DNA of 64,000 nucleotides from contig NZ_CP011125.1 of the NCBI RefSeq assembly GCF_000737325.1, positions 2,852,001 through 2,916,000 on the forward strand, given 5' to 3'. The DNA is from Sandaracinus amylolyticus. GTDB lineage: Bacteria > Myxococcota_A > Polyangia > Polyangiales > Sandaracinaceae. The position numbers and the translations under genes are program-made. Position 1 is the first letter of the stretch. The number at the start of each line of letters is the position of its first letter. This document shows positions 1 through 64,000 of the stretch, piece after piece. The notes under the pieces are model-generated. The model worked only from the letters and a program-made list of their open reading frames with translations. It searched no databases and had not been told where the DNA came from.

Positions 1-2
1 TG

Positions 3-1255
<1,253 letters not shown>

Positions 1256-1259
<4 letters not shown>

Positions 1260-2839
1260 AGAGGACGATCTCGATGCTGTGCATCGCCGCGCTCGCGGGA
1301 TGCGGCGGCAGCGCCGGCCCGGCGCCGGAATATCCGCCGATGCCCGAGCCCGAGACGGCCGAGGGCGTGACAGTCGCCGAGCTCCCGACCGAGCCGCTGC
1401 GCGACGCGCCGGTGCTGCTGGAGCAGCGCAGCGAGTCCCCGATCGTCACGGTGCGCGTGGTGTTCGAGGCCGGCTCGGGCGCCGATCCGACGGGCCGCGA
1501 GGGCGTGACCGCGCTCGCCGCGACGCTGATGAGCGAGGGCGGCGCGGGCGATCGCAGCTACGCGCAGATCGTCGACGCGCTCTACCCGATGGCCGCGCAG
1601 CTCGGCGCGCAGGTCGATCGCGAGCAGACCGTGTTCGTCGGTCGCGTGCACCGCGATCACCTCGACGCGTTCTACGAGATCTTCCGCGACGTGCTCCTGC
1701 GCCCGCAGATGAGCGCGGAGGACTTCGAGCGCGTGAAGCAGCAGATGCTCTCCGCGCTCACGCTCGAGCTGCGCGGCAACGACGACGAGGCGCTCGGCAA
1801 GGAGACGCTGCAGGCGATGCTCTACGAGGGCCATCCCTTCGGGCACCCCGAGCTCGGCACCGAGCGCGCGCTCGGCCGCCTCACGCTCGACGACGTGCGC
1901 GCGCAGCGCGCGCGCGTGCTCTGCGGCGGTCGCGCGACGATCGGCGTCGCGGGTGGATACCCCGACGGCTTCGCGGCGCGTCTGGCGCGCGACGTCGGTC
2001 AGCTCACGAGCGAAGCGTGCGTCGGTCGCAGCGCGCTGCCCGAGCCGCGCGCGAGCGAGTCGCGCATCTGGATCGTCGACAAGCCGCAGGCGAGCTCGGT
2101 CGCGGTCTCGATGGGCATGCCGATCGACGTCGAGCGCGACGACGAGGACTATCCCGCGCTCGTGCTCGCGGTCGCGTGGCTGGGCCAGCACCGCCAGTTC
2201 GTCGGCCGCTTGATGCAGTCCATCCGCGAGCGCCGCGGCATGAACTACGGCGACTACGCGTATCCCGAGCACTTCGAGCAAGAAGGGTGGGGCGTCTTCC
2301 CGCTCCCCAACATCGCGCGACGCCAGCAGTACTTCTCGATCTGGCTGCGCCCGCTGCGCCCCGAGCAGGCGCACTTCGGGATGCGCCTCGCGATCGCGGA
2401 GCTCCGCAATTTCGTGGAGAACGGGCTCGATCAGGCCGAGCTCGATCGCATCCGCAGCTACCTCGACGGCTACTACGCGCTCTTCCTGCAGACCGAGAGC
2501 CGCCGCCTCGGGTACGCGATCGACGACGCGTTCTACGGCGTCGATCGTCCGTGGCTCGAGCGTCTGCGCGCGGCGTGGGCCGAGCTCACGCCGGAGCAGG
2601 TGAACGCCGTGATCCGCCGGCACATCGATCCCGCGCGCCTGCAGATCGCGATCGTCGCGCCCGATGCGTCGGCGCTCGCGGATCGCATCGCGAGCGAGCA
2701 GCCTTCGCCCATCGAGTACCCGGGTCGCACCGTGCCGCCCGAGGTGCTCGAGCAGGATCGCGTGGTGCAGGAGCTGCGCATCGGCGTCCCGCGCGAGCGC
2801 ATCACCATCGTGCCGGTCGCGCGCATCTTCGCGGAGTGA
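1256..2839 (+). CDS. M16 family lipoprotein, non-catalytic partner
   Basis: This 527-aa protein starts at GTG 1256 behind a perfect Shine-Dalgarno AAGGAGG at 1243-1249. The N-terminus is a lipoprotein signal with lipobox LAGC, so the mature protein should be envelope anchored. It aligns with the M16 fold but has no HxxEH motif. At the equivalent place it reads GREGVTALAATL, so it should not bind zinc. It keeps the Arg...Tyr segment (RERRGMNYGDYAY) typical of the substrate-binding half of M16B dimers. Translational coupling to the upstream catalytic gene supports a heterodimeric protease. The substrate is unknown. Confidence 0.88.
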
Positions 2840-2898
2840 GCGCCGCTTCGGCGGCGCCGGAGATCGTGGTAGTGAGCGCCAACCACACGAGGCGGCGC

Positions 2899-3747
2899 AT
2901 GACGAAGCACTGGCAGGATCAGGTCGCGTGGATCACGGGCGCGGGCAGCGGCATCGGGCGCGCCCTCGCGATCGAGCTCGGCAGGCAAGGCGCGATCGTC
3001 GCGGTCTCGGGCCGGCGGCAGCAACGGCTCGAGGAGGTCGCGCGCGAGGTCGAAGCGGCCGGCGGTCGCGCGCTCGCGGTGCCGTGCGACGTGACGGAAG
3101 AGAGCGACGTCGTGATCGCGTCGTCGAGCATCGTGCGCGAGCTCGGTCGGCTCGATCTCGCGATCGCGAACGCGGGCTTCTCGGTGGCGGGCGCGGTGCG
3201 CGATCTCAGCGCCGAGGACTGGCGCCGTCAGCTCGACACGAACGTCATCGGTGCCGCGATGACCGCGCGCCACGCGCTCCCGCACCTCGAGCGCACCCAG
3301 GGCCGCATCGCGCTGGTCGGAAGCGTCTCCGCGCTGCTCCCGACGCCGCGCATGGCCGCGTACACCGCGTCGAAGTACGCGCTGCGCGCGATCGGCCAGA
3401 CGCTCTCGATCGAGCTCGACGGCACCGGCGTCTCGTGCACGCTCGTGCACCCCGGCTTCGTCGAGAGCGAGATCGCGCAGGTCGACAACCAGGGCCGCCA
3501 CGATCCCGCGCGCGTCGACAAGCGCCCGAAGAACCTGATGTGGCCCGCCGACCGCGCCGCGCGCGAGATGCTGCGCGCCATCCGCGCCCGCAAGCGCGAG
3601 CACGTCTTCACCGGCCACGGAAAGCTCGGCGCCGCGCTCGGCCAGCACGCGCCCGGCATCGCGCACTTCGTCATGACGCGCGGCGCGGCGAAGCGTCAGG
3701 CCGCGGCGGTCACGAAGAACGCGAGCTCTTCCTCCAACGATCGTTGA
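2899..3747 (+). CDS. short-chain dehydrogenase/reductase
   Basis: This 282-aa classical SDR has the nucleotide-binding motif TGAGSGIG near residue 14, the structural NAG motif, a catalytic Ser in VGSVSALLP and the YTASK catalytic Tyr/Lys motif. It should catalyse NAD(P)-dependent oxidation or reduction of an unidentified alcohol or ketone. The ATG at 2899 is chosen because the Rossmann strand begins directly after it. A C-terminal extension of about 40 residues beyond the core is Ala/Ser rich. Its 3' end overlaps the convergent acetyltransferase gene by 38 bases, an unusually long tail-to-tail overlap. Confidence 0.92.
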   Translation: MTKHWQDQVAWITGAGSGIGRALAIELGRQGAIVAVSGRRQQRLEEVAREVEAAGGRALAVPCDVTEESDVVIASSSIVRELGRLDLAIANAGFSVAGAVRDLSAEDWRRQLDTNVIGAAMTARHALPHLERTQGRIALVGSVSALLPTPRMAAYTASKYALRAIGQTLSIELDGTGVSCTLVHPGFVESEIAQVDNQGRHDPARVDKRPKNLMWPADRAAREMLRAIRARKREHVFTGHGKLGAALGQHAPGIAHFVMTRGAAKRQAAAVTKNASSSSNDR

Positions 3748-4285
3748 TCAGCGCGGTCTGCACGTGGTCGCGCCACGTGCCGTCGATGTGCAGGTAGTCG
3801 CGCGCGTATCCGGTCGGCACGAACCCCAGCCGTCGCAGGAGGCCTGCGCTTCGCAGGTTGTGCGGCTGGTGGTTCGCTTCGAGCCGGTGCAGCTCGAGCG
3901 GCCCGAACGCGTACTCGATCATCGCCTCGAGCGCCTCGCGCATGTAGCCGTGCCCCTCGAGCGCGCCGTCGAGACCGAACCCGAGGTGCGCGTTGTGGAA
4001 CGCGCCGCGGACGATGTTCGAGAGCCCGATCGTGCCCACCACCCGCGCATCGCGCGCGCCGCGCTCGAACATGTGCACACGCACGAGGCGCCCCTCGTCC
4101 TCCTCGCGACGGAGCTGGTGGATGCGCTCGCGCCAGTACGCCTCGGTGTAGAAGCCGGGCGGAGGATCGGGCTCCCACCGCGCGAGGTGCGCGCGGTTGC
4201 GATCGAGGTAGTCGACCACGAGGTGCGCCTCGAGCGGCTCCGCGAGCCGCAGCACGAGGCGCTTCGTCTCGAGCCGCGGCCTCAT
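3710..4285 (-). CDS. GNAT family N-acetyltransferase (RimJ/RimL type)
   Basis: This 191-aa GNAT protein begins MRPRLETKRLVLR, the usual opening of RimJ/RimL-type acetyltransferases. It continues with GFGLDGALEGHGYMREAL, which covers the acetyl-CoA pyrophosphate-binding region, and then the N...S..LLRRLGF motif. It probably acetylates a protein N-terminus or a small amine. An in-frame ATG at 4327 would add 14 residues, but 4285 fits better because the upstream gene stops one base away (4287-4289). It is the last gene of the 7205-to-3710 minus-strand run. Its 3' end overlaps the SDR gene. Confidence 0.88.
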   Translation of the reverse strand: MRPRLETKRLVLRLAEPLEAHLVVDYLDRNRAHLARWEPDPPPGFYTEAYWRERIHQLRREEDEGRLVRVHMFERGARDARVVGTIGLSNIVRGAFHNAHLGFGLDGALEGHGYMREALEAMIEYAFGPLELHRLEANHQPHNLRSAGLLRRLGFVPTGYARDYLHIDGTWRDHVQTALINDRWRKSSRSS

Positions 4286-4286
4286 C

Positions 4287-5378
4287 TCATTCGTCACCGA
4301 GCTCGTCCGAGCCACCCTCGTCCGCACCGCTCTCCGCAGGCGCAGCTCCGTCGAGCGGCGTGAGATCGCTGCGGCGCACCACGCCGCGCACCGCGCTCGC
4401 GTCGTCGACCGCGACGTACACGTCCACGCGCTCGTCGTCGATCGGCCCGAGCTCGCGCGCCCAGCCCTGCCCGCGAAGGCGCGCGATCACGCGATCGAGG
4501 AAGCGGATCCGCGTGCCCTCCCCCACGCGATAGAGGCGTCCCTCCTCGTTCGCGATGCGCGCCGGCACGCCCTGATCGTTCGGACCGGGCGCGGTGTACG
4601 TCGCGCTCGGCGGCCCCTCGGCGGGCTGCAGCTGCGCGGTCTGGATGTAGCCCACGACGAACGGGCCCACGCCCGCGCGCACGCCGCCCCAGCCCTCGCG
4701 CTCGCGCAGCACGACCACGCCGTGCGGCGGGTCGGAGATCGGCAGCGACGCGATCACGCGCCCGTCGGGGCGGTCGTAGATCGGCACTTCCTGACCGGCC
4801 GCGACGATGCGGTTCTCGCCGGGGTTCAGCCCGCTGTCGCCGCCCTCGGGGCGCGTGTCGCTCAGCCAGTCGGCGGGCAGCTCCGCCGTCCACGGCCCGA
4901 GCCGATCGTTCTCCGCGCGACCGAGCCACGGCGCGATCTGCACGCGGAACCCGTTCTCGGTCTTCTCGACGATGCTGACGAGATCACCGATGCCGACGTA
5001 CGTCGGCGTGCCCTCGATGCGCCCGCGCTGCGTCGTGTACGCGCCCACGCGCCCGAGCGGCATCCACCCGCGCGCCGAGAGCCCGCCCGAGACCGTCACC
5101 GGCACCCGCCCGTTGCGCACCGGACCGTCGAGCCGCACGCGCGTGCCGGTCGACAGGTATCCGATCGCCGGCGAGTCGTCCTCGGGCCCGAGGAAGAGCG
5201 CGGGCCCCGAGCCCGGCGTGACCACGAGCACGCGCGGCCACCCCTCGGGCGTCCCGGTGCGCGCGTCGTCGTCGTCGCCGATCGTCGTGGTCGTCGCGGT
5301 GCGGCCCCCGCCGCCACCGCATGCCGATGTGATCAGGAGCGCCAGCAGAGCCACGAGAGACGCGCGCGATCGAAGCAT
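4287..5378 (-). CDS. lipoprotein with SH3-like domains
   Basis: This 363-aa protein starts at 5378 with a signal peptide and lipobox TSAC, followed by a Gly-run linker. Two or three bacterial SH3-like beta units can be recognised, at about residues 50-150 and 190-260 (QEVPIYDRPDGRVIASLP, GWGGVRAGVGPFVVGYI). Domains of this kind often bind cell-wall peptides or proteins at the envelope. The C-terminal tail is acidic. A candidate promoter lies directly upstream (TTGTGC, 17-base spacer, TACGTG, 7 bases to ATG). The GNAT gene follows after a single base. The precise role is unknown. Confidence 0.75.
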   Translation of the reverse strand: MLRSRASLVALLALLITSACGGGGGRTATTTTIGDDDDARTGTPEGWPRVLVVTPGSGPALFLGPEDDSPAIGYLSTGTRVRLDGPVRNGRVPVTVSGGLSARGWMPLGRVGAYTTQRGRIEGTPTYVGIGDLVSIVEKTENGFRVQIAPWLGRAENDRLGPWTAELPADWLSDTRPEGGDSGLNPGENRIVAAGQEVPIYDRPDGRVIASLPISDPPHGVVVLREREGWGGVRAGVGPFVVGYIQTAQLQPAEGPPSATYTAPGPNDQGVPARIANEEGRLYRVGEGTRIRFLDRVIARLRGQGWARELGPIDDERVDVYVAVDDASAVRGVVRRSDLTPLDGAAPAESGADEGGSDELGDE

Positions 5379-5385
5379 GATCGAC

Positions 5386-5414
5386 CACGTAGCAGAACGT
5401 GGGCCGCGGCACAA
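5386..5414 (-). promoter_or_regulatory. candidate sigma-70 promoter of the SH3 lipoprotein
   Basis: Read on the minus strand, TTGTGC (5414-5409) and TACGTG (5391-5386) are separated by 17 bases. The -10-like hexamer ends only 7 bases before the ATG at 5378. Transcription would therefore start at or next to the start codon, giving a leaderless message. This is a sequence match only. Confidence 0.4.
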
Positions 5415-5491
5415 AATCATGGTTTTCCACGTCCCCTGCGCGAGATGCACGGCCGTTCACGGTGCGGCTGTGCCGGGCTGGGCAACGCGAA

Positions 5492-6271
5492 TCAGATCAT
5501 GTCGTGGACGAGCTTGATCATGCTCGCGACGACCGCGATCACGACCGTGACGCGCACGAAGCGATCCCCGAGCGCCACCGTCGCGCGCGCCCCCACGAGC
5601 CCGCCGATCGCGCTGGTCACCGCGAGCACGCCGCCGCGCACCACGTCGATGGTCTCGCCGCGCGCCGCGAACACCGCGATCGCGATCACCGTCAGCGCGA
5701 GCGTCACCGTGCTCTTCACGACGTTCGACGCGACCAGCGACACGCCGTGCGCGATCGAGAGGTACAGCAGCGCGACGATCCCCACGCCGGCCTGCAGGAA
5801 CCCGCCGTAGGTCCCGATCGCGACGAACGCCGCGATCATCCCCGCCGTCGGCGCGGGGAGCTTCGCCGCGGCCGGAGGCGCCTCGCCCTCGACCGGCTTC
5901 TTCTTCGTCGGGATCAGCGAGAGCACCAGCATGACGCCCATCGCGACCACGATCGCGATCTGCATCTGCTCCGGCGCGAGCAGCGTCGCGATGAACGAGC
6001 CGATCCCGCCGCCCACCATCGCCGCGCCGGTGAGCACGAGCTCGTTGCGCCCGACCGAGAGCCCGGCGCGTCGATAGCCGACCACCGCGGCGATCGTCGT
6101 CGCGAGGATCCCGAGCCGGTTCGTCGCGTTCGCCGCGCTCGCGTCGAGCCCGGTGAAGATCAGCGCCGGGAGCAGCAGCAGCGAGCCCGCGCCCGCGACC
6201 GTGTTGATCCAGCCCGCGACGAGCCCGACCAGCGCGAGCACGACGAGCTCGACCGCGCTCGCGTCGGTCAT
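5492..6271 (-). CDS. TSUP/TauE-SafE family membrane transporter
   Basis: This 259-aa polytopic membrane protein opens with the hallmark Gly-rich first helix (LVGLVAGWINTVAGAGSLLL, then P), continues TGLDASAANATNR, and has a second repeat (FVAIGTYGGFLQAGVGIVAL). That is the internal duplication of the TSUP (sulfite exporter TauE/SafE) family. A cytoplasmic Lys/Pro/Ala-rich loop separates the halves. Family members move sulfite, organosulfonates or other small anions; the substrate here cannot be told. The start at 6271 lies one base after the stop of the upstream HEAT-like gene, so the two are probably co-transcribed. Confidence 0.88.
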   Translation of the reverse strand: MTDASAVELVVLALVGLVAGWINTVAGAGSLLLLPALIFTGLDASAANATNRLGILATTIAAVVGYRRAGLSVGRNELVLTGAAMVGGGIGSFIATLLAPEQMQIAIVVAMGVMLVLSLIPTKKKPVEGEAPPAAAKLPAPTAGMIAAFVAIGTYGGFLQAGVGIVALLYLSIAHGVSLVASNVVKSTVTLALTVIAIAVFAARGETIDVVRGGVLAVTSAIGGLVGARATVALGDRFVRVTVVIAVVASMIKLVHDMI

Positions 6272-6272
6272 C

Positions 6273-7205
6273 TCAGCGCATCGCGGCGGGGCGCAGCTTG
6301 ATCCCGAGGAACGTCGCGATCGGCTGCGCCTGCGGGCGCGGGATGTGGTTCAGGCGATCCTCGACGACCGCGCGTGCGCGCGCGTGCGGCTCGCCCTTGA
6401 GCGACGGCAGCACGATCTCGGTCCAGCGCTGCAGCGTCTTGGGATCCGCGCTCGACAGCGCGAGCTCGAGCACCGGCTCGAGCCGCTTCTGGTACGCGAC
6501 CGATGCCGTGCACAGCGCCGCGAACGTCGACACCAGACCGTCCTTGCCGATGTCCGACGCCTCCGCGAAGCGATCGGTCAGCGTCGGCAGGTGACGCGCC
6601 ACGCGCGCCGGCGCGAGCCGCGCCATCACCGGTAGCGCCGCCGCGGCGGTCTGCACCGAGCGCTTCGGCCCCGACGTGATCACGACGACCAGCTTGTCGA
6701 TGGTGGGCACGAGCATCTCGGGCTTCTTCGCGAGCAGCTCGTCGAGGATGCGCGCCGCCGCGGTCGCGGTCGTCGGCTTGTCGCTCGTGAGGTGCTCCGC
6801 GTGCGCCGCCACCGACGCCGCGTCGCTCGCCTCGAGGATGCGATCCGCGAGCTCACCCGCGCCGCCACCCCCGCCCTGCGCTGCAGCGGACGCTGCGACC
6901 GCGCTCGGCGCTGCGATCCCGCCCGTCGACGAGATCCCTCCGGCCGTGCTCGCGCTCGTGCTCTCCTCGACGGTCGGCGCAGCCTTGGGCGGCGGCGGCG
7001 GCGGCGCGGTAGCAGCGCGCGCCGAGGGCTTCTTCGCGCTCGCCTTGGTCGCCGCGCTCTTGCTCGCAGCGCTCGGCTTCGTCGTCGCTGCGCTCTTGCT
7101 CGCCGCGCTCTTCGCGGGTTGACGCGCCGTCGATTGACCACTCGAGGTGCGAGGCGCACGCGCGGCGGGCTTGGGGGAGCTCTTCGAAGCCGTCTTCTTG
7201 GTCAT
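6273..7205 (-). CDS. HEAT/ARM-like protein with histone-H1-like basic N-terminus
   Basis: The 310-aa protein starts at 7205 (MTKKTASKSSPKPA). Its first ~110 residues are Lys/Ala/Ser/Pro rich and resemble histone-H1-like tails, with a poly-Pro stretch. The C-terminal ~170 residues consist of regular helical pairs (LADRILEASDAASVAAHAEHL, RILDELLAKKPEMLVPTID), consistent with HEAT/ARM-type repeats. A DNA- or nucleoid-binding scaffold is possible, but that is inference. No catalytic motif is seen. It begins the minus-strand run that continues into the TSUP transporter. Earlier in-frame starts up to 7358 run through repeat DNA and are unlikely. Confidence 0.65.
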   Translation of the reverse strand: MTKKTASKSSPKPAARAPRTSSGQSTARQPAKSAASKSAATTKPSAASKSAATKASAKKPSARAATAPPPPPPKAAPTVEESTSASTAGGISSTGGIAAPSAVAASAAAQGGGGGAGELADRILEASDAASVAAHAEHLTSDKPTTATAAARILDELLAKKPEMLVPTIDKLVVVITSGPKRSVQTAAAALPVMARLAPARVARHLPTLTDRFAEASDIGKDGLVSTFAALCTASVAYQKRLEPVLELALSSADPKTLQRWTEIVLPSLKGEPHARARAVVEDRLNHIPRPQAQPIATFLGIKLRPAAMR

Positions 7206-7230
7206 GCGCTCGAGCCTCGGCCGTCTCTTG

Positions 7231-7320
7231 GTGAGCCCGCGAACCAGCAAACATTCGCGGCGGTGAGCCCGCGAACCAGCAAACATTCGCGGCGGTGAGC
7301 CCGCGAACGAGCCAACACGT
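7231..7320. repeat. 32-bp tandem hairpin repeat, about three copies
   Basis: Units begin at 7231, 7263 and 7295, an exact 32-base period; the third copy is degenerate at its end. Each unit holds an inverted repeat (CGCGAA ... TTCGCG around a 10-base loop), so each could fold as a hairpin. The array lies between the divergent side of the HEAT-like gene and the 3' end of the esterase gene. The function is unknown. Confidence 0.8.
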
Positions 7321-7414
7321 CGTCCTTCACGCGTGCCGCCGCCGGTGCGGCCGAGCATACGCGAAGCGATGGCGTCGAACCACGGCGCGCATCGTACTCG
7401 ATCGCGATCGACCC

Positions 7415-8449
7415 TCAGCCCTTCGCGAGCGCGCCGACGAGCGCCGGCAGCGACACTGCGTACCGCGCGTGCGTCCCGCGATGCCCGCCCGGGAACTCCT
7501 CGTGCCGCACGTTCGCGCCTCGCGCTCGCAGCAGCTCCGCCATCCGGCGCGCCGCGAACTGCAGCCCGTGCTCGTCGCGATCCCCGGCGTCGAGGAACAC
7601 CAGCGCGAGATCACGCATCGCGCTCGCGTCGCGCTCGAGCCGCACCACCGGGTCGTGCTCGAGGAAGCGCTGCCACACCGCGTCGATCGGCCGCGCGGTG
7701 CGCGCGTCGAAGGGCAGCTCGCAGTGAGGGAAGGGCGACTCCGGTGCCGGCGCGTACGCCGCCGCGGTCGCGATCATCGCGATGGTGTCGAAGTCCCCAC
7801 CGCCCTTCGGCCCGGTGCGCTCGAAGCGCTCGAGGAACTTCTCGACGCCGCCCTCGCGATCGATCGTGATCGCGATGCTCGTGAACGTCGGACGGATGCT
7901 CACCTCGAAGAGCCCGTCGCCCGCGTGGCTGCCCACCGCCGCGAAGAGCTCGGGCCGATCGAGCGCGAGCCGCAGCGCGCCGAACCCGCCCGAGCTGCGC
8001 CCCACCACCGCGCGCCCCGCCTTCTCCGCGATCGTCCGATACCGCGCGTCGACCTCGGGCAGCACCTCGCCCGCGACGTGCGACTGGTAGAGCCCGCTCG
8101 CCGGCGAGTCGAGGAACTGGCTCCCTCCCCACCGATTGCAGCAATCGGGCGACACCAGGATCGCCTCGTCCGCCTCACCACGCGCGAGCAGCGACTCGTA
8201 GAGCTCGAACGTGCTCGGCTCCCACAAGCGCCACGCGATCATCGATCGGTTCGTCGCCGCGTACGGCGCGAGGATCACGACCACTGGATACCGCCGCGTG
8301 CTCGACGCGTCGTACGACGGCGGCAGGTACACGAGCACCTCGCGCGCATGCGGATCGCCGAGCACGTTCCCGCGCAGCGCCGCGCTCTCGATCACGAACG
8401 ACTCGAGCCGCCCGCGCAGCTTCGCGTTCGGATCCGTCGCTGCCCTCAT
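7415..8449 (-). CDS. alpha/beta-hydrolase esterase (esterase D / Fes-like)
   Basis: The 344-aa protein has the layout of the putative-esterase family: an N-terminal beta region (REVLVYLPPSYDAS), the oxyanion strand, and the nucleophile elbow GRSSGGFGAL (G-x-S-x-G). A later Asp (FLDAGDRDEHG) and the C-terminal His in GGHRGTHAR are candidates for the rest of the triad. No signal peptide is visible, so it is probably cytoplasmic. It starts at 8449 and overlaps the kinase stop codon (8446-8448) by 4 bases, so expression is coupled to the upstream kinase. The substrate is unknown. Confidence 0.85.
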   Translation of the reverse strand: MRAATDPNAKLRGRLESFVIESAALRGNVLGDPHAREVLVYLPPSYDASSTRRYPVVVILAPYAATNRSMIAWRLWEPSTFELYESLLARGEADEAILVSPDCCNRWGGSQFLDSPASGLYQSHVAGEVLPEVDARYRTIAEKAGRAVVGRSSGGFGALRLALDRPELFAAVGSHAGDGLFEVSIRPTFTSIAITIDREGGVEKFLERFERTGPKGGGDFDTIAMIATAAAYAPAPESPFPHCELPFDARTARPIDAVWQRFLEHDPVVRLERDASAMRDLALVFLDAGDRDEHGLQFAARRMAELLRARGANVRHEEFPGGHRGTHARYAVSLPALVGALAKG

Positions 8450-9327
8450 CGGCTCGCCGCCTCGAGCGCGCGCGCGAGCTCGAGCACGTCCGCGAAGCGA
8501 TCTTCGCGCTTGGGCGCCATCGCCCTCGCGACCACCGCGCACACCGCCTCGGGCACGTCGGGCGCGGCCTCGCGCAGCGGCGTCCCCTGGCCCATCACGA
8601 TCTCGAACATCAGCGCTCCCGGGTGCACCTTCACGAACGGTAGGCGCCCTGCGAGCGCCTGGTAGAGCACGACGCCGAGCGCGTACTGATCGAGCCGCGC
8701 GTCGAGCTCGCTCGCGCCGGTCAGCAGCTCGGGCGCCATGTACGCGGGCGTCCCCGTGAGCTCGCCGGTGCGCGTGAGCCGCTCGAGCCCCTCGATCTTC
8801 GAGAGCCCGAAGTCGACGATCTTCACCGGGCTCTCGCCGCCCTCGGTGAGGAACACGTTCGACGGCTTGAGGTCCCCGTGGATCACGCCGTGCGCGTGCA
8901 CTGCGCCGAGCCCATCGGCGATCGCGCGGAGCATCGGCGCGAGCGTCGGCGCGTCGAGCCGCTTGTCGCGCGCGAGCCGCGCCTCGAGCGTCTCGCCCTT
9001 CAAGAGCTCCATCACCGTGTACGAGCGATCGCCCGCATCGGTCCCGAGGTCGAGGATGCGCACCACCGCGGGGTGCGAGATCGACTGCAGCACCGACGCC
9101 TCGCGCCGGAAGCGCCGGCGGATCGAAGGCTCCGAGTGCAGCTCGGGCCGCAGCACCTTCAGCGCGACCACGGTGCCCGCCTCGACCTGCGGATCGCTGG
9201 CGCGCCCGGTCGTGTCGATCGCCTCCCACACCGCGCCCATCGCGCCCGACGCGATCTCGCGCATCAGACGGAAGCGTCCGTCGAGCGTCGCGCCGGGCTG
9301 CAGCGTCGGATCGAGAGACCGCCTCAC
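8446..9327 (-). CDS. Hanks-type serine/threonine protein kinase
   Basis: The 293-aa protein is little more than a kinase domain: a glycine-loop variant (ASGAMGAVWEA), the ATP-anchoring Lys (VVALKVLRPE), the catalytic loop HGDLKPSNVFL, the DFG motif and GTPAYMAPEL. The catalytic loop has HGD instead of HRD, so it is a non-RD kinase that may not need activation-loop phosphorylation. No transmembrane or sensor domain follows, so it is soluble. A GTG at 9327 is the sensible start (RRSLDPTLQPG); the upstream extension is low complexity. It is coupled to the downstream esterase, a possible substrate or output. Confidence 0.9.
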   Translation of the reverse strand: MRRSLDPTLQPGATLDGRFRLMREIASGAMGAVWEAIDTTGRASDPQVEAGTVVALKVLRPELHSEPSIRRRFRREASVLQSISHPAVVRILDLGTDAGDRSYTVMELLKGETLEARLARDKRLDAPTLAPMLRAIADGLGAVHAHGVIHGDLKPSNVFLTEGGESPVKIVDFGLSKIEGLERLTRTGELTGTPAYMAPELLTGASELDARLDQYALGVVLYQALAGRLPFVKVHPGALMFEIVMGQGTPLREAAPDVPEAVCAVVARAMAPKREDRFADVLELARALEAASR

Positions 9328-9458
9328 GGCGCCATCATTCCCGATGCCTCGCGAGGAGAGCAAGAACGAGCGAGGGCGCACGAAGACCGGGCCGCCGAGG
9401 AGAGAGCGGAGCGAAGGAAGCGAGGTCGGCGATCCGAGCGTCTGCTCGCCGCGTGAGC

Positions 9459-9518
9459 CCCGTGCTCGTGCACGTGCTCGTCCCGCGTGCTCGTCCACGT
9501 GCCACCTGCGCGTGCTCG
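9459..9518. repeat. 60-bp dispersed repeat, copy 1
   Basis: This segment is identical, as I read it, to 12544-12603. It contains four GTGCTCG cores and a GTGCAC palindrome. It begins 5 bases beyond the stop codon of the minus-strand metallophosphoesterase gene (9524). Copy 2 has the same orientation behind the dapB stop codon. A REP-like 3' processing or termination element is possible. Confidence 0.85.
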
Positions 9519-9523
9519 CTCCG

Positions 9524-10387
9524 TCAGCCCGAGACCACCTCGCGTGCCTCCACCCGCTCCCCTTCGATCCCCACCTCGACCCAGCACCGCTTCCGCGTCT
9601 CGCCCTCGCGCCACACCCGCGGCACGCGCGCCGCGTTCACGAAGAGCGTCTCGCCTTCGCGCACCTGCCACGCGCGCTCGCCCCCGCCGCGCAGCTTCCG
9701 GTGCATGTGCCCCGCGAGCACCGCGATCACCTTCTTGCCGCGCGCCCTCGCATGCTCGATCGCCGCGCGCAGATCCACGTCGCCGTGATCGCCCTCGCTC
9801 GGCTTGAAGTCGACGCCCCAGATCGCATCGCGTCGATCCCCGAGCCCGCTCGGCCCGTTGTGCGCGAGCACGATCACACGCGCGCCCTCGACCCGATCGA
9901 TCACCGCGCACAGCCGCTCCGTCGACTGCTCGATCGACTCCACGCCGAACGCCTCGCGCAGGTACGCGCGGAACGAGAGCCGCGGCCCGCCGAACGAGTG
10001 AGGCCGCGCGACCACCACCTCGATCCGCTCGCCGTCCGCCCCGCGCACCGCGTGCAGCGAGTACCCGCCGAGCGTCGCGCCGCCGAGCGCATCGCGCAGC
10101 TCCGCGACCCGCTTCCCCATCCCGCGCGACACCAGCGCGGCCGCCGCCTCGTTGTGCATCACCTCCGCGAGCAGCTGCGCGGCGTTCGTCGCGTCGTGGT
10201 TCCCCGGCACGACGATCGCCGGCGTGCGCAGCGTCGCGATCACCTTCGCGACCTTCACGCCCCCGCGCTGCGCGTACCCCGCGAGATCCCCGACGAAGAG
10301 CACCGCGTCGTACCCACCCGCATCGAGCGCCGCCACGTCGCGCGCGTCGAAGCGCAGGTGCACGTCCCCGATCACCGCCAGCCGCAC
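9524..10387 (-). CDS. calcineurin-like metallophosphoesterase
   Basis: The 287-aa protein shows the complete metallophosphoesterase signature in order: GDVH near the N-terminus, GDLAGY, GNHD, a mid-domain His (LAHNGPSG) and GHMH near the C-terminus. Together these bind a dinuclear metal centre that hydrolyses phosphoesters. No signal peptide is present. GTG 10387 (MRLAVIGDVHL) is preferred over GTG 10393, because a TATGCT hexamer occupies 10399-10394 and would abut the upstream codon. The substrate (nucleotide, protein or nucleic acid) cannot be told. A 60-bp repeat follows the stop. Confidence 0.9.
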   Translation of the reverse strand: MRLAVIGDVHLRFDARDVAALDAGGYDAVLFVGDLAGYAQRGGVKVAKVIATLRTPAIVVPGNHDATNAAQLLAEVMHNEAAAALVSRGMGKRVAELRDALGGATLGGYSLHAVRGADGERIEVVVARPHSFGGPRLSFRAYLREAFGVESIEQSTERLCAVIDRVEGARVIVLAHNGPSGLGDRRDAIWGVDFKPSEGDHGDVDLRAAIEHARARGKKVIAVLAGHMHRKLRGGGERAWQVREGETLFVNAARVPRVWREGETRKRCWVEVGIEGERVEAREVVSG

Positions 10388-10435
10388 GCGCACAGCATAC
10401 GTGCTCGTGCACGGCCGTTCCTCACGCGCGGCTCA

Positions 10436-10464
10436 TTGTCGCGGCCGCGCCTCTCTGGTACCGA
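10436..10464 (+). promoter_or_regulatory. candidate sigma-70 promoter of the DUF1015 gene
   Basis: TTGTCG (10436-10441) and TACCGA (10459-10464) lie 17 bases apart. The -10-like hexamer ends 7 bases before the ATG at 10472, so the transcript would start at about the first base of the start codon. This is a sequence match only. Confidence 0.45.
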
Positions 10465-10471
10465 GGCCCGC

Positions 10472-11623
10472 ATGGTCGCCACCATCGGTCTCACCGGTCT
10501 GCGCCCCGCGCCCGAGCAGGTCGCTCTCGTCACCGCGCCGCCCTACGACGTCATCAAGAAGGGCAGCGAGCTCGAGGCGCTCCTCGCCGCGCGCTCGCAG
10601 TCGCTCTACCACGTCACGCTCGGCGAGCGCCCCGCCGAGGCCTTCGCGCGCCTCCGCTCCGAGGCCGCGCTGATCGCCGACGACGAGCCCGCCTACTACG
10701 TCTACGAGCAGCGCTTCGGTGCCGAATCCCGCACCGGTGTCTTCGTCGCGGCCGAGGTCACGCCCTACGCGGCCAAGCAGATCATCCGCCACGAGAAGAC
10801 CTTCGACGACAAGGTCAAAGGCCGCATCGCTCTCGCGCGCGCCACCGATCACACGTTCGGTCCCGTCTTCGCGCTCACCCGCGCGAAGATCGGCGCCGTC
10901 CTCGCGAAGGCCAAGAGCGACGCGCCGCTCTACCACTTCACGACCGACCTCCAGGCGCTCAACGACCTGCACGGCATCGAGTCGCGCATCTGGCGCGTGA
11001 CCCAGGCGAGCGAGCTCGGCCGCGAGATCCAAGAGACGCTCGCGACCCAGCCCTTCTACATCGCCGACGGCCACCACCGCTATCACGCGGCGCTGCTCAA
11101 CCCGCAGACCCACGCGCTCGTCTACGTCACCGAGGAAGCGCGCATCCAGGCTTACGACCGCGTCGTCAACGGCGTGCGTCGCTTCGCGGACATCAGGAGC
11201 GCGCTCGCGCTTCGCCCCACGAGCACGCTGCACACGCCGCCGAAGCACACGTTCTGTCTCTACACGCGCGACGGCGCGTACCTGCTCGACGCGAAGTCGA
11301 TCCCCACCGACGTCGTCGGTCGCCTCGACTGCTCGATCCTCGAGCGCGAGCTCTACCCGCAGCTCGGCCTGACGCACTCGATGATCCAGGACCCGAAGCA
11401 CTTCGACTACTACCCCGAGTCGCAGATCGATCAGATGAAGGCGGCCGTCGATCGCGGCGAGTACGACCTCGCGATCGCGCTGCACCCGGTGTCGATCGAC
11501 GAGCTCGTCGCGGTCGCCGACGCGGGCCTCTCGAACCCCGACATCGTCATGCCGGAGAAGAGCACCTTCTTCGCGCCGAAGATCCTCAGCGGCCTCTTCG
11601 TGTACCGCCACGTGATGAAGTAA
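10472..11623 (+). CDS. DUF1015 family protein
   Basis: The 383-aa protein matches the DUF1015 family by its opening PPYDVI segment (VTAPPYDVIKKGS), the central YYVYEQRF and IIRHEKTF elements, and the conserved FYIADGHHRYHAAL motif, which has several potential metal- or substrate-binding residues. The biochemical function of the family is not established; members often sit near serine-biosynthesis genes, but none is seen here. The start at 10472 follows a good candidate promoter and is slightly shorter at the N-terminus than many family members. It is a single-gene unit ahead of a lipoprotein gene. Confidence 0.88.
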   Translation: MVATIGLTGLRPAPEQVALVTAPPYDVIKKGSELEALLAARSQSLYHVTLGERPAEAFARLRSEAALIADDEPAYYVYEQRFGAESRTGVFVAAEVTPYAAKQIIRHEKTFDDKVKGRIALARATDHTFGPVFALTRAKIGAVLAKAKSDAPLYHFTTDLQALNDLHGIESRIWRVTQASELGREIQETLATQPFYIADGHHRYHAALLNPQTHALVYVTEEARIQAYDRVVNGVRRFADIRSALALRPTSTLHTPPKHTFCLYTRDGAYLLDAKSIPTDVVGRLDCSILERELYPQLGLTHSMIQDPKHFDYYPESQIDQMKAAVDRGEYDLAIALHPVSIDELVAVADAGLSNPDIVMPEKSTFFAPKILSGLFVYRHVMK

Positions 11624-11634
11624 CCTCGGCCGCG

Positions 11635-12171
11635 ATGTCGATCCGTCGCGCGCTGTTCCCAGTCGCTCTCGTCCTCGCGCTCGCCGCCTGCGGCGACGAC
11701 GGCCCCGAGTGCGTGATCGACACCGACTGCCAGCTCGGCTACCGCTGCGCGTCCGATCGCACCTGCCGCGCGATCGGCGCGCAGACCGACGCCGGCGCGA
11801 GCGACGCGGGCGCGCGAGACGCCGCGGTGACCGACTCCGGCGCGCGCGACGCGTCGACGCCCGACAGCGGCCCGGCGTGCGTCGCGCTCACCCCCGGCAC
11901 CTACGCCGAGACGGTCGGCGGCTGCGGCGTCGCGATGAGCGCGACGCTCACCGTCCGCGCCGGCGCGAGCGCCTGCGAGTGGATGATCGCGACCGTCGCC
12001 GACGCGGCCGTCGCGGGCACGCTGAGCGTCGACGCCGAGGGCGCGGTCACGGCATCGCTCTCGCTGGCGGGCGCGGAGGCGGTGGCGTGCACCGGCACCT
12101 ACGACGCGACGGCGAGCACGCTCGCGATCACGTGCCCCCCCGACTGCACGCTGACGCTCGATCACATGTGA
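11635..12171 (+). CDS. secreted lipoprotein with Asp/Ala/Gly linker
   Basis: The 178-aa protein has a lipoprotein signal with lipobox LAAC at about residue 19. A short Cys-rich segment follows (ECVIDTDCQLGYRC ... CRAI), resembling the small disulfide motifs common in myxobacterial surface lipoproteins. A DAGASDAGARDA-type linker then leads to a C-terminal beta-rich domain with more Cys (CGVAMS, CEWM, CTGTYD, CPPDC). TAACCT at 11621-11626 overlaps the stop of the DUF1015 gene and ends 8 bases before the ATG, so the gene may have its own promoter. No function is recognised. Confidence 0.7.
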   Translation: MSIRRALFPVALVLALAACGDDGPECVIDTDCQLGYRCASDRTCRAIGAQTDAGASDAGARDAAVTDSGARDASTPDSGPACVALTPGTYAETVGGCGVAMSATLTVRAGASACEWMIATVADAAVAGTLSVDAEGAVTASLSLAGAEAVACTGTYDATASTLAITCPPDCTLTLDHM

Positions 12172-12186
12172 GCCCGACGCTCCAGG

Positions 12187-12530
12187 GTCGAACGAACGGC
12201 ATCGATCCCGCCTCGGGCACCCCTCAGGGGTCGAACGAACGGGATCGATCCCGTCGATTGGGGGTAGCTACCCCCAAACGATCGGCACGCGTGCCGTCTC
12301 GGGCACCCCTCGGGGTCGAACGAACGGGATCGATCCCGGTGGTTGGGGGTAGCTACCCCCGACCAAACGGCACGCGTGCCGTTCGGCTCACCCGTTCGGG
12401 TGACTCGAACGACATGGGATCCCGCTCCGCCGAGCCTCGAGGGTCGCCCGATCGGCATGCGATCCCGCTCGGCTCACCCGTTCGGGTGACTCGAACGACG
12501 TGGGATCCCGTTTCGTCGACCCTCGAGGCC
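12187..12530. repeat. palindrome-rich tandem array, about 85-bp period
   Basis: This gene-free stretch repeats with an 85-86 base period. GGGGGTAGCTACCCCC occurs at 12260-12275 and 12345-12360. GGGATCGATCCC is at 12241-12252 and 12326-12337, and GGCACGCGTGCC at 12284-12295 and 12369-12380. CACCCGTTCGGGTG is at 12389-12402 and 12475-12488. Half units with CCCCT/AGGGG hairpins and TCGAACGAAC links are interspersed. Several distinct perfect or near-perfect palindromes thus recur in a fixed order between a lipoprotein gene and dapB. Confidence 0.9.
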
Positions 12531-12543
12531 CGTCCGAGCGACG

Positions 12544-12603
12544 CCCGTGCTCGTGCACGTGCTCGTCCCGCGTGCTCGTCCACGTGCCACCTGCGCGTGC
12601 TCG
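12544..12603. repeat. 60-bp dispersed repeat, copy 2
   Basis: This copy is identical by eye to 9459-9518 and in the same orientation. It lies 15 bases beyond the dapB stop codon (12619, minus strand). Finding an exact 60-base copy 3 kb away, again just 3' of a minus-strand gene, suggests a functional or mobile 3'-flanking element, not chance. Confidence 0.85.
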
Positions 12604-12618
12604 GCCGTTCGCGCGCAG

Positions 12619-13431
12619 TCACCGCAGCCCGAGCACGTCACCCATGTCGAACCGCCCGGCGCGCCCCGCCGACGCGACCCACCGCGCCGCGCGCAGCGCG
12701 CCCGTCGCGAACAGCGAGCGATCGTGGGCGCGGTGCGTCAGCTCGATGCGCTCGCCGGGCCCCGCGAGCACCAGCGTGTGATCGCCGATCACGTCACCCC
12801 CGCGCAGCGCGACGATGCCGATCTCGCGCTCCGGGCGCGCGCCGACCTGACCGCTGCGCCCGTGCACGAACGACTCGGGGCCCAGGCCCTTCGCGTCCGC
12901 GACCCGCTCGGCGAGCCGGATCGCGGTGCCGCTCGGCGCGTCGACCTTCTTCTTGTGGTGCATCTCGACGATCTCGGCGTCGAACGCCGGGCCGAGCAGC
13001 CGCGCCGCCTCCGCCGCGAGGTGGAAGAGCACGTTCACGCCGATGCCGGTGTTCGGCGCGACGACCACCGCGGCCTCCTTCGCGAGCGCGCCGATCGCGG
13101 CGTTCGCCTCGCCGTCGAGCCCGGTGGTGCCGATCACCATCGGCGTGCGCGCCGCGGCGCAGGCGCGCGCCATCGCGGCGGTCGCGTGCGGCGAGGAGAA
13201 GTCGATCACCACGTCGGCCTTCGTCGCGAGCGCGCGATCCGCCGACACCGTCACCCCGAGCGCGCCCACGCCCGCGAGCTCGCCCGCGTCCTGGCCGATC
13301 GCCTCGCCGTCCTCGCGATCGATCGCGGCGACCAGCGCGAGCTTTCCGTCCTCGGCGATCGCGCGCACGATCGCGCGCCCCATGCGCCCGCCCGCGCCGT
13401 GCATCGCGACGCGCAGCGCACGCGACGTCAC
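12619..13431 (-). CDS. dapB: 4-hydroxy-tetrahydrodipicolinate reductase
   Basis: The 270-aa enzyme has the N-terminal dinucleotide-binding motif GAGGRMGR, the central VIDFSSPHAT and GTTGL segments, and the family signature EMHHKKKVDAPSGTA, which holds the catalytic His and Lys. It reduces the product of DapA to tetrahydrodipicolinate with NAD(P)H in the lysine and diaminopimelate pathway, feeding peptidoglycan synthesis. The GTG start at 13431 overlaps the dapA stop (GTGA), so the genes are translationally coupled. The length is normal for the family. Confidence 0.96.
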   Translation of the reverse strand: MTSRALRVAMHGAGGRMGRAIVRAIAEDGKLALVAAIDREDGEAIGQDAGELAGVGALGVTVSADRALATKADVVIDFSSPHATAAMARACAAARTPMVIGTTGLDGEANAAIGALAKEAAVVVAPNTGIGVNVLFHLAAEAARLLGPAFDAEIVEMHHKKKVDAPSGTAIRLAERVADAKGLGPESFVHGRSGQVGARPEREIGIVALRGGDVIGDHTLVLAGPGERIELTHRAHDRSLFATGALRAARWVASAGRAGRFDMGDVLGLR

Positions 13432-14312
13432 GCGCGCGCTCCGCGGAAGTCGCGCAGCGCCGCGCGCACCTTGTCGACCGAGGGCTCGGCGGGCCACACG
13501 AGCGGCAGGCGCATCTCCTTCGCGATGTGCCCGGCGTCGGCGATCGCGGCCTTCACCGGGCCGGGGTTCGCCTCGACGAACATCGCCTCGTGCACCGCGC
13601 TCAGCCGGAGATGCAGCGCGCGCGCGCCCGCGACGTCGCCCGCGTTCCAGAGGCGCACGACGTCGCTGGTCTCCTTCGGGAGCAGGTTCGCGGTGACGCT
13701 GATGACGCCCTTGCCGCCGACGCTCAGCACCGGGAGCGTCAGCGCGTCGTCGCCCGAGAGCACGTCGAAGCGATCGCCCATACGCGCGACGATCTGCTGG
13801 CTGCGCAGCACGTTCCCGGTCGCCTCCTTGATGCCGACGATCGCCTTCACGTCGGCGAGCTTCTCGAGCGTCTCGAGCGCGAGGTCGACGCCGGTGCGCA
13901 CCGGGATGTTGTAGAGGAGCGTCGGGAGCGGGACGGCCTTCGCGACCGCGCGGAAGTGCGCCTCGAGGCCCGCCTGGGTCGGGCGGTTGTAGTAGGGGCA
14001 CACGAGGAGGAGGCCGTCGGCGCCCGCGTCGCGCGAGATCTCGGCGAGGTGGATCGTGTGCGAGGTGGAGACGGTGCCCGCGCCCGCGACGACGGGGACG
14101 CGCTTCTTCGCCTGCTCGACGACGGTGCGCACGACGAGCGCGTGCTCTTCCTCGGAGAGCGTCACCGACTCGCCGGTGGTGCCGCACGGGACGAGCCCCT
14201 CGCAGCCTCCCACGACGCAGCGCTCGACGAGCTCGCGCAGCGCCGCGACGTCGACCTTCCCGTCGCGGAACGGGGTGATCAGCGCGGGAAGCGTACCGGT
14301 GAACGTGCTCAT
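13428..14312 (-). CDS. dapA: 4-hydroxy-tetrahydrodipicolinate synthase
   Basis: The 294-aa enzyme carries the DapA hallmarks: LITPFRDG at the N-terminus, the CGTTGES motif that binds pyruvate carboxylate, the catalytic Tyr in YNIPVRTG and the Schiff-base Lys in GIKEATGN. It condenses pyruvate with aspartate semialdehyde in the cytoplasm, the first committed step to diaminopimelate and lysine. It is followed directly by dapB. The ATG at 14312 precedes the conserved barrel start (FTGTLPALITPF). Length and motifs are complete. Confidence 0.97.
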   Translation of the reverse strand: MSTFTGTLPALITPFRDGKVDVAALRELVERCVVGGCEGLVPCGTTGESVTLSEEEHALVVRTVVEQAKKRVPVVAGAGTVSTSHTIHLAEISRDAGADGLLLVCPYYNRPTQAGLEAHFRAVAKAVPLPTLLYNIPVRTGVDLALETLEKLADVKAIVGIKEATGNVLRSQQIVARMGDRFDVLSGDDALTLPVLSVGGKGVISVTANLLPKETSDVVRLWNAGDVAGARALHLRLSAVHEAMFVEANPGPVKAAIADAGHIAKEMRLPLVWPAEPSVDKVRAALRDFRGARA

Positions 14313-14491
14313 CGCAGCGAGTCTCCCTGGTCGACGGAGCGGGCTCGCCTCGTTCGCTCGGCGGGCTCCGAAAAGACGCGCGAGCCTAACGGCGAGCAGG
14401 AGCACGATCAACGCGCCGCGATGCGGATCGCGATGGGCCCGCAGGGGCTCCCGCTCACGACGGGCGGGCCCTAGAGCGCTGGCGGCCGGGG

Positions 14492-14519
14492 TTGCCACCG
14501 AGCACTCGAGGGGTAGACT
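14492..14519 (+). promoter_or_regulatory. candidate sigma-70 promoter
   Basis: TTGCCA (14492-14497) and TAGACT (14514-14519) are spaced by 16 bases and lie 15 bases before the ATG at 14535. It is one of the better consensus matches in this G+C-rich window. The 14313-14534 gap also serves as the upstream region of the divergent dapA gene. Confidence 0.45.
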
Positions 14520-14534
14520 CCCGCGCTCCGACGC

Positions 14535-14978
14535 ATGCCGCGTTACGTCCTCGCCGCGCTCGCGATCGCGACGCTGTCCCTCTCGGGGGGCCGCGCGGCG
14601 GCGGACGACTGCATGTGCCTCGGGCCCGAGACGCTGTTCCCCGCGGCGTCGGTCGTGGAGATCGCGGACGTCCTCGAGTCGCCCGACGACACCATCGAGA
14701 CCGTCGATCGCACCGCGCCGGACCCCGAGGTGACGCCCGAGCCGGCGCGGCCGCGCGGGCCGGTCGCGTGGTGCCGGTCGGCCGACGATCCCCGCTGTCA
14801 GCGCGACGACGCGCGAGAGACCTCGCACCGCGAGACGCTCCGCCATGCGCCGCTCGCCACGATCCTGACGACGCCGCGCATCGCGCGCGCAGGCGTCACG
14901 CTCGTCCGCTTCCCGCGCGCGATCGCGCGCGGCCCGAGCGGCGTCGCGTTCCGGCTCGATCGTCCCCCGCGCGCCTGA
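14535..14978 (+). CDS. small secreted protein of unknown function
   Basis: The 147-aa protein has a clear Sec-type signal peptide (hydrophobic LAALAIATLSLSG, cleavage likely after AAA near residue 23). A CMC motif follows, then an acidic, Pro/Thr-rich central part and a basic C-terminus. I recognise no domain. A recognisable promoter upstream and the signal peptide argue that it is real. The C-terminal half is Arg/Ala rich and could be weakly conserved. It precedes the triple-DsbA gene by 185 bases, so a shared export-related role is possible but unproven. Confidence 0.55.
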   Translation: MPRYVLAALAIATLSLSGGRAAADDCMCLGPETLFPAASVVEIADVLESPDDTIETVDRTAPDPEVTPEPARPRGPVAWCRSADDPRCQRDDARETSHRETLRHAPLATILTTPRIARAGVTLVRFPRAIARGPSGVAFRLDRPPRA

Positions 14979-15163
14979 TCGATTCGTCGCGTCGCATCGA
15001 CGATCCCGACGTGCGCGTGCGCGCGCCGGGATCGATCTCCGCGCGGCGGTCGTCGCCGCGCGCGGTTCGCGAATCGTTCGATCCGAAACACACCGAGTTC
15101 CGGCGCTCGCCGGTGCGGAGGCTCGCTCCGCGCCGCCGTGCGCCACGAGAGGACCCTTTTTCC

Positions 15164-17275
15164 ATGGCAAGCAAGAGCACCAACAACCCGCCGGTCCAGC
15201 CGACCGGCACGATCAGCACGCCGTCGGCCGTGATCGCGATCCTGATCGCGTTCGTCGGCGGCCTGATGATCGGCAACCTCACCGGCCGCGGGAGCGGCGC
15301 CGCCAGCGAGGAGATCGAGATGGCGGCCGGCGATCGCGCCGGCGGTGGTGGTGAGCCGGGCGCGGGCCCGGCCGTGCAGGACGACGTCGAGCGCTTCCGC
15401 GCGCTCGCGCCCGACAACGCGCCGCAGCGCGGCCCGGACGACGCCCTCGTCACGATCGTGATGTGGTCGGACTTCCAGTGCCCGTTCTGCTCGCGCGTCG
15501 AGCCGACGATCGACCGCGTGATCGAGACCTTCGGCAACGACGTGCGCGTCGTGTGGCGCAACAACGCGCTGCCGTTCCACCAGAACGCGATGCCCGCCGC
15601 GGAGGCCGCGATGGAGGCCTACGCGCAGCGTGGCGACGAGGGCTTCTGGCGCATGCACAACACGCTGTTCGAGAACCAGCGCGCCCTCGAGCGCGCGAAC
15701 CTCGAGCAGTACGCGCAGCAGCAGGGCCTCGACATGACCCGCTTCCGCGCGGCGCTCGACAACCACACGCACCAGGCGGGCATCCAGGCGGACATGCAGG
15801 CCGCCAACTCGCTCGGCGCGCGTGGCACGCCCGCGTTCTTCATCAACGGCCGCCAGCTCATGGGCGCGCAGCCCTACGAGCAGTTCGAGACCGTCATCCG
15901 CGACGAGATCCAGCGCGCGAACCGCGCGATCTCGGGCGGCACGCCGCGCGCGGGCTACTACGCCGCGCTGATGCGTGGCGCGCGCACCGCGCCCGCCGCG
16001 GCCGAGGGTGAGGCCGCCGCCGCGAAGGCGCCGCCGCGCCGTCCGCAGCCGGACCCGAACGCGGTCTACCGCGTGCCGGTCGGCGACTCGCCGACGAAGG
16101 GCCCGAACGACGCGCTCGTCACGATCGTGATCGTCAGCGAGTTCCAGTGCCCGTTCTGCAACCGCGTCCGCCCCACGCTCGACCAGATCGAGGAGCGCTA
16201 CGGGCGTGACGTGCGCTTCGTGTTCAAGCACAACCCGCTGCCCTTCCACGACAACGCGATGCCCGCCGCCGAGGCCGCGGTCGAGGCGTACCGCCAGCGC
16301 GGCAACGACGCGTTCTGGCGCATCCACGACCTGATGTTCGAGAACCAGCAGGCGCTCGGCCGCGAGCAGCTCGAAGGCTACGCGCAGCAGGTCGGCCTCG
16401 ACATGGCGCGCTTCCGCCGCGCGCTCGACGAGCACACGCACCGCGCGACGATCGAGGCGGACCAGACGCTCGCCCGCCAGCTCGGCGCGAGCGGCACGCC
16501 GTCGTTCTTCATCAACGGCCGCAACCTGCGCGGCGCGCAGCCGTTCGAGGCGTTCCAGCAGGTGATCGACGCCGAGCTCGCGCGTGCGCGTGAGCGCGTG
16601 TCGGCGGGCACCCCGCGCGCCGGCGTGTACGAGGCGACGATCGCGAACGGCGCGACCAGCCCGGTCATGCTGCCGATGCCCGAGGGCGGCGGCGAAGAGG
16701 CCGCGGCGGCGCCCGACGCCGATCGCGTCTACGACATCGCGGTCCCGCGCAACGCGCCGACCCGCGGTGCGGCGAACGCGCCGGTCACGATCCAGATCTT
16801 CAGCGACTTCCAGTGCCCCTTCTGCTCGCGCGTCGGTCCGACGATCGAGCAGGTGATGGAGCAGTACGAGGGTCGCGTGCGCCTCGTCTGGCGCAACTAC
16901 CCGCTGCCCTTCCACCAGCAGGCGGGCCCGGCGGCCGAGGCGGCGATGGAAGTGTTCGCGCAGCGCGGCTCGGAAGCGTTCTGGCAGTTCCACAACACGC
17001 TGTTCGAGAACCAGCGCGCGCTCTCGCGTGAGGATCTCGAGCGCTACGCGACGCAGGTCCCCGGCCTCGACATGGCGCGCTTCCGCCGCGCGCTCGACGA
17101 GCACACGCACCAGGCCGCCGTGCAGGCGGACATGGAGGCGGTGCGTCGCGCGGGCGCGGAGATCGGCACCCCGTCGTTCTTCATCAACGGCCGCCTGCTC
17201 CAGGGCGCGCAGCCGTTCCCCGCGTTCCAGCAGGCGATCGACCGCGCGCTCCGCGAAGCGCCCGCGCGTCGCTGA
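15164..17275 (+). CDS. membrane-anchored protein with three DsbA-like thioredoxin domains
   Basis: The 703-aa protein has one N-terminal membrane segment (about residues 21-38), a Gly/Ala-rich linker, and three repeated DsbA/thioredoxin-fold units of about 222 residues. Active sites are CPFC at residues 106-109, 329-332 and 551-554. Each unit has the cis-Pro loop GTPAFFING or GTPSFFING, and adjacent parts such as LPFHQNAMPAAEAAMEAY recur with small changes. It should act in the periplasm as a thiol oxidoreductase or disulfide carrier. No DsbB-like partner is adjacent. An AGAGGA Shine-Dalgarno and strong terminator-like hairpins bracket it as a single unit. Confidence 0.93.
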   Translation: MASKSTNNPPVQPTGTISTPSAVIAILIAFVGGLMIGNLTGRGSGAASEEIEMAAGDRAGGGGEPGAGPAVQDDVERFRALAPDNAPQRGPDDALVTIVMWSDFQCPFCSRVEPTIDRVIETFGNDVRVVWRNNALPFHQNAMPAAEAAMEAYAQRGDEGFWRMHNTLFENQRALERANLEQYAQQQGLDMTRFRAALDNHTHQAGIQADMQAANSLGARGTPAFFINGRQLMGAQPYEQFETVIRDEIQRANRAISGGTPRAGYYAALMRGARTAPAAAEGEAAAAKAPPRRPQPDPNAVYRVPVGDSPTKGPNDALVTIVIVSEFQCPFCNRVRPTLDQIEERYGRDVRFVFKHNPLPFHDNAMPAAEAAVEAYRQRGNDAFWRIHDLMFENQQALGREQLEGYAQQVGLDMARFRRALDEHTHRATIEADQTLARQLGASGTPSFFINGRNLRGAQPFEAFQQVIDAELARARERVSAGTPRAGVYEATIANGATSPVMLPMPEGGGEEAAAAPDADRVYDIAVPRNAPTRGAANAPVTIQIFSDFQCPFCSRVGPTIEQVMEQYEGRVRLVWRNYPLPFHQQAGPAAEAAMEVFAQRGSEAFWQFHNTLFENQRALSREDLERYATQVPGLDMARFRRALDEHTHQAAVQADMEAVRRAGAEIGTPSFFINGRLLQGAQPFPAFQQAIDRALREAPARR

Positions 17276-17281
17276 TCTCTC

Positions 17282-17308
17282 GGAAGGGGTCATGGGATGA
17301 CCCCTTCC
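17282..17308. terminator. strong hairpin after the triple-DsbA gene
   Basis: GGAAGGGGTCAT and ATGACCCCTTCC form a perfect 12-bp stem around a GGG loop, six bases past the stop codon. A C-run follows instead of a U-tract, so it may act as an RNA-stabilising 3' end or a rho-assisted terminator. Confidence 0.7.
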
Positions 17309-17406
17309 CCCCGACCGGCGAAGCCGGATCGGGGCCCCCATCCCTGAACGCTGCGCGCGGGGCCCCATCCCCGCTTGCTCCTGACGAGCCAGCGTTCCCT
17401 CGACCG

Positions 17407-17445
17407 GAAGAGGCCTGCCCGCGCGCGTCGTGGGCAGGCCTCTTC
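17407..17445. terminator. intrinsic-terminator-like hairpin
   Basis: GAAGAGGCCTGCCC (17407-17420) pairs perfectly with GGGCAGGCCTCTTC (17432-17445) around an 11-base loop and is followed by GTTTC. It separates the triple-DsbA unit from the DUF1801 gene. The TAGCCT hexamer proposed as the -10 of that gene lies 11 bases further on. Confidence 0.75.
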
Positions 17446-17468
17446 GTTTCCGTCGTAGCCTCGCGCGC

Positions 17469-17939
17469 ATGGTCAGCACGGTCGCCGAGTACCTCGCTGC
17501 GCTCCCCGCCGATCGACGCGCGGCGATCACGACGGTGCGCGAGATGATCATCGCGAGCCTCGCGCCGGGCTTCGACGAGACCATCCAACACGGGATGATC
17601 ACGTGGTCGATCCCGCTCTCGCGCTATCCCGAGACGTACAACGGGCAGCCGCTCGCGGTGCTCGCGCTCGCGTCGCAGAAGACGACGATGTCGCTCTATC
17701 TGATGAGCGTAGACGCCGACGAGGACGAGCGCGCGCGCTTCGAGGCGGCGTATCGCGCGACGGGCAAGAAGCTCGACATGGGCAAGTCGTGCCTGCGCTT
17801 CCGCGCGCTCGCCGACCTGCCGCTCGACGTGGTGCGCGACACCGTCCGCCGCATCACGGTCGACGGCTACATCGCGCGTTACGAGGCGAGCCGTCCGCCC
17901 AAGCCGGCGAAGAAGAAGCCGGCGACGAAGAAACACTGA
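17469..17939 (+). CDS. DUF1801 family protein (YdhG/CyaY-like fold)
   Basis: The 156-aa protein matches DUF1801: STVAEYLAALPADRRAAI, the ETIQHGMITW segment, a central beta core (PLAVLALASQKTTMSLYLM) and the KSCLRFRALADLPLDVV motif near the end. The C-terminus is a Lys/Pro-rich tail. The family has a frataxin/YjbR-like fold with no established activity. The start at 17469 follows a -10-like TAGCCT by 7 bases. The M50 protease gene follows after 17 bases and has its own -10-like hexamer, so co-transcription is possible but not required. Confidence 0.85.
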   Translation: MVSTVAEYLAALPADRRAAITTVREMIIASLAPGFDETIQHGMITWSIPLSRYPETYNGQPLAVLALASQKTTMSLYLMSVDADEDERARFEAAYRATGKKLDMGKSCLRFRALADLPLDVVRDTVRRITVDGYIARYEASRPPKPAKKKPATKKH

Positions 17940-17956
17940 CCCGCTACGCTCGCGCC

Positions 17957-18568
17957 ATGCACGTGCAGTGGATCGCGCCGCACCTCGTCGTCACCGCGCG
18001 CCAGCTCCCAACGCCAGTGCGACTGCACTGGTCGCTCTTGCCCGGCCTCGCGTTCTTCGGTCACGGCACGCTCGGCGGCGCGCTCGGGTTCTTCGTGCTG
18101 CTCCTCGCGCACGAGCTCGGGCATGCATTCCTGGTGCGCAAGCGCGGGCTGTACGCGGTCTCGATCGACCTCCACTGGATGGGCGGCGAGTGCCGGTACG
18201 CCGCGGGGTGGGGCACTCCGCTGGATCACGCGATCATCGCGTGGGGCGGCGTGGTCGCGCAGGGGCTGCTCCTCGCCGCGACGTTCGCGCTGGTGCGCGT
18301 GCTCGAGCCCCACGGCGGCTTCGTCGGGGACCTCGCGCGGGCGCTCCTGGTCTCGAACCTTCTCCTGATCGTGCTGAACCTGGTGCCCGTCCCTCCGCTC
18401 GACGGCGCGAAGGCGTGGTCCCTCTTCCCGCTTCTCCTCGCGCGACGCCGGCGCCGCGTCCTCGAGCTGCGCCACGACGCGCTGCACCGCGAGCTCGCCG
18501 CCATCGAGCGACGGAAGGCGCGCGCGCGTGACGAGGACGAGGACGACGACGACGGCATCCTGCACTGA
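17957..18568 (+). CDS. M50 (site-2-protease-like) intramembrane metalloprotease
   Basis: The 203-aa membrane protein has HELGH in its second hydrophobic segment (LLLAHELGHAFLV) and the partner motif NLVPVPPLDGAKAW, which supplies the third zinc ligand Asp. Several hydrophobic helices surround them. M50 enzymes cleave transmembrane segments of regulators or small proteins. It lacks PDZ and CBS domains, so it is a minimal member. The C-terminus is a basic then strongly acidic tail (DEDEDDDD). TACGCT ends 6 bases before the ATG. The substrate is unknown; anti-sigma factors elsewhere in this window are conceivable targets but nothing links them. Confidence 0.9.
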   Translation: MHVQWIAPHLVVTARQLPTPVRLHWSLLPGLAFFGHGTLGGALGFFVLLLAHELGHAFLVRKRGLYAVSIDLHWMGGECRYAAGWGTPLDHAIIAWGGVVAQGLLLAATFALVRVLEPHGGFVGDLARALLVSNLLLIVLNLVPVPPLDGAKAWSLFPLLLARRRRRVLELRHDALHRELAAIERRKARARDEDEDDDDGILH

Positions 18569-18577
18569 TTCGCGCGT

Positions 18578-18604
18578 GAAACAGGGGTCTCCAGACCCCG
18601 TTTC
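18578..18604. terminator. hairpin terminator after the M50 gene
   Basis: GAAAC-A-GGGGTCT and AGACCCC-GTTTC form a 12-bp stem with one bulged A and a CC loop, starting 10 bases after the stop codon. It lies between the M50 gene and the next transcription unit. Confidence 0.65.
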
Positions 18605-18734
18605 GCCGTCCATTTGACGTCGCACGCCCCGAGATCCAGGATTGCGGCCCCGAATTCCCTCGGTTTTCGGCGACTGCCACCCCGGCGCATCGCTAGCGAA
18701 CCGCCGCTCTCTGAGCTCCAGCGAGGTTTCCTTC

Positions 18735-19649
18735 ATGGCCAAGGCCGCCGCCGCGCGTACTCCCGAGAACCAGCCCGTCGTCGAAGAGCTCCACTTCAAG
18801 AGCGAGAGCGCGTTCTTGTGCCTCCTCCTGAACCGGCGCACCGGGCTCATCCGCGTGATCGACTTCCGCTCGGGCGCGCTGCCGGCGAAGCGCCTCTTCA
18901 TCCAGAACGTCGCGCGGCGCGAGGGCGTCGAGAAGGTGATCCTCCTCGTCGAGAAGGACGAGGTGTCGAGCTGGACGCGCGTCGGCTTCGTCCGCGAGGG
19001 CACGATCCCCGGCTTCTACAAGCGCAGCGACGGCCACCTCGTGGGCTGCGTGATCGGCGAGAAGACGGCGTCGGTCGAGGTCGGCGACGAGGGCCAGAAG
19101 CTCGCGGAGCGCACCGTCAACGCGGGCAAGAAGAACGCGCGCGAGGTCCCCGAGACGCTGCCGATGGTGAGCGCGGTGATCGGCGACGAAGAGGACGCGC
19201 TCAAGGCGCGCGACGAGGTCTGGCGCAAGGGCCAGGGGCTCTCGGGCTTCGACGCGTTCGGTCGCGACGCGGCGCGCTACTTCGTCGAGGCGACGGCGAA
19301 GAAGGGCCGCGCGAACTGGCTCTCGGCGGAGTTCCAGGACTGCTTCGGGCACTCGCTCGTCGAGGTGCTGCGCGCGCCGACGGACGACCTCGACGTGCTC
19401 GCGCTGACGGGCGGCCTGCGCTTCCTGTGCGACGACCTGAAGGAGCGCGGCATCGTCAGCGCGTTCGGGTTCGCGCCGAGCGACGACATCGGGCTCGCGA
19501 CCGCGTACGTCGCGGCGGGCTTCCGCAAGACGGGCCTGCTCGCGAGCGGGATCCAGATCGCGGGCGGCGGTCCGAAGGGCACCTCGGAGCGCAAGGACGC
19601 GATCCTCTGGACGCGCAAGCTCGCGAACCCGGGCGGCGACGAGGAGTGA
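18735..19649 (+). CDS. AblB-related GNAT-like acetyltransferase
   Basis: The 304-aa protein resembles beta-lysine acetyltransferase (AblB) at both ends. The N-terminal lobe has KRLFIQNVARREGVEKVILLV and the GFVREGTIPGFYK segment. The C-terminal lobe has an acyl-CoA-binding-like region (NAFGFAPS-type turn, LATAYVAAGFRKTGLLASG) ending ILWTRKL. AblB acetylates beta-lysine to the osmolyte N-epsilon-acetyl-beta-lysine, but no lysine 2,3-aminomutase (AblA) gene is in view, so the substrate may differ. About 90 residues between the lobes have no clear match. It has its own upstream terminator-bounded region and a purine-rich ribosome site. Confidence 0.55.
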   Translation: MAKAAAARTPENQPVVEELHFKSESAFLCLLLNRRTGLIRVIDFRSGALPAKRLFIQNVARREGVEKVILLVEKDEVSSWTRVGFVREGTIPGFYKRSDGHLVGCVIGEKTASVEVGDEGQKLAERTVNAGKKNAREVPETLPMVSAVIGDEEDALKARDEVWRKGQGLSGFDAFGRDAARYFVEATAKKGRANWLSAEFQDCFGHSLVEVLRAPTDDLDVLALTGGLRFLCDDLKERGIVSAFGFAPSDDIGLATAYVAAGFRKTGLLASGIQIAGGGPKGTSERKDAILWTRKLANPGGDEE

Positions 19650-19780
19650 CGCGATCTCGACGCGCGTGAGCGCGTCGGGAAAGAAGGTTGGCTCTCGCGC
19701 GTTCTCGCGAACGGCGGTACGGTTCTCCGCGATGCTCGCTCTCGAGGGAGGAGCGAACATCCACGGAGAGAACGCCGGCG

Positions 19781-20197
19781 ATGAGGACGCGCGAGGACAT
19801 CGAAGCCTACCTTCTCCGCTCGAACCACCCGCACCGCGAGCTCGCCGAGGACACTTGGCTCGTCGGTGACGCGTCGGGCTCGCGCGAGAACATCGTCGTA
19901 CGCATGGCGAACGGCATCTGCCTGTTCCGCCTCAAGGTCATCGACCTCGCGGCGATCGATCCGAAGAAGTGCGGCGACTTCTATCTCGAGCTGCTGCGTC
20001 TCAACGCGACCGAGATGGTCCACGGCGCGTACGGCGCATCGGACGGCATGGTGTTGCTCACGGCGAGCCACCTGCTCGAGAACCTCGACTTCAACGAGTT
20101 CGCCGGCGTCGTGGAGGAGTTCGTCCTCGCGATGGCGAACCATCACGAGCGCATCGCGAAGTATCGCCGCAACGACGATCGCCGCGCCGACGTCTGA
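19781..20197 (+). CDS. YbjN family protein
   Basis: The 138-aa protein has the YbjN/type III-chaperone-like pattern: an N-terminal helix (TREDIEAYLLRSN), alternating beta strands (TWLVGDASGSRENIVVRMANGICLFRLKV) and a C-terminal helix with LENLDFNEFAGVVEEFVLA. Such proteins are stress-linked regulators or chaperones of uncertain mechanism. The start at 19781 follows GGAGAGAA. The upstream in-frame ATG at 19688 adds only Arg/Ser-rich filler. PspA follows 61 bases later, so both may answer envelope stress together. Confidence 0.75.
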   Translation: MRTREDIEAYLLRSNHPHRELAEDTWLVGDASGSRENIVVRMANGICLFRLKVIDLAAIDPKKCGDFYLELLRLNATEMVHGAYGASDGMVLLTASHLLENLDFNEFAGVVEEFVLAMANHHERIAKYRRNDDRRADV

Positions 20198-20258
20198 TCT
20201 CGATCTCGTTCACCCGACGCTGAGCTCACTCCGACGCCTGAGGGGAGACAACACGAAG

Positions 20259-21059
20259 ATGGGTTTCTTCGGCCGCCTCGCGACGCTGATCAAGAGCAAT
20301 CTGAACGACCTGATCTCCAAGTCGGAAGATCCGGAGAAGATGCTCAACCAGATCATCCTCGACATGAACGCGCAGCTCGTCGAGGCGAAGAAGCAGGTCG
20401 CGATCGCGATCGCCGACGAGAAGCGACTGCACCGCCAATGGCAGAGCGAGAAAGCCGTCTCGGACGAGTGGCACAAAAAGGCGATGCTCGCGGTGCGCGC
20501 GGGTGACGACGCCCTCGCGAAGGAAGCGCTCCAGCGGAAGAAGGAGCACGAGCAAATCGCGAAGGCGTTCGAGGATCAGTGGAAGAAGCAGAACATCGCG
20601 GTCAACCAGGTGAAGGCCGCGCTGCAGGCGCTGAACAACAAGATCGGTGAGGCGAAGCGCAAGAAGGACGTCCTCATCGCGCGCAACAACCGCGCGAAGG
20701 CGATGCAGGAGATCCAGAAGACGATGGGGTCCCTCCAGGACACCAGCGCCTTCGATGCGTTCTCGCGGATGGAGCAGAAGATCGAGCAGGCCGAGGCGGA
20801 GGCCGAGGCCGCGGGCGAGCTCCACGAGGAGTACTCGGGCGACGTGCTGAAGAACAAGTTCGCGCGGCTCGAGCAGACGGCGGGCGCGGACGCGGACCTC
20901 GAGGAGCTGAAGCGCGAGATGGGGCTGATGCCGGCGCGCGAGGCGGCGGTGCCGGCGCGTGTCGAGGCGGAGGAAGCGCCGATGGACGAGGCCGAGATGG
21001 CCGAGCTCGAGGCCGCGCTCGAAGAGCTCAAGAAGCGCGAGGAGATGGCGAAGGGCTGA
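20259..21059 (+). CDS. pspA: PspA/IM30 family membrane-stress protein
   Basis: The 266-aa protein is a nearly continuous coiled coil opening with the amphipathic helix MGFFGRLATLIKSNLNDLI, then KSEDPEKMLNQIILDM, the classic PspA/Vipp1 start. Long Lys/Glu/Gln-rich helices follow, and a C-terminal acidic helix (EEAPMDEAEMAELEAAL). This ESCRT-III-like family polymerises on the inner membrane and protects it under stress. The Shine-Dalgarno GAGGGGAGA lies just upstream. No pspF, pspB or pspC is adjacent; the YbjN gene precedes it and a terminator hairpin follows. Confidence 0.93.
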   Translation: MGFFGRLATLIKSNLNDLISKSEDPEKMLNQIILDMNAQLVEAKKQVAIAIADEKRLHRQWQSEKAVSDEWHKKAMLAVRAGDDALAKEALQRKKEHEQIAKAFEDQWKKQNIAVNQVKAALQALNNKIGEAKRKKDVLIARNNRAKAMQEIQKTMGSLQDTSAFDAFSRMEQKIEQAEAEAEAAGELHEEYSGDVLKNKFARLEQTAGADADLEELKREMGLMPAREAAVPARVEAEEAPMDEAEMAELEAALEELKKREEMAKG

Positions 21060-21081
21060 GCCGCGGGATCGCCCGACGAAC

Positions 21082-21116
21082 GAAGAGAGCCGCTCGGTGG
21101 TGCCGGGCGGCTCTTC
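21082..21116. terminator. hairpin terminator after pspA
   Basis: GAAGAGAGCCGC and GCGGCTCTTC pair with a small bulge around a G-rich loop and are followed by GCGTTT. It lies 23 bases past the pspA stop. Confidence 0.65.
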
Positions 21117-21215
21117 GCGTTTGCGCAGCGGGCGTCGGTGATTCCGATGGCGGCCCATCGCGGCGGGCATCACGCTCGCGCACGGAGCGCCAGGGCGCGG
21201 CGCGACGAGGGGGCC

Positions 21216-22559
21216 GTGTTGGATCGGTACGACGTGATCCTCCAGGCGATCGACGAGGGGGTCGATCGCGAGCAGGCGGTGCACGCCGCCGGGGTGGTGC
21301 TGGGGCTCGATCCGCGCGGCGCGAAGCGCGCGCTCGACGTGCTGCCGGCGAAGGTGCTCGAAGACGTCGACGAGCGCTCCGCGGAGGAGCTCCTCGCGCC
21401 GCTTCGCCGCGCCGGATGGCGCGTGCGCCTCCTGAAGCGACCGCTGCGACGCGGCTCGTACCCGAGCCCGCACGGGCTACAGCCGGCGAGCCGTCATCCG
21501 TCGAGCCATCGCGGGCTCCAGCCTGCGTCACGACCTTCACCGTACCCGCCGCCCTCGACGCCCCCGGCGGTGTCGTCGTGGCCGCCGGCGCCGGGCTCGT
21601 CAGCGAGCCCGAGCGAGCCTGCCGCGCTCGAAGCGCCCTTGCTGCCCCTTCCCGAGCTCGACCTGGACCTTCCTCCCGCGGCGCCCGCACCTCGCCGCAG
21701 CGCGCCGCCGGCCTCGTCGCCTCCTCCGGTCGCGCCGGCCGCGACCGAGGAGCCCGAGGGCGAGTCGCTCGTCACGTTCTTCGCGTCGCTCCCGCGCACG
21801 CTCCTGACGCCGCTGCGCGGCGGCGCGCTGCGCTGGCTGTTGCGCACCGTGTTGCTCGCGATCGGGTTCGTGCTCCTCGCGACCGCGGGCACGGGGCTCT
21901 TGCTGATGCGCAGCTACACCGGGCTGAGCGTGTCGGTGCTCGGGATGCTCGCGGGCAGCGCGTTCTGGATCGGGCACCTCTTCTCGTGGTTCCGCGCGTG
22001 CTTGTGGGCCGTGCTGGGTCGCGAGGAAGGGCCCGATCCGCCGCCCGACTTCGACGGTGACGACCTCTACGCGCGCGTGTTCGACGGCGCCGTGGTGATC
22101 GTCGCGTTCGTCGTGCCGAACGTCGGCTTGCTGCTCTCGGGCGCGAGCTCCGATCCGACCGCGCTCGCCGCGGGCGAGCTCCCGATGCAGCTCGTCGTCG
22201 CGAACCTGCTGCTCGCGGTGCACGTGCCGATCGGGCTGACGCTCATGGCGACGCGCCACTCGCGGCTCGCGTACTTCGACGTGCTCGGCGCGATCAAGCT
22301 GGTGATCGGCGCGCCGATCCATCTGATCGTGGTGCTCGCCGTGTGGGCGTTCGTCACGCGCGTCGCGGGCGCGGGCGTCCTCGCGATGGCGCTCGGCGCG
22401 ACCGCTGCGGCGGAGGCCGGTGCCCCCGCCGCGCTGCTCTGGGTCGGGCTCCCGGTGGCGGGGTTGGTGCTGCTCGTCCTCACGATGCTGCAGTGGGGCG
22501 TGCTGGGCGCGGCGATGGGCGCGGTCTGTCGCGCGAAGCCGCGCCTCGTGGCGACGTGA
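21216..22559 (+). CDS. multi-pass membrane protein with Pro-rich cytoplasmic region
   Basis: The protein is 447 aa from GTG 21216, which has a GAGGGGG ribosome site. An in-frame start at 21138 would add an Arg/Ala-rich stretch that looks non-coding. Residues 1-75 form a helical domain (DRYDVILQAIDEGVDREQAVHAAGVVLG). Residues about 75-180 are Pro/Ser/Ala-rich linker. From about residue 195 on, five or six hydrophobic segments follow, including RTVLLAIGFVLLATAGTGLLL and the C-terminal LLWVGLPVAGLVLLVLTML. I do not recognise the family. A membrane role, perhaps regulated through the N-terminal domain, is inference. Confidence 0.7.
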   Translation: MLDRYDVILQAIDEGVDREQAVHAAGVVLGLDPRGAKRALDVLPAKVLEDVDERSAEELLAPLRRAGWRVRLLKRPLRRGSYPSPHGLQPASRHPSSHRGLQPASRPSPYPPPSTPPAVSSWPPAPGSSASPSEPAALEAPLLPLPELDLDLPPAAPAPRRSAPPASSPPPVAPAATEEPEGESLVTFFASLPRTLLTPLRGGALRWLLRTVLLAIGFVLLATAGTGLLLMRSYTGLSVSVLGMLAGSAFWIGHLFSWFRACLWAVLGREEGPDPPPDFDGDDLYARVFDGAVVIVAFVVPNVGLLLSGASSDPTALAAGELPMQLVVANLLLAVHVPIGLTLMATRHSRLAYFDVLGAIKLVIGAPIHLIVVLAVWAFVTRVAGAGVLAMALGATAAAEAGAPAALLWVGLPVAGLVLLVLTMLQWGVLGAAMGAVCRAKPRLVAT

Positions 22560-22595
22560 GGGCGCCGACTGCCAGGAATGACGGCGAGCGCGGGC

Positions 22596-22623
22596 TTGCC
22601 TTTCGGTCGTCGCGCTTTACCCT
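22596..22623 (+). promoter_or_regulatory. candidate sigma-70 promoter of the FmdB gene
   Basis: TTGCCT (22596-22601) and TACCCT (22618-22623) are spaced by 16 bases and end 11 bases before the ATG at 22635. It implies a very short 5' leader. This is a sequence match only. Confidence 0.35.
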
Positions 22624-22634
22624 CGCGCCGGATC

Positions 22635-22937
22635 ATGCCGACGTACGAGTACAGCTGTGAGGCGTGTGGCGCCGGTTGGGAGATGGAGCAGCGCATCTCC
22701 GAGAACCCGGTGAAGGTCTGCCCGAAGTGCGGCGCGGAGAAGGCGAAGCGCCTGATCTCGGGCGGCAACTTCATGCTCAAGGGCGAGGGCTGGTACAAGG
22801 ACCTCTACCACAAGCCCGCCGCGAAGAAGTCCAGCGGCGAGTCCGGTGGGGGATCGAGCGGCGGTGACTCCGGGGGCTCGTCGAGCTCGGGGTCGTCGAG
22901 CTCGGGCGGCAGCGAGTCGAAGGCCGCGACGAGCTGA
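22635..22937 (+). CDS. FmdB-type zinc ribbon protein
   Basis: The 100-aa protein opens MPTYEYSCEACG and has two CxxC pairs (Cys8/Cys11 and Cys29/Cys32), the zinc ribbon of the FmdB/CxxC_CxxC_SSSS family. The conserved RLISGGNFMLKG..WY segment comes next. The C-terminal third is a Ser/Gly-rich low-complexity tail with a few Lys and Glu. The family was named from a formamidase regulator, but most members are uncharacterised and may bind nucleic acid. It is monocistronic with its own promoter candidate. Confidence 0.92.
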   Translation: MPTYEYSCEACGAGWEMEQRISENPVKVCPKCGAEKAKRLISGGNFMLKGEGWYKDLYHKPAAKKSSGESGGGSSGGDSGGSSSSGSSSSGGSESKAATS

Positions 22938-22979
22938 CCCGCGCGAGCCCGCTGGCCGCTCCGTGTACGCTCCCTGGGC

Positions 22980-23789
22980 ATGAGGGCGTACGCAGGAGCG
23001 GCGATCGTCGCATCGGTGCTCGCGGGCTGTTACGCCGATCACGGCTTGGAGCGCGGTCCGGACGCGTCGCTGCCACGCGATGCAGCGATGCGCCGCGACG
23101 CGACGCTCGCGATCGACGCGGGGCCGAGCGATGCGGGCGCGCTGTGCGGTGCATCGACAGCGCGGGTGACGGTGGTGCGCGAGCCCCTCGGGACGCATCC
23201 CTGCGAGGGTCAGGTGCTCCGCGGGAGCATGAGCGCGCCGCCCGAAGCCGCGCCCGAGATCGACGGCGTGCGGCTCGCGCTCGATCTGTGCCCCGACGCC
23301 GATGCGGACTGCCGGTGCGTGCTCCACGTCGGCGGTGTCGGTGCCGATCTCGCGTCGGTGTCGCTGCTCGACCGAGGACCGTTCGAGGCGCACGTCGGCG
23401 CGAGCAGTATCGTCCTCGTCGCGACGCATCAGGGCGGCGAGGCGGGCGCGTACTACGAGCTCGCGCTCTACGCGCACGACGGTGCGCTCGAAGGACCGAG
23501 CTTCGCCGTCGACGGCGTGACGTGGAGCGCCGAGCCCTCGTGCGACGAGCTCGCGGACGACGGGTGCCGCGTGGTCGGATACACGGGGCAGGTGACCGTC
23601 GACGCGCGCGCCGCGGGCTGGGATCACGGCGAGGGCGGGACGGTTCGACTGAGCGAGGGCGAGACCGCGAGCGTGCCCGGCTCGTTCGCGACGGCGCGGC
23701 TCCTGCGCGCGAACCACACGATCTGCGGGCCCGCATCGCCGCCCGATGCGGCGTTCGTGCTCTGGTGGACGTTCCCGCCGGCGCCCTGA
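22980..23789 (+). CDS. lipoprotein of unknown function
   Basis: The 269-aa protein has a short lipoprotein signal with lipobox LAGC at about residue 17, then an Asp/Ala-rich linker (PRDAAMRRDATLAIDAG). A compact beta-rich domain follows with paired Cys (CGAST, HPCEG, LCPDADADCRCVL, SCDELADDGCRVV, ICGP). The Cys count suggests several disulfides in the periplasm or on the cell surface. No family is recognised. TACGCT at 22966-22971 ends 8 bases before the ATG. The next gene (rRNA/tRNA methyltransferase) is 144 bases away and seems unrelated. Confidence 0.7.
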   Translation: MRAYAGAAIVASVLAGCYADHGLERGPDASLPRDAAMRRDATLAIDAGPSDAGALCGASTARVTVVREPLGTHPCEGQVLRGSMSAPPEAAPEIDGVRLALDLCPDADADCRCVLHVGGVGADLASVSLLDRGPFEAHVGASSIVLVATHQGGEAGAYYELALYAHDGALEGPSFAVDGVTWSAEPSCDELADDGCRVVGYTGQVTVDARAAGWDHGEGGTVRLSEGETASVPGSFATARLLRANHTICGPASPPDAAFVLWWTFPPAP

Positions 23790-23894
23790 GATGGACGCGA
23801 GCAGCGCGGCGGCGCATGCTCGCGCTCGTCCTCGCGCACCACGCTGCGGTGCGCGCTGCGACGAGCCATTGATCCATCACGTGTTCGTAGGGTC

Positions 23895-23927
23895 GGGCGC
23901 CCACTCGAGGAGAGGACGAGGGCGCCC
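23895..23927 (+). promoter_or_regulatory. hairpin with purine-rich loop ahead of the SpoU gene
   Basis: GGGCGCCC occurs at 23895-23902 and again at 23920-23927 and is self-complementary, so the two can pair as an 8-bp stem. The 17-base loop contains GAGGAGAGGA, the only good Shine-Dalgarno-like tract before the GTG at 23934. Folding would hold this tract in a loop and shorten its distance to the start. A translation-control role is inferred. Confidence 0.4.
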
Positions 23928-23933
23928 CCGGAC

Positions 23934-24743
23934 GTGAGCCCGATCGACGTCGCCCTGGTGCGTGCCCTGCGCGAGCGCGCGACACGAGAGGCGACCGGGC
24001 TCTACGTCGTCGAAGGCGCGCGGTTCGCGGTCGCGGCCGTGGATGCGCGCGCCGAGGTCGTCGCGACCGTCGTCGCGCCCGGTGCGCTGCGCACGACGAT
24101 GGCGCAGATGATGACGCGCCGAATGCGACAGCGCGGCGTGCCGGAGCTGCGCGTGAGCGAGAGCGAGCCGGCGGACCTCGCGAGCGCGCGCGAGCCGCAG
24201 GGCGTGCTCCTCGTGTTGCGCCAGCGGCGCGTGAGCATCGAGGCGATCCGCCCACCACCGCGCGCGCTGTGGCTCGTGATCGACGGAGTGCGCTCGCCGG
24301 GCAACCTCGGCACCGCGCTGCGGACCGCCCACGCGACAGGCGTCGACGGTGTCGTCATGCTGCGCGGAGGTCGCGAGGGCGCGGCGGATCCGTTCGATCC
24401 CGCCTGCGCTCGCGCGTCGATGGGCGCGATCGTGAGCACGACCGTGATCGACGCCGACGTCGCGTCGCTGCGCGCGTTCGCGTCGCGCACCGGGACGCGT
24501 CTCGTCGCGGCCGTGCCGCGCGCGCGTCACGACTATCGCGCGGTGAGCTATCGGGGCGCGACCGCGCTCGTGCTCGGCTCCGAGCGCCAAGGCGCGAGCG
24601 ACGCGATGATCGACGCGTGTGATCTCGCGGTGCGCATTCCGATGGCGACCGCGATGGACTCGCTCAACGCCGCGGTCGCATCGGCGGTGCTGCTCTACGA
24701 GGCGTACGGGCAGCGCTGTCCGCCCGAGCGCCGTCGCGCGTGA
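23934..24743 (+). CDS. SpoU/TrmH family RNA 2'-O-methyltransferase
   Basis: The 269-aa protein has an N-terminal substrate-binding domain (TGLYVVEGARFAVAAV) and a C-terminal SPOUT domain. The motifs are IDGVRSPGNLGTALRTAHA, the LVLGSERQGAS turn and IPMATAMDSLNAAVASA, which together form the knotted S-adenosylmethionine site. It should methylate a ribose in rRNA or tRNA; the site cannot be told. The GTG start follows a hairpin that may affect ribosome access. The convergent helicase gene ends only 4 bases beyond its stop. Confidence 0.9.
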   Translation: MSPIDVALVRALRERATREATGLYVVEGARFAVAAVDARAEVVATVVAPGALRTTMAQMMTRRMRQRGVPELRVSESEPADLASAREPQGVLLVLRQRRVSIEAIRPPPRALWLVIDGVRSPGNLGTALRTAHATGVDGVVMLRGGREGAADPFDPACARASMGAIVSTTVIDADVASLRAFASRTGTRLVAAVPRARHDYRAVSYRGATALVLGSERQGASDAMIDACDLAVRIPMATAMDSLNAAVASAVLLYEAYGQRCPPERRRA

Positions 24744-24747
24744 CCGA

Positions 24748-26973
24748 TCACGCGGGGTCGAGGAAGTCGGCGCGGATCGTCTTCTTCCCGTGCCCGGGGA
24801 ACTCGACGTCGACGTTCGGCGGATCGCCGGTGCCGAAGCGCACCACCTTGCCCTGGCCGTAGCGCACGTGCTTGACGCTCTGCCCGACGCGCAGCGAGAC
24901 CTGGCCGCCGCTCTTGCGCGTGACCTTGGCCTCGATCGGGCCCGCGGTGGTCGAGAGCACGCGCGACGGGCGCGCATCGAAGCGCTCCACGCGCGTGCTG
25001 CCGCGATCCTCGATCCACCCTGCGTTCGCGCGCCCGAAGCTCGGGCGATCCCCGGTGCCACCGACGAACTTCACGTCGGACCCGGGCAGCTCGTCGATGA
25101 AGCGCGAGCGCGTGCAGTCGCGCAGGTTGCCGAAGAAGTAGCGCGTGCTCGCCCACGAGAGGATCAGCCGCTCTCGCGCGCGTGTGAACGCGACGTACGC
25201 GAGGCGACGCTCTTCTTCGAGCTCCTCGGGATCCGCGTCCTGCTCGAGCCCGCGGAACGGGAACAGCTGCTCCTCCATGCCCGCGACGATCACGACCGGG
25301 AACTCGAGCCCCTTCGCGGCGTGCACGGTCATCAGCGTGACGATCTCGTTCTCGCCCTTGCTGTCGCCGCCCTCGGCGTCGGTCTGCAGCGTCACGCGCT
25401 CGAGGAACGCGGTGAGCGTCGGCTCTTCCGCTTCCGCGACGAACTGCTCCATCGAGCCCACGAGCTCGGCGAGGTTCTCGAGGCGTGCGTCGGCTTCCGG
25501 CGTGTTCTCGGCCTGCAGCGCCTGCACGTATCCCGTCTCGTCGAGCACCGTGCGCGCGAGCCCCGGAAGGTCGAGGTCCGCGACCTTCGCGCGCAGCGAC
25601 TCGATCAGCCCGACGAAGTCCCCGAGCTTGTTCCCGCCGCGCTCCTCCGACTGCGCCTTGCACGCCTCCCACACGCCGTTGCCCGCGGCCGCGGCGCGAT
25701 CGAGCAGTCGATCGATCGTCGTCTTGCCGATGCCGCGCGCCGGCACGTTGATGATGCGCAGCAGCGAGACGTCGTCCTCGGGCACCGAGAGCACGCGCAG
25801 GTACGCGAGCAGATCCTTCACCTCGGCGCGATCGTAGAAGCGCACGCCCCCGACGACGCGATAGGGCAGCGACGCCGCGCGCAGCGCTTCTTCGAGCACG
25901 CGCGACTGCGCGTGGATGCGATAGAAGATCGCGAGATCCGCGAGCGACTTGCCCTCGTTCTTCAGCGCGCGCGCGGTGGTGACGACGAGGTTCGCCTCTT
26001 CACGCTCGGTGTTGAGCCGGTGCACCTCGACCTTCGCGCCCTCGTCGTTGTCGGTCCAGAGCTCCTTGGGCTCGCGATCGAACGCGCGCGAGATCACCGC
26101 GTGCGACGCGCGGAGGATGCGCTTGGTCGAGCGGTAGTTCTGCTCGAGCTTGACGACGTGCGCGTCCGGGAAATGCCGCCGGAAATCGAGGATGTTGCGG
26201 CGATCCGCGCCGCGCCATCGATAGATGCTCTGGTCGTCGTCGCCGACCACGCAGAGCGCGCGGTGCACGCTCGCGAGCGCGAGCACCATGCGCAGCTGCG
26301 AGTGGTTCGTGTCCTGGAACTCGTCGACCAGGATGTGCTGGAAGCGCGTCGCGAGCTCTTTGCGCAGCACCTCGTCGTTCTCGAGCGCGCGCACCATGCG
26401 GTAGATGAGATCGCCGAAGTCGAGCGCGCTCGCCGCGGCCATGCGCTTCTCGTACTCGGTCACGATCGCGCGCACGTGCGGCGTGTCGACGACCCCGGCG
26501 TCGATCTCCGAGGGCTCGACCATCTCCTGCTTCGCGCGCTCGATGCGCCCCGCGATCGACTTCGGCGGGAAGCGCTTCTCGTCCATCTTCAGGTCGCGCA
26601 GGACGCGCGTGATCATCGCGCGCTGATCGGCCTCGTCGTAGATCGTGAAGTCGCGCCGCAGGCCGATGCGATCGTGGTAGCGGCGGAGCAGGCGCGCGCA
26701 CGTCGCGTGGAACGTGCCGACCTGTAGATCGCGCGCGGCGCCCGGCACGAGGTGCTCGAGGCGCTCGCGCATCTCCTGCGCGGCCTTGTTCGTGAACGTG
26801 ACCGCCAGGATCCGCCACGGCGGGATCCCCCGCTCCGCGACGAGGTTCGCGACCCGGTGCGTGATCACGCGCGTCTTGCCGCTTCCCGCGCCCGCGAAGA
26901 CCACGAGCGGCGCATCGCCGTGCAGGACCGCGTCGCGCTGGGGCGGGTTCAGGGTCGAGAGGTCGATGGCCAT
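24748..26973 (-). CDS. UvrD/PcrA-type superfamily 1A DNA helicase
   Basis: The 741-aa protein has all SF1A helicase motifs: LNPPQRDAV (Q motif), GAGSGKT Walker A, TFTNKAAQEMRERL, the DEFQDTN Walker B, GDDDQSIYRWRGA, LEQNYRST, LMTVHAAKGLEF and VAFTRARERL. The C-terminus has a Tudor-like PcrA tail (VRYGQGKVVRF). It should unwind DNA 3'-5' in repair and in clearing RecA or stalled forks. The length is typical of PcrA. It is transcribed divergently from the ECF sigma gene, and the two candidate promoters share a -35 hexamer. Confidence 0.95.
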   Translation of the reverse strand: MAIDLSTLNPPQRDAVLHGDAPLVVFAGAGSGKTRVITHRVANLVAERGIPPWRILAVTFTNKAAQEMRERLEHLVPGAARDLQVGTFHATCARLLRRYHDRIGLRRDFTIYDEADQRAMITRVLRDLKMDEKRFPPKSIAGRIERAKQEMVEPSEIDAGVVDTPHVRAIVTEYEKRMAAASALDFGDLIYRMVRALENDEVLRKELATRFQHILVDEFQDTNHSQLRMVLALASVHRALCVVGDDDQSIYRWRGADRRNILDFRRHFPDAHVVKLEQNYRSTKRILRASHAVISRAFDREPKELWTDNDEGAKVEVHRLNTEREEANLVVTTARALKNEGKSLADLAIFYRIHAQSRVLEEALRAASLPYRVVGGVRFYDRAEVKDLLAYLRVLSVPEDDVSLLRIINVPARGIGKTTIDRLLDRAAAAGNGVWEACKAQSEERGGNKLGDFVGLIESLRAKVADLDLPGLARTVLDETGYVQALQAENTPEADARLENLAELVGSMEQFVAEAEEPTLTAFLERVTLQTDAEGGDSKGENEIVTLMTVHAAKGLEFPVVIVAGMEEQLFPFRGLEQDADPEELEEERRLAYVAFTRARERLILSWASTRYFFGNLRDCTRSRFIDELPGSDVKFVGGTGDRPSFGRANAGWIEDRGSTRVERFDARPSRVLSTTAGPIEAKVTRKSGGQVSLRVGQSVKHVRYGQGKVVRFGTGDPPNVDVEFPGHGKKTIRADFLDPA

Positions 26974-26984
26974 GCGAGCCGTCG

Positions 26985-27038
26985 CTCATACCCGACGGCG
27001 ACGCCGTGTTCCAACCCCGCGGGCGTCCGTGCTACGGA
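26985..27038. promoter_or_regulatory. divergent overlapping promoters of the helicase and ECF sigma genes
   Basis: On the minus strand TTGGAA (27014-27009) and TATGAG (26990-26985) are 18 bases apart and precede the helicase ATG (26973) by 11 bases. On the plus strand TTCCAA (27009-27014) and TACGGA (27033-27038) are 18 bases apart and precede the sigma ATG (27047) by 8. Both use the same six base pairs as -35, so two polymerases could not bind together. Confidence 0.45.
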
Positions 27039-27046
27039 TCCGCGAG

Positions 27047-27961
27047 ATGACGCGCGCCAGGCGGGACGCCGAGCTCCCTGCGAGCGGCGCGGGGACGCGG
27101 CCCTCGGCGGCCAAGTCTCCGGCCGGGCCGCGCGCGTCCGACGACGATCACGACGTCTCGGGCGAGTCCGAGGCGTCGCGCCTCGCTTCGGACGAGAACG
27201 CGGCCGACGAGAACCTCGACGCGGCGGTGAATCCCGAGGCATCGGGCGCGTCTGACCCGGACGATGCGAGCCCCGATCGCGATGCCGCCGAGACTCTCGA
27301 TGCCGCAGCCCTGGAGAAGCTCGGCGACGAGCTCCCTCCCGCTGCGCGCGCGCCCGAGGATCGCGAGCGCGATCGCGAGCTGGTGCGGCGTGCTCAGCAG
27401 GGCGATCAGCGCGCCTTCCGCGAGCTCTTCGACCGCTATCACAAGCGCGCGTACGCGGTCGCGTTCGGCGTCCTCAAGAACAAGCACGACGCGCTGGACG
27501 TCGTGCAGGAGTCGTTCGTCAAGGTCCACCGGCACCTCGACGGGTTCCAGGGCAGCTCGAGCTTCTACACCTGGCTCTACCGGATCGTCATGAACCTCGC
27601 GATCGACCAGCTCCGCCGCAAGAAGACGGCGCGCCCCGTCGAGTACGACGACGCGATCGATCGCGAAGGTGCGCTCGCCGACGAGCACGTGCTGCCGCGC
27701 ATGCTCGACGCGAACCCGCGCCGCACGGTGATCCGCCGCGAGCTCATGCAGCGCGTCGAGGAGGCGCTCGCGACGCTGCCCGAGTACCACCGCCAGGTGA
27801 TCGTCCTGCGCGAGATCGAAGGCCTCAGCTACGAAGAGATGGCAGAGGTCCTCGAGGTGCCCAAGGGAACGATCATGAGCCGCCTCTTCCACGCGCGCCG
27901 GAAGATGCAGGTGGCTCTCCAGGACTTCGTCGAAGGAGGCGACCTCGAGGTCGAGGAGTGA
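27047..27961 (+). CDS. ECF RNA polymerase sigma factor with acidic N-terminal extension
   Basis: The 304-aa protein carries sigma region 2 from about residue 111 (LVRRAQQGDQRAFRELF, DVVQESFVKVHRHL, FYTWLYRIVMNLAIDQLRR). Region 4 is at the end (LPEYHRQVIVLREIEGLSYEEMA, VPKGTIMSRLFHARRK). Unusually, about 105 acidic, Asp/Ala/Ser-rich residues precede region 2; their role is unknown. It overlaps the anti-sigma gene by 4 bases (GTGA), the usual layout for a sigma kept inactive at the membrane. The Asn-rich region 2 resembles RpoE-type ECF factors. Confidence 0.93.
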   Translation: MTRARRDAELPASGAGTRPSAAKSPAGPRASDDDHDVSGESEASRLASDENAADENLDAAVNPEASGASDPDDASPDRDAAETLDAAALEKLGDELPPAARAPEDRERDRELVRRAQQGDQRAFRELFDRYHKRAYAVAFGVLKNKHDALDVVQESFVKVHRHLDGFQGSSSFYTWLYRIVMNLAIDQLRRKKTARPVEYDDAIDREGALADEHVLPRMLDANPRRTVIRRELMQRVEEALATLPEYHRQVIVLREIEGLSYEEMAEVLEVPKGTIMSRLFHARRKMQVALQDFVEGGDLEVEE

Positions 27962-28653
27962 ACGCCGTGGGGGATCAGCGTTTCGCAGACGATCGGCTGC
28001 ATCGGTACTTCGACGGCGAGCTCTCGCCGGAGGAGGCGTCCGAGGTGCGCCGCCTCGTCGAGACCGAGCCCGCGCTGCGCGCGAAGCTCGACGGTCTCCG
28101 CGAGGTGCGCGCGGTGGTGCGCGCGTCGGTCGCGGACGAGCTCGACGACGTGCCGAGCGACGACCTCTGGGCGCGCATCGAGTCGCGGATCGCGGAGAAG
28201 CCGGCGGCGGCGCCGCAGCCCGCGCTGCGCGCGGTCGAGGGCGGGCGCTCCGAGGAACGCGCCCGCACGCCGAAGGCGCACGATCCCGCGCGCCAGCGTC
28301 GCATCGCCGGCGTGGTGATCGCGGGGCTCGCGCTCGCTGCCGCGGTGCTGCTGCTCGTGCTGCGCCCGGGTGAGCCGCCGCCGGGCACCGACGGTCGGCC
28401 GATCGCGCAGGGCGAGCAGCCGGGCCGCGAGGACGACGCGATCGATCTCGGCGCGAGCGAGCCCGACGCGGAAGAGCTCGTGTTCCAGACCGAGGTGCTC
28501 GAGGTCGACTTCGGATCGAACTCGGGCGCGGTGTTCGCGGTCGAGGGCGACGACGGAGAGCGCTACGCGGTGGTGTGGCTCGCGGACGTGCAGCCGAAGC
28601 CGCCGGTCGACGCGATCGAGCCGCCCCCCGAAGAGATCACGCCGGAGCAATGA
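27958..28653 (+). CDS. putative membrane anti-sigma factor
   Basis: The 231-aa protein starts at GTG 27958, overlapping the sigma stop. Its N-terminal helical domain (LHRYFDGELSPEEASEVRRLV) is like anti-sigma domains but lacks the HxxxCxxC zinc site. An Ala/Pro/Arg-rich linker leads to one membrane helix at about residues 117-136 (AGVVIAGLALAAAVLLLVL). The C-terminal ~90 residues are an acidic beta-like domain outside the membrane, ending in a Pro-rich tail. It should sequester the upstream ECF factor until an envelope signal arrives. It is coupled to the next gene by ATGA. Confidence 0.75.
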   Translation: MNAVGDQRFADDRLHRYFDGELSPEEASEVRRLVETEPALRAKLDGLREVRAVVRASVADELDDVPSDDLWARIESRIAEKPAAAPQPALRAVEGGRSEERARTPKAHDPARQRRIAGVVIAGLALAAAVLLLVLRPGEPPPGTDGRPIAQGEQPGREDDAIDLGASEPDAEELVFQTEVLEVDFGSNSGAVFAVEGDDGERYAVVWLADVQPKPPVDAIEPPPEEITPEQ

Positions 28654-29189
28654 TGAGCAGCGGGACGAAGCTCTTCGCGCTCGCGCTCGTCGCGGCGCTC
28701 TCGATCGCGGTGTGCCCGCGCGCGCTCGCTCAAGCGGGCGCGACCACGGCGCGCACCGGGCCGCCGAACGCCGGCACCGGCGCGACGGCGGCAGCGGTTC
28801 GCAGCGAGGTCTTCGTGGTGCTCGCGAGCGAGACCGAGGGGACGATCGACCCCGCGCTCTCCGAGATCCCCGCGCTGCGGCGCCCGCCGTTCAACGCCTT
28901 CCACACGATGGAGGTGCTCTCGCGCACGACGTCGCATCTCTCGGCCGAGCAGCCGATCGAGGTGCGCCTGCCCAACGGGCGACAGCTGCGCGTCGAGCTC
29001 GAGCGGCCGACCGAGGACGGCCGCTACCGCGTGCGCGTCTCGATCAACACGCCGGGCCAGACGGACTACCTCCCCCTGCTCCAGATCGTCGCGTCGCCGG
29101 GCGATCCGTTCTTCGTCGCCGGGCAGAACTGGCAGGGCGGGACGCTCGTGATCGGCGTGCGCATCGGGCAGCGTCCGGCGGCGCGCTGA
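28650..29189 (+). CDS. secreted protein of the ECF sigma operon
   Basis: The 179-aa protein has a signal peptide (LFALALVAALSIAVCPRALA, cleavage near AQA), then a Thr/Ala/Gly linker. A small beta-sandwich-like domain follows (RSEVFVVLASETEGTIDPALS, PFNAFHTMEVLSRTT, EVRLPNGRQLRVEL, GTLVIGVRIG). Its ATG overlaps the anti-sigma stop (ATGA), so the three genes are one translational unit. It may be the periplasmic sensor or first target of the system; this is inference from position. No enzyme motif is visible. Confidence 0.7.
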   Translation: MMSSGTKLFALALVAALSIAVCPRALAQAGATTARTGPPNAGTGATAAAVRSEVFVVLASETEGTIDPALSEIPALRRPPFNAFHTMEVLSRTTSHLSAEQPIEVRLPNGRQLRVELERPTEDGRYRVRVSINTPGQTDYLPLLQIVASPGDPFFVAGQNWQGGTLVIGVRIGQRPAAR

Positions 29190-29263
29190 GCGCTAAGCGC
29201 GGGTGATCGCGGAGAGATCGGCGCGCGGCTGCGTTCGCTCACCACGGTCGCTCTTCGATGCGC

Positions 29264-29292
29264 TTGTATGGGAACTCGCATGCCGGTAACGT
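29264..29292 (+). promoter_or_regulatory. candidate sigma-70 promoter of the zinc-ribbon kinase gene
   Basis: TTGTAT (29264-29269) and TAACGT (29287-29292) are separated by 17 bases, 15 bases before the GTG at 29308. It falls in a locally AT-richer stretch of the 29190-29307 gap. Confidence 0.45.
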
Positions 29293-29307
29293 GACGGCCG
29301 GGCGATC

Positions 29308-30561
29308 GTGAGCGCGCAACGCTTCATCCGCTGCAAGCACTGCGGCATGCCGCACGAGGCGCAGGCCACCTCGTGTCCCGTGACCGGCAAGCAGCTGGTC
29401 CCGGAGCAGCGCAAGCGCGTCTCCGCGCCGCCGCCGAAGGTCGCGGGCCCGGGGTACCAGTGGGCCCACAGCGTCCATCCGTACTCGGATCCCAGCGACG
29501 CGGATCCCGAGGCGACGCGCTCGATGGGCTCGCTCACCGGGCAGGTGCTCGAGGGCAAGTACCTCATCGCCGAGCCGCTCGGGCGTGGCGGCATGGGCGT
29601 CGTCTATCGCGCCGAGAACACGCGCATCGGCAAGCAGGTCGCGATCAAGATCTTGCTGCGCGGGTACGCCAAGGGCGGCGAGAGCGAGCGTCGCTTCCTG
29701 CGCGAGGCGCGCATCGCGGGGTCGATCGGTCACCCGAACATCGTCGAGGTGTTCGACCTCGGGACGCTCGAGAACGGCGCGCCGTACCAGGTGATGGAGC
29801 TGCTCGAGGGCGCGACGCTCGCCGCGCGCATCCGTCACGAGGGCGCGCTGCCGATCGACGAGGTGCTCGATCACGCCGAGCAGGTGCTGAGCGCCCTGGA
29901 GGCCGCGCACGAGCGCGGGATCGTCCACCGCGACCTCAAGCCAGAGAACGTCTTCCTGCACGAGCGCGCGCACACCGTGATCGCGAAGCTGCTCGACTTC
30001 GGCGTCTCGAAGTCGCTGCTCAACGATCACACGCTCTCGCTCACGCAGACCGGCGTCGTCGTGGGCACGCCGTACTACCTCGCGCCCGAGCAGGCGCGCG
30101 GCGAGCGCGGCGTCGATCACCGCGTCGACATCTGGGCGATGGGCATCGTGCTCTACGAGGCCCTCACGGGATCGCTGCCGTTCCGCGCCGACAACTACAA
30201 CGCGCTGATGGCGAAGATCCTCAACACGCGCCCGGCGCCGCCGCGCTCGCTGCGTCCGCACCTGCCCGACGCGCTCGAGAACGTGATCCTGAAGGCGCTC
30301 TCGTTCGATCCGCTGCGTCGCTTCCAGACTGCGGACGAGATGCTCGCCGCGATCCGCTCGGTGCGCGGCAAGCCGCAGCGCTCCTCGGATCGCCCGTTCC
30401 GCTCGCTGCCGGACGCGCGCGCCCCGCTCGCGCCGCAGCCCTCGGATCACACGCTCTCCGATCTCACGATCTCGGTGGTGCAGGGCCCCGACGATCCGAC
30501 GGAGATCAGCGACAGCTTCCAGTACTCGGAGATCGACGCCGGCCGCAAATCGCGTGGATGA
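29308..30561 (+). CDS. serine/threonine protein kinase with N-terminal zinc-ribbon-like motif
   Basis: The 417-aa kinase begins with a short Cys-containing motif (CKHCGMPHEAQATSC) that may bind zinc, then a Pro/Lys linker. The kinase domain spans about residues 80-345 with LGRGGMGVVYRAE, VAIKILLRG, HRDLKPENVFL, DFGVSK and GTPYYLAPEQARGE, so it is an RD kinase with all catalytic residues. The tail of about 70 residues is Ser/Asp-rich with no transmembrane helix, so it is cytoplasmic. Myxobacteria encode many such kinases. The GTG start follows a good promoter candidate. Confidence 0.93.
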   Translation: MSAQRFIRCKHCGMPHEAQATSCPVTGKQLVPEQRKRVSAPPPKVAGPGYQWAHSVHPYSDPSDADPEATRSMGSLTGQVLEGKYLIAEPLGRGGMGVVYRAENTRIGKQVAIKILLRGYAKGGESERRFLREARIAGSIGHPNIVEVFDLGTLENGAPYQVMELLEGATLAARIRHEGALPIDEVLDHAEQVLSALEAAHERGIVHRDLKPENVFLHERAHTVIAKLLDFGVSKSLLNDHTLSLTQTGVVVGTPYYLAPEQARGERGVDHRVDIWAMGIVLYEALTGSLPFRADNYNALMAKILNTRPAPPRSLRPHLPDALENVILKALSFDPLRRFQTADEMLAAIRSVRGKPQRSSDRPFRSLPDARAPLAPQPSDHTLSDLTISVVQGPDDPTEISDSFQYSEIDAGRKSRG

Positions 30562-30600
30562 CGGTTGCGGCGCGCGCGCGCCCCGTCATTTTTGCGCGCG

Positions 30601-31284
30601 ATGAAGCGCGACCTTCCCGAGGTGATCGAGCTCGCCGGGCTCGCTCCGCTGCCCAAGCCGGCCGCGGAGATCGTGCGCGTGCTCTCGCCGCTCGTGACGC
30701 CGCAGCGCTGGGCGCGCATCGAGGCCGTGGTGTCGCGGCGCACGCGCTCGCTGGTGCCGGTGCTCGAGGATCTCGCGGACCCGCACAACGGCGCGGCCGT
30801 GATGCGCTCGGCCGACGCGTTCGGGTGCCAGGAGGTGCACGTCGTCGAGGGCCGTCATCGCTTCGCGGTGTCGCACCGCGTGACGCGCGGCACGCACCGC
30901 TGGCTCGATCTCGTGCGCCACGAGGGCCCGGTCGCGTGCATGGATCACCTGCACGCGCGCGGGTACGAGGTGTTCGTCGCGGCGATGGACGGCGACATCG
31001 GGCCCGAGGAGCTCGCGAAGAAGCCCAAGGTCGCGATCGTGTTCGGCAACGAGCACAAGGGCGCCTCGCCCGAGGTGCGCGCGCGCGTCGACGGCGTGTA
31101 TCGCATCCCGATGGAAGGCTTCGTCGAGAGCCTCAACGTGAGCGTCGCGTCGGCGATCACGCTCTACGTCGCGTCGCGCGGGCGGCACGGCGATCTCGAC
31201 GAAGCCGCGCGCGACGAGATCCGCGCGCGCTTCCTGCTCGCGACGGTGCGCGACGCCGAGCGCGTCGTGAAAGAGCGCGTCTAG
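30601..31284 (+). CDS. trmH: tRNA (Gm18) 2'-O-methyltransferase-like SPOUT enzyme
   Basis: The 227-aa protein matches TrmH. It has an N-terminal helix with RRTRSLVPVLEDLADPHNGAAVMRSADAFG, in which the Arg corresponds to the catalytic Arg of the family, then VFGNEHKGASPEV and IPMEGFVESLNVSVASAI for the knotted AdoMet site. It should methylate the ribose of G18 in tRNAs. It shares its CTAG stop sequence with the convergent DUF434 gene, each strand ending in TAG. Confidence 0.9.
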   Translation: MKRDLPEVIELAGLAPLPKPAAEIVRVLSPLVTPQRWARIEAVVSRRTRSLVPVLEDLADPHNGAAVMRSADAFGCQEVHVVEGRHRFAVSHRVTRGTHRWLDLVRHEGPVACMDHLHARGYEVFVAAMDGDIGPEELAKKPKVAIVFGNEHKGASPEVRARVDGVYRIPMEGFVESLNVSVASAITLYVASRGRHGDLDEAARDEIRARFLLATVRDAERVVKERV

Positions 31285-32000
31285 GGCGCGAGATCGACGA
31301 TCCACGCGCCGGGATGCGCGGCGATCACCGCGGCGGGCAGATCGATCCACCCGCTCGCGCGATCGAGGATCCAGCCGTCGCCGGTCGCGATGATCGACGA
31401 GGACGCGGCGAGCACGCGATCGGGCGCGTCGTCGAGATCGGTCGCCCACGACCAGCCGTGCGCCTCCGCGATCTCGGCGAGCAGCGCGCGCAGCCGCCCG
31501 CTGTTGCCCACCGGGCGATCGAGGTGCCAGCGGATCGAGCGCGGCGCGGCGCGCGCGAGCGCTTCGCCGATCGCGACGATCACCTGCGACGTCTCCGACA
31601 CGCGACGCCACGTGCCGTGCACGCTCGCGAGGTCCCGGTGCGCGCGATCACGGCCGACCAGCACCAGCCCGCCCGAGAGCGCGCTCTCGCCGACGATCAG
31701 CGCGTTGAAGCCGTCGATCTCGACGTCGCGATCGCGGATCGCGTCGAGCGGGAGCGCGCGCGCGCGCCGCTGCTCCCGCTGCGCGTCGGTGCACGCGCAG
31801 CGCATCACCGCGGTGCGCTGGCGCGCGGTGAGCGAGTGGCGGTTGCCGACGAGCGCGAGCGCGCTGGTGTCGGAGTACCCGCGCGTGAGCAGCCACGAGA
31901 GCTCGACCACCGCGTCGCGCAGCGCGGGCAGCGCGTGCTCGTCGAAGAGCGACTCGTCTTTCGGCGCGGCGCCGCGGTGAGAGCGGGTGTCGGGCATCAT
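31281..32000 (-). CDS. DUF434 family protein
   Basis: The 239-aa protein fits DUF434 with its C-terminal partner domain. The N-terminal helical part has LPALRDAVVELSWLLTRGYSDTSALALVGNR and Cys in MRCACTDAQR. The C-terminal part has VGRDRAHRDLASVHGTWRRV, HLDRPVGNSGRLRALL and the IIATGDGWILD segment, which looks PIN-like. Its function is not established. ATG 32000 overlaps the stop of the small upstream gene (ATGA), so it is probably co-translated with it. The 3' end meets trmH in a shared CTAG. Confidence 0.82.
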   Translation of the reverse strand: MMPDTRSHRGAAPKDESLFDEHALPALRDAVVELSWLLTRGYSDTSALALVGNRHSLTARQRTAVMRCACTDAQREQRRARALPLDAIRDRDVEIDGFNALIVGESALSGGLVLVGRDRAHRDLASVHGTWRRVSETSQVIVAIGEALARAAPRSIRWHLDRPVGNSGRLRALLAEIAEAHGWSWATDLDDAPDRVLAASSSIIATGDGWILDRASGWIDLPAAVIAAHPGAWIVDLAP

Positions 32001-32278
32001 TGTGCTCGGATCGCGAGCGCCTCGAGCACGCGGCGCAGCGCCGCGTCGGCGCTGTCGCCAGTGGCGCTCTCGTGTCGAGCACGGACCCGTTTCGCGCGCG
32101 GCGGGAGCCATCCCACGACCGCGTGCGCTTGGTAACCGCTGGGCCGTCTGTACACGCTGAGGACCGTCTTCACGCCGGTTGCGCCATCAGGGGGGATCCC
32201 GCGCAACGCACGGCGGACCTGTGCGAGTAGCTCCTTCGAGCACTCGGGCGCGATCTGAGGCGTGCGACGTCCGGCCAT
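31997..32278 (-). CDS. small hypothetical protein coupled to DUF434
   Basis: The 93-aa protein begins MAGRRTPQIAPECSKELL and contains a helix-strand-strand-helix pattern (LLAQVRRALRGIPPDG, VKTVLSVYRRPSGYQAHAVVGWL, ADAALRRVLEALAIR). No family is recognised. It is supported by the exact ATGA overlap with the DUF434 start and by the sensible amphipathic helices. The longer in-frame extension upstream (to 32641) overlaps the PBP1A gene and is unlikely. The region 32279-32453 upstream holds the divergent starts and no other gene I can see. Confidence 0.5.
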   Translation of the reverse strand: MAGRRTPQIAPECSKELLAQVRRALRGIPPDGATGVKTVLSVYRRPSGYQAHAVVGWLPPRAKRVRARHESATGDSADAALRRVLEALAIRAQ

Positions 32279-32453
32279 GCGCGCGGAGCATCGCACGTCC
32301 CTCGCCAATCGGGCGGCGCGCTGCGCCCGAGGAATCGCGGGACCGTCCGGAAACGTTGCTCGATCGGCCGCCCCGGGGCATCGTCGTCGCGGCCTCGAAT
32401 GGCGGACCTGAAGCACCTCCTCGCCGCGGCGCCCTCGCTGATCGGGTGATGTC

Positions 32454-34901
32454 GTGACGAGCCCCAAAGCGTCGCGCGATCGCACGAGCCCGAGCCTCCG
32501 CACGCGCCGGCCGCTCGCGAGCGTGCGCGAGCACTCGCGCGCGCGGCGTGGACGGCCCGGCGTGTGGCGCTGGATCGGTCGCGGGCTGATCGCGCTGCTC
32601 GTGCTCGTGATCGTCGCGGTGCTCGGGTTCGCGAGCGTCATCGCGTACTACTCGCGCGACCTGCCCGACGTCGCGTCGCTGCGCACGTTCCAGGAGCCGC
32701 AGGTGACGCGCGTCGTCGATCGCGACGGCGCGCTCGTCGGCGAGATCTTCACCGAGCGACGCACCGTCGTGCCGCTCGAGCGCGTGCCGCGCGTGCTCGT
32801 GCTCTCGGTGCTCGCCGCGGAGGACGCGGACTTCTACCGCCACGAAGGGCTCGACTACGCCGGGCTCTTCCGCGCCGTCGTGCGCGGCGTGCTCGACGGC
32901 GGGAACTTCCGCGGCACCTCCACGATCACGCAGCAGCTCGTGAAGAACCTGCTGCTCGGGCCCGAGCGCAGCTGGGAGCGGAAGATCCGCGAGCTGATCC
33001 TCGCGCGCCACGTCGAGGAGGAGCTCAGCAAGGACGAGATCCTCGGGCTCTACCTCAACCACATCAACTTCGGGCACGGCCGCTACGGCGTGCAGGAAGC
33101 GTCGCAGTTCTACTTCGGCAAGGACGTCTCGGAGCTCACGCTCGCCGAGGCGTCGCTCCTCGCGGGGATCCCGCAGTCGCCGACGCACCTCTCGCCGCGC
33201 ACCCACCCCGAGGCGTCGCGGCGGCGCCAGCGCTTCGTGCTCGATCAGCTCGAGCGCAAGCGCGAGGAGTACTGGCCCGATCTCACCGTCGAGGACATCC
33301 GCGCCGCGCGCGAGGCGCACGTCGAGCTCGCGCCGCTGCCCGAGTCGCGCCAGAGCGCGCCGGAGATCATGGACGTCGCGCGCCGCGTGCTCACCGAGCG
33401 CGTCGGCGAAGAGGCCGCGCAGCGCGGCGGCTACGTCGTGCACACGAGCGTCGATCGCGAGCTGCAGCTCGCCACGCGCGAGGCGCTGCGCACCGGGCTG
33501 CGCGCGATCGATCAGCGCTCGGGCATGCGCCCGCCGATCCGCCGCGCGCGGGTGCGTCGCGGCGAGCGCATGCCCGAGATCGATCGCGCGCCCGAGCTGC
33601 GCGTCGGCGGCACCTACGACGCAGTGGTCACGAGCCGCGACGACGAGACCGGCACCATCGCGCTCGAGGTCGCGGGCCATCCGGCGACCGCGCGCATCGC
33701 CGATCTGGCGCGATGGAACCCCGAGGAGCTCCCGCCCTCGCGCTTCGTCGACGAGGGCGCGCGGCTGCGCGCGTCGATCGTCGCGCTCGCGGAAGAAGGC
33801 GTCGAGGGCGCGCGCGCGAGGGCGCGGCTCGAGCTCGGTCCGCAGGGCGCGGTGGTGCTGATCGACCCGCGCTCGCGCGAGGTGCTCGCGCTCGTCGGGG
33901 GCTACGAGGCGGAGAGCGGGTTCGATCGCGCGCGCCTCGCGCAGCGCCAGCCCGGCTCGACGTTCAAGCCGTTCGTGTACGCGCTCGGGATCCGCTCGCG
34001 CCGCTACACGCCCGCGTCGATCGTGATCGACGCGCCCGGCGTGTACGACCAGTGGATGCCGCAGAACTTCGAGACGTGGAGCTTCGCGGGCGAGATGCGC
34101 CTGCGCGACGCGCTCGCGAATTCGGTGAACCAGGTCGCGGTGCGGCTCATCGAGGACCTCACGCCGGCCGAGGTCGTCTCGTTCGCGCAGCACCTCGGGG
34201 TCACGTCGGAGCTCGATCCTTCGCTCGCGCTCGCGCTCGGTGCGAGCGAGGTGCGCCCCATCGAGCTCGCGAACGCGTACGCGACGTTCGCGGCGGGCGG
34301 GCGCTGGGCCGCGCCGCGCGTCGTGACGCGGATCGTCGGGCCGGACGGTCGTGACGTGCCGCTGCCCGAGACCGAGCCGCCGCGCGACGTGCTCACGCAG
34401 GCCGAGGCGTACGTCGTGACGAGCATGCTCACGAGCGTCGTGCAGAGCGGCACCGCGCAGGCCGCGCAGCGACTGCGCCGTCCCATCGCGGGCAAGACCG
34501 GCACGAGCAACGAGGCGCGCGACGCGTGGTTCGCGGGGTACAGCGCCGATCTCGTCGCGGTCGTGTGGGTCGGCTACGACGATCATCGCTCGCTCGGTCG
34601 TCGCGAGAGCGGGGCGCGCGCGGCGCTGCCGATCTGGATGGAGGTGATGCGGGTCGCCGAGGAGGGCAGGCCGGTGATCGACTTCCCGGTGCCCTCCGGC
34701 GTCGTCACGGTGCGCATCGATCCGCGCAGCGGACAGCTCGCGTACGAAGGGCAGCAGGACGCGATCGACGAGGTGTTCCTCGAGGGCACCGCGCCGAGCG
34801 AGGTGGCGCGCGAGGCGGGCGTGCTCGATCCCAGCGCGTTCCTGATGGAGCAGTTCGGCGGCGGTGACGCGCCGGCGCCCGAGCAGGTGCTCGCGCCGTG
34901 A
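32454..34901 (+). CDS. mrcA: class A penicillin-binding protein 1A (bifunctional)
   Basis: The 815-aa protein has a basic cytoplasmic N-terminus and one membrane anchor (LIALLVLVIVAVLGFASV). The glycosyltransferase 51 domain has catalytic Glu123 in AAEDADFYRHEG and then GTSTITQQLVKNLLL. An OB-like insert is followed by the transpeptidase domain with Ser502 (PGSTFKPF), SVN at 557 and KTGT at 681. It polymerises and cross-links peptidoglycan in the periplasm. The GTG start at 32454 has a weak ribosome site. It fits functionally with dapA/dapB in this window but is not linked to them. The stop overlaps a possible small ORF (TGATG). Confidence 0.95.
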   Translation: MTSPKASRDRTSPSLRTRRPLASVREHSRARRGRPGVWRWIGRGLIALLVLVIVAVLGFASVIAYYSRDLPDVASLRTFQEPQVTRVVDRDGALVGEIFTERRTVVPLERVPRVLVLSVLAAEDADFYRHEGLDYAGLFRAVVRGVLDGGNFRGTSTITQQLVKNLLLGPERSWERKIRELILARHVEEELSKDEILGLYLNHINFGHGRYGVQEASQFYFGKDVSELTLAEASLLAGIPQSPTHLSPRTHPEASRRRQRFVLDQLERKREEYWPDLTVEDIRAAREAHVELAPLPESRQSAPEIMDVARRVLTERVGEEAAQRGGYVVHTSVDRELQLATREALRTGLRAIDQRSGMRPPIRRARVRRGERMPEIDRAPELRVGGTYDAVVTSRDDETGTIALEVAGHPATARIADLARWNPEELPPSRFVDEGARLRASIVALAEEGVEGARARARLELGPQGAVVLIDPRSREVLALVGGYEAESGFDRARLAQRQPGSTFKPFVYALGIRSRRYTPASIVIDAPGVYDQWMPQNFETWSFAGEMRLRDALANSVNQVAVRLIEDLTPAEVVSFAQHLGVTSELDPSLALALGASEVRPIELANAYATFAAGGRWAAPRVVTRIVGPDGRDVPLPETEPPRDVLTQAEAYVVTSMLTSVVQSGTAQAAQRLRRPIAGKTGTSNEARDAWFAGYSADLVAVVWVGYDDHRSLGRRESGARAALPIWMEVMRVAEEGRPVIDFPVPSGVVTVRIDPRSGQLAYEGQQDAIDEVFLEGTAPSEVAREAGVLDPSAFLMEQFGGGDAPAPEQVLAP

Positions 34902-35077
34902 TGCGCCGCTCCACCGTCTCCGCGAGTGCGCGCCGCGAGATCGGTGCTCAGCGCCGGACGAGGCCGAGCACGGACCGGAGCGTGGTGGATCCACGTGAGG
35001 ACCGCGCGCAGGCCGAGGCCGGCGATCAGCGCCGAGATCGTGGCGCGTCCGTCGCGCGCACGAGGAGCGCGCCGTGA
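34901..35077 (+). CDS. possible 58-aa ORF bridging mrcA and the NtrY-like gene
   Basis: An ATG at 34901 overlaps the PBP1A stop (TGATG). The frame runs to a TGA at 35075-35077, which overlaps the GTG start of the histidine kinase (35074). Both junctions would allow coupled translation, but the product is Arg/Ser/Ala-rich with no recognisable feature, as random G+C-rich frames often are. It fills the 172-base gap between the two genes and is reported as a weak possibility only. Confidence 0.22.
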   Translation: MRRSTVSASARREIGAQRRTRPSTDRSVVDPREDRAQAEAGDQRRDRGASVARTRSAP

Positions 35078-36720
35078 GGCTCCGCCTCGGGCTCGCGCTG
35101 CTGCTCGCGGTCGTCGCGTTCGTCCCCTTCGCGCTGGTGGTCGACTGGACCCGCGAGGCCAACGAGGCGATCGCGCGCGAAGCGCGCGAGGAGCGCGCGG
35201 ACGCGATCGCGAACGAGGCGCGCGCGTACGTCGACGACGAGCTCGGCGAGCTCGCGCACGCGCTCGAGATCGCGTGCCGTGATCAAGCCGCCGCCGCCGA
35301 GGGGCTCTTGCGTGCGGCGCGCGTCGACGCGCCCACCGGCGCGCCGTCGCTGCAGGTCGCGTTCGTGCTGGACTCGCCCGCGTGGGCGGGCGCGGGCGCG
35401 CGCCCGTTGCTCGCGCTGTCCGATGCCGCGCGCACCGCGATGCGCGCCGACTGGACGCGCATCGAGCTGCCCGGCGCGCGCGGTCGCGAGTACCTCGGTC
35501 GCGCGTGGCGCTGCGGTGATCACGACGTGCTCGGGGCGTTCCACGCGAGCGCGTTCCTGCTCCGTGCATCGACCCGCGACGCGGCAGAGATCTCGCTGCT
35601 CGCGCCCGACGCGCCGCCGCCCGAGGGCGCGGATCGCCGCATCGTGCGCACGTTCCGCGACGCCTCGGGGCGCGACGCGCTCGTCGTCGCGGTGACGATC
35701 CCGCCTGCGACCGTCGGCCATCGCGAGCAGGCCTCGCTCGAGCTCAACGTCCAGGTGCTCGCGCTCGCGACGGTCGTGCTCGCGCTGCTGCTCGGCTTGC
35801 TCATCGGCGGGCGCCTCACGCGTCCGCTCGGCGAGCTCGAGAAGGCGGCGCAGCGCATCGGGCGCGGCGAGCTCGACGTGAAGATCGATCGCGCGTCGGG
35901 CAGCGCGGGCGCGACGTTCTCCGCGTTCAACCGCATGGCCGAGGAGCTGCGCAGCGCGCAGAGCCGCGCCAAGCGCGCCGAGCGCGTCGCGGCGTGGCGC
36001 GACATCGCGCGACGCATCGCGCACGAGATCAAGAACCCGCTCACGCCGATCCGCATGTCGATCGAGACGATGCGGCGGACCAAGCAGCGCCAGCATCCGG
36101 ACTTCGACGAGATCTTCGACGAGTCGACGCGCACCGTGCTCGAGGAGGTCGAGCGCCTCGAGCGCATCGTCACCGAGTTCTCGCGCTTCGCGCGCCTGCC
36201 GCGCCCGCAGCCGACGGCGCTCGACGTGCGCGAGGTCGTCGCCCAGGTCGTGCAGCTCCACGCGCCGGGCGGCGACGCGACGATCACCGACACGTCGCCG
36301 CGCCTGCCGATCAAGATGACGCTCGCGGACGACGCGCCGCGCGTGCGCGCGGATCGCGATCAGCTCACGCAGGTGCTGGTGAACCTCGTGCAGAACGCGC
36401 TCGACGCGGCGCAGAGCAAGCGCGGCGACCAAGGGCACGTCGAGGTCGAGGTCGCGCCGACGAGCGACGGCGGCGTGCGCGTCACGGTGAGCGACGACGG
36501 CCCGGGCATCCCGCTCGAAGAGCGCGCGCGCGTGCTCGAGCCGTACTACACGACGAAGGCGCGCGGCACCGGGCTCGGCCTGTCGATCGTCGATCGCATC
36601 GTGAGCGAGCACGGCGGCACGCTGGAGATCGGCGAGTCGCGCCGCGGCGGCGCGGAGATCACGTTCACGCTCACGCGCGAAGGGCCCGGCGAGGACGCGG
36701 AAGCGTCCGCGACGAGCTGA
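35074..36720 (+). CDS. NtrY-like membrane sensor histidine kinase
   Basis: The 548-aa protein has an N-terminal membrane helix and an extracytoplasmic sensor region of about 200 residues. A second helix (VLALATVVLALLLGLLIGG) leads to a HAMP domain, then a HisKA domain with RRIAHEIKNPLTPIRMS (His317) and a HATPase domain (NLVQNALDAA, DDGPGIP, GTGLGLSIV). The AWRDIARRIAHEIKNPLTPI block is typical of NtrY. There is no PAS domain between HAMP and HisKA, and no NtrX-like regulator is adjacent, so the kinase looks orphan. The GTG start follows GAGGAG; the 20-bp repeat array begins directly after the stop. Confidence 0.9.
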   Translation: MRLRLGLALLLAVVAFVPFALVVDWTREANEAIAREAREERADAIANEARAYVDDELGELAHALEIACRDQAAAAEGLLRAARVDAPTGAPSLQVAFVLDSPAWAGAGARPLLALSDAARTAMRADWTRIELPGARGREYLGRAWRCGDHDVLGAFHASAFLLRASTRDAAEISLLAPDAPPPEGADRRIVRTFRDASGRDALVVAVTIPPATVGHREQASLELNVQVLALATVVLALLLGLLIGGRLTRPLGELEKAAQRIGRGELDVKIDRASGSAGATFSAFNRMAEELRSAQSRAKRAERVAAWRDIARRIAHEIKNPLTPIRMSIETMRRTKQRQHPDFDEIFDESTRTVLEEVERLERIVTEFSRFARLPRPQPTALDVREVVAQVVQLHAPGGDATITDTSPRLPIKMTLADDAPRVRADRDQLTQVLVNLVQNALDAAQSKRGDQGHVEVEVAPTSDGGVRVTVSDDGPGIPLEERARVLEPYYTTKARGTGLGLSIVDRIVSEHGGTLEIGESRRGGAEITFTLTREGPGEDAEASATS

Positions 36721-36732
36721 CCCGATCCTGCG

Positions 36733-37087
36733 CGTCGCGAAGCCTCGCAGCGCGTCACGAGACCTCGCGGCGCGTCGCGAGACCGCGCAGCGCGTCACGA
36801 GACCTCGCAGCGCGTCGCGAGAGCGCTGGAGCCGTCGCGAGACCGTTCGACCTCGTCGCGAGACCTCGCAGCGCGTCTCGCGACGAGAATTCTCGTCACG
36901 AGACGGGTCCACCTCGTCGCGAGACCGAAATTCTCGTCGCGAGACCAGAATTCTCGTCGCGAGACCCGAATTCCCGTCGCGAGACGAGAATTCCCGTCGC
37001 GAGACGAGAATTCCCGTCGCGAGACCGGAATTCCCGTCGCGAGAGCGCTCCACCTCGTCGCGAGGCAGCGCTTCCCGCGTCGCGACG
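36733..37087. repeat. 18-copy tandem array, about 20-bp period (CGTCGCGAGA core)
   Basis: Cores beginning CGTCGCGA or CGTCACGA start at 36733, 36753, 36773, 36793, 36813, 36833, 36854, 36874, 36894, 36915, 36935, 36955, 36975, 36995, 37015, 37035, 37056 and 37078. In the 3' half the units alternate TCGCGA with GAATTC (or AATTCT/AATTCC) palindromes about half a unit apart. Twenty bases is not a codon multiple and the reading frame rotates, so it is not a protein repeat. It fills the whole gap between the histidine kinase and the next gene. Confidence 0.92.
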
Positions 37088-37136
37088 CAGGCTCGCCCGA
37101 CTACGTCCTCGCGCGCGGACGCTCGACGGCGGACGA

Positions 37137-37166
37137 TTTACACCGCGATCTCGGCCCTCCTACTGT
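37137..37166 (+). promoter_or_regulatory. candidate sigma-70 promoter, leaderless type
   Basis: TTTACA (37137-37142) and TACTGT (37161-37166) are 18 bases apart; the -10-like hexamer ends 7 bases before the ATG at 37174. It sits 50 bases downstream of the 18-copy repeat array. Confidence 0.5.
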
Positions 37167-37173
37167 CCGCCGC

Positions 37174-38127
37174 ATGGCGACCGCCAAGAAGAACCACACC
37201 AAGAAGACACCGTCACCTCGCCGCCCCGCGGCGGGCTCCACCTCCCTCGACACGAGCCGCGCTTGGTCGCTCGAGGAGCTCGATCCGCACCTGCCTCCGG
37301 TGCGCGACGAGGACCTCGCGCTGATCAAGGAGTCGCTGATCCGCGCGCAGTCCAACGAGGGGCTGATCGCGCTCGGCGCGGGGTTCCGCACCGAGCAGAT
37401 CCTCGCGGTCGCGCCGGGGTTCGCGGCGGGCGCGATGTTCGCGGTGCGCGCGCTCGGCAAGCCTCCCGCCGGGCTCGCGATCGAGCTGCTGCCGTTGCTG
37501 GTGCGCGAGACGCGCGAGCTGCAGCGCGTGAACGTCGCGTTCGAGCAGCAGCGCCGCGACGTGGCGAGCGAGATCACCGGGCGGCGCGAGCAGCTCAAGG
37601 CCGCGACCTCGCGCGCGCTGCGGGTGCGCCGCAGCGTGGTGCTGACGCTCAACCGCCACGTGCTCCCGCACGGCTCGAAGGTGCGCGCGGAGCTCGCGCG
37701 CGCCGCGAGCAAGGCGCCGACGCCCGCGGTGGCGGCGGCGAGCGTGCGCACCGTCGCGCGCATCCTCGGCGAGCTCCGGGCGGATCCGTCGCTCGCGCTG
37801 GTGCTCGAGCGCTACGGCTACGACGAGGCCTTCGTCGCGGAGCTCACGAGCATCGCCGACGAGACCGAGCGCCTCGACCGCGCGGGCGCCGACCTCACCC
37901 CGCCGCAGCGCACGGATCAGCGCGCGCTCGATCGTCAGGACGGCATCGTGCTGGCGATCATGCGCGCGATCTGGTGGCCGCTGCACGACGCGCAGCAGGA
38001 CGGCGCCGCGATCACGGCGCCGTCGCTCGGCGCGCTCGCGCGCCTGGTCGCCGGCTCGCGCCCCGAGGACGAGGACGAGCCGGACGAGCCCGAAGAGCCG
38101 GCCCCGACCGAGCCGACCGCGACCTGA
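37174..38127 (+). CDS. hypothetical alpha-helical protein
   Basis: The 317-aa protein opens with a basic Lys/Thr-rich tail. A largely helical body follows (EDLALIKESLIRAQSNEGLIALGAG, LLPLLVRETRELQRVNVAFE, and a coiled-coil-like run EQQRRDVASEITGRREQLKAA). The C-terminus is acidic and Pro-rich (EDEDEPDEPEEP). No enzyme motif, signal peptide or membrane helix is visible. I do not recognise the family. The good promoter candidate, the repeat array upstream and the hairpin downstream mark it as a separate unit. A nucleoid or structural role is possible but unsupported. Confidence 0.6.
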   Translation: MATAKKNHTKKTPSPRRPAAGSTSLDTSRAWSLEELDPHLPPVRDEDLALIKESLIRAQSNEGLIALGAGFRTEQILAVAPGFAAGAMFAVRALGKPPAGLAIELLPLLVRETRELQRVNVAFEQQRRDVASEITGRREQLKAATSRALRVRRSVVLTLNRHVLPHGSKVRAELARAASKAPTPAVAAASVRTVARILGELRADPSLALVLERYGYDEAFVAELTSIADETERLDRAGADLTPPQRTDQRALDRQDGIVLAIMRAIWWPLHDAQQDGAAITAPSLGALARLVAGSRPEDEDEPDEPEEPAPTEPTAT

Positions 38128-38142
38128 CCCCGGCACGACCGA

Positions 38143-38173
38143 CGAGGAGCCGGCGCTCGCGCCCGGCTCCTCG
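38143..38173. terminator. bidirectional hairpin between convergent genes
   Basis: CGAGGAGCCGG (38143-38153) pairs perfectly with CCGGCTCCTCG (38163-38173) around a 9-base loop. It lies between the stops of the 37174 plus-strand gene and the 38917 minus-strand gene and could end both transcripts. Confidence 0.7.
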
Positions 38174-38200
38174 TGTCGTCTCGAGCACACGGTCGGTCGA

Positions 38201-38917
38201 TCACTGGATCGTCACGAAGCCGTTCAGCATCGCGACGTGGTGCACCTCGTCCTGCGTCGGCCGCACGATCCAGTGGTTCATGTAGCCCGCCTCGAGCCGC
38301 AGCTGGCCGGGCACCACGTTCCAGCCGACACCGACGAAGAGCCGGTTCTGATCGAAGCCGAGCCGCTGCCAGAGCCCGCCCGCCGAGAGCCCTGCGTCGT
38401 TCAAGCCGATGAACACCTCGTCCCAGAGCGACAGGTGCACCGGGAAGTCGCGCGCGAACGGCACGAGCACGCGCGCGAACTGACGGAAGCGGATGCCCAC
38501 GTCCGACGAGATCTCGGGGCGGAAGCGCTGCTCGAGGCGCGAGCGGAAGAAGATCTTCAGCCCTCCCTCGAGGCCCTGCAGATCCCACGTCCATTGCTCC
38601 CAGATGCGATGCTCGTCGGTGAGCACCTCGTCGCGGCTCCACGACGGAGTCCACCCGTAGCCGAGCCAGACGTGCATGCCCGGCGCGACGCGATACGCGA
38701 CCGCGGGGCGATAGAGCTGCTGGTAGGGCCCGAAGTCGTCCCAGAAGCGCCAGTTCAGATCGATGTAGAGGGTCCAGTCGGGCGTGACGTTCCCCTGCAC
38801 CGCGACGGAGAGCCACGTCTGGTACGAGTCGTCGTAGGCCTGCGCGTGCACGCGCGATGGAGCGAGCACGGAGCACGTCGAGAGCACGATCGCGAGCGCG
38901 ACGATCCAGCGAGTCAT
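38201..38917 (-). CDS. DUF2490-type outer-membrane beta-barrel protein
   Basis: The 238-aa protein has a signal peptide (IVALAIVLSTCSVLA ... VHAQA). Alternating amphipathic strands rich in Trp, Tyr and Arg follow (WTLYIDLNWRFWDDFGPYQQLYRPAVAYRV, EHRIWEQWTW, RLEQRFRP), and an aromatic-rich C-terminal strand. The pattern fits DUF2490 small beta barrels of the outer membrane. No function is established. It is convergent with the hypothetical gene at 37174 and divergent from the hybrid kinase. Confidence 0.8.
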   Translation of the reverse strand: MTRWIVALAIVLSTCSVLAPSRVHAQAYDDSYQTWLSVAVQGNVTPDWTLYIDLNWRFWDDFGPYQQLYRPAVAYRVAPGMHVWLGYGWTPSWSRDEVLTDEHRIWEQWTWDLQGLEGGLKIFFRSRLEQRFRPEISSDVGIRFRQFARVLVPFARDFPVHLSLWDEVFIGLNDAGLSAGGLWQRLGFDQNRLFVGVGWNVVPGQLRLEAGYMNHWIVRPTQDEVHHVAMLNGFVTIQ

Positions 38918-38962
38918 CGCCGCGCAGCATTGCGCACCGTCGCTTGGATTTCATGAGGAGAA

Positions 38963-41029
<2,067 letters not shown>

Positions 41030-41092
41030 GCAGAAGACGGCACTTTCGACGGTCACCGCAATTCTGCTACGACTCCGAGCCAGCTCGCCCGC

Positions 41093-42010
41093 ATGGCCTC
41101 GGCTCCCTCGGACACGCTCTCGCCTCGCGGCGCGCTCCCGCCCCTCGGGGCCGTCGTGCTCGTCACCGGCAAGGGTGGAGTCGGCAAGACGACGCTCGCA
41201 GCGGGCATCGCCGAAGCGGCGGCGGCGCGCGAAGGGCGCGCGGTGCTGATCGAGTTCGGCGACGGCGAGAGCGGCAAGCGCGTGCTCGGTCCGCGCAGCA
41301 AGGTCGCGCATCGTGTCGTGGATCCGCGCGACGCGATGGAGCGCGCGGTCGCGAACATCCTCGGCTCGACGATCCTCGCGCGCCTCTTCATCGGCAACTT
41401 CGCGGTGCGCCCGATGCTGCGCGCCGCGCCCGCGATGCGCGAGCTCGCGATGCTCGAGGTCGTGCGCATCTACGCGGAGGAGCACCCGGGCGCGCGCGTC
41501 GTCGTCGACATGCCGGCGACCGGGCACGGGCTCGCGTGGCTGCGCCTGCCCGTGCAGATGCGCGACATGTTCGCGTCGGGGCCGATCCACGATCTCGCGC
41601 AGCGCTTGATCGATCGGCTGGTCTCGCCGTCGCGCTGCTCGGTCGTGGTGGTGACGCTGCCGGAGCGGCTCGTGCTCTCGGAGACGATCGAGCTCTGCCG
41701 CGCGCTCGAGGTCGAGGTGGGCCTTCCGCCCGCGCGCCTCGTGGTGAACCGCTTCCCGCGCGATCTGCCCGCGGAGGCGTGGGACTCGGCGCGCGCGATC
41801 GCGGCGCGCGGCGGCGAGAGCGCGCCCGCGGCGCAGCAGCTCCTGCGCATGCTCGACGCGCGTCGCGAGGCACAGCGCGAGGCGCTCGAGATCCTCGGCA
41901 GCGCGGTGAAGACGAGCCTGCACACGCGCCCGCTGATCCTCCGCGAGCAGATGGAGGATCCGAGCGCGACCGACGTCGCCGCGTGGCTGACGTCCGAGGG
42001 CGCGGCCTGA
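41093..42010 (+). CDS. Get3/ArsA-like ATPase, subunit with full signature P-loop
   Basis: The 305-aa protein has the deviant Walker A GKGGVGKTTLA (residues 26-35) with the signature Lys, and VVDMPATGHGLAWLRLP, which aligns with the DTAPTGHTLR switch of Get3/ArsA ATPases. It should be a membrane-protein-targeting or metalloid-type dimeric ATPase. Its stop overlaps the start of a second ArsA-like gene by one base (TGATG). Paired Get3-like genes of this kind are known in actinobacteria (the Rv3679/Rv3680 pair), where they work as a heterodimer. TTCGAC/TACGAC at 41045-41073 may be its promoter. Confidence 0.85.
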   Translation: MASAPSDTLSPRGALPPLGAVVLVTGKGGVGKTTLAAGIAEAAAAREGRAVLIEFGDGESGKRVLGPRSKVAHRVVDPRDAMERAVANILGSTILARLFIGNFAVRPMLRAAPAMRELAMLEVVRIYAEEHPGARVVVDMPATGHGLAWLRLPVQMRDMFASGPIHDLAQRLIDRLVSPSRCSVVVVTLPERLVLSETIELCRALEVEVGLPPARLVVNRFPRDLPAEAWDSARAIAARGGESAPAAQQLLRMLDARREAQREALEILGSAVKTSLHTRPLILREQMEDPSATDVAAWLTSEGAA

Positions 42011-43131
42011 TGGCCACCAAGGTTCCGGTGACGATCGTCTGCGCGGGCGGCGGCGGCGTCGGGAAGACCACGTCGTCGGCGGCGCTCGCGGTCGCGCTCG
42101 CGCGCACCGGCAAGAAGACGCTGATCGTGACCGTCGATCCCGCGCGCCGCCTCGCGCACGCGATGGGCGTGGAGGTCACGGAGGAGATCCAGCCCGCGCA
42201 CGTCGAGCCGGCGGTCGAGGGCAAGCTCTTCGCGCTCATGCCCGAGCCGCGTCGCTCGACGCCGACGTTCGCGAAGGTGCTCTACGAAGGGCGCCCCGAC
42301 GATCTCGCGCGCGTGATGAAGAACCCGGTGTACCTGACGATGGCGGACGCCGCGGCGGGCATGCACGAGATCGTGTCGCTCATCCTCGTCGCGAAGGCGG
42401 TCGACGAGGGCGACTACGACTACCTGGTGATCGACACCGCGCCGTCGCGGAACGCGCTCGACTTCGTGTCGTACCCGGGGCGGCTCGCGGTGCTGTTCGA
42501 GGGGCGCGCCGTCGCGTGGCTGGGGAACCTCGCGTCGAACGTGGCGCAGCGCTCGCCCGAGGAGAACGATCGCGGCCCCGGGCTCTTCGCGTCGATGGAG
42601 AAGCGCGTCGAGGCGATGTTCGGGCGCATCCTGAACCCGCGCGTGCTGAAGGATCTCGCGCAGCTCTTCGCGGACCTCGCGCTGATCAAGGATCGCTTCG
42701 CGCGCTTCGCGCGGATGAGCGAGCGCATGCTGCTCGGCGAGCGCACGCGCTACTTGCTCGTGTCGGCGCCGACGGGCTCGGCGCAGGCGGACGTGTCGTT
42801 CCTCGGCAAGCGGCTCGCGCGCCTGAACCACGAGCCCACCGCGCTGCTGCTCAACCGCAGCGACGAGCGCGAGCCCGAGTGGATCGCCGCGCTGCGCGCC
42901 GAGGCGCCGGGATGGCCTCCGCTCGCCGAGGCGATGTCGCAGGTCGAGCACGAGTTCCAGGTGCGCAAGCGCGCGGGCGATCGCCTGAGCGCGGCGCTCG
43001 GCAAGGAGCTGGCGCGCGTGCCGCAGGTGCGCCTGCCGACGCTCGAGTCGCCCGATCCCGCGCAGATCGTGCGCGAGCTCGCGACGAAGCTCGAGCCGCA
43101 CCTCGCGACGCTGGTGCGCCCGATCGGCTAG
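42010..43131 (+). CDS. Get3/ArsA-like ATPase, partner subunit lacking signature Lys
   Basis: The 373-aa protein has the P-loop AGGGGVGKTTSSAALAVALA, in which the signature Lys of ArsA/Get3 proteins is replaced by Gly. It also has VTVDPARRLAHAMGV and VIDTAPSRNALDFVSYPGRL as switch regions. The central helical part (FARFARMSERMLLGERTRYLLV, LGKRLARLNHEPTALLLNRSD) matches ArsA family nucleotide-base recognition. Together with the upstream gene it probably forms an asymmetric heterodimer. The stop TAG shares a CTAG with the convergent metalloprotease gene. Confidence 0.85.
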   Translation: MATKVPVTIVCAGGGGVGKTTSSAALAVALARTGKKTLIVTVDPARRLAHAMGVEVTEEIQPAHVEPAVEGKLFALMPEPRRSTPTFAKVLYEGRPDDLARVMKNPVYLTMADAAAGMHEIVSLILVAKAVDEGDYDYLVIDTAPSRNALDFVSYPGRLAVLFEGRAVAWLGNLASNVAQRSPEENDRGPGLFASMEKRVEAMFGRILNPRVLKDLAQLFADLALIKDRFARFARMSERMLLGERTRYLLVSAPTGSAQADVSFLGKRLARLNHEPTALLLNRSDEREPEWIAALRAEAPGWPPLAEAMSQVEHEFQVRKRAGDRLSAALGKELARVPQVRLPTLESPDPAQIVRELATKLEPHLATLVRPIG

Positions 43132-44627
43132 ACGCGCCGGCGCAGCGCGGCGACGAGCACGAGCGCGAGGAGCCACCCGCGCGACGAGCCTCCGCGCGCG
43201 ACGGTGCAGTCGCATCCCGAGCTCGACGTCGGGGGCGCGATCCCCGCGTCCGTGACCATGCCGGCGTCGTCGACCGGCGTGCCCGCATCGACCATCGTCA
43301 TCACGTCGCGGCACCCCGCGAGCTCGACCTCGCTGCCGATGCACATCGCGGGCGCGCGCCCCGCGCCGTCGTCCTCGTCGAGCGCGCGCACGATCGTCAC
43401 GATCGCGCTCTCGCCCTCCGATGCGTCGATCCAGTGCGGGCCTTCGCTCGCGGGTGCGGTGCGCGTCGCGCCGATCACGCCATCGGTCTCGGGCGTGACG
43501 AGCACGAACAAGCCCTCGGTCGCGCCCTCGCGACCCATCGGCTCGAGCAGGTCGACGCCGACCCGCGCGCGCGATCCGAGCGTCACGCGATACGAGCGCG
43601 ACGAGCCGCGCAGCATGCGCACCCGCGTGTCGGCGTACGGCACCGGGAGCGCCTCGATCGCGAGCTCCGCGAGCATCGCGCCGCGCTCGTAGCTCGCCTC
43701 GGGATCGGCGCGGCGCCCGGTGCGCAGGTTCCATCGCGCGTGGTCGAGCCACGCCGCCTCGAACGTCGTCGCGTGATCGCGCTCGAGCGCGCTCGAGAGC
43801 ACGTCGATCCACCGCGGATCCGCGACCCCGCGCGCGCCGTCCTCCACGTCGCGCACCACGCCCACGACCAGCTCGGGCCCGTAGCGCTCCGCGAGGAACT
43901 CGAAGAACACGCCCGCGCCGTACGTGTACGGATCGACGGGCCCGGTCGCGGACTGCTCGATCGAGCGATCGGTCGCACCGAGGTACGAGTCGGAGAACGC
44001 CTCGAGATCCTCGAGGGTCGGATCGAACGCCTCGCTCGCCCACACCGCGCTGCCTTCGCCGAGCACCGCCGACTGATCGGCGTCGTACGCCGCCTGCACC
44101 GCGTGGAAGAGCTCGTGGCTCGCGAGGATGCGGACCGCGCTGCGGCGGCTCGCGAACCCGTAGCCCGCGAAGTCGTTCTCCTGCACGACGTGCCCGATGC
44201 ACGTCGTCGTGCACACGTCGCGGCGGAACGCGCCGGTCGAGCCACCGCCGAAGTTCACGAGGTACACGTCGAGGCGCCCGTCGCCGCCGTCGCCCTCGGG
44301 CACGCCCTCGTCGCCGAGCGGCGCGCGCAGCCCGAGCGAGACGTAGAACGCGAGCGCCTCGTCGTACGTCGCCGCGACCTCCTGCACGAAGTCGGGCACG
44401 CCGTCGGCGTCTGCGTCGGCGAGCGGCACCGTGTGCGTGCCCGCGCGCGTGAAGTGGATCGCGAACGCGCCGCCCGGCGAGTCGAAGCGCTCGACCTCGT
44501 CGCCCTCGTCGAAGCGGGGCGCGGTCGCGCGCACGTCGTCGGGGCGCAGCGCGATCTCGGCGCTCCCCGCGATCGGTGGAGCGCACGACGCGACGATCAC
44601 CGCGAGCGCGACCGCGTGGAGGCGCAT
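43128..44627 (-). CDS. MXAN_6640-like putative metalloprotease with MYXO-CTERM tail
   Basis: The 499-aa protein has a signal peptide with a possible lipobox (VASC, Cys15). It has the zinc-protease motif HELFH (residues 171-175) in ILASHELFHAVQAAYD, followed by GEGSAVWASE, the arrangement of the MXAN_6640 family of putative metalloproteases. A beta-rich C-terminal region leads to an Asp/Ala-rich linker. The terminal GCDCTVARGG, hydrophobic LLALVLVAAL and RRRV fit a MYXO-CTERM surface-sorting tag. It starts 2 bases after the stop of the HmuY-like gene, so the two form one operon. Confidence 0.82.
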   Translation of the reverse strand: MRLHAVALAVIVASCAPPIAGSAEIALRPDDVRATAPRFDEGDEVERFDSPGGAFAIHFTRAGTHTVPLADADADGVPDFVQEVAATYDEALAFYVSLGLRAPLGDEGVPEGDGGDGRLDVYLVNFGGGSTGAFRRDVCTTTCIGHVVQENDFAGYGFASRRSAVRILASHELFHAVQAAYDADQSAVLGEGSAVWASEAFDPTLEDLEAFSDSYLGATDRSIEQSATGPVDPYTYGAGVFFEFLAERYGPELVVGVVRDVEDGARGVADPRWIDVLSSALERDHATTFEAAWLDHARWNLRTGRRADPEASYERGAMLAELAIEALPVPYADTRVRMLRGSSRSYRVTLGSRARVGVDLLEPMGREGATEGLFVLVTPETDGVIGATRTAPASEGPHWIDASEGESAIVTIVRALDEDDGAGRAPAMCIGSEVELAGCRDVMTMVDAGTPVDDAGMVTDAGIAPPTSSSGCDCTVARGGSSRGWLLALVLVAALRRRV

Positions 44628-44629
44628 GA

Positions 44630-45475
44630 TCAATCCAGGAAGGCCCAGCGCACGCGCATGTTCGCCGAGCCGGTCGGCGACGTCGGGCTGCCGCCCGCGT
44701 TGCACGCTTCCTGGTTCTCCGGCGAGTAGTACGAGATGACCTCGAGCTTCACGTGACGTCCTCCGCGCAGCTGCAGCACGTAGACGTTGCCCGTCATCTG
44801 CAGGCACATCGTCGGAGAGTACCGCCAGTAGCCCGCGAGGATCGTGTCGGGCGCGCCGGGAAGGCCGCTTCCGTCGCTCACGAGCGTGCACTCACCAGGG
44901 CTCGCCTCGGTGAAGTACTCCTCCTCGAAGAGCTCGAGCTCCGCGGGCACCTCGGTGACGCTCTCGAACGCCGGCGGCTCGCCCTCGGCGGTCGGCGGAA
45001 GTCGCGCGCCGGTGACGCACGACGGGCCCGAGATGCCGCTGTTGAGGCGGATGACGTAGCGGCGGAACGCGATGTCCCAGTCGGTCGAGAGGAGCGCGTC
45101 CTCGTCGCCGACGTCGACCTGCTCGAGCCCGTCGTCGGTGAAGCGCGCGTAGACGTACGAGGTCGTCGGCGAGGTGCCGCCCACGGGCATCGCGGTCGCG
45201 TCGACGTGGGTCGTGAACTCGCCCGCGGTCGTGCCTTCTTCGGTGATCAGACCCGCGGTCGCCGGGGGCTCGAAGAGGCGCAGCTCGGTGATCGAGGCCT
45301 CCTGGCAGCGCACGTCGTGCGCGGTGCACTGGGGCGCCGGTCCGCCGGCGTCCGAGCCCGCGTCCTCGACGCCCCCGTCGTCGTCCGCTGGAGTGGGTCC
45401 GCCGTCGTCGTCACCGCATCCGGCCGCGAGCGCCAGGATCGAGAGCAAGAACGAGCACATCTGGATCGACTTCAT
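44630..45475 (-). CDS. HmuY-like heme-binding lipoprotein
   Basis: The 281-aa protein has a lipoprotein signal with lipobox AAGC (Cys20) and an Asp/Gly linker. Its domain has the HmuY-type pattern: VYARFTDDGLEQVD, then LLSTDWDIAFRRYVIRLNSGISGPS, and a C-terminal YVLQLRGGRHVKLEVISYY. HmuY family hemophores bind heme at the cell surface. The residues that hold heme in Porphyromonas HmuY are not clearly identifiable here. A Fur-box-like dyad lies 35 bases before the start. It is co-transcribed with the metalloprotease gene and divergent from a subtilisin. Confidence 0.72.
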   Translation of the reverse strand: MKSIQMCSFLLSILALAAGCGDDDGGPTPADDDGGVEDAGSDAGGPAPQCTAHDVRCQEASITELRLFEPPATAGLITEEGTTAGEFTTHVDATAMPVGGTSPTTSYVYARFTDDGLEQVDVGDEDALLSTDWDIAFRRYVIRLNSGISGPSCVTGARLPPTAEGEPPAFESVTEVPAELELFEEEYFTEASPGECTLVSDGSGLPGAPDTILAGYWRYSPTMCLQMTGNVYVLQLRGGRHVKLEVISYYSPENQEACNAGGSPTSPTGSANMRVRWAFLD

Positions 45476-45509
45476 CACGTCTTCGAGCTCCGTCTCGGGC
45501 TCAGATTGT

Positions 45510-45524
45510 CGAGAACGGTTCTCA
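45510..45524. promoter_or_regulatory. Fur-box-like inverted repeat (7-1-7)
   Basis: On the minus strand TGAGAAC-C-GTTCTCG is a near-perfect 7-1-7 dyad that matches 9 of 14 defined positions of the classical Fur core (TGATAAT-N-ATTATCA). Its inner GAGAAC/GTTCTC arms are exact. It lies between the divergent HmuY-like (45475) and subtilisin (45551) genes and overlaps the -35 region expected for the TATTCT hexamer at 45539-45544, so a bound repressor would block at least the subtilisin promoter. The Fur assignment is inferred; another dyad-binding regulator is possible. Confidence 0.5.
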
Positions 45525-45550
45525 AAGTCAACGTGAGGTATTCTCCGCGC

Positions 45551-47149
45551 ATGCGCACGATCGTCCGGCTCGTCCTCGCGCTCGCGTGCTTCGCGGGCGC
45601 ACCCGTCGCGTCGGCGCAGCTCGCGCCCGATCCCGCGGTCGACGGCGGCGCGCCGCGCGCGTGGCGTGACGGCGAGCGCGTGCTGGTCGCCCATCCGCGC
45701 GGCGATGGCAGGGTGACGGTCACCACCGAGGGCCGCTCGTTCGTCGCGCGTGCCTCCGCCGAGGCGATCGTCGCGGGCGCGCTCTCGTCGCTCGATGCGC
45801 TCGCCGTCGACGTGGTGCGCGTGCTGAGCGAGCGACGCGGCGTCGCGCTCGTGCGCTCGCGCCGCGACGAGGACGGGATCGCGCTCGCGTCGCGCCTCGG
45901 CCCGCACGTCGGTCGCGAGCTGCGCTACGCGGTGCCCGATCTGCATCTGCGCCGTCGCGTCGCCGCGATCGACGTGCCGCCCGACGATCCGCGCTACGGC
46001 GCGCAGTGGTACCTCGGGCGCATCGACATCGAGCGCGCGTGGCGCATCGAGACCGGCGATCCGAGCGTCACCATCACGATCGTCGACAACGGGTGCGATC
46101 TCGCGCACCCCGATCTCGCGCCGCAGCTCCTGCCCGGTCGCGACGTGCTCGACGGCGACGACGATCCCTCGCACGTGCCGCTCGCGCAGGGCAACGAGCA
46201 CGGCACCGCGTGCGCAGGGATCGCGGGCGCGCGCGGCGACGACGGGATCGGGATCGCGGGCGCGTGCCCCGAGTGCTCGCTGCGCTGCGTGCGCCTGCTC
46301 GCGCCGGACGAGAGCGAGATCCCGCTCTCCGCGGACGTCGAGGCGTTCCAGCTCGCGATCGATCGCGGCGACAGCGTCGTGTCGAACAGCTGGGGCTTCG
46401 TCGAGCGCATCCCGGTGCCCGCGCCGCTCGCCGAGGTCGTGGAAGCCGCGTTCACCGAAGGGCGCGGCGGGCGCGGCGCGCTCGTCGTGTTCGCCGCGGG
46501 CAACGACGATCGCGAGCTCGGCGACGAGGAGCTCACCGCGGTGCGCGGCGTGATCACCGTCGGCGCGCTGCGCAGCCGTGACGAGGCGACGTCGTTCACC
46601 AACCGCGGCGCGAGCGTCGATCTCAGCGCGCCGACGGGCACCGTCACGACCGACGTGACCGGCGCCGACGGGAACGACGAGAGCGACTACACCGCGCTCT
46701 TCGGCGGCACTTCGGCGGCGGCGCCAGTGGTCTCGGGGGTCGCCGCGCTCCTCTTCGCGGCGGCGCCGGAAGCGAGCGCGCAGGAGGTGCACGACGCGCT
46801 CATCGCGACCGCGCGCCGCGCGCCCTACGCGACGCCCGACGAGAACGGGCACGATCCGATCTACGGCTTCGGCGTCGTCGATCCGGGCGCGGCGCTCGAG
46901 CGGCTGCTCGCGGCGCACCCCCGGCCCGACGCGGGCATCGGCGCGGATGCCGGCGCCGGCGCGGACGCGCCTCCGGGCTGCTCGTGCTCGGCCGCCGGGC
47001 GCGGCCCGCGCGCGATGCCGCTGGGGTTGCTCGTGATCGCGCTCGCGTGGCTCGCTCAGCGCGTGCGCTTGTTCCACGGCTCGAAGCGCTCGATGTCTTC
47101 GATCTTCGGGAACGTGCCCTCGAAGCGCCAGCCGCGATCGTCGATGTAG
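45551..47149 (+). CDS. secreted subtilisin-like (S8) serine protease with MYXO-CTERM-like tail
   Basis: The 532-aa protein has a signal peptide (LVLALACFAGAPVASA) and a pro-region of about 130 residues. The S8 domain has Asp179 (IVDNGCDLAHPDL), His217 (NEHGTACAGIAG), an Asn in the oxyanion region (VVFAAGNDD) and Ser388 (GGTSAAAPVVSGVAAL). An Asp/Ala/Gly linker leads to GCSCSAAGRG, a hydrophobic stretch and RVR, which fits MYXO-CTERM. The frame then runs on for about 25 residues, so the original stop may have been lost. The tail overlaps the convergent gene by 94 bases. TATTCT ends 6 bases before the ATG. Confidence 0.92.
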   Translation: MRTIVRLVLALACFAGAPVASAQLAPDPAVDGGAPRAWRDGERVLVAHPRGDGRVTVTTEGRSFVARASAEAIVAGALSSLDALAVDVVRVLSERRGVALVRSRRDEDGIALASRLGPHVGRELRYAVPDLHLRRRVAAIDVPPDDPRYGAQWYLGRIDIERAWRIETGDPSVTITIVDNGCDLAHPDLAPQLLPGRDVLDGDDDPSHVPLAQGNEHGTACAGIAGARGDDGIGIAGACPECSLRCVRLLAPDESEIPLSADVEAFQLAIDRGDSVVSNSWGFVERIPVPAPLAEVVEAAFTEGRGGRGALVVFAAGNDDRELGDEELTAVRGVITVGALRSRDEATSFTNRGASVDLSAPTGTVTTDVTGADGNDESDYTALFGGTSAAAPVVSGVAALLFAAAPEASAQEVHDALIATARRAPYATPDENGHDPIYGFGVVDPGAALERLLAAHPRPDAGIGADAGAGADAPPGCSCSAAGRGPRAMPLGLLVIALAWLAQRVRLFHGSKRSMSSIFGNVPSKRQPRSSM

Positions 47150-48414
47150 ACGCGTGCCGGCGGCTTGCTGCGCGGGATCGAGACGCGATCGACGATCTCC
47201 GGCGCGAGCCCGTGCGCGCGCAGCCACTCGCGCATCGCGTCGGTCGCGCCCGGCTCGCGCGTGCGCGTCGAGAGGATCGCGATCTCGAACGACTCGTAGA
47301 GCTTCGCGAGCCACTCGATCGCGCCCGGCACCGGCGGATCGGGGATCACCGTCCCGCCCTTCCAGCCCGACGTGTAGCTGTGCAGGACGCCGTCGAAGTC
47401 AACGCACACCGTGTCGCGCTTCCGCTTCTTGCGCGGCTTGCGCTCGCGCTTCGCCGGCTCGGGCGGCGTCGGCTCGGGCAGCCACGCGGGCGGCGGCTCG
47501 ACCTCGTGCGCGTGCGCGGGCTGCGCGTCGCCGTACCACGCCGCGTCGTCGGTCGGATCGTCGTAGACGTAGACCGTCTCGGTCGTCTCGTGCGTGACGT
47601 ACTCCTTCTCGGGATCGCCGAGCATCGGAGAGATCGCCGCGTGGCGGACCGGAAGGCGCAGCACCTCGCCGACGTCGACGCCGAGCTCGCGCGGATCGAG
47701 CAGCGGCGCGGCACGCGTGAGCGCCTCGCGCGGGTGCTCGACGTGCGGCACCGCGGGCAGCGCGTACGTCGCGGCGACGCCCTTCATCGACGGATCGATC
47801 TCGCCCGCCGCCTGGCGCTCCGCCCACGCCCAGACCGACTCCCACTTCGCCGCCGGCACCGGCACTGCGAGCGGCAGGATCACGCGGAACTTCGGGTGCT
47901 CCGGCGTGTGCGACCACGTCGTGTGCACGAGGTGGAACCAGTCCTGCCAGAGCGCGATCGCGTCGGGGATGCGCACGCCCTTGTCGTAGTCGAGCACCAG
48001 ACAGGACACGTGCGTCACGCCCTCGCTGCCGCGCTCCTTCCATCCCTCGCGGTACACCGCGGGCGACCACAGGCGCAGATCGCGCTTCGCCGATGCGCGC
48101 GCGTGGAAGCGCATCTCCTCGGCGCGCGCGCGCATCGCGGGCATCGGGTCGTGGCCTCCGGCGCGCGCCTTCGCGCCCGCCTCGAGGATCGCGACGAGCC
48201 GCTCGCCCACCGCGGGCTCGCCCGCGAGGGCCTGATCGAGCGCGCGATCGATGCGCGCCATCTCGCGCGCGATCTTCTGGTGCAGCTGCGGCTTGAGCTC
48301 GAAGCGCCGGAAGCACGCCGCGAGCTCCGACAGCGTGAGCACCTCCGACAGCGGCTCGGTGTCGAACACGCGCTTGAACGTGCAGACCGGGAAGGTGGGA
48401 GCGCTCTCCTCCAT
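47056..48414 (-). CDS. primase-like (AEP) / HAD hydrolase fusion protein
   Basis: The 452-aa protein has two parts. Residues about 100-245 resemble replicative AEP primase domains of plasmids and phages: CLVLDYDKG (two metal-binding Asp), TTWSHTPEHPKFRVILPL and a later Asp in EIDPSMKG. After a Pro/Lys-rich linker, residues about 330-452 form a HAD domain with DFDGVLHSY (DxD), ILSTRTREPG (motif II), and SKPPARVYIDDRGW (Lys and DD). That set is complete for phosphoryl transfer. No other phage or plasmid gene is nearby. Start 48414 is the first ATG with a sensible N-terminus. Its 3' end overlaps the subtilisin tail. Confidence 0.6.
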   Translation of the reverse strand: MEESAPTFPVCTFKRVFDTEPLSEVLTLSELAACFRRFELKPQLHQKIAREMARIDRALDQALAGEPAVGERLVAILEAGAKARAGGHDPMPAMRARAEEMRFHARASAKRDLRLWSPAVYREGWKERGSEGVTHVSCLVLDYDKGVRIPDAIALWQDWFHLVHTTWSHTPEHPKFRVILPLAVPVPAAKWESVWAWAERQAAGEIDPSMKGVAATYALPAVPHVEHPREALTRAAPLLDPRELGVDVGEVLRLPVRHAAISPMLGDPEKEYVTHETTETVYVYDDPTDDAAWYGDAQPAHAHEVEPPPAWLPEPTPPEPAKRERKPRKKRKRDTVCVDFDGVLHSYTSGWKGGTVIPDPPVPGAIEWLAKLYESFEIAILSTRTREPGATDAMREWLRAHGLAPEIVDRVSIPRSKPPARVYIDDRGWRFEGTFPKIEDIERFEPWNKRTR

Positions 48415-48547
48415 GCGCGCCGAGCGTACTTCCGTTCTTTGATCGCGTTTGATCGTCTTTGAGGGAGGGGCGATCGCACGGGCCCGGTACTTCGTCGCGC
48501 AACGAGGGCGGCACGTCGTCGCCCGCACGAACGAGGACGGACATCCC

Positions 48548-48991
48548 ATGGCGATCTTCTTCAGCGATCTCTACGTCGACACCCTCTCGAAGGCGCTGCT
48601 CGCGCCCGGTGAGCGCCTCGTGGCGCGCGCCAGCGGCCTGGACGTGCCGTGGTGGTCGATGGGCATCCCGATGCTCGCGAGCCACTATCTCGTGCTCGTC
48701 ACCAACCAGCGCGCGGTCCTGGTGCGACACAAGCGCGGCTGGGTCACCGGCGACCGCATGGAAGAGGTCAAGAGCGTCGCGTGGAGCCAGGTGCAGCAGC
48801 TCAAGGTGAGCGGGCTCTTCGCGAAGAAGAAGCTCACGCTCGAGGCGGGCGAGGTGCGCCTGTCGCTCGCGGTGCGCGGCGGCTTCCTCGAGATCCCCGG
48901 CAACCTCGACGCCGCGAAGCAGGCCGTCGACACCTGGCAGCAGTCGAAGGCGCTGCCGGCCAGCACGGCCTCGTACGCCCGCGCCTCGTGA
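48548..48991 (+). CDS. small PH-domain-like protein
   Basis: The 147-aa protein shows a beta-barrel then helix pattern seen in bacterial PH-like domains. It has YLVLVTNQRAVLVRHKRGWVTGDRMEEV, WSQVQQLKVSGLFAKKKLTLEAG, a strand with VRLSLAVRGGFLEI, and a C-terminal helix (NLDAAKQAVDTWQQSK). No signal peptide or membrane helix is visible. Function is unknown; membrane-lipid or protein binding is possible for the fold. ATG 48548 follows GAGGACGGA. Confidence 0.6.
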   Translation: MAIFFSDLYVDTLSKALLAPGERLVARASGLDVPWWSMGIPMLASHYLVLVTNQRAVLVRHKRGWVTGDRMEEVKSVAWSQVQQLKVSGLFAKKKLTLEAGEVRLSLAVRGGFLEIPGNLDAAKQAVDTWQQSKALPASTASYARAS

Positions 48992-49047
48992 TCGAAAAAT
49001 CGTGAACCCGCCGGTTCGCGTCGCGCGTTCTACCCGGGAGAGCGACG

Positions 49048-49719
49048 ATGCGGGGGGCTTTGGCGAGGACGGACGCAGTCCTGGACGAGGGCGAGCAGGG
49101 CGCGCGCGTGGTCGCGCTCTCTGCTCCATCCCCGCACGAGCGGGCGCTCCTCGAGCGACATCGCGGCGGCGACCCCGCGGCGTTCGCGGAGCTGATCGAG
49201 ACCTGGCAGGCGCCGATCCACGGCTACCTCGCGCGCTCCGGCGTCGCCGCGCCGGAGCGCGACGATCTCTTCCAAGAGGTCTTCCTGCGCGTGCACGGCG
49301 CGCTCCGCGGCGCCGAGGGCACCGACGGGCTCCCGCGCGGCCCGCTCGGCCCGTGGATCTTCGCGATCGCGGTCAACGCGGTGCGCAGCCACTTCCGCAA
49401 GCAGAAGGTGCGCGCCGTGGTGTCGCTGCGCGACGACGCGGGCGACGCCACCGCCGATCACGCGCCGAGCCCCGAGGGCGCGCTCGTGATGCGCGAGACG
49501 ACCGCGTGGGTCGAGGCGCAGATCGCGCGCCTGCCGCTCGAGCAGCGCGAGGCGCTCCTCCTGTGCACCGTGCACGGGCTCGAGCTGCGCGACGCCGCCG
49601 AAGCGCTCGGCGTGCCGGTCGACACCGTGAAGACGCGGGTGCGCCGCGCGCGCCTCGCGCTCGCCGAAGCGCGCGCCCGCCGAGCGCTGCGCGAAGAGAG
49701 AGAGGAGGGCGCACGATGA
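49048..49719 (+). CDS. ECF RNA polymerase sigma factor
   Basis: The 223-aa sigma factor has region 2 (HRGGDPAAFAELIETW, LFQEVFLRVHGALRG, GPWIFAIAVNAVRSHFRKQ) and region 4 (LPLEQREALLLCTVHGLELRDAAEALGVPVDTVKTRVRRARL). The stop overlaps the next start by 4 bases (ATGA), and the next gene begins with an anti-sigma zinc domain, so they form a sigma/anti-sigma pair. It should be released on an envelope signal and direct its own operon and other targets. Confidence 0.93.
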   Translation: MRGALARTDAVLDEGEQGARVVALSAPSPHERALLERHRGGDPAAFAELIETWQAPIHGYLARSGVAAPERDDLFQEVFLRVHGALRGAEGTDGLPRGPLGPWIFAIAVNAVRSHFRKQKVRAVVSLRDDAGDATADHAPSPEGALVMRETTAWVEAQIARLPLEQREALLLCTVHGLELRDAAEALGVPVDTVKTRVRRARLALAEARARRALREEREEGAR

Positions 49720-52004
49720 GCCTCCCGTGCGACGACGTGCGCGACCGCATCGCCGACGGCGAGCCGCTCGCCGAGGGCGACCTCGCCGCGCACCTCGCGA
49801 CGTGTGACGCGTGCCGCGCGATCGCGGCCTCGCTCGTGGAGATCGACGCCGCGCTCGCGGCGATGCCCGAGCGCAGCGCGCCGCCCGCGCTGGTGCGCGC
49901 CACCATCGATCGCGCGAATGCGCCGCTCCCCGCGGGGCGCCTCGCGATCGCGGCGCTCGTCGCGGCGCTGATCGCGCTCGTGCAGGCGCCGTTCGCGCTG
50001 CTGCGCTGGCTCGCGACCCCGAAGCGCGCAGGGCTGGCCCTCGGCGCGAGCGCGCTCGGTGCGGCGGCGGTCGCGCTCCTGACCGTGCGCACCGCGCGCG
50101 TGGAGCTCGTGACCCACGCCGACACGACGGTCGCCGCGCTGCCCGAGGCCGACGACGGGATCGTGAGCGACGGCGACCTCGGCGGAGAGGGTGAGGCGCT
50201 TCGTGGCCCGCTCGACGAAGGCGGGGACGAGACCGAACGGGCGTGGAACGATCGCGACGTCGACGGACGGTTCGCCACGATGCTCGACGAGGCGCGCGGC
50301 GCGGCCGCGACGATCGACGCCGAGACCTGCGCGCAGCTCCGAGCGCTCGGGTACTTCAGCGGGACGTGCGGGGGCGACGCGCTCGCAGCGCCGCGAGAGC
50401 AGACCGTCGTGACGCGCGCACCGCGCGCCAGCGCGGTCGTCGTCGGTCAGCCGCCGATCGCCGGGCTCGTCGCCGACGACGCGCAGGACCTCCTCACGGC
50501 CACCACGACGACGCGCGACGACGATTGGCTCGCCTCGCTCGATCGGGTCGACGTGCCGACGCAGCCGCGCGCCGGCTGGTGGGAGAACACGTACGTGCCC
50601 GGCGATCCCGCGCTGCGGGTCCTCCACGCGCGCGTCGCGTCGCGCCCCGACGCGCTCGCGCTCGCCGAGCTCGCCGCGCCCACCACGCCCGCGCTCGCCG
50701 CGCCCCGCGACGCCGCGCTCGCGCTCGGGGTCCACGCCGACGTGCGCGCGACCGAAGGCGAGCGACGCGTCCGCGTCGAGGTCGCGCTGCGCGGCATCGA
50801 GCGCCCCGCCGGGCGCCGCGATCCCATGAACGTCGCGGTGGTGCTCGACGCGCGCCGCGGGCTCGACGAGGACGCGGAGCGTCGCGTCCGCGCGCTCCTC
50901 GGCGCGCTCGGCGCCGCGCGCGGCGCCCGCGATCGGGTCGCGCTGCACGCTGCGGGCGAGGGCGGCGGCGAGCTCGTCGCGCTGGGCGCGCTGCGCCACG
51001 GCGAGGTCGAGGTCGCGCTGCGTGCTCTCGGCGTGCTCACCGCCGACGAGCCCGACGTCTCGCTCGCCGACGCGCTCGGCGCCGCGATGCGCGCCGCGGG
51101 CGGAGGCGAGGGCGCGGGTCTCGTCCTGCTCCTCACCCCCGATGCCGCGCTCGACGCCGAGAGCGAGTCCGTCGTGCACGCCGGCGCGCTCGCGGGCATC
51201 TCGACCACGGCCATCGCCATCGACGACGCCGCGTCGCTCGCCGCGCTCGATCGCATCGCGCTCGCCGGGCACGGCCGCCGTCGCGCGCTCGCCGACGACG
51301 CCGAGCGCGCGGTGCGCGACGAGCTCGAGATCGCCTCGCGCGTCGTCGCGCGCGCGGTGCGCATCGAGCTGCGCCTCGCCGAGGGCGTGCAGCTCGTCGA
51401 CGTCGTCGGCTCGCGACCGCTCGACGCCGAGCACACCGCGCGCGCCCGCGAGTCCGAGCGCACCGTCGATCGCGAGCTCGCGTCGAGCCTCGGCATCACC
51501 GCCGACCGCGACGACGCCGGCGAGGGCGTCGTGATCTACGTCCCCGCGTTCCACGCCGGCGCGTCGCACGCGGTGCTCCTCGATCTCCTCGTCTCCGGCC
51601 CGGGCCCGCTCCTCGAGGCGGACGTGCGGTTCAAGGATCTCGTCCGCCTCCGCAACGGGCGCGCGACCGGCGCGCTCTCGATCGCCCGCGGCCGTCCCGA
51701 GCGCGGCCCCGCCGAGCTGCGCGTCCTCGCGCGCCTCGTCGCGACCGAGATCGCGCGCGCGCTCGACGAGGTCGCCGATCACCTCGAGCGCGGCGACCAC
51801 GCTGCCGCGCGCGACCGCGCCGCGCAGGCCCGCGCGCGCCTCGACGACGCTACCACCGCGCACGCCGGGCTCGCGCCCGCGCTGCTCGCCGAGCGCGCGC
51901 TGCTCGATCGCGTCGACGTCGCGCTCGCATCGCCCTCCGAGCTCCTCGCCGCGTCGCTCCGCTACGCGTCGCGCCGCCACGTCGTCGTCCCCGACGCGCT
52001 GTAG
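49716..52004 (+). CDS. anti-sigma factor fused to a VWA-like domain
   Basis: The 762-aa protein begins with a zinc anti-sigma domain whose H-x3-C-x2-C is His26, Cys30, Cys33 (HLATCDACR). Two hydrophobic stretches follow (about 75-98 and 105-122). An Asp/Glu-rich exposed region leads to a von Willebrand factor A-like module from about residue 370 (RRDPMNVAVVLDARRGLDEDAERRVRALLGAL). Its MIDAS is degenerate: DARRG replaces DxSxS. Helices rich in Glu/Arg end the protein. A GAGGAGG site precedes ATG 49716. It is followed by a large membrane protein, and the three genes appear to be one signalling operon. Confidence 0.8.
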   Translation: MSLPCDDVRDRIADGEPLAEGDLAAHLATCDACRAIAASLVEIDAALAAMPERSAPPALVRATIDRANAPLPAGRLAIAALVAALIALVQAPFALLRWLATPKRAGLALGASALGAAAVALLTVRTARVELVTHADTTVAALPEADDGIVSDGDLGGEGEALRGPLDEGGDETERAWNDRDVDGRFATMLDEARGAAATIDAETCAQLRALGYFSGTCGGDALAAPREQTVVTRAPRASAVVVGQPPIAGLVADDAQDLLTATTTTRDDDWLASLDRVDVPTQPRAGWWENTYVPGDPALRVLHARVASRPDALALAELAAPTTPALAAPRDAALALGVHADVRATEGERRVRVEVALRGIERPAGRRDPMNVAVVLDARRGLDEDAERRVRALLGALGAARGARDRVALHAAGEGGGELVALGALRHGEVEVALRALGVLTADEPDVSLADALGAAMRAAGGGEGAGLVLLLTPDAALDAESESVVHAGALAGISTTAIAIDDAASLAALDRIALAGHGRRRALADDAERAVRDELEIASRVVARAVRIELRLAEGVQLVDVVGSRPLDAEHTARARESERTVDRELASSLGITADRDDAGEGVVIYVPAFHAGASHAVLLDLLVSGPGPLLEADVRFKDLVRLRNGRATGALSIARGRPERGPAELRVLARLVATEIARALDEVADHLERGDHAAARDRAAQARARLDDATTAHAGLAPALLAERALLDRVDVALASPSELLAASLRYASRRHVVVPDAL

Positions 52005-52026
52005 CCCTTTCGAACACGAGGTCCTC

Positions 52027-55000
52027 ATGTCGCTGGCCCGCTTCGTCGCGGCCGCCGCGCTGTCGGCGTCCGTCCTCTCGTCGTCGCTCTTCCACCACGG
52101 CACGGCGCTCGCGCAGGAAGGCACCGTGCGCGTGCCGCTCGCGACGTGGCAGCAGCTCGCGTCCGCGGCGCCCACCGCGCCCCGCGCGTCCATCGGCGTC
52201 ACCCGCGTGATGATCTCCGTCGACGACGAGCTCGTCGCGACGGTGCGCGCGAGCGTCGCGATCCGCGCCCGCGAGGCCGGCGCCGAGGCGCTCGTGCTCC
52301 CACCCGGCGTCGTGCTGCGCGAGGCCAGCGCGAACGGCGCGCCGATCGATCTCGCGCCCACCCGCGACGGCCTGGTGTGGATCGTCGAGACCGCCGGGTC
52401 GCACTCGCTCGAGCTCGTCTACGACGTGCCCGGCGCCCGCGCCGATGACGGCGCGTCGATCGGCATCCCGCTCCCGCTCGCGCCCTCGGTGCAGGTGAGC
52501 GCCGTGCTCCCCGCCGATGCCGCGTCGGCCAGCTTCGTCCCCGCGATCAACCCGCACTTCGAAGACGGTGTGCTCGAAGCCATCGTCCCCGGCGGCAGCG
52601 GCGCGCTGCTCGCGTGGCGCACCCTCGAGGCCACGACGACCCCCGCGCCGAGCCGCGCGCTCTATCGCGGCGAGCTCGCCTCTGGCGCGGTGCGCTTCGA
52701 GGCCGAGCTCGACGTCGAGCTCGCGCATGACGAGGCCGTGCTGGTGCCGCTCTTCCCGCGCGACGTCGCGCTCGCGGTGCTCGAGGTCGATCGCACCGCC
52801 GCGCCCATCCGCACCACCGACGACGGCCGCCTCGCCGCGCTGGTGCGCGGCCGCGGGCGCCACGTGCTGCACGCGACGTTCGAGGTGCCCATCACCTCGG
52901 AGCGCGGCCTGCCCGGCGCGCGCGTGCCGATCCCCGAGGTGCCGGTCTCGCGCTTCGAGCTCGCGATCCCGGGCGACAAGGACGTGCGCGTCGAGCCCGC
53001 CGTCGCGGTCCATCGCACTCGACGCGGCGCGAGCACGCTCGTCAGCTTCCACGTGCCGATGCGCAGCGAGGTGCAGCTCGCCTGGCCCGAGGCGCTGCCC
53101 GAGACCGCGGAAGGCGCGCCCGAGCTGCGCGCCGCCGCGACGCTGGTGCACGTGGTGCGCGCCGAGGAGGGCCTGCTGCGCGCGACCGCGCACGTCGAGT
53201 ACCAGCTCGCGCGCGGCAGCGCGTCGCGCCTCGAGCTGCGCGTGCCCCACGGCGTCGAGGTCGACGCGGTGCGCGCCGACGCCGCCGAGGTCGCCGACTT
53301 CCGCGTCGCCGGCGAGCGCGAGCGCGTGCTCACCGTGTTCCTCGATCGCGCGTTCGGACCGACGCTGGCGCAGGACGTCGTCGCGCTCGAGATCGACTAC
53401 GAGGTGCTGCTCGGTCGCGCCGGGCCCTTCGAGGTGCCGCTGCTCGAGGCGCGCGGCGTGCGGCGCCAGCGCGGGCTCGCGGCGCTGCTCGCGACGCGCG
53501 ACCTCGTGCTCGAGCCCGCCTCCGAGGAGGGCCTCGTGCGGGTCGGCGAGAACCAGCTCCCCGCCGCGATCCGCGCCCGCATCGACGCGACGATCGCGCA
53601 CGTGTTCCGGTGGTCCGACGCCCCGCCCGCGCTGCGCGCCACCACCGCGACGCGCCCCCGCGAGGCCGCGCGCTTCGACGCGCGCCTCGACGCGCTGGTC
53701 TCGCTCGGCGACGCGTCGACGACCGCGTGGGCCGCGATCGACGTGCGCGTGAAGTCGGGCAGCCTCTCCGAGCTCGTCGTCGCGCTGCCCGAGGGGGCGA
53801 GCCTGCTCGACGTCGTCGCGCCCTCGCTGCGCGAGCACCGCCTCGAGGGCTCGCGGGTGCGGCTCTCGTTCACCCAGGAGATGGAGGGCGACGTGCACGT
53901 CGAGCTGCGCTGGGAGCGCATCGTCGCCGCGGGCGAGACCGAGCTCGACGCGCCGATGGCGCACGTCGAGGGCGCCGACGTCGAGCAGGGCCGCGTCGCG
54001 ATCGAGGCGACCGCCGCGGTCGAGGTCGAGCCCGCGCGCGCCGAGGGGCTCTCGCCGGTCGAGGTCTCGGAGCTGCCCGAGGAGCTCGTGGTGCGCAGCG
54101 AGAGCCCGGTGCTGCTCGCGTATCGATGGGCCCACGCGTCGCCGGCGCCGCGCCTCGCGCTGCGCGTCGCGCGTCATCGCCGCGCCGAGCTGCGCGAGGC
54201 CGCGATCGACGACGCGACCTACCGCACGCTGGTCACGAGCGACGGGCTCGCGGTGACGGTCGCGACGTGGATGGTGCGCAACGAGCGCGAGCAGTTCCTG
54301 CGCGTCGCGCTGCCCGCGGGATCCGAGCTGTGGTCGGCGCGGGTCGGAGGCCGCGCCGAGACGCCGGCGATCGCGGGCGACGTGTTGATGATCGGCGTGG
54401 TGCGCGCGGAGGGCGCGTTCCCGGTGGAGATCGTCTACGCGACGCCGATCGCGCGGCTCGGCGCGCTGGGTCGCCTCGCGCTGCCGCTGGCGCGCCCCGA
54501 GGCGATCGCGGCGCGCACGCGGTGGGAGGTGCTGCTGCCCGACGGAGCGCGGTGGAGCGCGCCCTCGAGCGAGCTCGCGGTGCGCTCGCGCGAGCCGGCG
54601 GTCGGCGAGGCGCCGTTCGTGCACGGGATCGCGATGCAGGGCGGCGAGCGCATCGTGCTCGAGGGGCTGTTCGTCGAGCGCGAAGGGCGCGCGCCGAGCG
54701 TGTCGATCGCGTACGCGTCGGGCGCGGGCGTCGCGCTCGGGTGGCTGCTCGGGATCGTCGGCGCGCTGCTCGTGTGGGTCGGGCTGCTGGGCGTCGTGAT
54801 GGCGCGGAGCGGCGTGATCGTGGTGCCCGAGCAGGGCGAGGCGGGGATGGTGGAGCTCGCGACGTATCGGGTGGCCGCGAGCGCGCAGCGCGCGACGACG
54901 ACGAGGCGCGGCGTGGCTGCGCTGGCGGCGAGCGCGGTGTTGGGCGCAGCGGTGTTGGCGGTCGCGCTGGGGTGGCTCGAGACGAGCGCGTGGGGGCCGG

Positions 55001-55116
55001 TCGGGATGTCGGGGATGTTCGTGGCTGGGCTGGGGATCGCGGCGCGGAGGAGGATCGCGGGGTGGCTCGCGAGCGTGCGGGCGCGGGTGGGGGCGGGGGC
55101 GGCGGGGCCGGGGTGA
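52027..55116 (+). CDS. large envelope protein with beta-sandwich repeats and C-terminal membrane helices
   Basis: The 1029-aa protein starts at ATG 52027 behind GAGGT. A signal peptide (AAALSASVLSSSLF, AQEGTVRV near cleavage) leads to about 850 residues of predicted beta-strand-rich sequence with many short Ala/Glu/Val strands. Two or three hydrophobic segments lie at the C-terminus (VALGWLLGIVGALLVWVGLL, VAALAASAVLGAAVLAVALGW, WGPVGMSGMFVAGLG) and end in a basic tail. I do not recognise the family. It follows the sigma and anti-sigma/VWA genes directly and probably acts as their periplasmic sensor or partner. That is inference from operon position. Confidence 0.72.
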   Translation: MSLARFVAAAALSASVLSSSLFHHGTALAQEGTVRVPLATWQQLASAAPTAPRASIGVTRVMISVDDELVATVRASVAIRAREAGAEALVLPPGVVLREASANGAPIDLAPTRDGLVWIVETAGSHSLELVYDVPGARADDGASIGIPLPLAPSVQVSAVLPADAASASFVPAINPHFEDGVLEAIVPGGSGALLAWRTLEATTTPAPSRALYRGELASGAVRFEAELDVELAHDEAVLVPLFPRDVALAVLEVDRTAAPIRTTDDGRLAALVRGRGRHVLHATFEVPITSERGLPGARVPIPEVPVSRFELAIPGDKDVRVEPAVAVHRTRRGASTLVSFHVPMRSEVQLAWPEALPETAEGAPELRAAATLVHVVRAEEGLLRATAHVEYQLARGSASRLELRVPHGVEVDAVRADAAEVADFRVAGERERVLTVFLDRAFGPTLAQDVVALEIDYEVLLGRAGPFEVPLLEARGVRRQRGLAALLATRDLVLEPASEEGLVRVGENQLPAAIRARIDATIAHVFRWSDAPPALRATTATRPREAARFDARLDALVSLGDASTTAWAAIDVRVKSGSLSELVVALPEGASLLDVVAPSLREHRLEGSRVRLSFTQEMEGDVHVELRWERIVAAGETELDAPMAHVEGADVEQGRVAIEATAAVEVEPARAEGLSPVEVSELPEELVVRSESPVLLAYRWAHASPAPRLALRVARHRRAELREAAIDDATYRTLVTSDGLAVTVATWMVRNEREQFLRVALPAGSELWSARVGGRAETPAIAGDVLMIGVVRAEGAFPVEIVYATPIARLGALGRLALPLARPEAIAARTRWEVLLPDGARWSAPSSELAVRSREPAVGEAPFVHGIAMQGGERIVLEGLFVEREGRAPSVSIAYASGAGVALGWLLGIVGALLVWVGLLGVVMARSGVIVVPEQGEAGMVELATYRVAASAQRATTTRRGVAALAASAVLGAAVLAVALGWLETSAWGPVGMSGMFVAGLGIAARRRIAGWLASVRARVGAGAAGPG

Positions 55117-55122
55117 GCGTGT

Positions 55123-55257
55123 CGGCGTGGGGGCGTGAGCGTGAGCGTGAGCGTGGGCGTGAGCGTGAGCGTGAGCGTGAGCGTGTCGCGTGAGCGTGAG
55201 CGTGAGCGTGTCGCGTGAGCGTGGGCGTGAGCGTGAGCGTGTCGCGTGGGCGTGAGC
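55123..55257. repeat. GTGAGC hexamer repeat block
   Basis: After the 1029-aa gene, the plus strand is a run of GTGAGC/GTGGGC hexamers broken by GTGTCGC units. It is purine/G rich on this strand. The rest of the 55117-55516 gap holds a CGGTCGCTCCGCGACCG hairpin-like segment and no gene that I can support. Confidence 0.88.
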
Positions 55258-55516
55258 GATCTGCCGCCTCCGACGCGCGCGGGAGAGAGCCGCTCGGGAT
55301 CCTCAGCTTGCCGCGGTGCTCGGACGCGTCGAGGACGGTCGCTCCGCGACCGCCGTGCTCGCAGTGCTCGCCATGCTCGCTGCGCTGCGCGTGGCTGCGC
55401 GCTGCTCCGCGCGGCGCTGCGCTGCGGGCGAGCGGAGCTCGTCCTCGCTCCGCGTCCCCGACCCGCCCTGCGCGCCGTGGCGGGGGTGGGGCGCCCGAAC
55501 GGGCGAGGAGGTCACG

Positions 55517-55843
55517 ATGCTGAAGGTCTACACGGTCGCACGACAGGCACTCCGGCGGATCGGCGCGATTGCGAGCCTGATCGAGAAGCACGACGGAGAT
55601 CTCGCGCGACAGATGCGACGCGCCGCGACGTCGGTGCTGCTCAACCTGCGCGAAGGATCGCAGTCGCAGGGGCGGAACCGAAACGCCCGCTACTGGAACG
55701 CCGCGGGCAGCGCGAACGAGGTGCTCGGTTGCCTCGATTGCGCTGAAGACCTCGGATACGTGCGCGACGTGGATCCGAGCCTGCGCGCGGAGCTGAGCCA
55801 CGTGGTCGGCGTGACCGTGCGCGTCGCGCGCGGACCGCGGTGA
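55517..55843 (+). CDS. four-helix-bundle protein (23S rRNA intervening-sequence / Avd-like family)
   Basis: The 108-aa protein begins MLKVYTVARQALRRIGAIASL and continues through four amphipathic helices with the typical RRAATSVLLNLREG turn, matching the four-helix-bundle family found in rRNA intervening sequences and near diversity-generating retroelements. No reverse transcriptase or variable-repeat target is in the window, so a DGR role is not supported. A strong GAGGAGG Shine-Dalgarno lies at 55505-55511. It sits alone between repeat blocks, an unusual setting that suggests a small inserted element. Confidence 0.82.
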   Translation: MLKVYTVARQALRRIGAIASLIEKHDGDLARQMRRAATSVLLNLREGSQSQGRNRNARYWNAAGSANEVLGCLDCAEDLGYVRDVDPSLRAELSHVVGVTVRVARGPR

Positions 55844-55920
55844 GACGAGCGCGGCGGGCGTCGGACGCGACGCCCGCCGCGCCGCACCTCGGGTGATCGG
55901 TGCGCCAGTTCCACGCGGCG

Positions 55921-56217
55921 CCGCCGCGCCGGACGTTCCGGCGGGCCATTTCCGCGCGGCGCTGCGGCGCCGGACGTTCCGGTGGGCCATTTCCGCGGCG
56001 CGGTGCGGCGCCGGACGTTCCGGTGGGCCATTTCCGCGGCGCGGTGCCGCGCCGGACGTTCCGGTGGGCCATTTCCGCGCCGCGCTGCCGCGCCGAACGT
56101 TCCGGTGGGCCATTTCCGCGGCGCGGTGCGGCGCCGGACGTTCCGGTGGGCCATTTCCGCGGCGCGGTGCGGCGCCGGACGTTCCGGTGGGCCATTTCCG
56201 CGGCGCGGTGCGGCGCG
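55921..56217. repeat. 41-bp tandem array, 7 copies
   Basis: GGACGTTCC (or GAACGTTCC) cores start at 55931, 55972, 56013, 56054, 56095, 56136 and 56177, an exact 41-base period. Each unit has CCGGA-CGT-TCCGG hairpin arms, GGGCCATTTCCGCG and a variable GCGGCGC segment. A 41-base unit changes frame, so it is not protein coding, and no unique spacers exist, which excludes a CRISPR array. Confidence 0.93.
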
Positions 56218-56510
56218 CTCGCTCCCGCTCCCGCTCCTGCTGCCGCTGCCGCTCCGCGACACCCTCACGCTCCCGCTCCGGCCCACGCTCCGGCCCACGC
56301 TCCCGCGCACGCGCACGCTCCCGCCCGCGCTCCCGCCCACGCTCCCGCCCACGCTCCCGCCCACGCTCACGCTCACGCTCCGGCCCACGCTCCCGCGCAC
56401 GCGCACGCTCCGGCGCACGCGCACGCTCCGGCGCACGCTCACGCTCCGGCGCACGCTCACGCTCCGGCGCACGCTCACGCTCCGGCCCACGCTCACGCCG
56501 GCGCGGGCGC
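56218..56510. repeat. CACGCTC-type hexamer block, inverted relative to 55123
   Basis: The plus strand here reads CACGCTCCGG/CACGCTCCCG/CACGCTCACG units of 6 or 12 bases, the complement of the GTGAGC-type block at 55123-55257. The two together form long inverted complementary tracts about 1 kb apart. Translated, it would give an Ala-His-Pro repeat fused to the next gene, which is rejected as coding because of its hexamer nature. Confidence 0.88.
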
Positions 56511-56586
56511 GTCGCAACGTCCAGCCCCGTCGTTGCGCCGCCTCGCGCGCTCGTGGTTCCCTCCCGGGCTCGGAGGACACGATCAG

Positions 56587-57231
56587 ATGGCGACACTTCA
56601 GAGTGGAGACTCACCCGGACAGCGTGTGAAGGCGGGCGACTTGCTTCTCGACCGCGCCAAGGCGACGCCGACGACGCCGGTCAAGAAGCGCCTCGACGCG
56701 TTCGCGAAGCTGCAGCGCGAGCTCTCGAAGGCGCACGCGGGAGCGCAGAAGGCGATCGCCTCGCACACCGCGCAGGAGCGCAAGGTGGGCGAGGCCGACG
56801 ACGCGCAGGACGCCGGCGTCGAGGCGCTCGCGAGCGCGCTGGTGGGCGCGGGCGCGCCGCGCGCGAAGCCGTTCCAGGGCTACTCCGACCTGACGCCGGC
56901 GGCGCTGGCGAAGCTGCCCCAGGAGAAGCAGGCGCGCGCGGTGATCGCGCTCGCCGGGAAGTGCGCGAAGCACCCCGACGCGCGGGTGAAGAAGGCCGCG
57001 GCTGCGGCGCGCGCGGCGGCGGAGAAGGTGCTCGCGGCCATCGCGCCGCTGACGGGGTTGGAGCGCGCGAAGGCGTCGGCGATCGCGGCGCGCGACGCGA
57101 TCGGCACCCGCTGGGAGAAGGCGTTCAGCGCGGTGAAGCGCGGGGCCAAGAGCGCGGAGGACGACGGCGCGCCCGGTCTGCACGCCGCGCTCTTCGAAGT
57201 GGAGGCACCGCCGCGCAAGAAGAAGAAGTGA
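56587..57231 (+). CDS. hypothetical Ala/Lys-rich helical protein
   Basis: The 214-aa protein begins MATLQSGDSPGQRVKAGD and is mostly Ala/Lys/Glu-rich helices (RLDAFAKLQRELSKAHAGAQKAIASH, AALAKLPQEKQARAVIALAGKCAK) ending in a Lys run. No signal peptide or catalytic motif is seen. Start ATG 56587 is chosen after the repeat DNA; an open frame continues upstream through Ala-His-Pro repeats but is unlikely to be coding. Its stop overlaps the sulfatase-like gene start (GTGA), so the two are translationally coupled. Confidence 0.55.
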   Translation: MATLQSGDSPGQRVKAGDLLLDRAKATPTTPVKKRLDAFAKLQRELSKAHAGAQKAIASHTAQERKVGEADDAQDAGVEALASALVGAGAPRAKPFQGYSDLTPAALAKLPQEKQARAVIALAGKCAKHPDARVKKAAAAARAAAEKVLAAIAPLTGLERAKASAIAARDAIGTRWEKAFSAVKRGAKSAEDDGAPGLHAALFEVEAPPRKKKK

Positions 57232-58379
57232 TCACCGCGCGCATCCGGCTCGTGCTCGTCGCCGCGATGCTCGCCGCATGCGGGGAGCAGGTGCACGAGC
57301 CGATGCGCGCGCTTCCACCGCCGCCGCGCGAAGCGACGCGCGCCGAGAACGTCGTGTGGATCGTGGTCGACTCGCTGCGCGCCGACACGGTCGCCGATCC
57401 TCGCGAGACGCCGACCTTCGCGCGGCTCGCCGAGCGCGGCACGGTGTTCCGCGCGCGCAGCGCCGCGACGTGGTGCATGCCCGCGGTCGCGTCGATGCTG
57501 ACCTCGCTCGACCCCGACCGGCACCACCTGACCGACGTCTCGGCGACCTTGTCACCGGCGGCGTGGACCCTGCCCGAGGTGCTGCGCTGCGAGGGCTTCG
57601 AGACGGCGAGCTTCATCTCGAACGGGTTGCTGTCCGATCCCTTCGGCTTCGATCAGGGCTGGGACCGCCACGTCAACTACGTGCGCGCCGGCGGGTCGGT
57701 CGCCGCGGATCGCGTGCTCGACGACGCGCTGGCGTGGATGGCCCTGCACACCACGCGGCGCTTCTTCGTGCACGCGCAGCTGATCGATCCGTACCGCGCG
57801 GTCGTCGAGCTCGCGTCGTCGGTCCTCGAGCGCGGCCGGCCGCCGATCGAGGCCGAGATCGCCACGCTGCGGGCGCGCTACGCGGAGGCCGTGCGTGCGG
57901 TGGACGCGGCGCTCGCGCGGTTCTTCGAGCAGCTCGACGCGCTGGGCCTGGGCGCCTCGACGCTGGTGGTGATCACCGCGGACCACGGCGCGCTGCTGGG
58001 TGAGGGAGGGCTCCTGGGCACCGGCGTCCTGCTGAATGAAGAGCACGAGGAGCTGCTCGACGTGCCGCTGCTCTTCGTCGGTCCGGCGCGGCCGCCCGCG
58101 AGCGACGACGTGGTGAGCACGCGCGACCTCGCGCCGACCGTGCTCGAGGCGCTCGGCGTCGCGATGCCCGAGCGCTTCGAGGGGCGCAGCTTCGGGCCGC
58201 GGCGGCTGCGCGCGCCCGAGGGGCCGGAGCTCGAGTACGTCGCGCCGAGCGTGGCGCTCACGCGCGAGGATTGTCCCATGGTGCCGGGGTACGGCATGCC
58301 GGCCTGCGACGAGCTGCCGACGGCGGAGGAGCTGCGGCGCGACGTCGAGCCGCTGCCGCATGCGCCGTGCCTTCCGTGA
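57228..58379 (+). CDS. sulfatase / alkaline-phosphatase superfamily lipoprotein
   Basis: The 383-aa protein starts at GTG 57228 overlapping the upstream stop. A lipoprotein signal ends in LAAC. The alkaline-phosphatase/sulfatase fold is shown by VVWIVVDSLRADTV (metal-binding Asp), a nucleophile-region segment WCMPAVASMLTSLDPDRHH, FVHAQLIDPYRA, VVITADHGALLGE (Asp-His) and the LFVGP..RPPA turn. The active site has Cys83 in C-x-P but the Arg of the canonical C-x-P-x-R is Val, so formylglycine maturation is uncertain. It might hydrolyse or transfer a sulfate or phospho group in the envelope. The DAG-kinase-like gene follows after 16 bases. Confidence 0.8.
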   Translation: MITARIRLVLVAAMLAACGEQVHEPMRALPPPPREATRAENVVWIVVDSLRADTVADPRETPTFARLAERGTVFRARSAATWCMPAVASMLTSLDPDRHHLTDVSATLSPAAWTLPEVLRCEGFETASFISNGLLSDPFGFDQGWDRHVNYVRAGGSVAADRVLDDALAWMALHTTRRFFVHAQLIDPYRAVVELASSVLERGRPPIEAEIATLRARYAEAVRAVDAALARFFEQLDALGLGASTLVVITADHGALLGEGGLLGTGVLLNEEHEELLDVPLLFVGPARPPASDDVVSTRDLAPTVLEALGVAMPERFEGRSFGPRRLRAPEGPELEYVAPSVALTREDCPMVPGYGMPACDELPTAEELRRDVEPLPHAPCLP

Positions 58380-58395
58380 CTATGTGCCGGGATGC

Positions 58396-59283
58396 ATGCA
58401 GCGCGGCCTCTTGGTCTGGAACGCACGCGCCGGCGCGCAGGACGACGCGCGTCGCGAGGAGATCGTGTCGCTGCTCGGGCGCGCGCTCGAGCTCGAGATC
58501 CACGAGCTGGAGGAGGGCGCGTCGGCCACGCCCGCCGCGCGCGAGGCGATCGCGCGCGGCGTGGACGTGATCGTCGCGGCGGGCGGAGACGGGACGGTCT
58601 CGAGCTGCGCGAGCGCGGTGCTCGGGACGCGCGCCGAGCTCGCGATCGTGCCGTGCGGGACCAGCAACTCGATCGCGCGCGCGCTCGGACTGCCGACCGA
58701 CGTCGAGGGCGCGTGCGAGGTGATCGCGAGCGGCGCGCCGCGGTGGATCGACGCGGCGCGCGTGGGCGAGCACGCGATGGTGCTGCTCGCGTCGATCGGC
58801 TTCCACGCGAACACGATCGAGTCGACGAGCAGCGAGGCCAAGAGCGCGCTCGGCAAGCTCGCGTACGTGATGCGCGGCCTCGCGCACCTCGGCGAGTTCG
58901 AGAGCTTCGACGCGCGCATCGAGACCGAGCTCGGCAGCGCGAGCCTGCGCGCGATGGCGCTGACGGTCGCGAACATCGCGCCGCCCGAGACGATCTTCGC
59001 GCGCGGCGCGCCCGAGCTGGTCGCCGACGACGGCTGGCTCGACCTGACGCTGGTGAGCGCCGAGACCGCGCTCGGCGCGGTGGCCGCGGGCATCGAGCTG
59101 GTGGCGTCGACGATCGTCGGCGCGGAGGCGACGGGGCCGCACGTGGGATGGGCGCGATGCCGGAAGGCGAGGATCGTCGCGGACCCGCCGCAGCACGTGC
59201 TGGTCGATGGCGACGTGATCGGGATGACGCCGGTCGAGGTGGAGATCGTGGAGAAGGGACTGGCGATCCGGGCGCCGCGCTGA
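58396..59283 (+). CDS. diacylglycerol/lipid kinase family protein (YegS/DagK-like)
   Basis: The 295-aa protein has the DAGK catalytic signature VDVIVAAGGDGTVSSCAS and the PCGTSNSIARALG loop, then SIGFHANTIE and a C-terminal beta domain (DGWLDLTLVSAE, DGDVIGMTPVEVEIVE). These enzymes phosphorylate diacylglycerol or related lipids at the inner membrane. ATG 58396 gives MQRGLLVWNARAG, a usual family start; ATG 58360 would overlap the previous gene. It follows the sulfatase-like lipoprotein, and together they may modify or recycle an envelope lipid (inference). Repeat DNA begins at the stop. Confidence 0.88.
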   Translation: MQRGLLVWNARAGAQDDARREEIVSLLGRALELEIHELEEGASATPAAREAIARGVDVIVAAGGDGTVSSCASAVLGTRAELAIVPCGTSNSIARALGLPTDVEGACEVIASGAPRWIDAARVGEHAMVLLASIGFHANTIESTSSEAKSALGKLAYVMRGLAHLGEFESFDARIETELGSASLRAMALTVANIAPPETIFARGAPELVADDGWLDLTLVSAETALGAVAAGIELVASTIVGAEATGPHVGWARCRKARIVADPPQHVLVDGDVIGMTPVEVEIVEKGLAIRAPR

Positions 59284-59470
59284 GGCGAGTGAGCGTGCGC
59301 GTGAGCGTGAGCGTGCGCGTGAGCGTGAGCGTGCGCGTGAGCGTGAGCGTGAGCGTGCGACGGCGGGTGCGGCGGCGACGGCGGGTGCGGCGGCGACGGC
59401 GGGTGCGGCGGCGACGGCGGGTGCGGCGGCGACGGCGGGTGCGGCGGCGGGTGCGGCGGCGATGGCGGGT
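59284..59470. repeat. hexamer block followed by 18-bp tandem repeats
   Basis: GTGAGC/GTGCGC hexamers run to about 59357 (same orientation as 55123). Then CGACGGCGGGTGCGGCGG repeats at 59358, 59376, 59394, 59412 and 59430, with truncated copies at 59448 and 59460. No gene is supported here. Confidence 0.88.
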
Positions 59471-59483
59471 AGCGCGCGGCATC

Positions 59484-59575
59484 GCGCGGAGCGCGAAGCG
59501 CAAGCCGAGCGATCCGGCGCGATGCGCGAAGCGCGAGCCCGAACGATCCGGCGCGATGCGCGAAGCGCGAGCCGG
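59484..59575. repeat. 34-bp repeat, about 2.5 copies
   Basis: GCGCGAAGCGCGAGCC occurs at 59524 and 59558, and a diverged copy starts near 59484. CGATCCGGCGCGAT links the copies. The unit is a 34-base direct repeat next to a terminator-like hairpin. Confidence 0.75.
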
Positions 59576-59580
59576 TCCGC

Positions 59581-59617
59581 GAGACGTACGAGCCCGCAGA
59601 GCGGGCTCGTGCGTCTC
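59581..59617. terminator. 17-bp hairpin after the repeat block
   Basis: GAGACGTACGAGCCCGC (59581-59597) pairs with GCGGGCTCGTGCGTCTC (59601-59617) around an AGA loop, with one G-U wobble. It is the longest near-perfect stem in this region and could end transcripts from the 56587-59283 operon. Confidence 0.7.
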
Positions 59618-59929
59618 GCTCTTCGCCCACCAAAGAAAGAAGGCGCGCTCTCCCTCCCCGCGCGGCCGAAGCCTCACCAGCCGGGGCGCGGTGCGGGGGT
59701 CCGCGCGCAGATTCCGCAGAGGCCCACCCGCCATCCAGAGCGCAGCGCGAGACAGTGCACGCGAGCGCGCAGCGCTCGCGCGCACGACACCACCTCGCCA
59801 GCTACCTCATCGCGCACCGCACGCGATCCTCGAGGACTGCCCGAGCACGGACCCCCGCACCGCGCCCCTGCCGAAGCCTCCTCCGCGCGCGGCCTCGGCC
59901 CCCTCCACTCGACTACACTCGCGCCTCAA
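59618..59929. other. intergenic region upstream of polA
   Basis: This 312-base gap holds no gene I can support. It contains a GCGAGCG/CGCTCGC hairpin around 59761-59780. TACACT at 59914-59919 ends 10 bases before the polA ATG and may be its -10 element; the -35 is weak. Confidence 0.5.
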
Positions 59930-62620
59930 ATGGCTCGTACAGAACGCCTCGTCCTCGTCGACGGCAGCTGGCTCGTCTTCCGCGCCTTCTTCGGCCTCCC
60001 GTCCAATCTCGCGACGCGCACCGGGCTCCACACCAACGCGACCTTCGGGTTCGCGACGATGTTCCGGAAGCTCTTCTCGGGACGCATGCCCGATCGCGGC
60101 GCCGTGGTGTTCGACGCGCCCGGCGCGACGGTGCGCGAGGAGAAGTTCCCCCAGTACAAGGCGCAGCGTCCGCCGATCGCGGGCGAGCTGCGCGAGCAGC
60201 TGGCGTGGATCGATCGCGTCGTCTCCGCGAACCACTTCCCGATGCTGCGCGTGCCCGGCTACGAGGCCGACGACGTCATCGCGACGCTCGCGAAGCGCGG
60301 GCTCGAGATGGGCATGGAGGTCGTGATCGTCGCGGGCGACAAGGACCTCGCCCAGATGGTGCGCGACGGGATCCGCATGCAGGACACGATGAAGGACGTC
60401 GTCTACGACGCCGAGCTCGTGCGGAAGAAGTGGGGCGTGCCCCCGCAGCGCATCCCCGACCTGCTCGCGCTGATGGGCGACAACGTCGACAACATCCCGG
60501 GCGTGCCCGGGATCGGTCAGAAGGGCGCGGCGACGCTGCTCGAGACCTACGGGTCGCTCGACGGGATCCTCGCGAACGTCGAGCAGCTGAAGGGCAAGCA
60601 GAAGGCCGCGCTGATCGAGCACGCCGAGGAGGTGAAGCTCTATCGCGAGCTCGCGACGATCGATCCCGACGTGCCGCTCGACGTGTCGCTCGACGCGCTG
60701 ATCATCGCGCCGCCCGATCGCACCGAGCTCGACGCGCTCTACCGCGAGCTCGAGTTCTACTCGCTGCTCTCGGGCGGCGACGAGGCGCGCGCGAGCGACA
60801 CCACGACGAGCGCGGTGCGCTGCCTCGGGACGATCGACGCGGCGCGCGCCGCGATGGACGCGCTGCCGCGCGATCGGGACGTCGCGGTGGTGCCGGTGTT
60901 CGAGCCGATCGCGCACGTCGTGCGCGGCGATCTCGTGGGCATCGCGTTCGGCGCGACCGCGGGCGATCCGTTCTATCTGCCGCTGACCGGGCAGGGCGAC
61001 TGCCTCGGCGACGAAGGGCTCGCGCTGGTGCGCGCGTTCTTCGAGGACGCGTCGCGCCCCAAGGCGGTGCACGACGCGAAGCAGCTCGAGATCCTGCTGC
61101 GCCGCGCGTTTGGTCCGAGCGAGGACGACATCACGCTGCGCGGCGACGTGTTCGACACGATGCTCGCGTCGTTCCTCGTCGAGCCGAACAAGTGCATCCC
61201 GCACCGGCTCGATCAGGTCGCGAAGGAGTACGTGCAGCGCGGCGTGCCGCCGCTGAAGTCGCTGGTCGGCAGCGGGCAGAAGGAGCGCAAGCCGAGCGAG
61301 GCGACCTGCGAGGAAGCCGCGTCGTGGGCGGGACAGCTCGCCGACGTGGTGCTCGCGCTCGCGCCGGTGCTGCGCGAGCGGCTCGAGAAAGAAGGACAAC
61401 GCGGCGTGTACGACGGCGTGGAGCGCCCGCTCTCGAGCGTGCTCGCGTCGATGGAGATCGCGGGCATCCGCGTCGACCAGGACGACCTCGGCGCGATGAG
61501 CGAGGAGTTCAAGGCGCGCAAGGCCGAGATCGAGCAGCGCATCTACGCGCTCGCGGGTCGCGAGTTCAACATCGGCTCGACGAAGCAGCTCGCGGACGTG
61601 CTCTTCGAGGAGCTGAAGCTGCCCGTCGTGAAGAAGACGAAGACCGGGTACAGCACCGACGCCGAGGTGCTCGAGCGGCTCGCGCCGAAGCACGAGATCG
61701 CGCAGCTGATCCTCCAGCAGCGCGAGCTCGCGAAGCTGATCAACACGTACACCGACGTGCTGCGCGAGGCGGTGTCGCCCGAGACGGGGCGCGTGCACGC
61801 GAGCTTCCTGCAGACGACCGGCGTGTCGGGGCGGCTCATCACGACCGATCCCGATCTGCAGCGCACGCCGGTGCGCACGCCCGAGGGCAAGCGCATCCGC
61901 AAGGCGTTCGTCGCGCCCGAAGGCACGGTGCTGATCGCCGCGGACTGGAGCCAGATCGAGCTGCGCGTGCTCGCGCACTTCTCGGACGACGCGCGGCTGC
62001 TCGAGGCGTTCCGCGAGAACCTCGACCTGCATCGCCGCACCGCGTCGCTGCTCTTCTCGGTCGCGCCCGAGGACGTCACGCCCGAGCAGCGCAACACCGG
62101 CAAGACGGTGAACTTCGCGACGATCTACGGGCAGGGCGCGACCGCGCTCGGCCAGATCCTCGGCATCCCGCGCAAGGACGCGCAGCGCTACATCGAGCAG
62201 TACTTCGAGCACTACGCGGGCGTGCGCGCGTGGCTCGATCGCACCATCGCGAGGGCGCACGAGACCGGCTACGTCGAGACGCTGCTCGGTCGGCGCCGCT
62301 ACATCCCGGAGCTGTCGAGCCTGAACTCGACGGATCGCGCGACCGGCGAGCGCATCGCGGCGAACACGCCGATCCAGGGCTCGGCGGCGGACCTCTGCAA
62401 GCTCGCGATGCTCGCGATCGCGCGGCGACTGCCCGAGGTCGCGCCGAGGACGCGCATGCTGCTGCAGGTGCACGACGAGCTCGTGTTCGAGGCGCCGCCC
62501 GCGGAGGTGGAGCTTGCGAGCGAGGTCATCCGTGGCGAGATGCAGCGCCCGTGGTCCGAGCTGCGGGCTCCACTGGTGGTGGAGATCGGCGTCGGGCGGA
62601 GCTGGGGCGAGGCGAAGTAG
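59930..62620 (+). CDS. polA: DNA polymerase I
   Basis: The 896-aa protein has the 5'-nuclease domain (YEADDVIATLA, GDKDLAQMV, MGDNVDNIPGVPGIGQKGA), a degenerate 3'-5' exonuclease-like domain near residues 300-490, and a family A polymerase domain. The last has motif A DWSQIELRVLAH, motif B NTGKTVNFATIYGQG and motif C VHDELVFEAP. Where Escherichia coli Pol I has its exonuclease Asp-Thr-Glu, this protein reads VAVVPVFEPIAH, so proofreading is probably absent. It fills gaps and removes RNA primers in replication and repair. The length fits the family. Confidence 0.95.
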   Translation: MARTERLVLVDGSWLVFRAFFGLPSNLATRTGLHTNATFGFATMFRKLFSGRMPDRGAVVFDAPGATVREEKFPQYKAQRPPIAGELREQLAWIDRVVSANHFPMLRVPGYEADDVIATLAKRGLEMGMEVVIVAGDKDLAQMVRDGIRMQDTMKDVVYDAELVRKKWGVPPQRIPDLLALMGDNVDNIPGVPGIGQKGAATLLETYGSLDGILANVEQLKGKQKAALIEHAEEVKLYRELATIDPDVPLDVSLDALIIAPPDRTELDALYRELEFYSLLSGGDEARASDTTTSAVRCLGTIDAARAAMDALPRDRDVAVVPVFEPIAHVVRGDLVGIAFGATAGDPFYLPLTGQGDCLGDEGLALVRAFFEDASRPKAVHDAKQLEILLRRAFGPSEDDITLRGDVFDTMLASFLVEPNKCIPHRLDQVAKEYVQRGVPPLKSLVGSGQKERKPSEATCEEAASWAGQLADVVLALAPVLRERLEKEGQRGVYDGVERPLSSVLASMEIAGIRVDQDDLGAMSEEFKARKAEIEQRIYALAGREFNIGSTKQLADVLFEELKLPVVKKTKTGYSTDAEVLERLAPKHEIAQLILQQRELAKLINTYTDVLREAVSPETGRVHASFLQTTGVSGRLITTDPDLQRTPVRTPEGKRIRKAFVAPEGTVLIAADWSQIELRVLAHFSDDARLLEAFRENLDLHRRTASLLFSVAPEDVTPEQRNTGKTVNFATIYGQGATALGQILGIPRKDAQRYIEQYFEHYAGVRAWLDRTIARAHETGYVETLLGRRRYIPELSSLNSTDRATGERIAANTPIQGSAADLCKLAMLAIARRLPEVAPRTRMLLQVHDELVFEAPPAEVELASEVIRGEMQRPWSELRAPLVVEIGVGRSWGEAK

Positions 62621-62675
62621 GCGCGCGATCACGGCGCGCGTCGCTCTTCGCGAAGGCCCCACGGGGAGGTCTTGC

Positions 62676-64000
62676 GTGAGAGCCAGAGATTGCTCGTGCT
62701 TCGTCTCGATCCTCGCGGCGATGGCCGCGATCCCCGCGGCCGCGCGCGCCCACGACGTGATGGTCGACGGCAGCCCGGCGGAGTGGTCGTCGCGCACGGT
62801 CCCGACGAACGTCGCGCTCGTGGTGCGCACGATCGATCCGACCGGCGAGCTCGTGTGGAGCGACGCGGCGGGCGACACGCGCACCGATCTGTCGGCGCCG
62901 GGGCCCGAGCTCGCGGCGGATCTGCAGCGGTTCGCGGTGACGAGCTCGGCGAGCGGGCTGCACTTCCTCGTGGTGCTCGGGCCGAGGCCGATCGGCGGGG
63001 ATCCCGCGCAGGTGCAGATCGCGATCGACCTCGATCGCACGAGCGGCAGCGGCGAGGCGAACCTCGGCGGGTTCGCGGACACGACGGTCCCGGCCGACGC
63101 GGAGTGGGAATTCCTGGTCCAGACGCAGCACACCGGCGGCGCTCCGAGCGTGCGCGTGCTGAGCACGGCGTTCGCGCAGGTCGGCACCGGGACGATCGCG
63201 CAGGCGGCGACCGGCGCGATGGAGATCTCGATCCCGTGGGCCGCGCTCTCGCGCACCGGGCCGCCCGCGGTGATGCGCCTGACGGTCGCGACGTTCCGCG
63301 AGGACGCGAGCAACGGCAACACGCGCGCGGTGGGCGATCCGTCGATCTCGAACGCGCTCGACGCGCTGACGAACTACGGCGGGCCGGGGCGCGCGGGGAA
63401 CACGTGGGACGACGTGATGGACGGCGACGTCGATCATCACGTCGACGTGTTCTTCGACACGACGAGCGGCGAGGTGATCGCGCCGCTGCTCGTCGCGCGC
63501 ATCGCGCCGAACACGGCGGGCTCGGCGGAGCCCGACGAGTGGTTCGCGATCCACAACCAGACCGCGTCGGGGCTCTCGCTCGAGGGCGTGAAGGTCGGCG
63601 ACGAGGAGACGATCCGCCCGGGCGCCGGCGCCGAGGGGATGCTGGCGTTCCCGGCGGGCGCGATGATCGCGGCGGGGGACACGATCGTCATCGCGCGGCG
63701 CGCGATGGTGTTCGCGATGAGCTTCGGTGCGTCGCCGGACTACGAGCTCGAGGCGAGCGATCCGGCGGTCCCCGAGCTCACGCCCTATCTCGCGTGGTTC
63801 ACCGGCACGCCGGGACAGGCGGGGCTCGGCAACGGCGGGGACGAGATCCTGATCGTCGACGCGCGCGACACGATCGTCGACGTCGTCACGTGGGGCACGT
63901 CGAGCGCGCTCGGCGTGACCGCGCTCGACCCGGCGCCCGCCGAAGGCCAGGTGGCGATCCGCGGTCCCGCGACGCGCGACACCGACAACGCCGACGCGGA
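62676..64000 (+). CDS. secreted protein with lamin-tail-like domain (3' partial)
   Basis: The frame starts at GTG 62676 with a GGGGAGG ribosome site at 62663-62669 and is open to the window end, so at least 441 residues are visible. A signal peptide (ILAAMAAIPAAARA) precedes a beta-rich domain with HDVMVDGSPAEW near its start and calcium-like Asp-rich turns later. The segment SAEPDEWFAIHNQTASGLSLEGVKVG resembles the lamin-tail (LTD) fold found in secreted bacterial proteins. It is probably surface located; its function cannot be told while the end is missing. Confidence 0.75.
   Translation, partial: MRARDCSCFVSILAAMAAIPAAARAHDVMVDGSPAEWSSRTVPTNVALVVRTIDPTGELVWSDAAGDTRTDLSAPGPELAADLQRFAVTSSASGLHFLVVLGPRPIGGDPAQVQIAIDLDRTSGSGEANLGGFADTTVPADAEWEFLVQTQHTGGAPSVRVLSTAFAQVGTGTIAQAATGAMEISIPWAALSRTGPPAVMRLTVATFREDASNGNTRAVGDPSISNALDALTNYGGPGRAGNTWDDVMDGDVDHHVDVFFDTTSGEVIAPLLVARIAPNTAGSAEPDEWFAIHNQTASGLSLEGVKVGDEETIRPGAGAEGMLAFPAGAMIAAGDTIVIARRAMVFAMSFGASPDYELEASDPAVPELTPYLAWFTGTPGQAGLGNGGDEILIVDARDTIVDVVTWGTSSALGVTALDPAPAEGQVAIRGPATRDTDNADA

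Follow-up and report, generated by a model that had tools for sequence, protein, structure and literature searches.

The gene considered here raises the question of what a single membrane-anchored bacterial chain would do with three DsbA domains. To our knowledge, the bacterial disulfide isomerases known so far bring two or three heads together by oligomerisation, and three DsbA domains fused on an anchor provide a natural test of whether the closeness of heads turns a DsbA into an isomerase. What is new here is a membrane-anchored chain that unites three DsbA domains, together with relatives that have UGA at two or three sites. We suggest, with a probability of roughly 0.45, that the protein achieves covalently what the DsbA-like isomerases ScsC, alpha-DsbA2 and BcfH achieve by trimerisation, and that it is reduced through DsbD.

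Within the window, by which we mean the whole 64,000-nucleotide stretch of DNA from the soil myxobacterium Sandaracinus amylolyticus that was analysed, the gene is an uninterrupted open reading frame of 703 codons plus a stop, with the following parts:

15164-17275, plus strand: gene for the 703-residue membrane-anchored triple-DsbA protein; open frame, three Pfam Thioredoxin_4 and DSBA stretches, full-length same-genus orthologues at 99% and 79% identity
15227-15283, plus strand: single N-terminal transmembrane anchor, residues ~22-40; the sole strongly hydrophobic stretch, modelled as a helix at 22-33 with low confidence
15401-15913, plus strand: DsbA domain 1, residues 80-250; Pfam, pLDDT mostly >90
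15479-15490, plus strand: active site 1, CPFC, residues 106-109; first Cys in 43/43 aligned rows, second in 41/43
15827-15832, plus strand: Thr-Pro of cis-Pro loop 1, residues 222-223; Thr and Pro both in 43/43 rows
15914-16069, plus strand: linker 1-2, a helical tail and then a disordered Ala/Pro-rich stretch; residues 282-289 at pLDDT <50, 22-64 residues long among homologues
16070-16582, plus strand: DsbA domain 2, residues 303-473; Pfam, pLDDT mostly >90
16148-16159, plus strand: active site 2, CPFC, residues 329-332; first Cys in 43/43 rows, second in 40/43
16496-16501, plus strand: Thr-Pro of cis-Pro loop 2, residues 445-446; Thr and Pro both in 43/43 rows
16583-16735, plus strand: linker 2-3; pLDDT ~70 around residues 501-520, 22-53 residues long among homologues
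16736-17254, plus strand: DsbA domain 3, residues 525-697; Pfam, pLDDT mostly >90
16814-16825, plus strand: active site 3, CPFC, residues 551-554; both Cys in 43/43 rows
17168-17173, plus strand: Thr-Pro of cis-Pro loop 3, residues 669-670; Pro in 43/43 rows, Thr in 38/43

The Pfam models DSBA and Thioredoxin_4 (PF01323 and PF13462) score 213.3 and 267 bits against curated cut-offs of 25.6 and 23.2, each in three stretches, and in a profile search of the source genome every domain singly exceeds the Pfam DsbA-fold cut-off. At the protein level the three domains are mutually 61-63% identical. Hydropathy indicates one transmembrane segment, the best 19-residue window scoring 2.24 at residues ~22-40 versus 1.26 beyond residue 60, and the only cysteines in the protein are the six of the CPFC motifs, so that it has no lipoprotein signal. 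A structure predicted by AlphaFold2 from 43 aligned sequences (mean pLDDT 89.2; 570 of 703 residues at 90 or above; pTM 0.61) confidently models three firm DsbA folds joined by loosely placed, flexible linkers. The first-pass annotation had described three CPFC domains, each with a cis-Pro loop, behind one anchor, and the frame, the Pfam matches, the hydropathy and the Thr-Pro pairs all bear this out, the loops being assigned from the Thr-Pro sequence and not from geometry. It had also named an assembly duplication error as the finding that would undo this description. Such an error is excluded because a separate same-genus assembly (G002) encodes the full-length protein at 99% identity, because homologues exist elsewhere (79% identity in G001), and because the repeats, compared as DNA with the longest repeat's reference copy, are only 68-76% identical to it.

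Judged from sequence, three fused DsbA domains on a membrane anchor are a widespread design in the phylum. Matches at 1e-20 were present in 55 of 56 related genomes, the source genome included, and matches at 1e-60, some spanning fewer than three domains, in 142 of 282 genomes sampled across the phylum. From 205 loci (L005-L209) we obtained 179 distinct homologous genes; three-domain genes number 125, against 30 with two domains, 15 with four and 9 with one, a distribution biased to three by the use of three-domain queries. Homologues with two or four domains, for which the first-pass annotation had advised a search, thus exist, and with four-, two- and one-domain relatives present, three domains are not obligatory. 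Selection of the 79 named loci relied on CPFC and FFINGR patterns, with ranking according to the match to a three-domain query, and counts drawn from them consequently favour CPFC and three domains; carriers among them include Sorangium cellulosum, Corallococcus sicarius, Hyalangium versicolor, Nannocystis pusilla and Anaeromyxobacter oryzae, and Anaerolineae carry the protein outside the phylum. Among the 125 three-domain genes the N-terminus is transmembrane-like in 93, lipoprotein-like in 26, without a hydrophobic stretch in 4 and incomplete in 2, a count in which the window's own gene was scored from a partial copy (L042) as having no hydrophobic stretch. A plasmid search returned 2646 matching records, all below 60% identity; among the 10 matches listed, the matched stretch of ~510-690 bases corresponds to one domain matched by several query domains, and by that overlapping count 11 records cover at least 80% of the query. 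The titles and abstract openings returned by literature searches on tandem, fused or multiple-domain DsbA, including in myxobacteria, contain no description of such a protein.

All three sites look catalytic on the evidence of their conservation. In an alignment of 43 proteins, made up of the window protein and 42 of the 79 named loci picked because their frame is unbroken, no row lacks the first Cys in any domain and the second occurs in 41, 40 and 43 rows for domains 1, 2 and 3, while the cis-loop Pro is invariant in each domain and the Thr before it occurs in 43, 43 and 38 of the rows. Of the 125 three-domain genes, 115 have CxxC or UxxC in every domain. A pattern-based table of the motifs in all 179 genes, in which some odd motifs may be misassigned, comprises 504 domains: 478 CxxC, 8 UxxC, 13 Cxx[S/T] and 5 unread. 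In all 13 Cxx[S/T] domains the lost Cys is the second, and genes are found in which it is missing at each of the domain positions. Two three-domain relatives, both from genomes with SelB above cut-off, have lost it more than once: L026 (G029) reads CPFC, CPFS, CPFS, and L117 (G163) reads CPFS, CPFT, CPFS, with every second Cys gone. CXXS mutants of PDI retain isomerase activity and lose oxidase activity.

The earlier suggestion that all three domains may be active is well supported by this per-site conservation and, in addition, by relatives in which UGA stands at the first Cys. Such UGA codons occur at a motif in 3 of the 179 genes, and at 8 of 8 sites they occupy the position of the first Cys. 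One genome (G235), which belongs to the phylum but not to the window's order, has two of these genes: L107 (L082:738-2840, minus strand) encodes a 700-residue three-domain protein with an in-frame UGA in all of its motifs (FQUPFC, FQUPFC, FQUPYC), and L113 has UGA in 3 of 3 domains. The third gene, L115 of G201, has it in 2 of 3. SelB is above cut-off in both genomes; for tRNA-Sec, G235 gives a strong match of 76.1 bits, while the 48.3 bits of G201 are borderline and do not exceed the 50.4 bits of the window's genome. Some 21-24 bases 3' of the UGAs lies a loop with GGUC or GUC, closed by complementary arms. Folding predicts the full SECIS-like hairpin at 7 of the 8 sites, another fold winning in domain 1 of L115, and folding z-scores, calculated against mononucleotide shuffles only, range from -1.5 to -3.7 over all 8. 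At six Cys control sites found by pattern in L110, L116 and L108, reading by eye revealed no unbroken stem of at least 6 pairs over such a loop, and one of the six folds strongly with a different loop (z -4.0). Taken together, L107, L113 and L115 likely encode multi-selenocysteine proteins, whose Cys-to-Sec swaps in several domains would allow each head's role to be tested.

For the source organism itself, selenocysteine is not supported: the gene contains no internal stop, SelB scores 167 bits against a cut-off of 242, and tRNA-Sec, at 50.4 bits, is barely over its threshold of 47. Apparent in-frame stops among the first 30 orthologues turned out to be terminal stop codons or the product of wrong-strand reading. 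Selenocysteine in DsbA-like proteins and prokaryotic proteins with several selenocysteines are both already known. In passages of PMC13188914, a DsbG-like family (NF041057) and DsbA-like families are listed with '1', apparently the number of Sec residues, and other prokaryotic selenoprotein families with 2 or 3 in the same apparent column. A passage of PMC1794560 lists a Sec-containing DsbA-like protein for the myxobacterium Anaeromyxobacter dehalogenans, which shares with the present relatives both the phylum and the use of Sec by a DsbA-like protein; L107, L113 and L115 have two or three UGA across three domains, whereas that passage gives no such numbers. The review passages on selenoproteins contain no tandem DsbA in which two or three heads carry Sec, and a literature search on selenoproteins and selenocysteine in Myxococcota returned no match.

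Whether the three domains reflect recent duplication or old divergence, a comparison proposed with the original annotation, has a different answer at different depths. For the window's order, 3 of 30 loci were excluded from the tree because the pattern had missed a domain, and 19 of the remaining 27 were taken in. Domains 1, 2 and 3 each occupy one side of a branch among these 19 loci (support 88, 82 and 98), and therefore a single triplication older than the loci compared is indicated within the order, where recent duplication is ruled out by the same position-specific branches. No single shared triplication accounts for a broader sample, in which 22 of the 25 three-domain genes requested were used: position labels require 14 changes, and one clade per position is rejected by the approximately unbiased test (p-AU 0.0013 for domain 1, 0.0001 for domain 2 and 0.0018 for domain 3). 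In two Anaerolineae genes all six domains group together in one clade (100/100), and therefore the triplet either arose separately there or was homogenised. The rejected position clades and the separate Anaerolineae triplet together imply a repeated origin of three-domain chains, or homogenisation.

Comparison with known systems gives mixed signals. In the PDB, Corynebacterium DsbA/TsdA come closest in sequence. By fold, Bacillus BdbD ranks first (Z 22.9, rmsd 1.9, 178 aligned), effectively level with the trimeric alpha-DsbA2 of Wolbachia (Z 22.1, rmsd 3.0, 182 aligned). The Corynebacterium and Bacillus proteins, unlike the window protein, have one domain; they are membrane-tethered oxidases, linked to VKOR or BdbC. 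The other trimeric DsbA-like isomerases follow closely, with BcfH of Salmonella at Z 21.2 (rmsd 2.2, 179 aligned) and PmScsC of Proteus at Z 21.1 (rmsd 2.1, 170 aligned), so that the model matches this group, to which Caulobacter ScsC also belongs, at Z ~20-22; the likeness extends to the DsbA fold, the CXXC motif and the gathering of three heads. Eukaryotic proteins with several thioredoxin-fold domains per chain are more distant parallels. ERp46/TXNDC5 is an ER-resident PDI with three plain thioredoxin-type domains, and UGGT has tandem DsbA-like/thioredoxin-like domains without a redox motif; in the fold search UGGT aligned over ~570 columns with an rmsd of 18-20 and a TM-score of ~0.12 on its own length, and for this reason is not superposed as one whole.

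PmScsC is described as a trimeric isomerase whose isomerase activity is lost without its trimerisation domain (PMC5524982), and for alpha-DsbA2 the mere closeness of three DsbA-like domains has been suggested to suffice (PMC8900818). ScsC is kept reduced by the DsbD-like ScsB, and Caulobacter ScsC has a Thr-cisPro (passages of PMC8900818), as do, in sequence, the Thr-Pro loops of the window protein. PmScsC and alpha-DsbA2 are homotrimers of one-domain chains joined N-terminally (PMC5524982, PMC6450060), whereas the window protein is one anchored three-domain chain, whose N-terminus consists of a hydrophobic helix and a disordered stretch and not of a trimerisation region on a one-domain chain. 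The best NCBIfam match of each domain is NF041057, the Rcas_1661 (seleno)lipoprotein family (108.9, 101.7 and 107.0 bits); its cut-off of 190 bits is reached only by the three-domain sum (309.6) and by no single domain, which leaves the protein outside that family. NF041057 is a one-domain family whose name includes selenocysteine forms, entered as 'DsbG-like protein, UxxC, 1' in a table of PMC13188914. It is also a lipoprotein family, in contrast to the window protein, which has no lipoprotein Cys, though 26 of the 125 three-domain relatives are lipoprotein-like.

Candidate redox partners were sought in the source genome, a single contig of 10,327,335 bases. A whole-genome profile search found no DsbB match and only one VKOR match (L043, C1:10084189), 7.2 Mb off along the contig, in a gene that carries a C-terminal thioredoxin-like domain with CPAC. 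The original remark that no DsbB or VKOR adjoins the gene held up in these genome searches and in a motif scan of both window strands, in which this gene's three sites were accompanied by one other match, taken as unrelated. Judged by reading, the eight DSBA-family matches in the genome include one other exported DsbA-like protein, a lipoprotein (L001:1078-1980, near C1:4006785) with extra N-terminal cysteines including CRTC, and four more proteins that are HCCA-isomerase/FrnE-like and without export signals. A DsbD of 456 residues with a C-terminal WCQAC thioredoxin domain is encoded 28 kb upstream. DsbD_TM is present in 25 of 25 genomes searched, the source genome included; such presence is weak evidence for coupling because DsbD/CcdA serves other pathways too.

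Across the phylum, 36 of the 142 genomes matching at 1e-60, a definition of carriage under which three domains are not always spanned, have no VKOR match. Searches of 17 of these 36 (completeness 92-100%) found DsbB in 0 of 17 and DsbD_TM in 17 of 17; in 12 of the 17, all from the window's order, the match spans all three domains, and in the other 5 about two. The expectation that DsbB or VKOR always accompanies a DsbA does not hold in these genomes, which pose the question of how disulfides form there. At 7 of the 79 named loci (L133, L135, L136, L139, L166, L175 and L195) the multi-DsbA gene or its two-domain neighbour is followed, after 0-190 bases and on the same strand, by a TlpA/ResA-like gene, a raw count obtained with a simple custom gene caller. 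Four of the seven (L133, L135, L136 and L139) encode four-domain proteins and so represent one type, and in L166 and L175 the TlpA/ResA-like gene sits behind a two-domain neighbour.

We propose that the window protein, tethered to the membrane and facing the periplasm, is a thiol-disulfide enzyme whose single chain bears three catalytic DsbA-fold heads; these would act in parallel on one substrate as a putative disulfide isomerase or reductase. Fusion would replace trimerisation in gathering the three heads, and electrons would be supplied by an inner-membrane DsbD/CcdA protein, passing in some species via the neighbouring TlpA/ResA-like carrier, as ScsB serves ScsC. This isomerase or reductase role is favoured because of the three heads on one chain, the DsbD_TM in all 25 genomes searched, the carriers without VKOR and DsbB matches, the TlpA neighbours and the loss of the second Cys alone. 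Against it, the oxidase affiliation of the nearest PDB sequences and of the top fold, together with the VKOR of the source genome, points to an oxidase, whose three heads would each give disulfides to secreted proteins, like ERp46, and be re-oxidised by VKOR or an unnamed oxidant. We consider such an oxidase a serious contender, with the odds nonetheless against it. It would suit a genome with a VKOR, no DsbB match and one other exported DsbA-like protein, and VKOR is somewhat commoner in genomes with the protein than in those without (106/142 versus 88/140; Fisher p 0.04, ignoring kinship), a weak enrichment. It sits poorly with the absence of a DsbB match from all 17 VKOR-less genomes tested, with the TlpA/ResA-like neighbours and with a VKOR gene that already has a thioredoxin-like domain of its own, and a domain that has lost its second Cys, as 13 of 504 have, would be disabled as a donor site. 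The first-pass annotation had proposed that three heads raise local thiol-oxidase capacity; a gain in capacity fits the flexible linkers and identical motifs, whereas the oxidase part is made doubtful by the DsbB-less, DsbD_TM-bearing VKOR-less genomes and the TlpA neighbours.

The same annotation had offered an electron relay. In such a scheme electrons would pass along the chain from domain to domain, the three being set at different redox potentials. The domains have been kept distinct within the order, since each position forms its own clade there, as a relay would lead one to expect; yet nothing specific favours one when CPFC and Thr-Pro are the same in all three sites of the window protein, when the second Cys is lost at each position in some genes and at all three in L117, and when position-faithful clades are rejected in the wider set, and we regard it as very improbable. 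Hardly more probable is the handling of copper or another metal by the cysteine pairs, with disulfide exchange secondary. Copper(I) binding by the related ScsC of Caulobacter and Salmonella, described in a passage of PMC8900818, speaks for it, but inspection by eye of the largest shared gene clusters recognised no metal-resistance gene, and the selenocysteine and CPFS variants suggest thiol exchange.

Extended from the window protein to its relatives, the isomerase reading would define a class that reached three heads by domain fusion, perhaps repeatedly (in Myxococcota and separately in Anaerolineae), and that belongs to the reductive DsbD/TlpA branch, with neither DsbB nor VKOR involved, some of its members being double- or triple-Sec proteins with one SECIS per UGA-bearing domain. 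In this full form we think the generalisation rather unlikely.

Two features of the surrounding DNA may be added. A downstream block (window 18735-21056), kept in part of 21 loci, encodes a protein without a Pfam match (9 loci), a CesT_Tir-like protein and PspA/IM30 (7 loci), none of which gives a redox hint. A promoter and terminator scan found no promoter-like site and three terminator-like sites, all on the opposite strand; just past the stop codon, at window 17282-17308, lies an inverted repeat, GGAAGGGGTCAT, three bases, ATGACCCCTTCC, which lacks a T run and is otherwise terminator-like.
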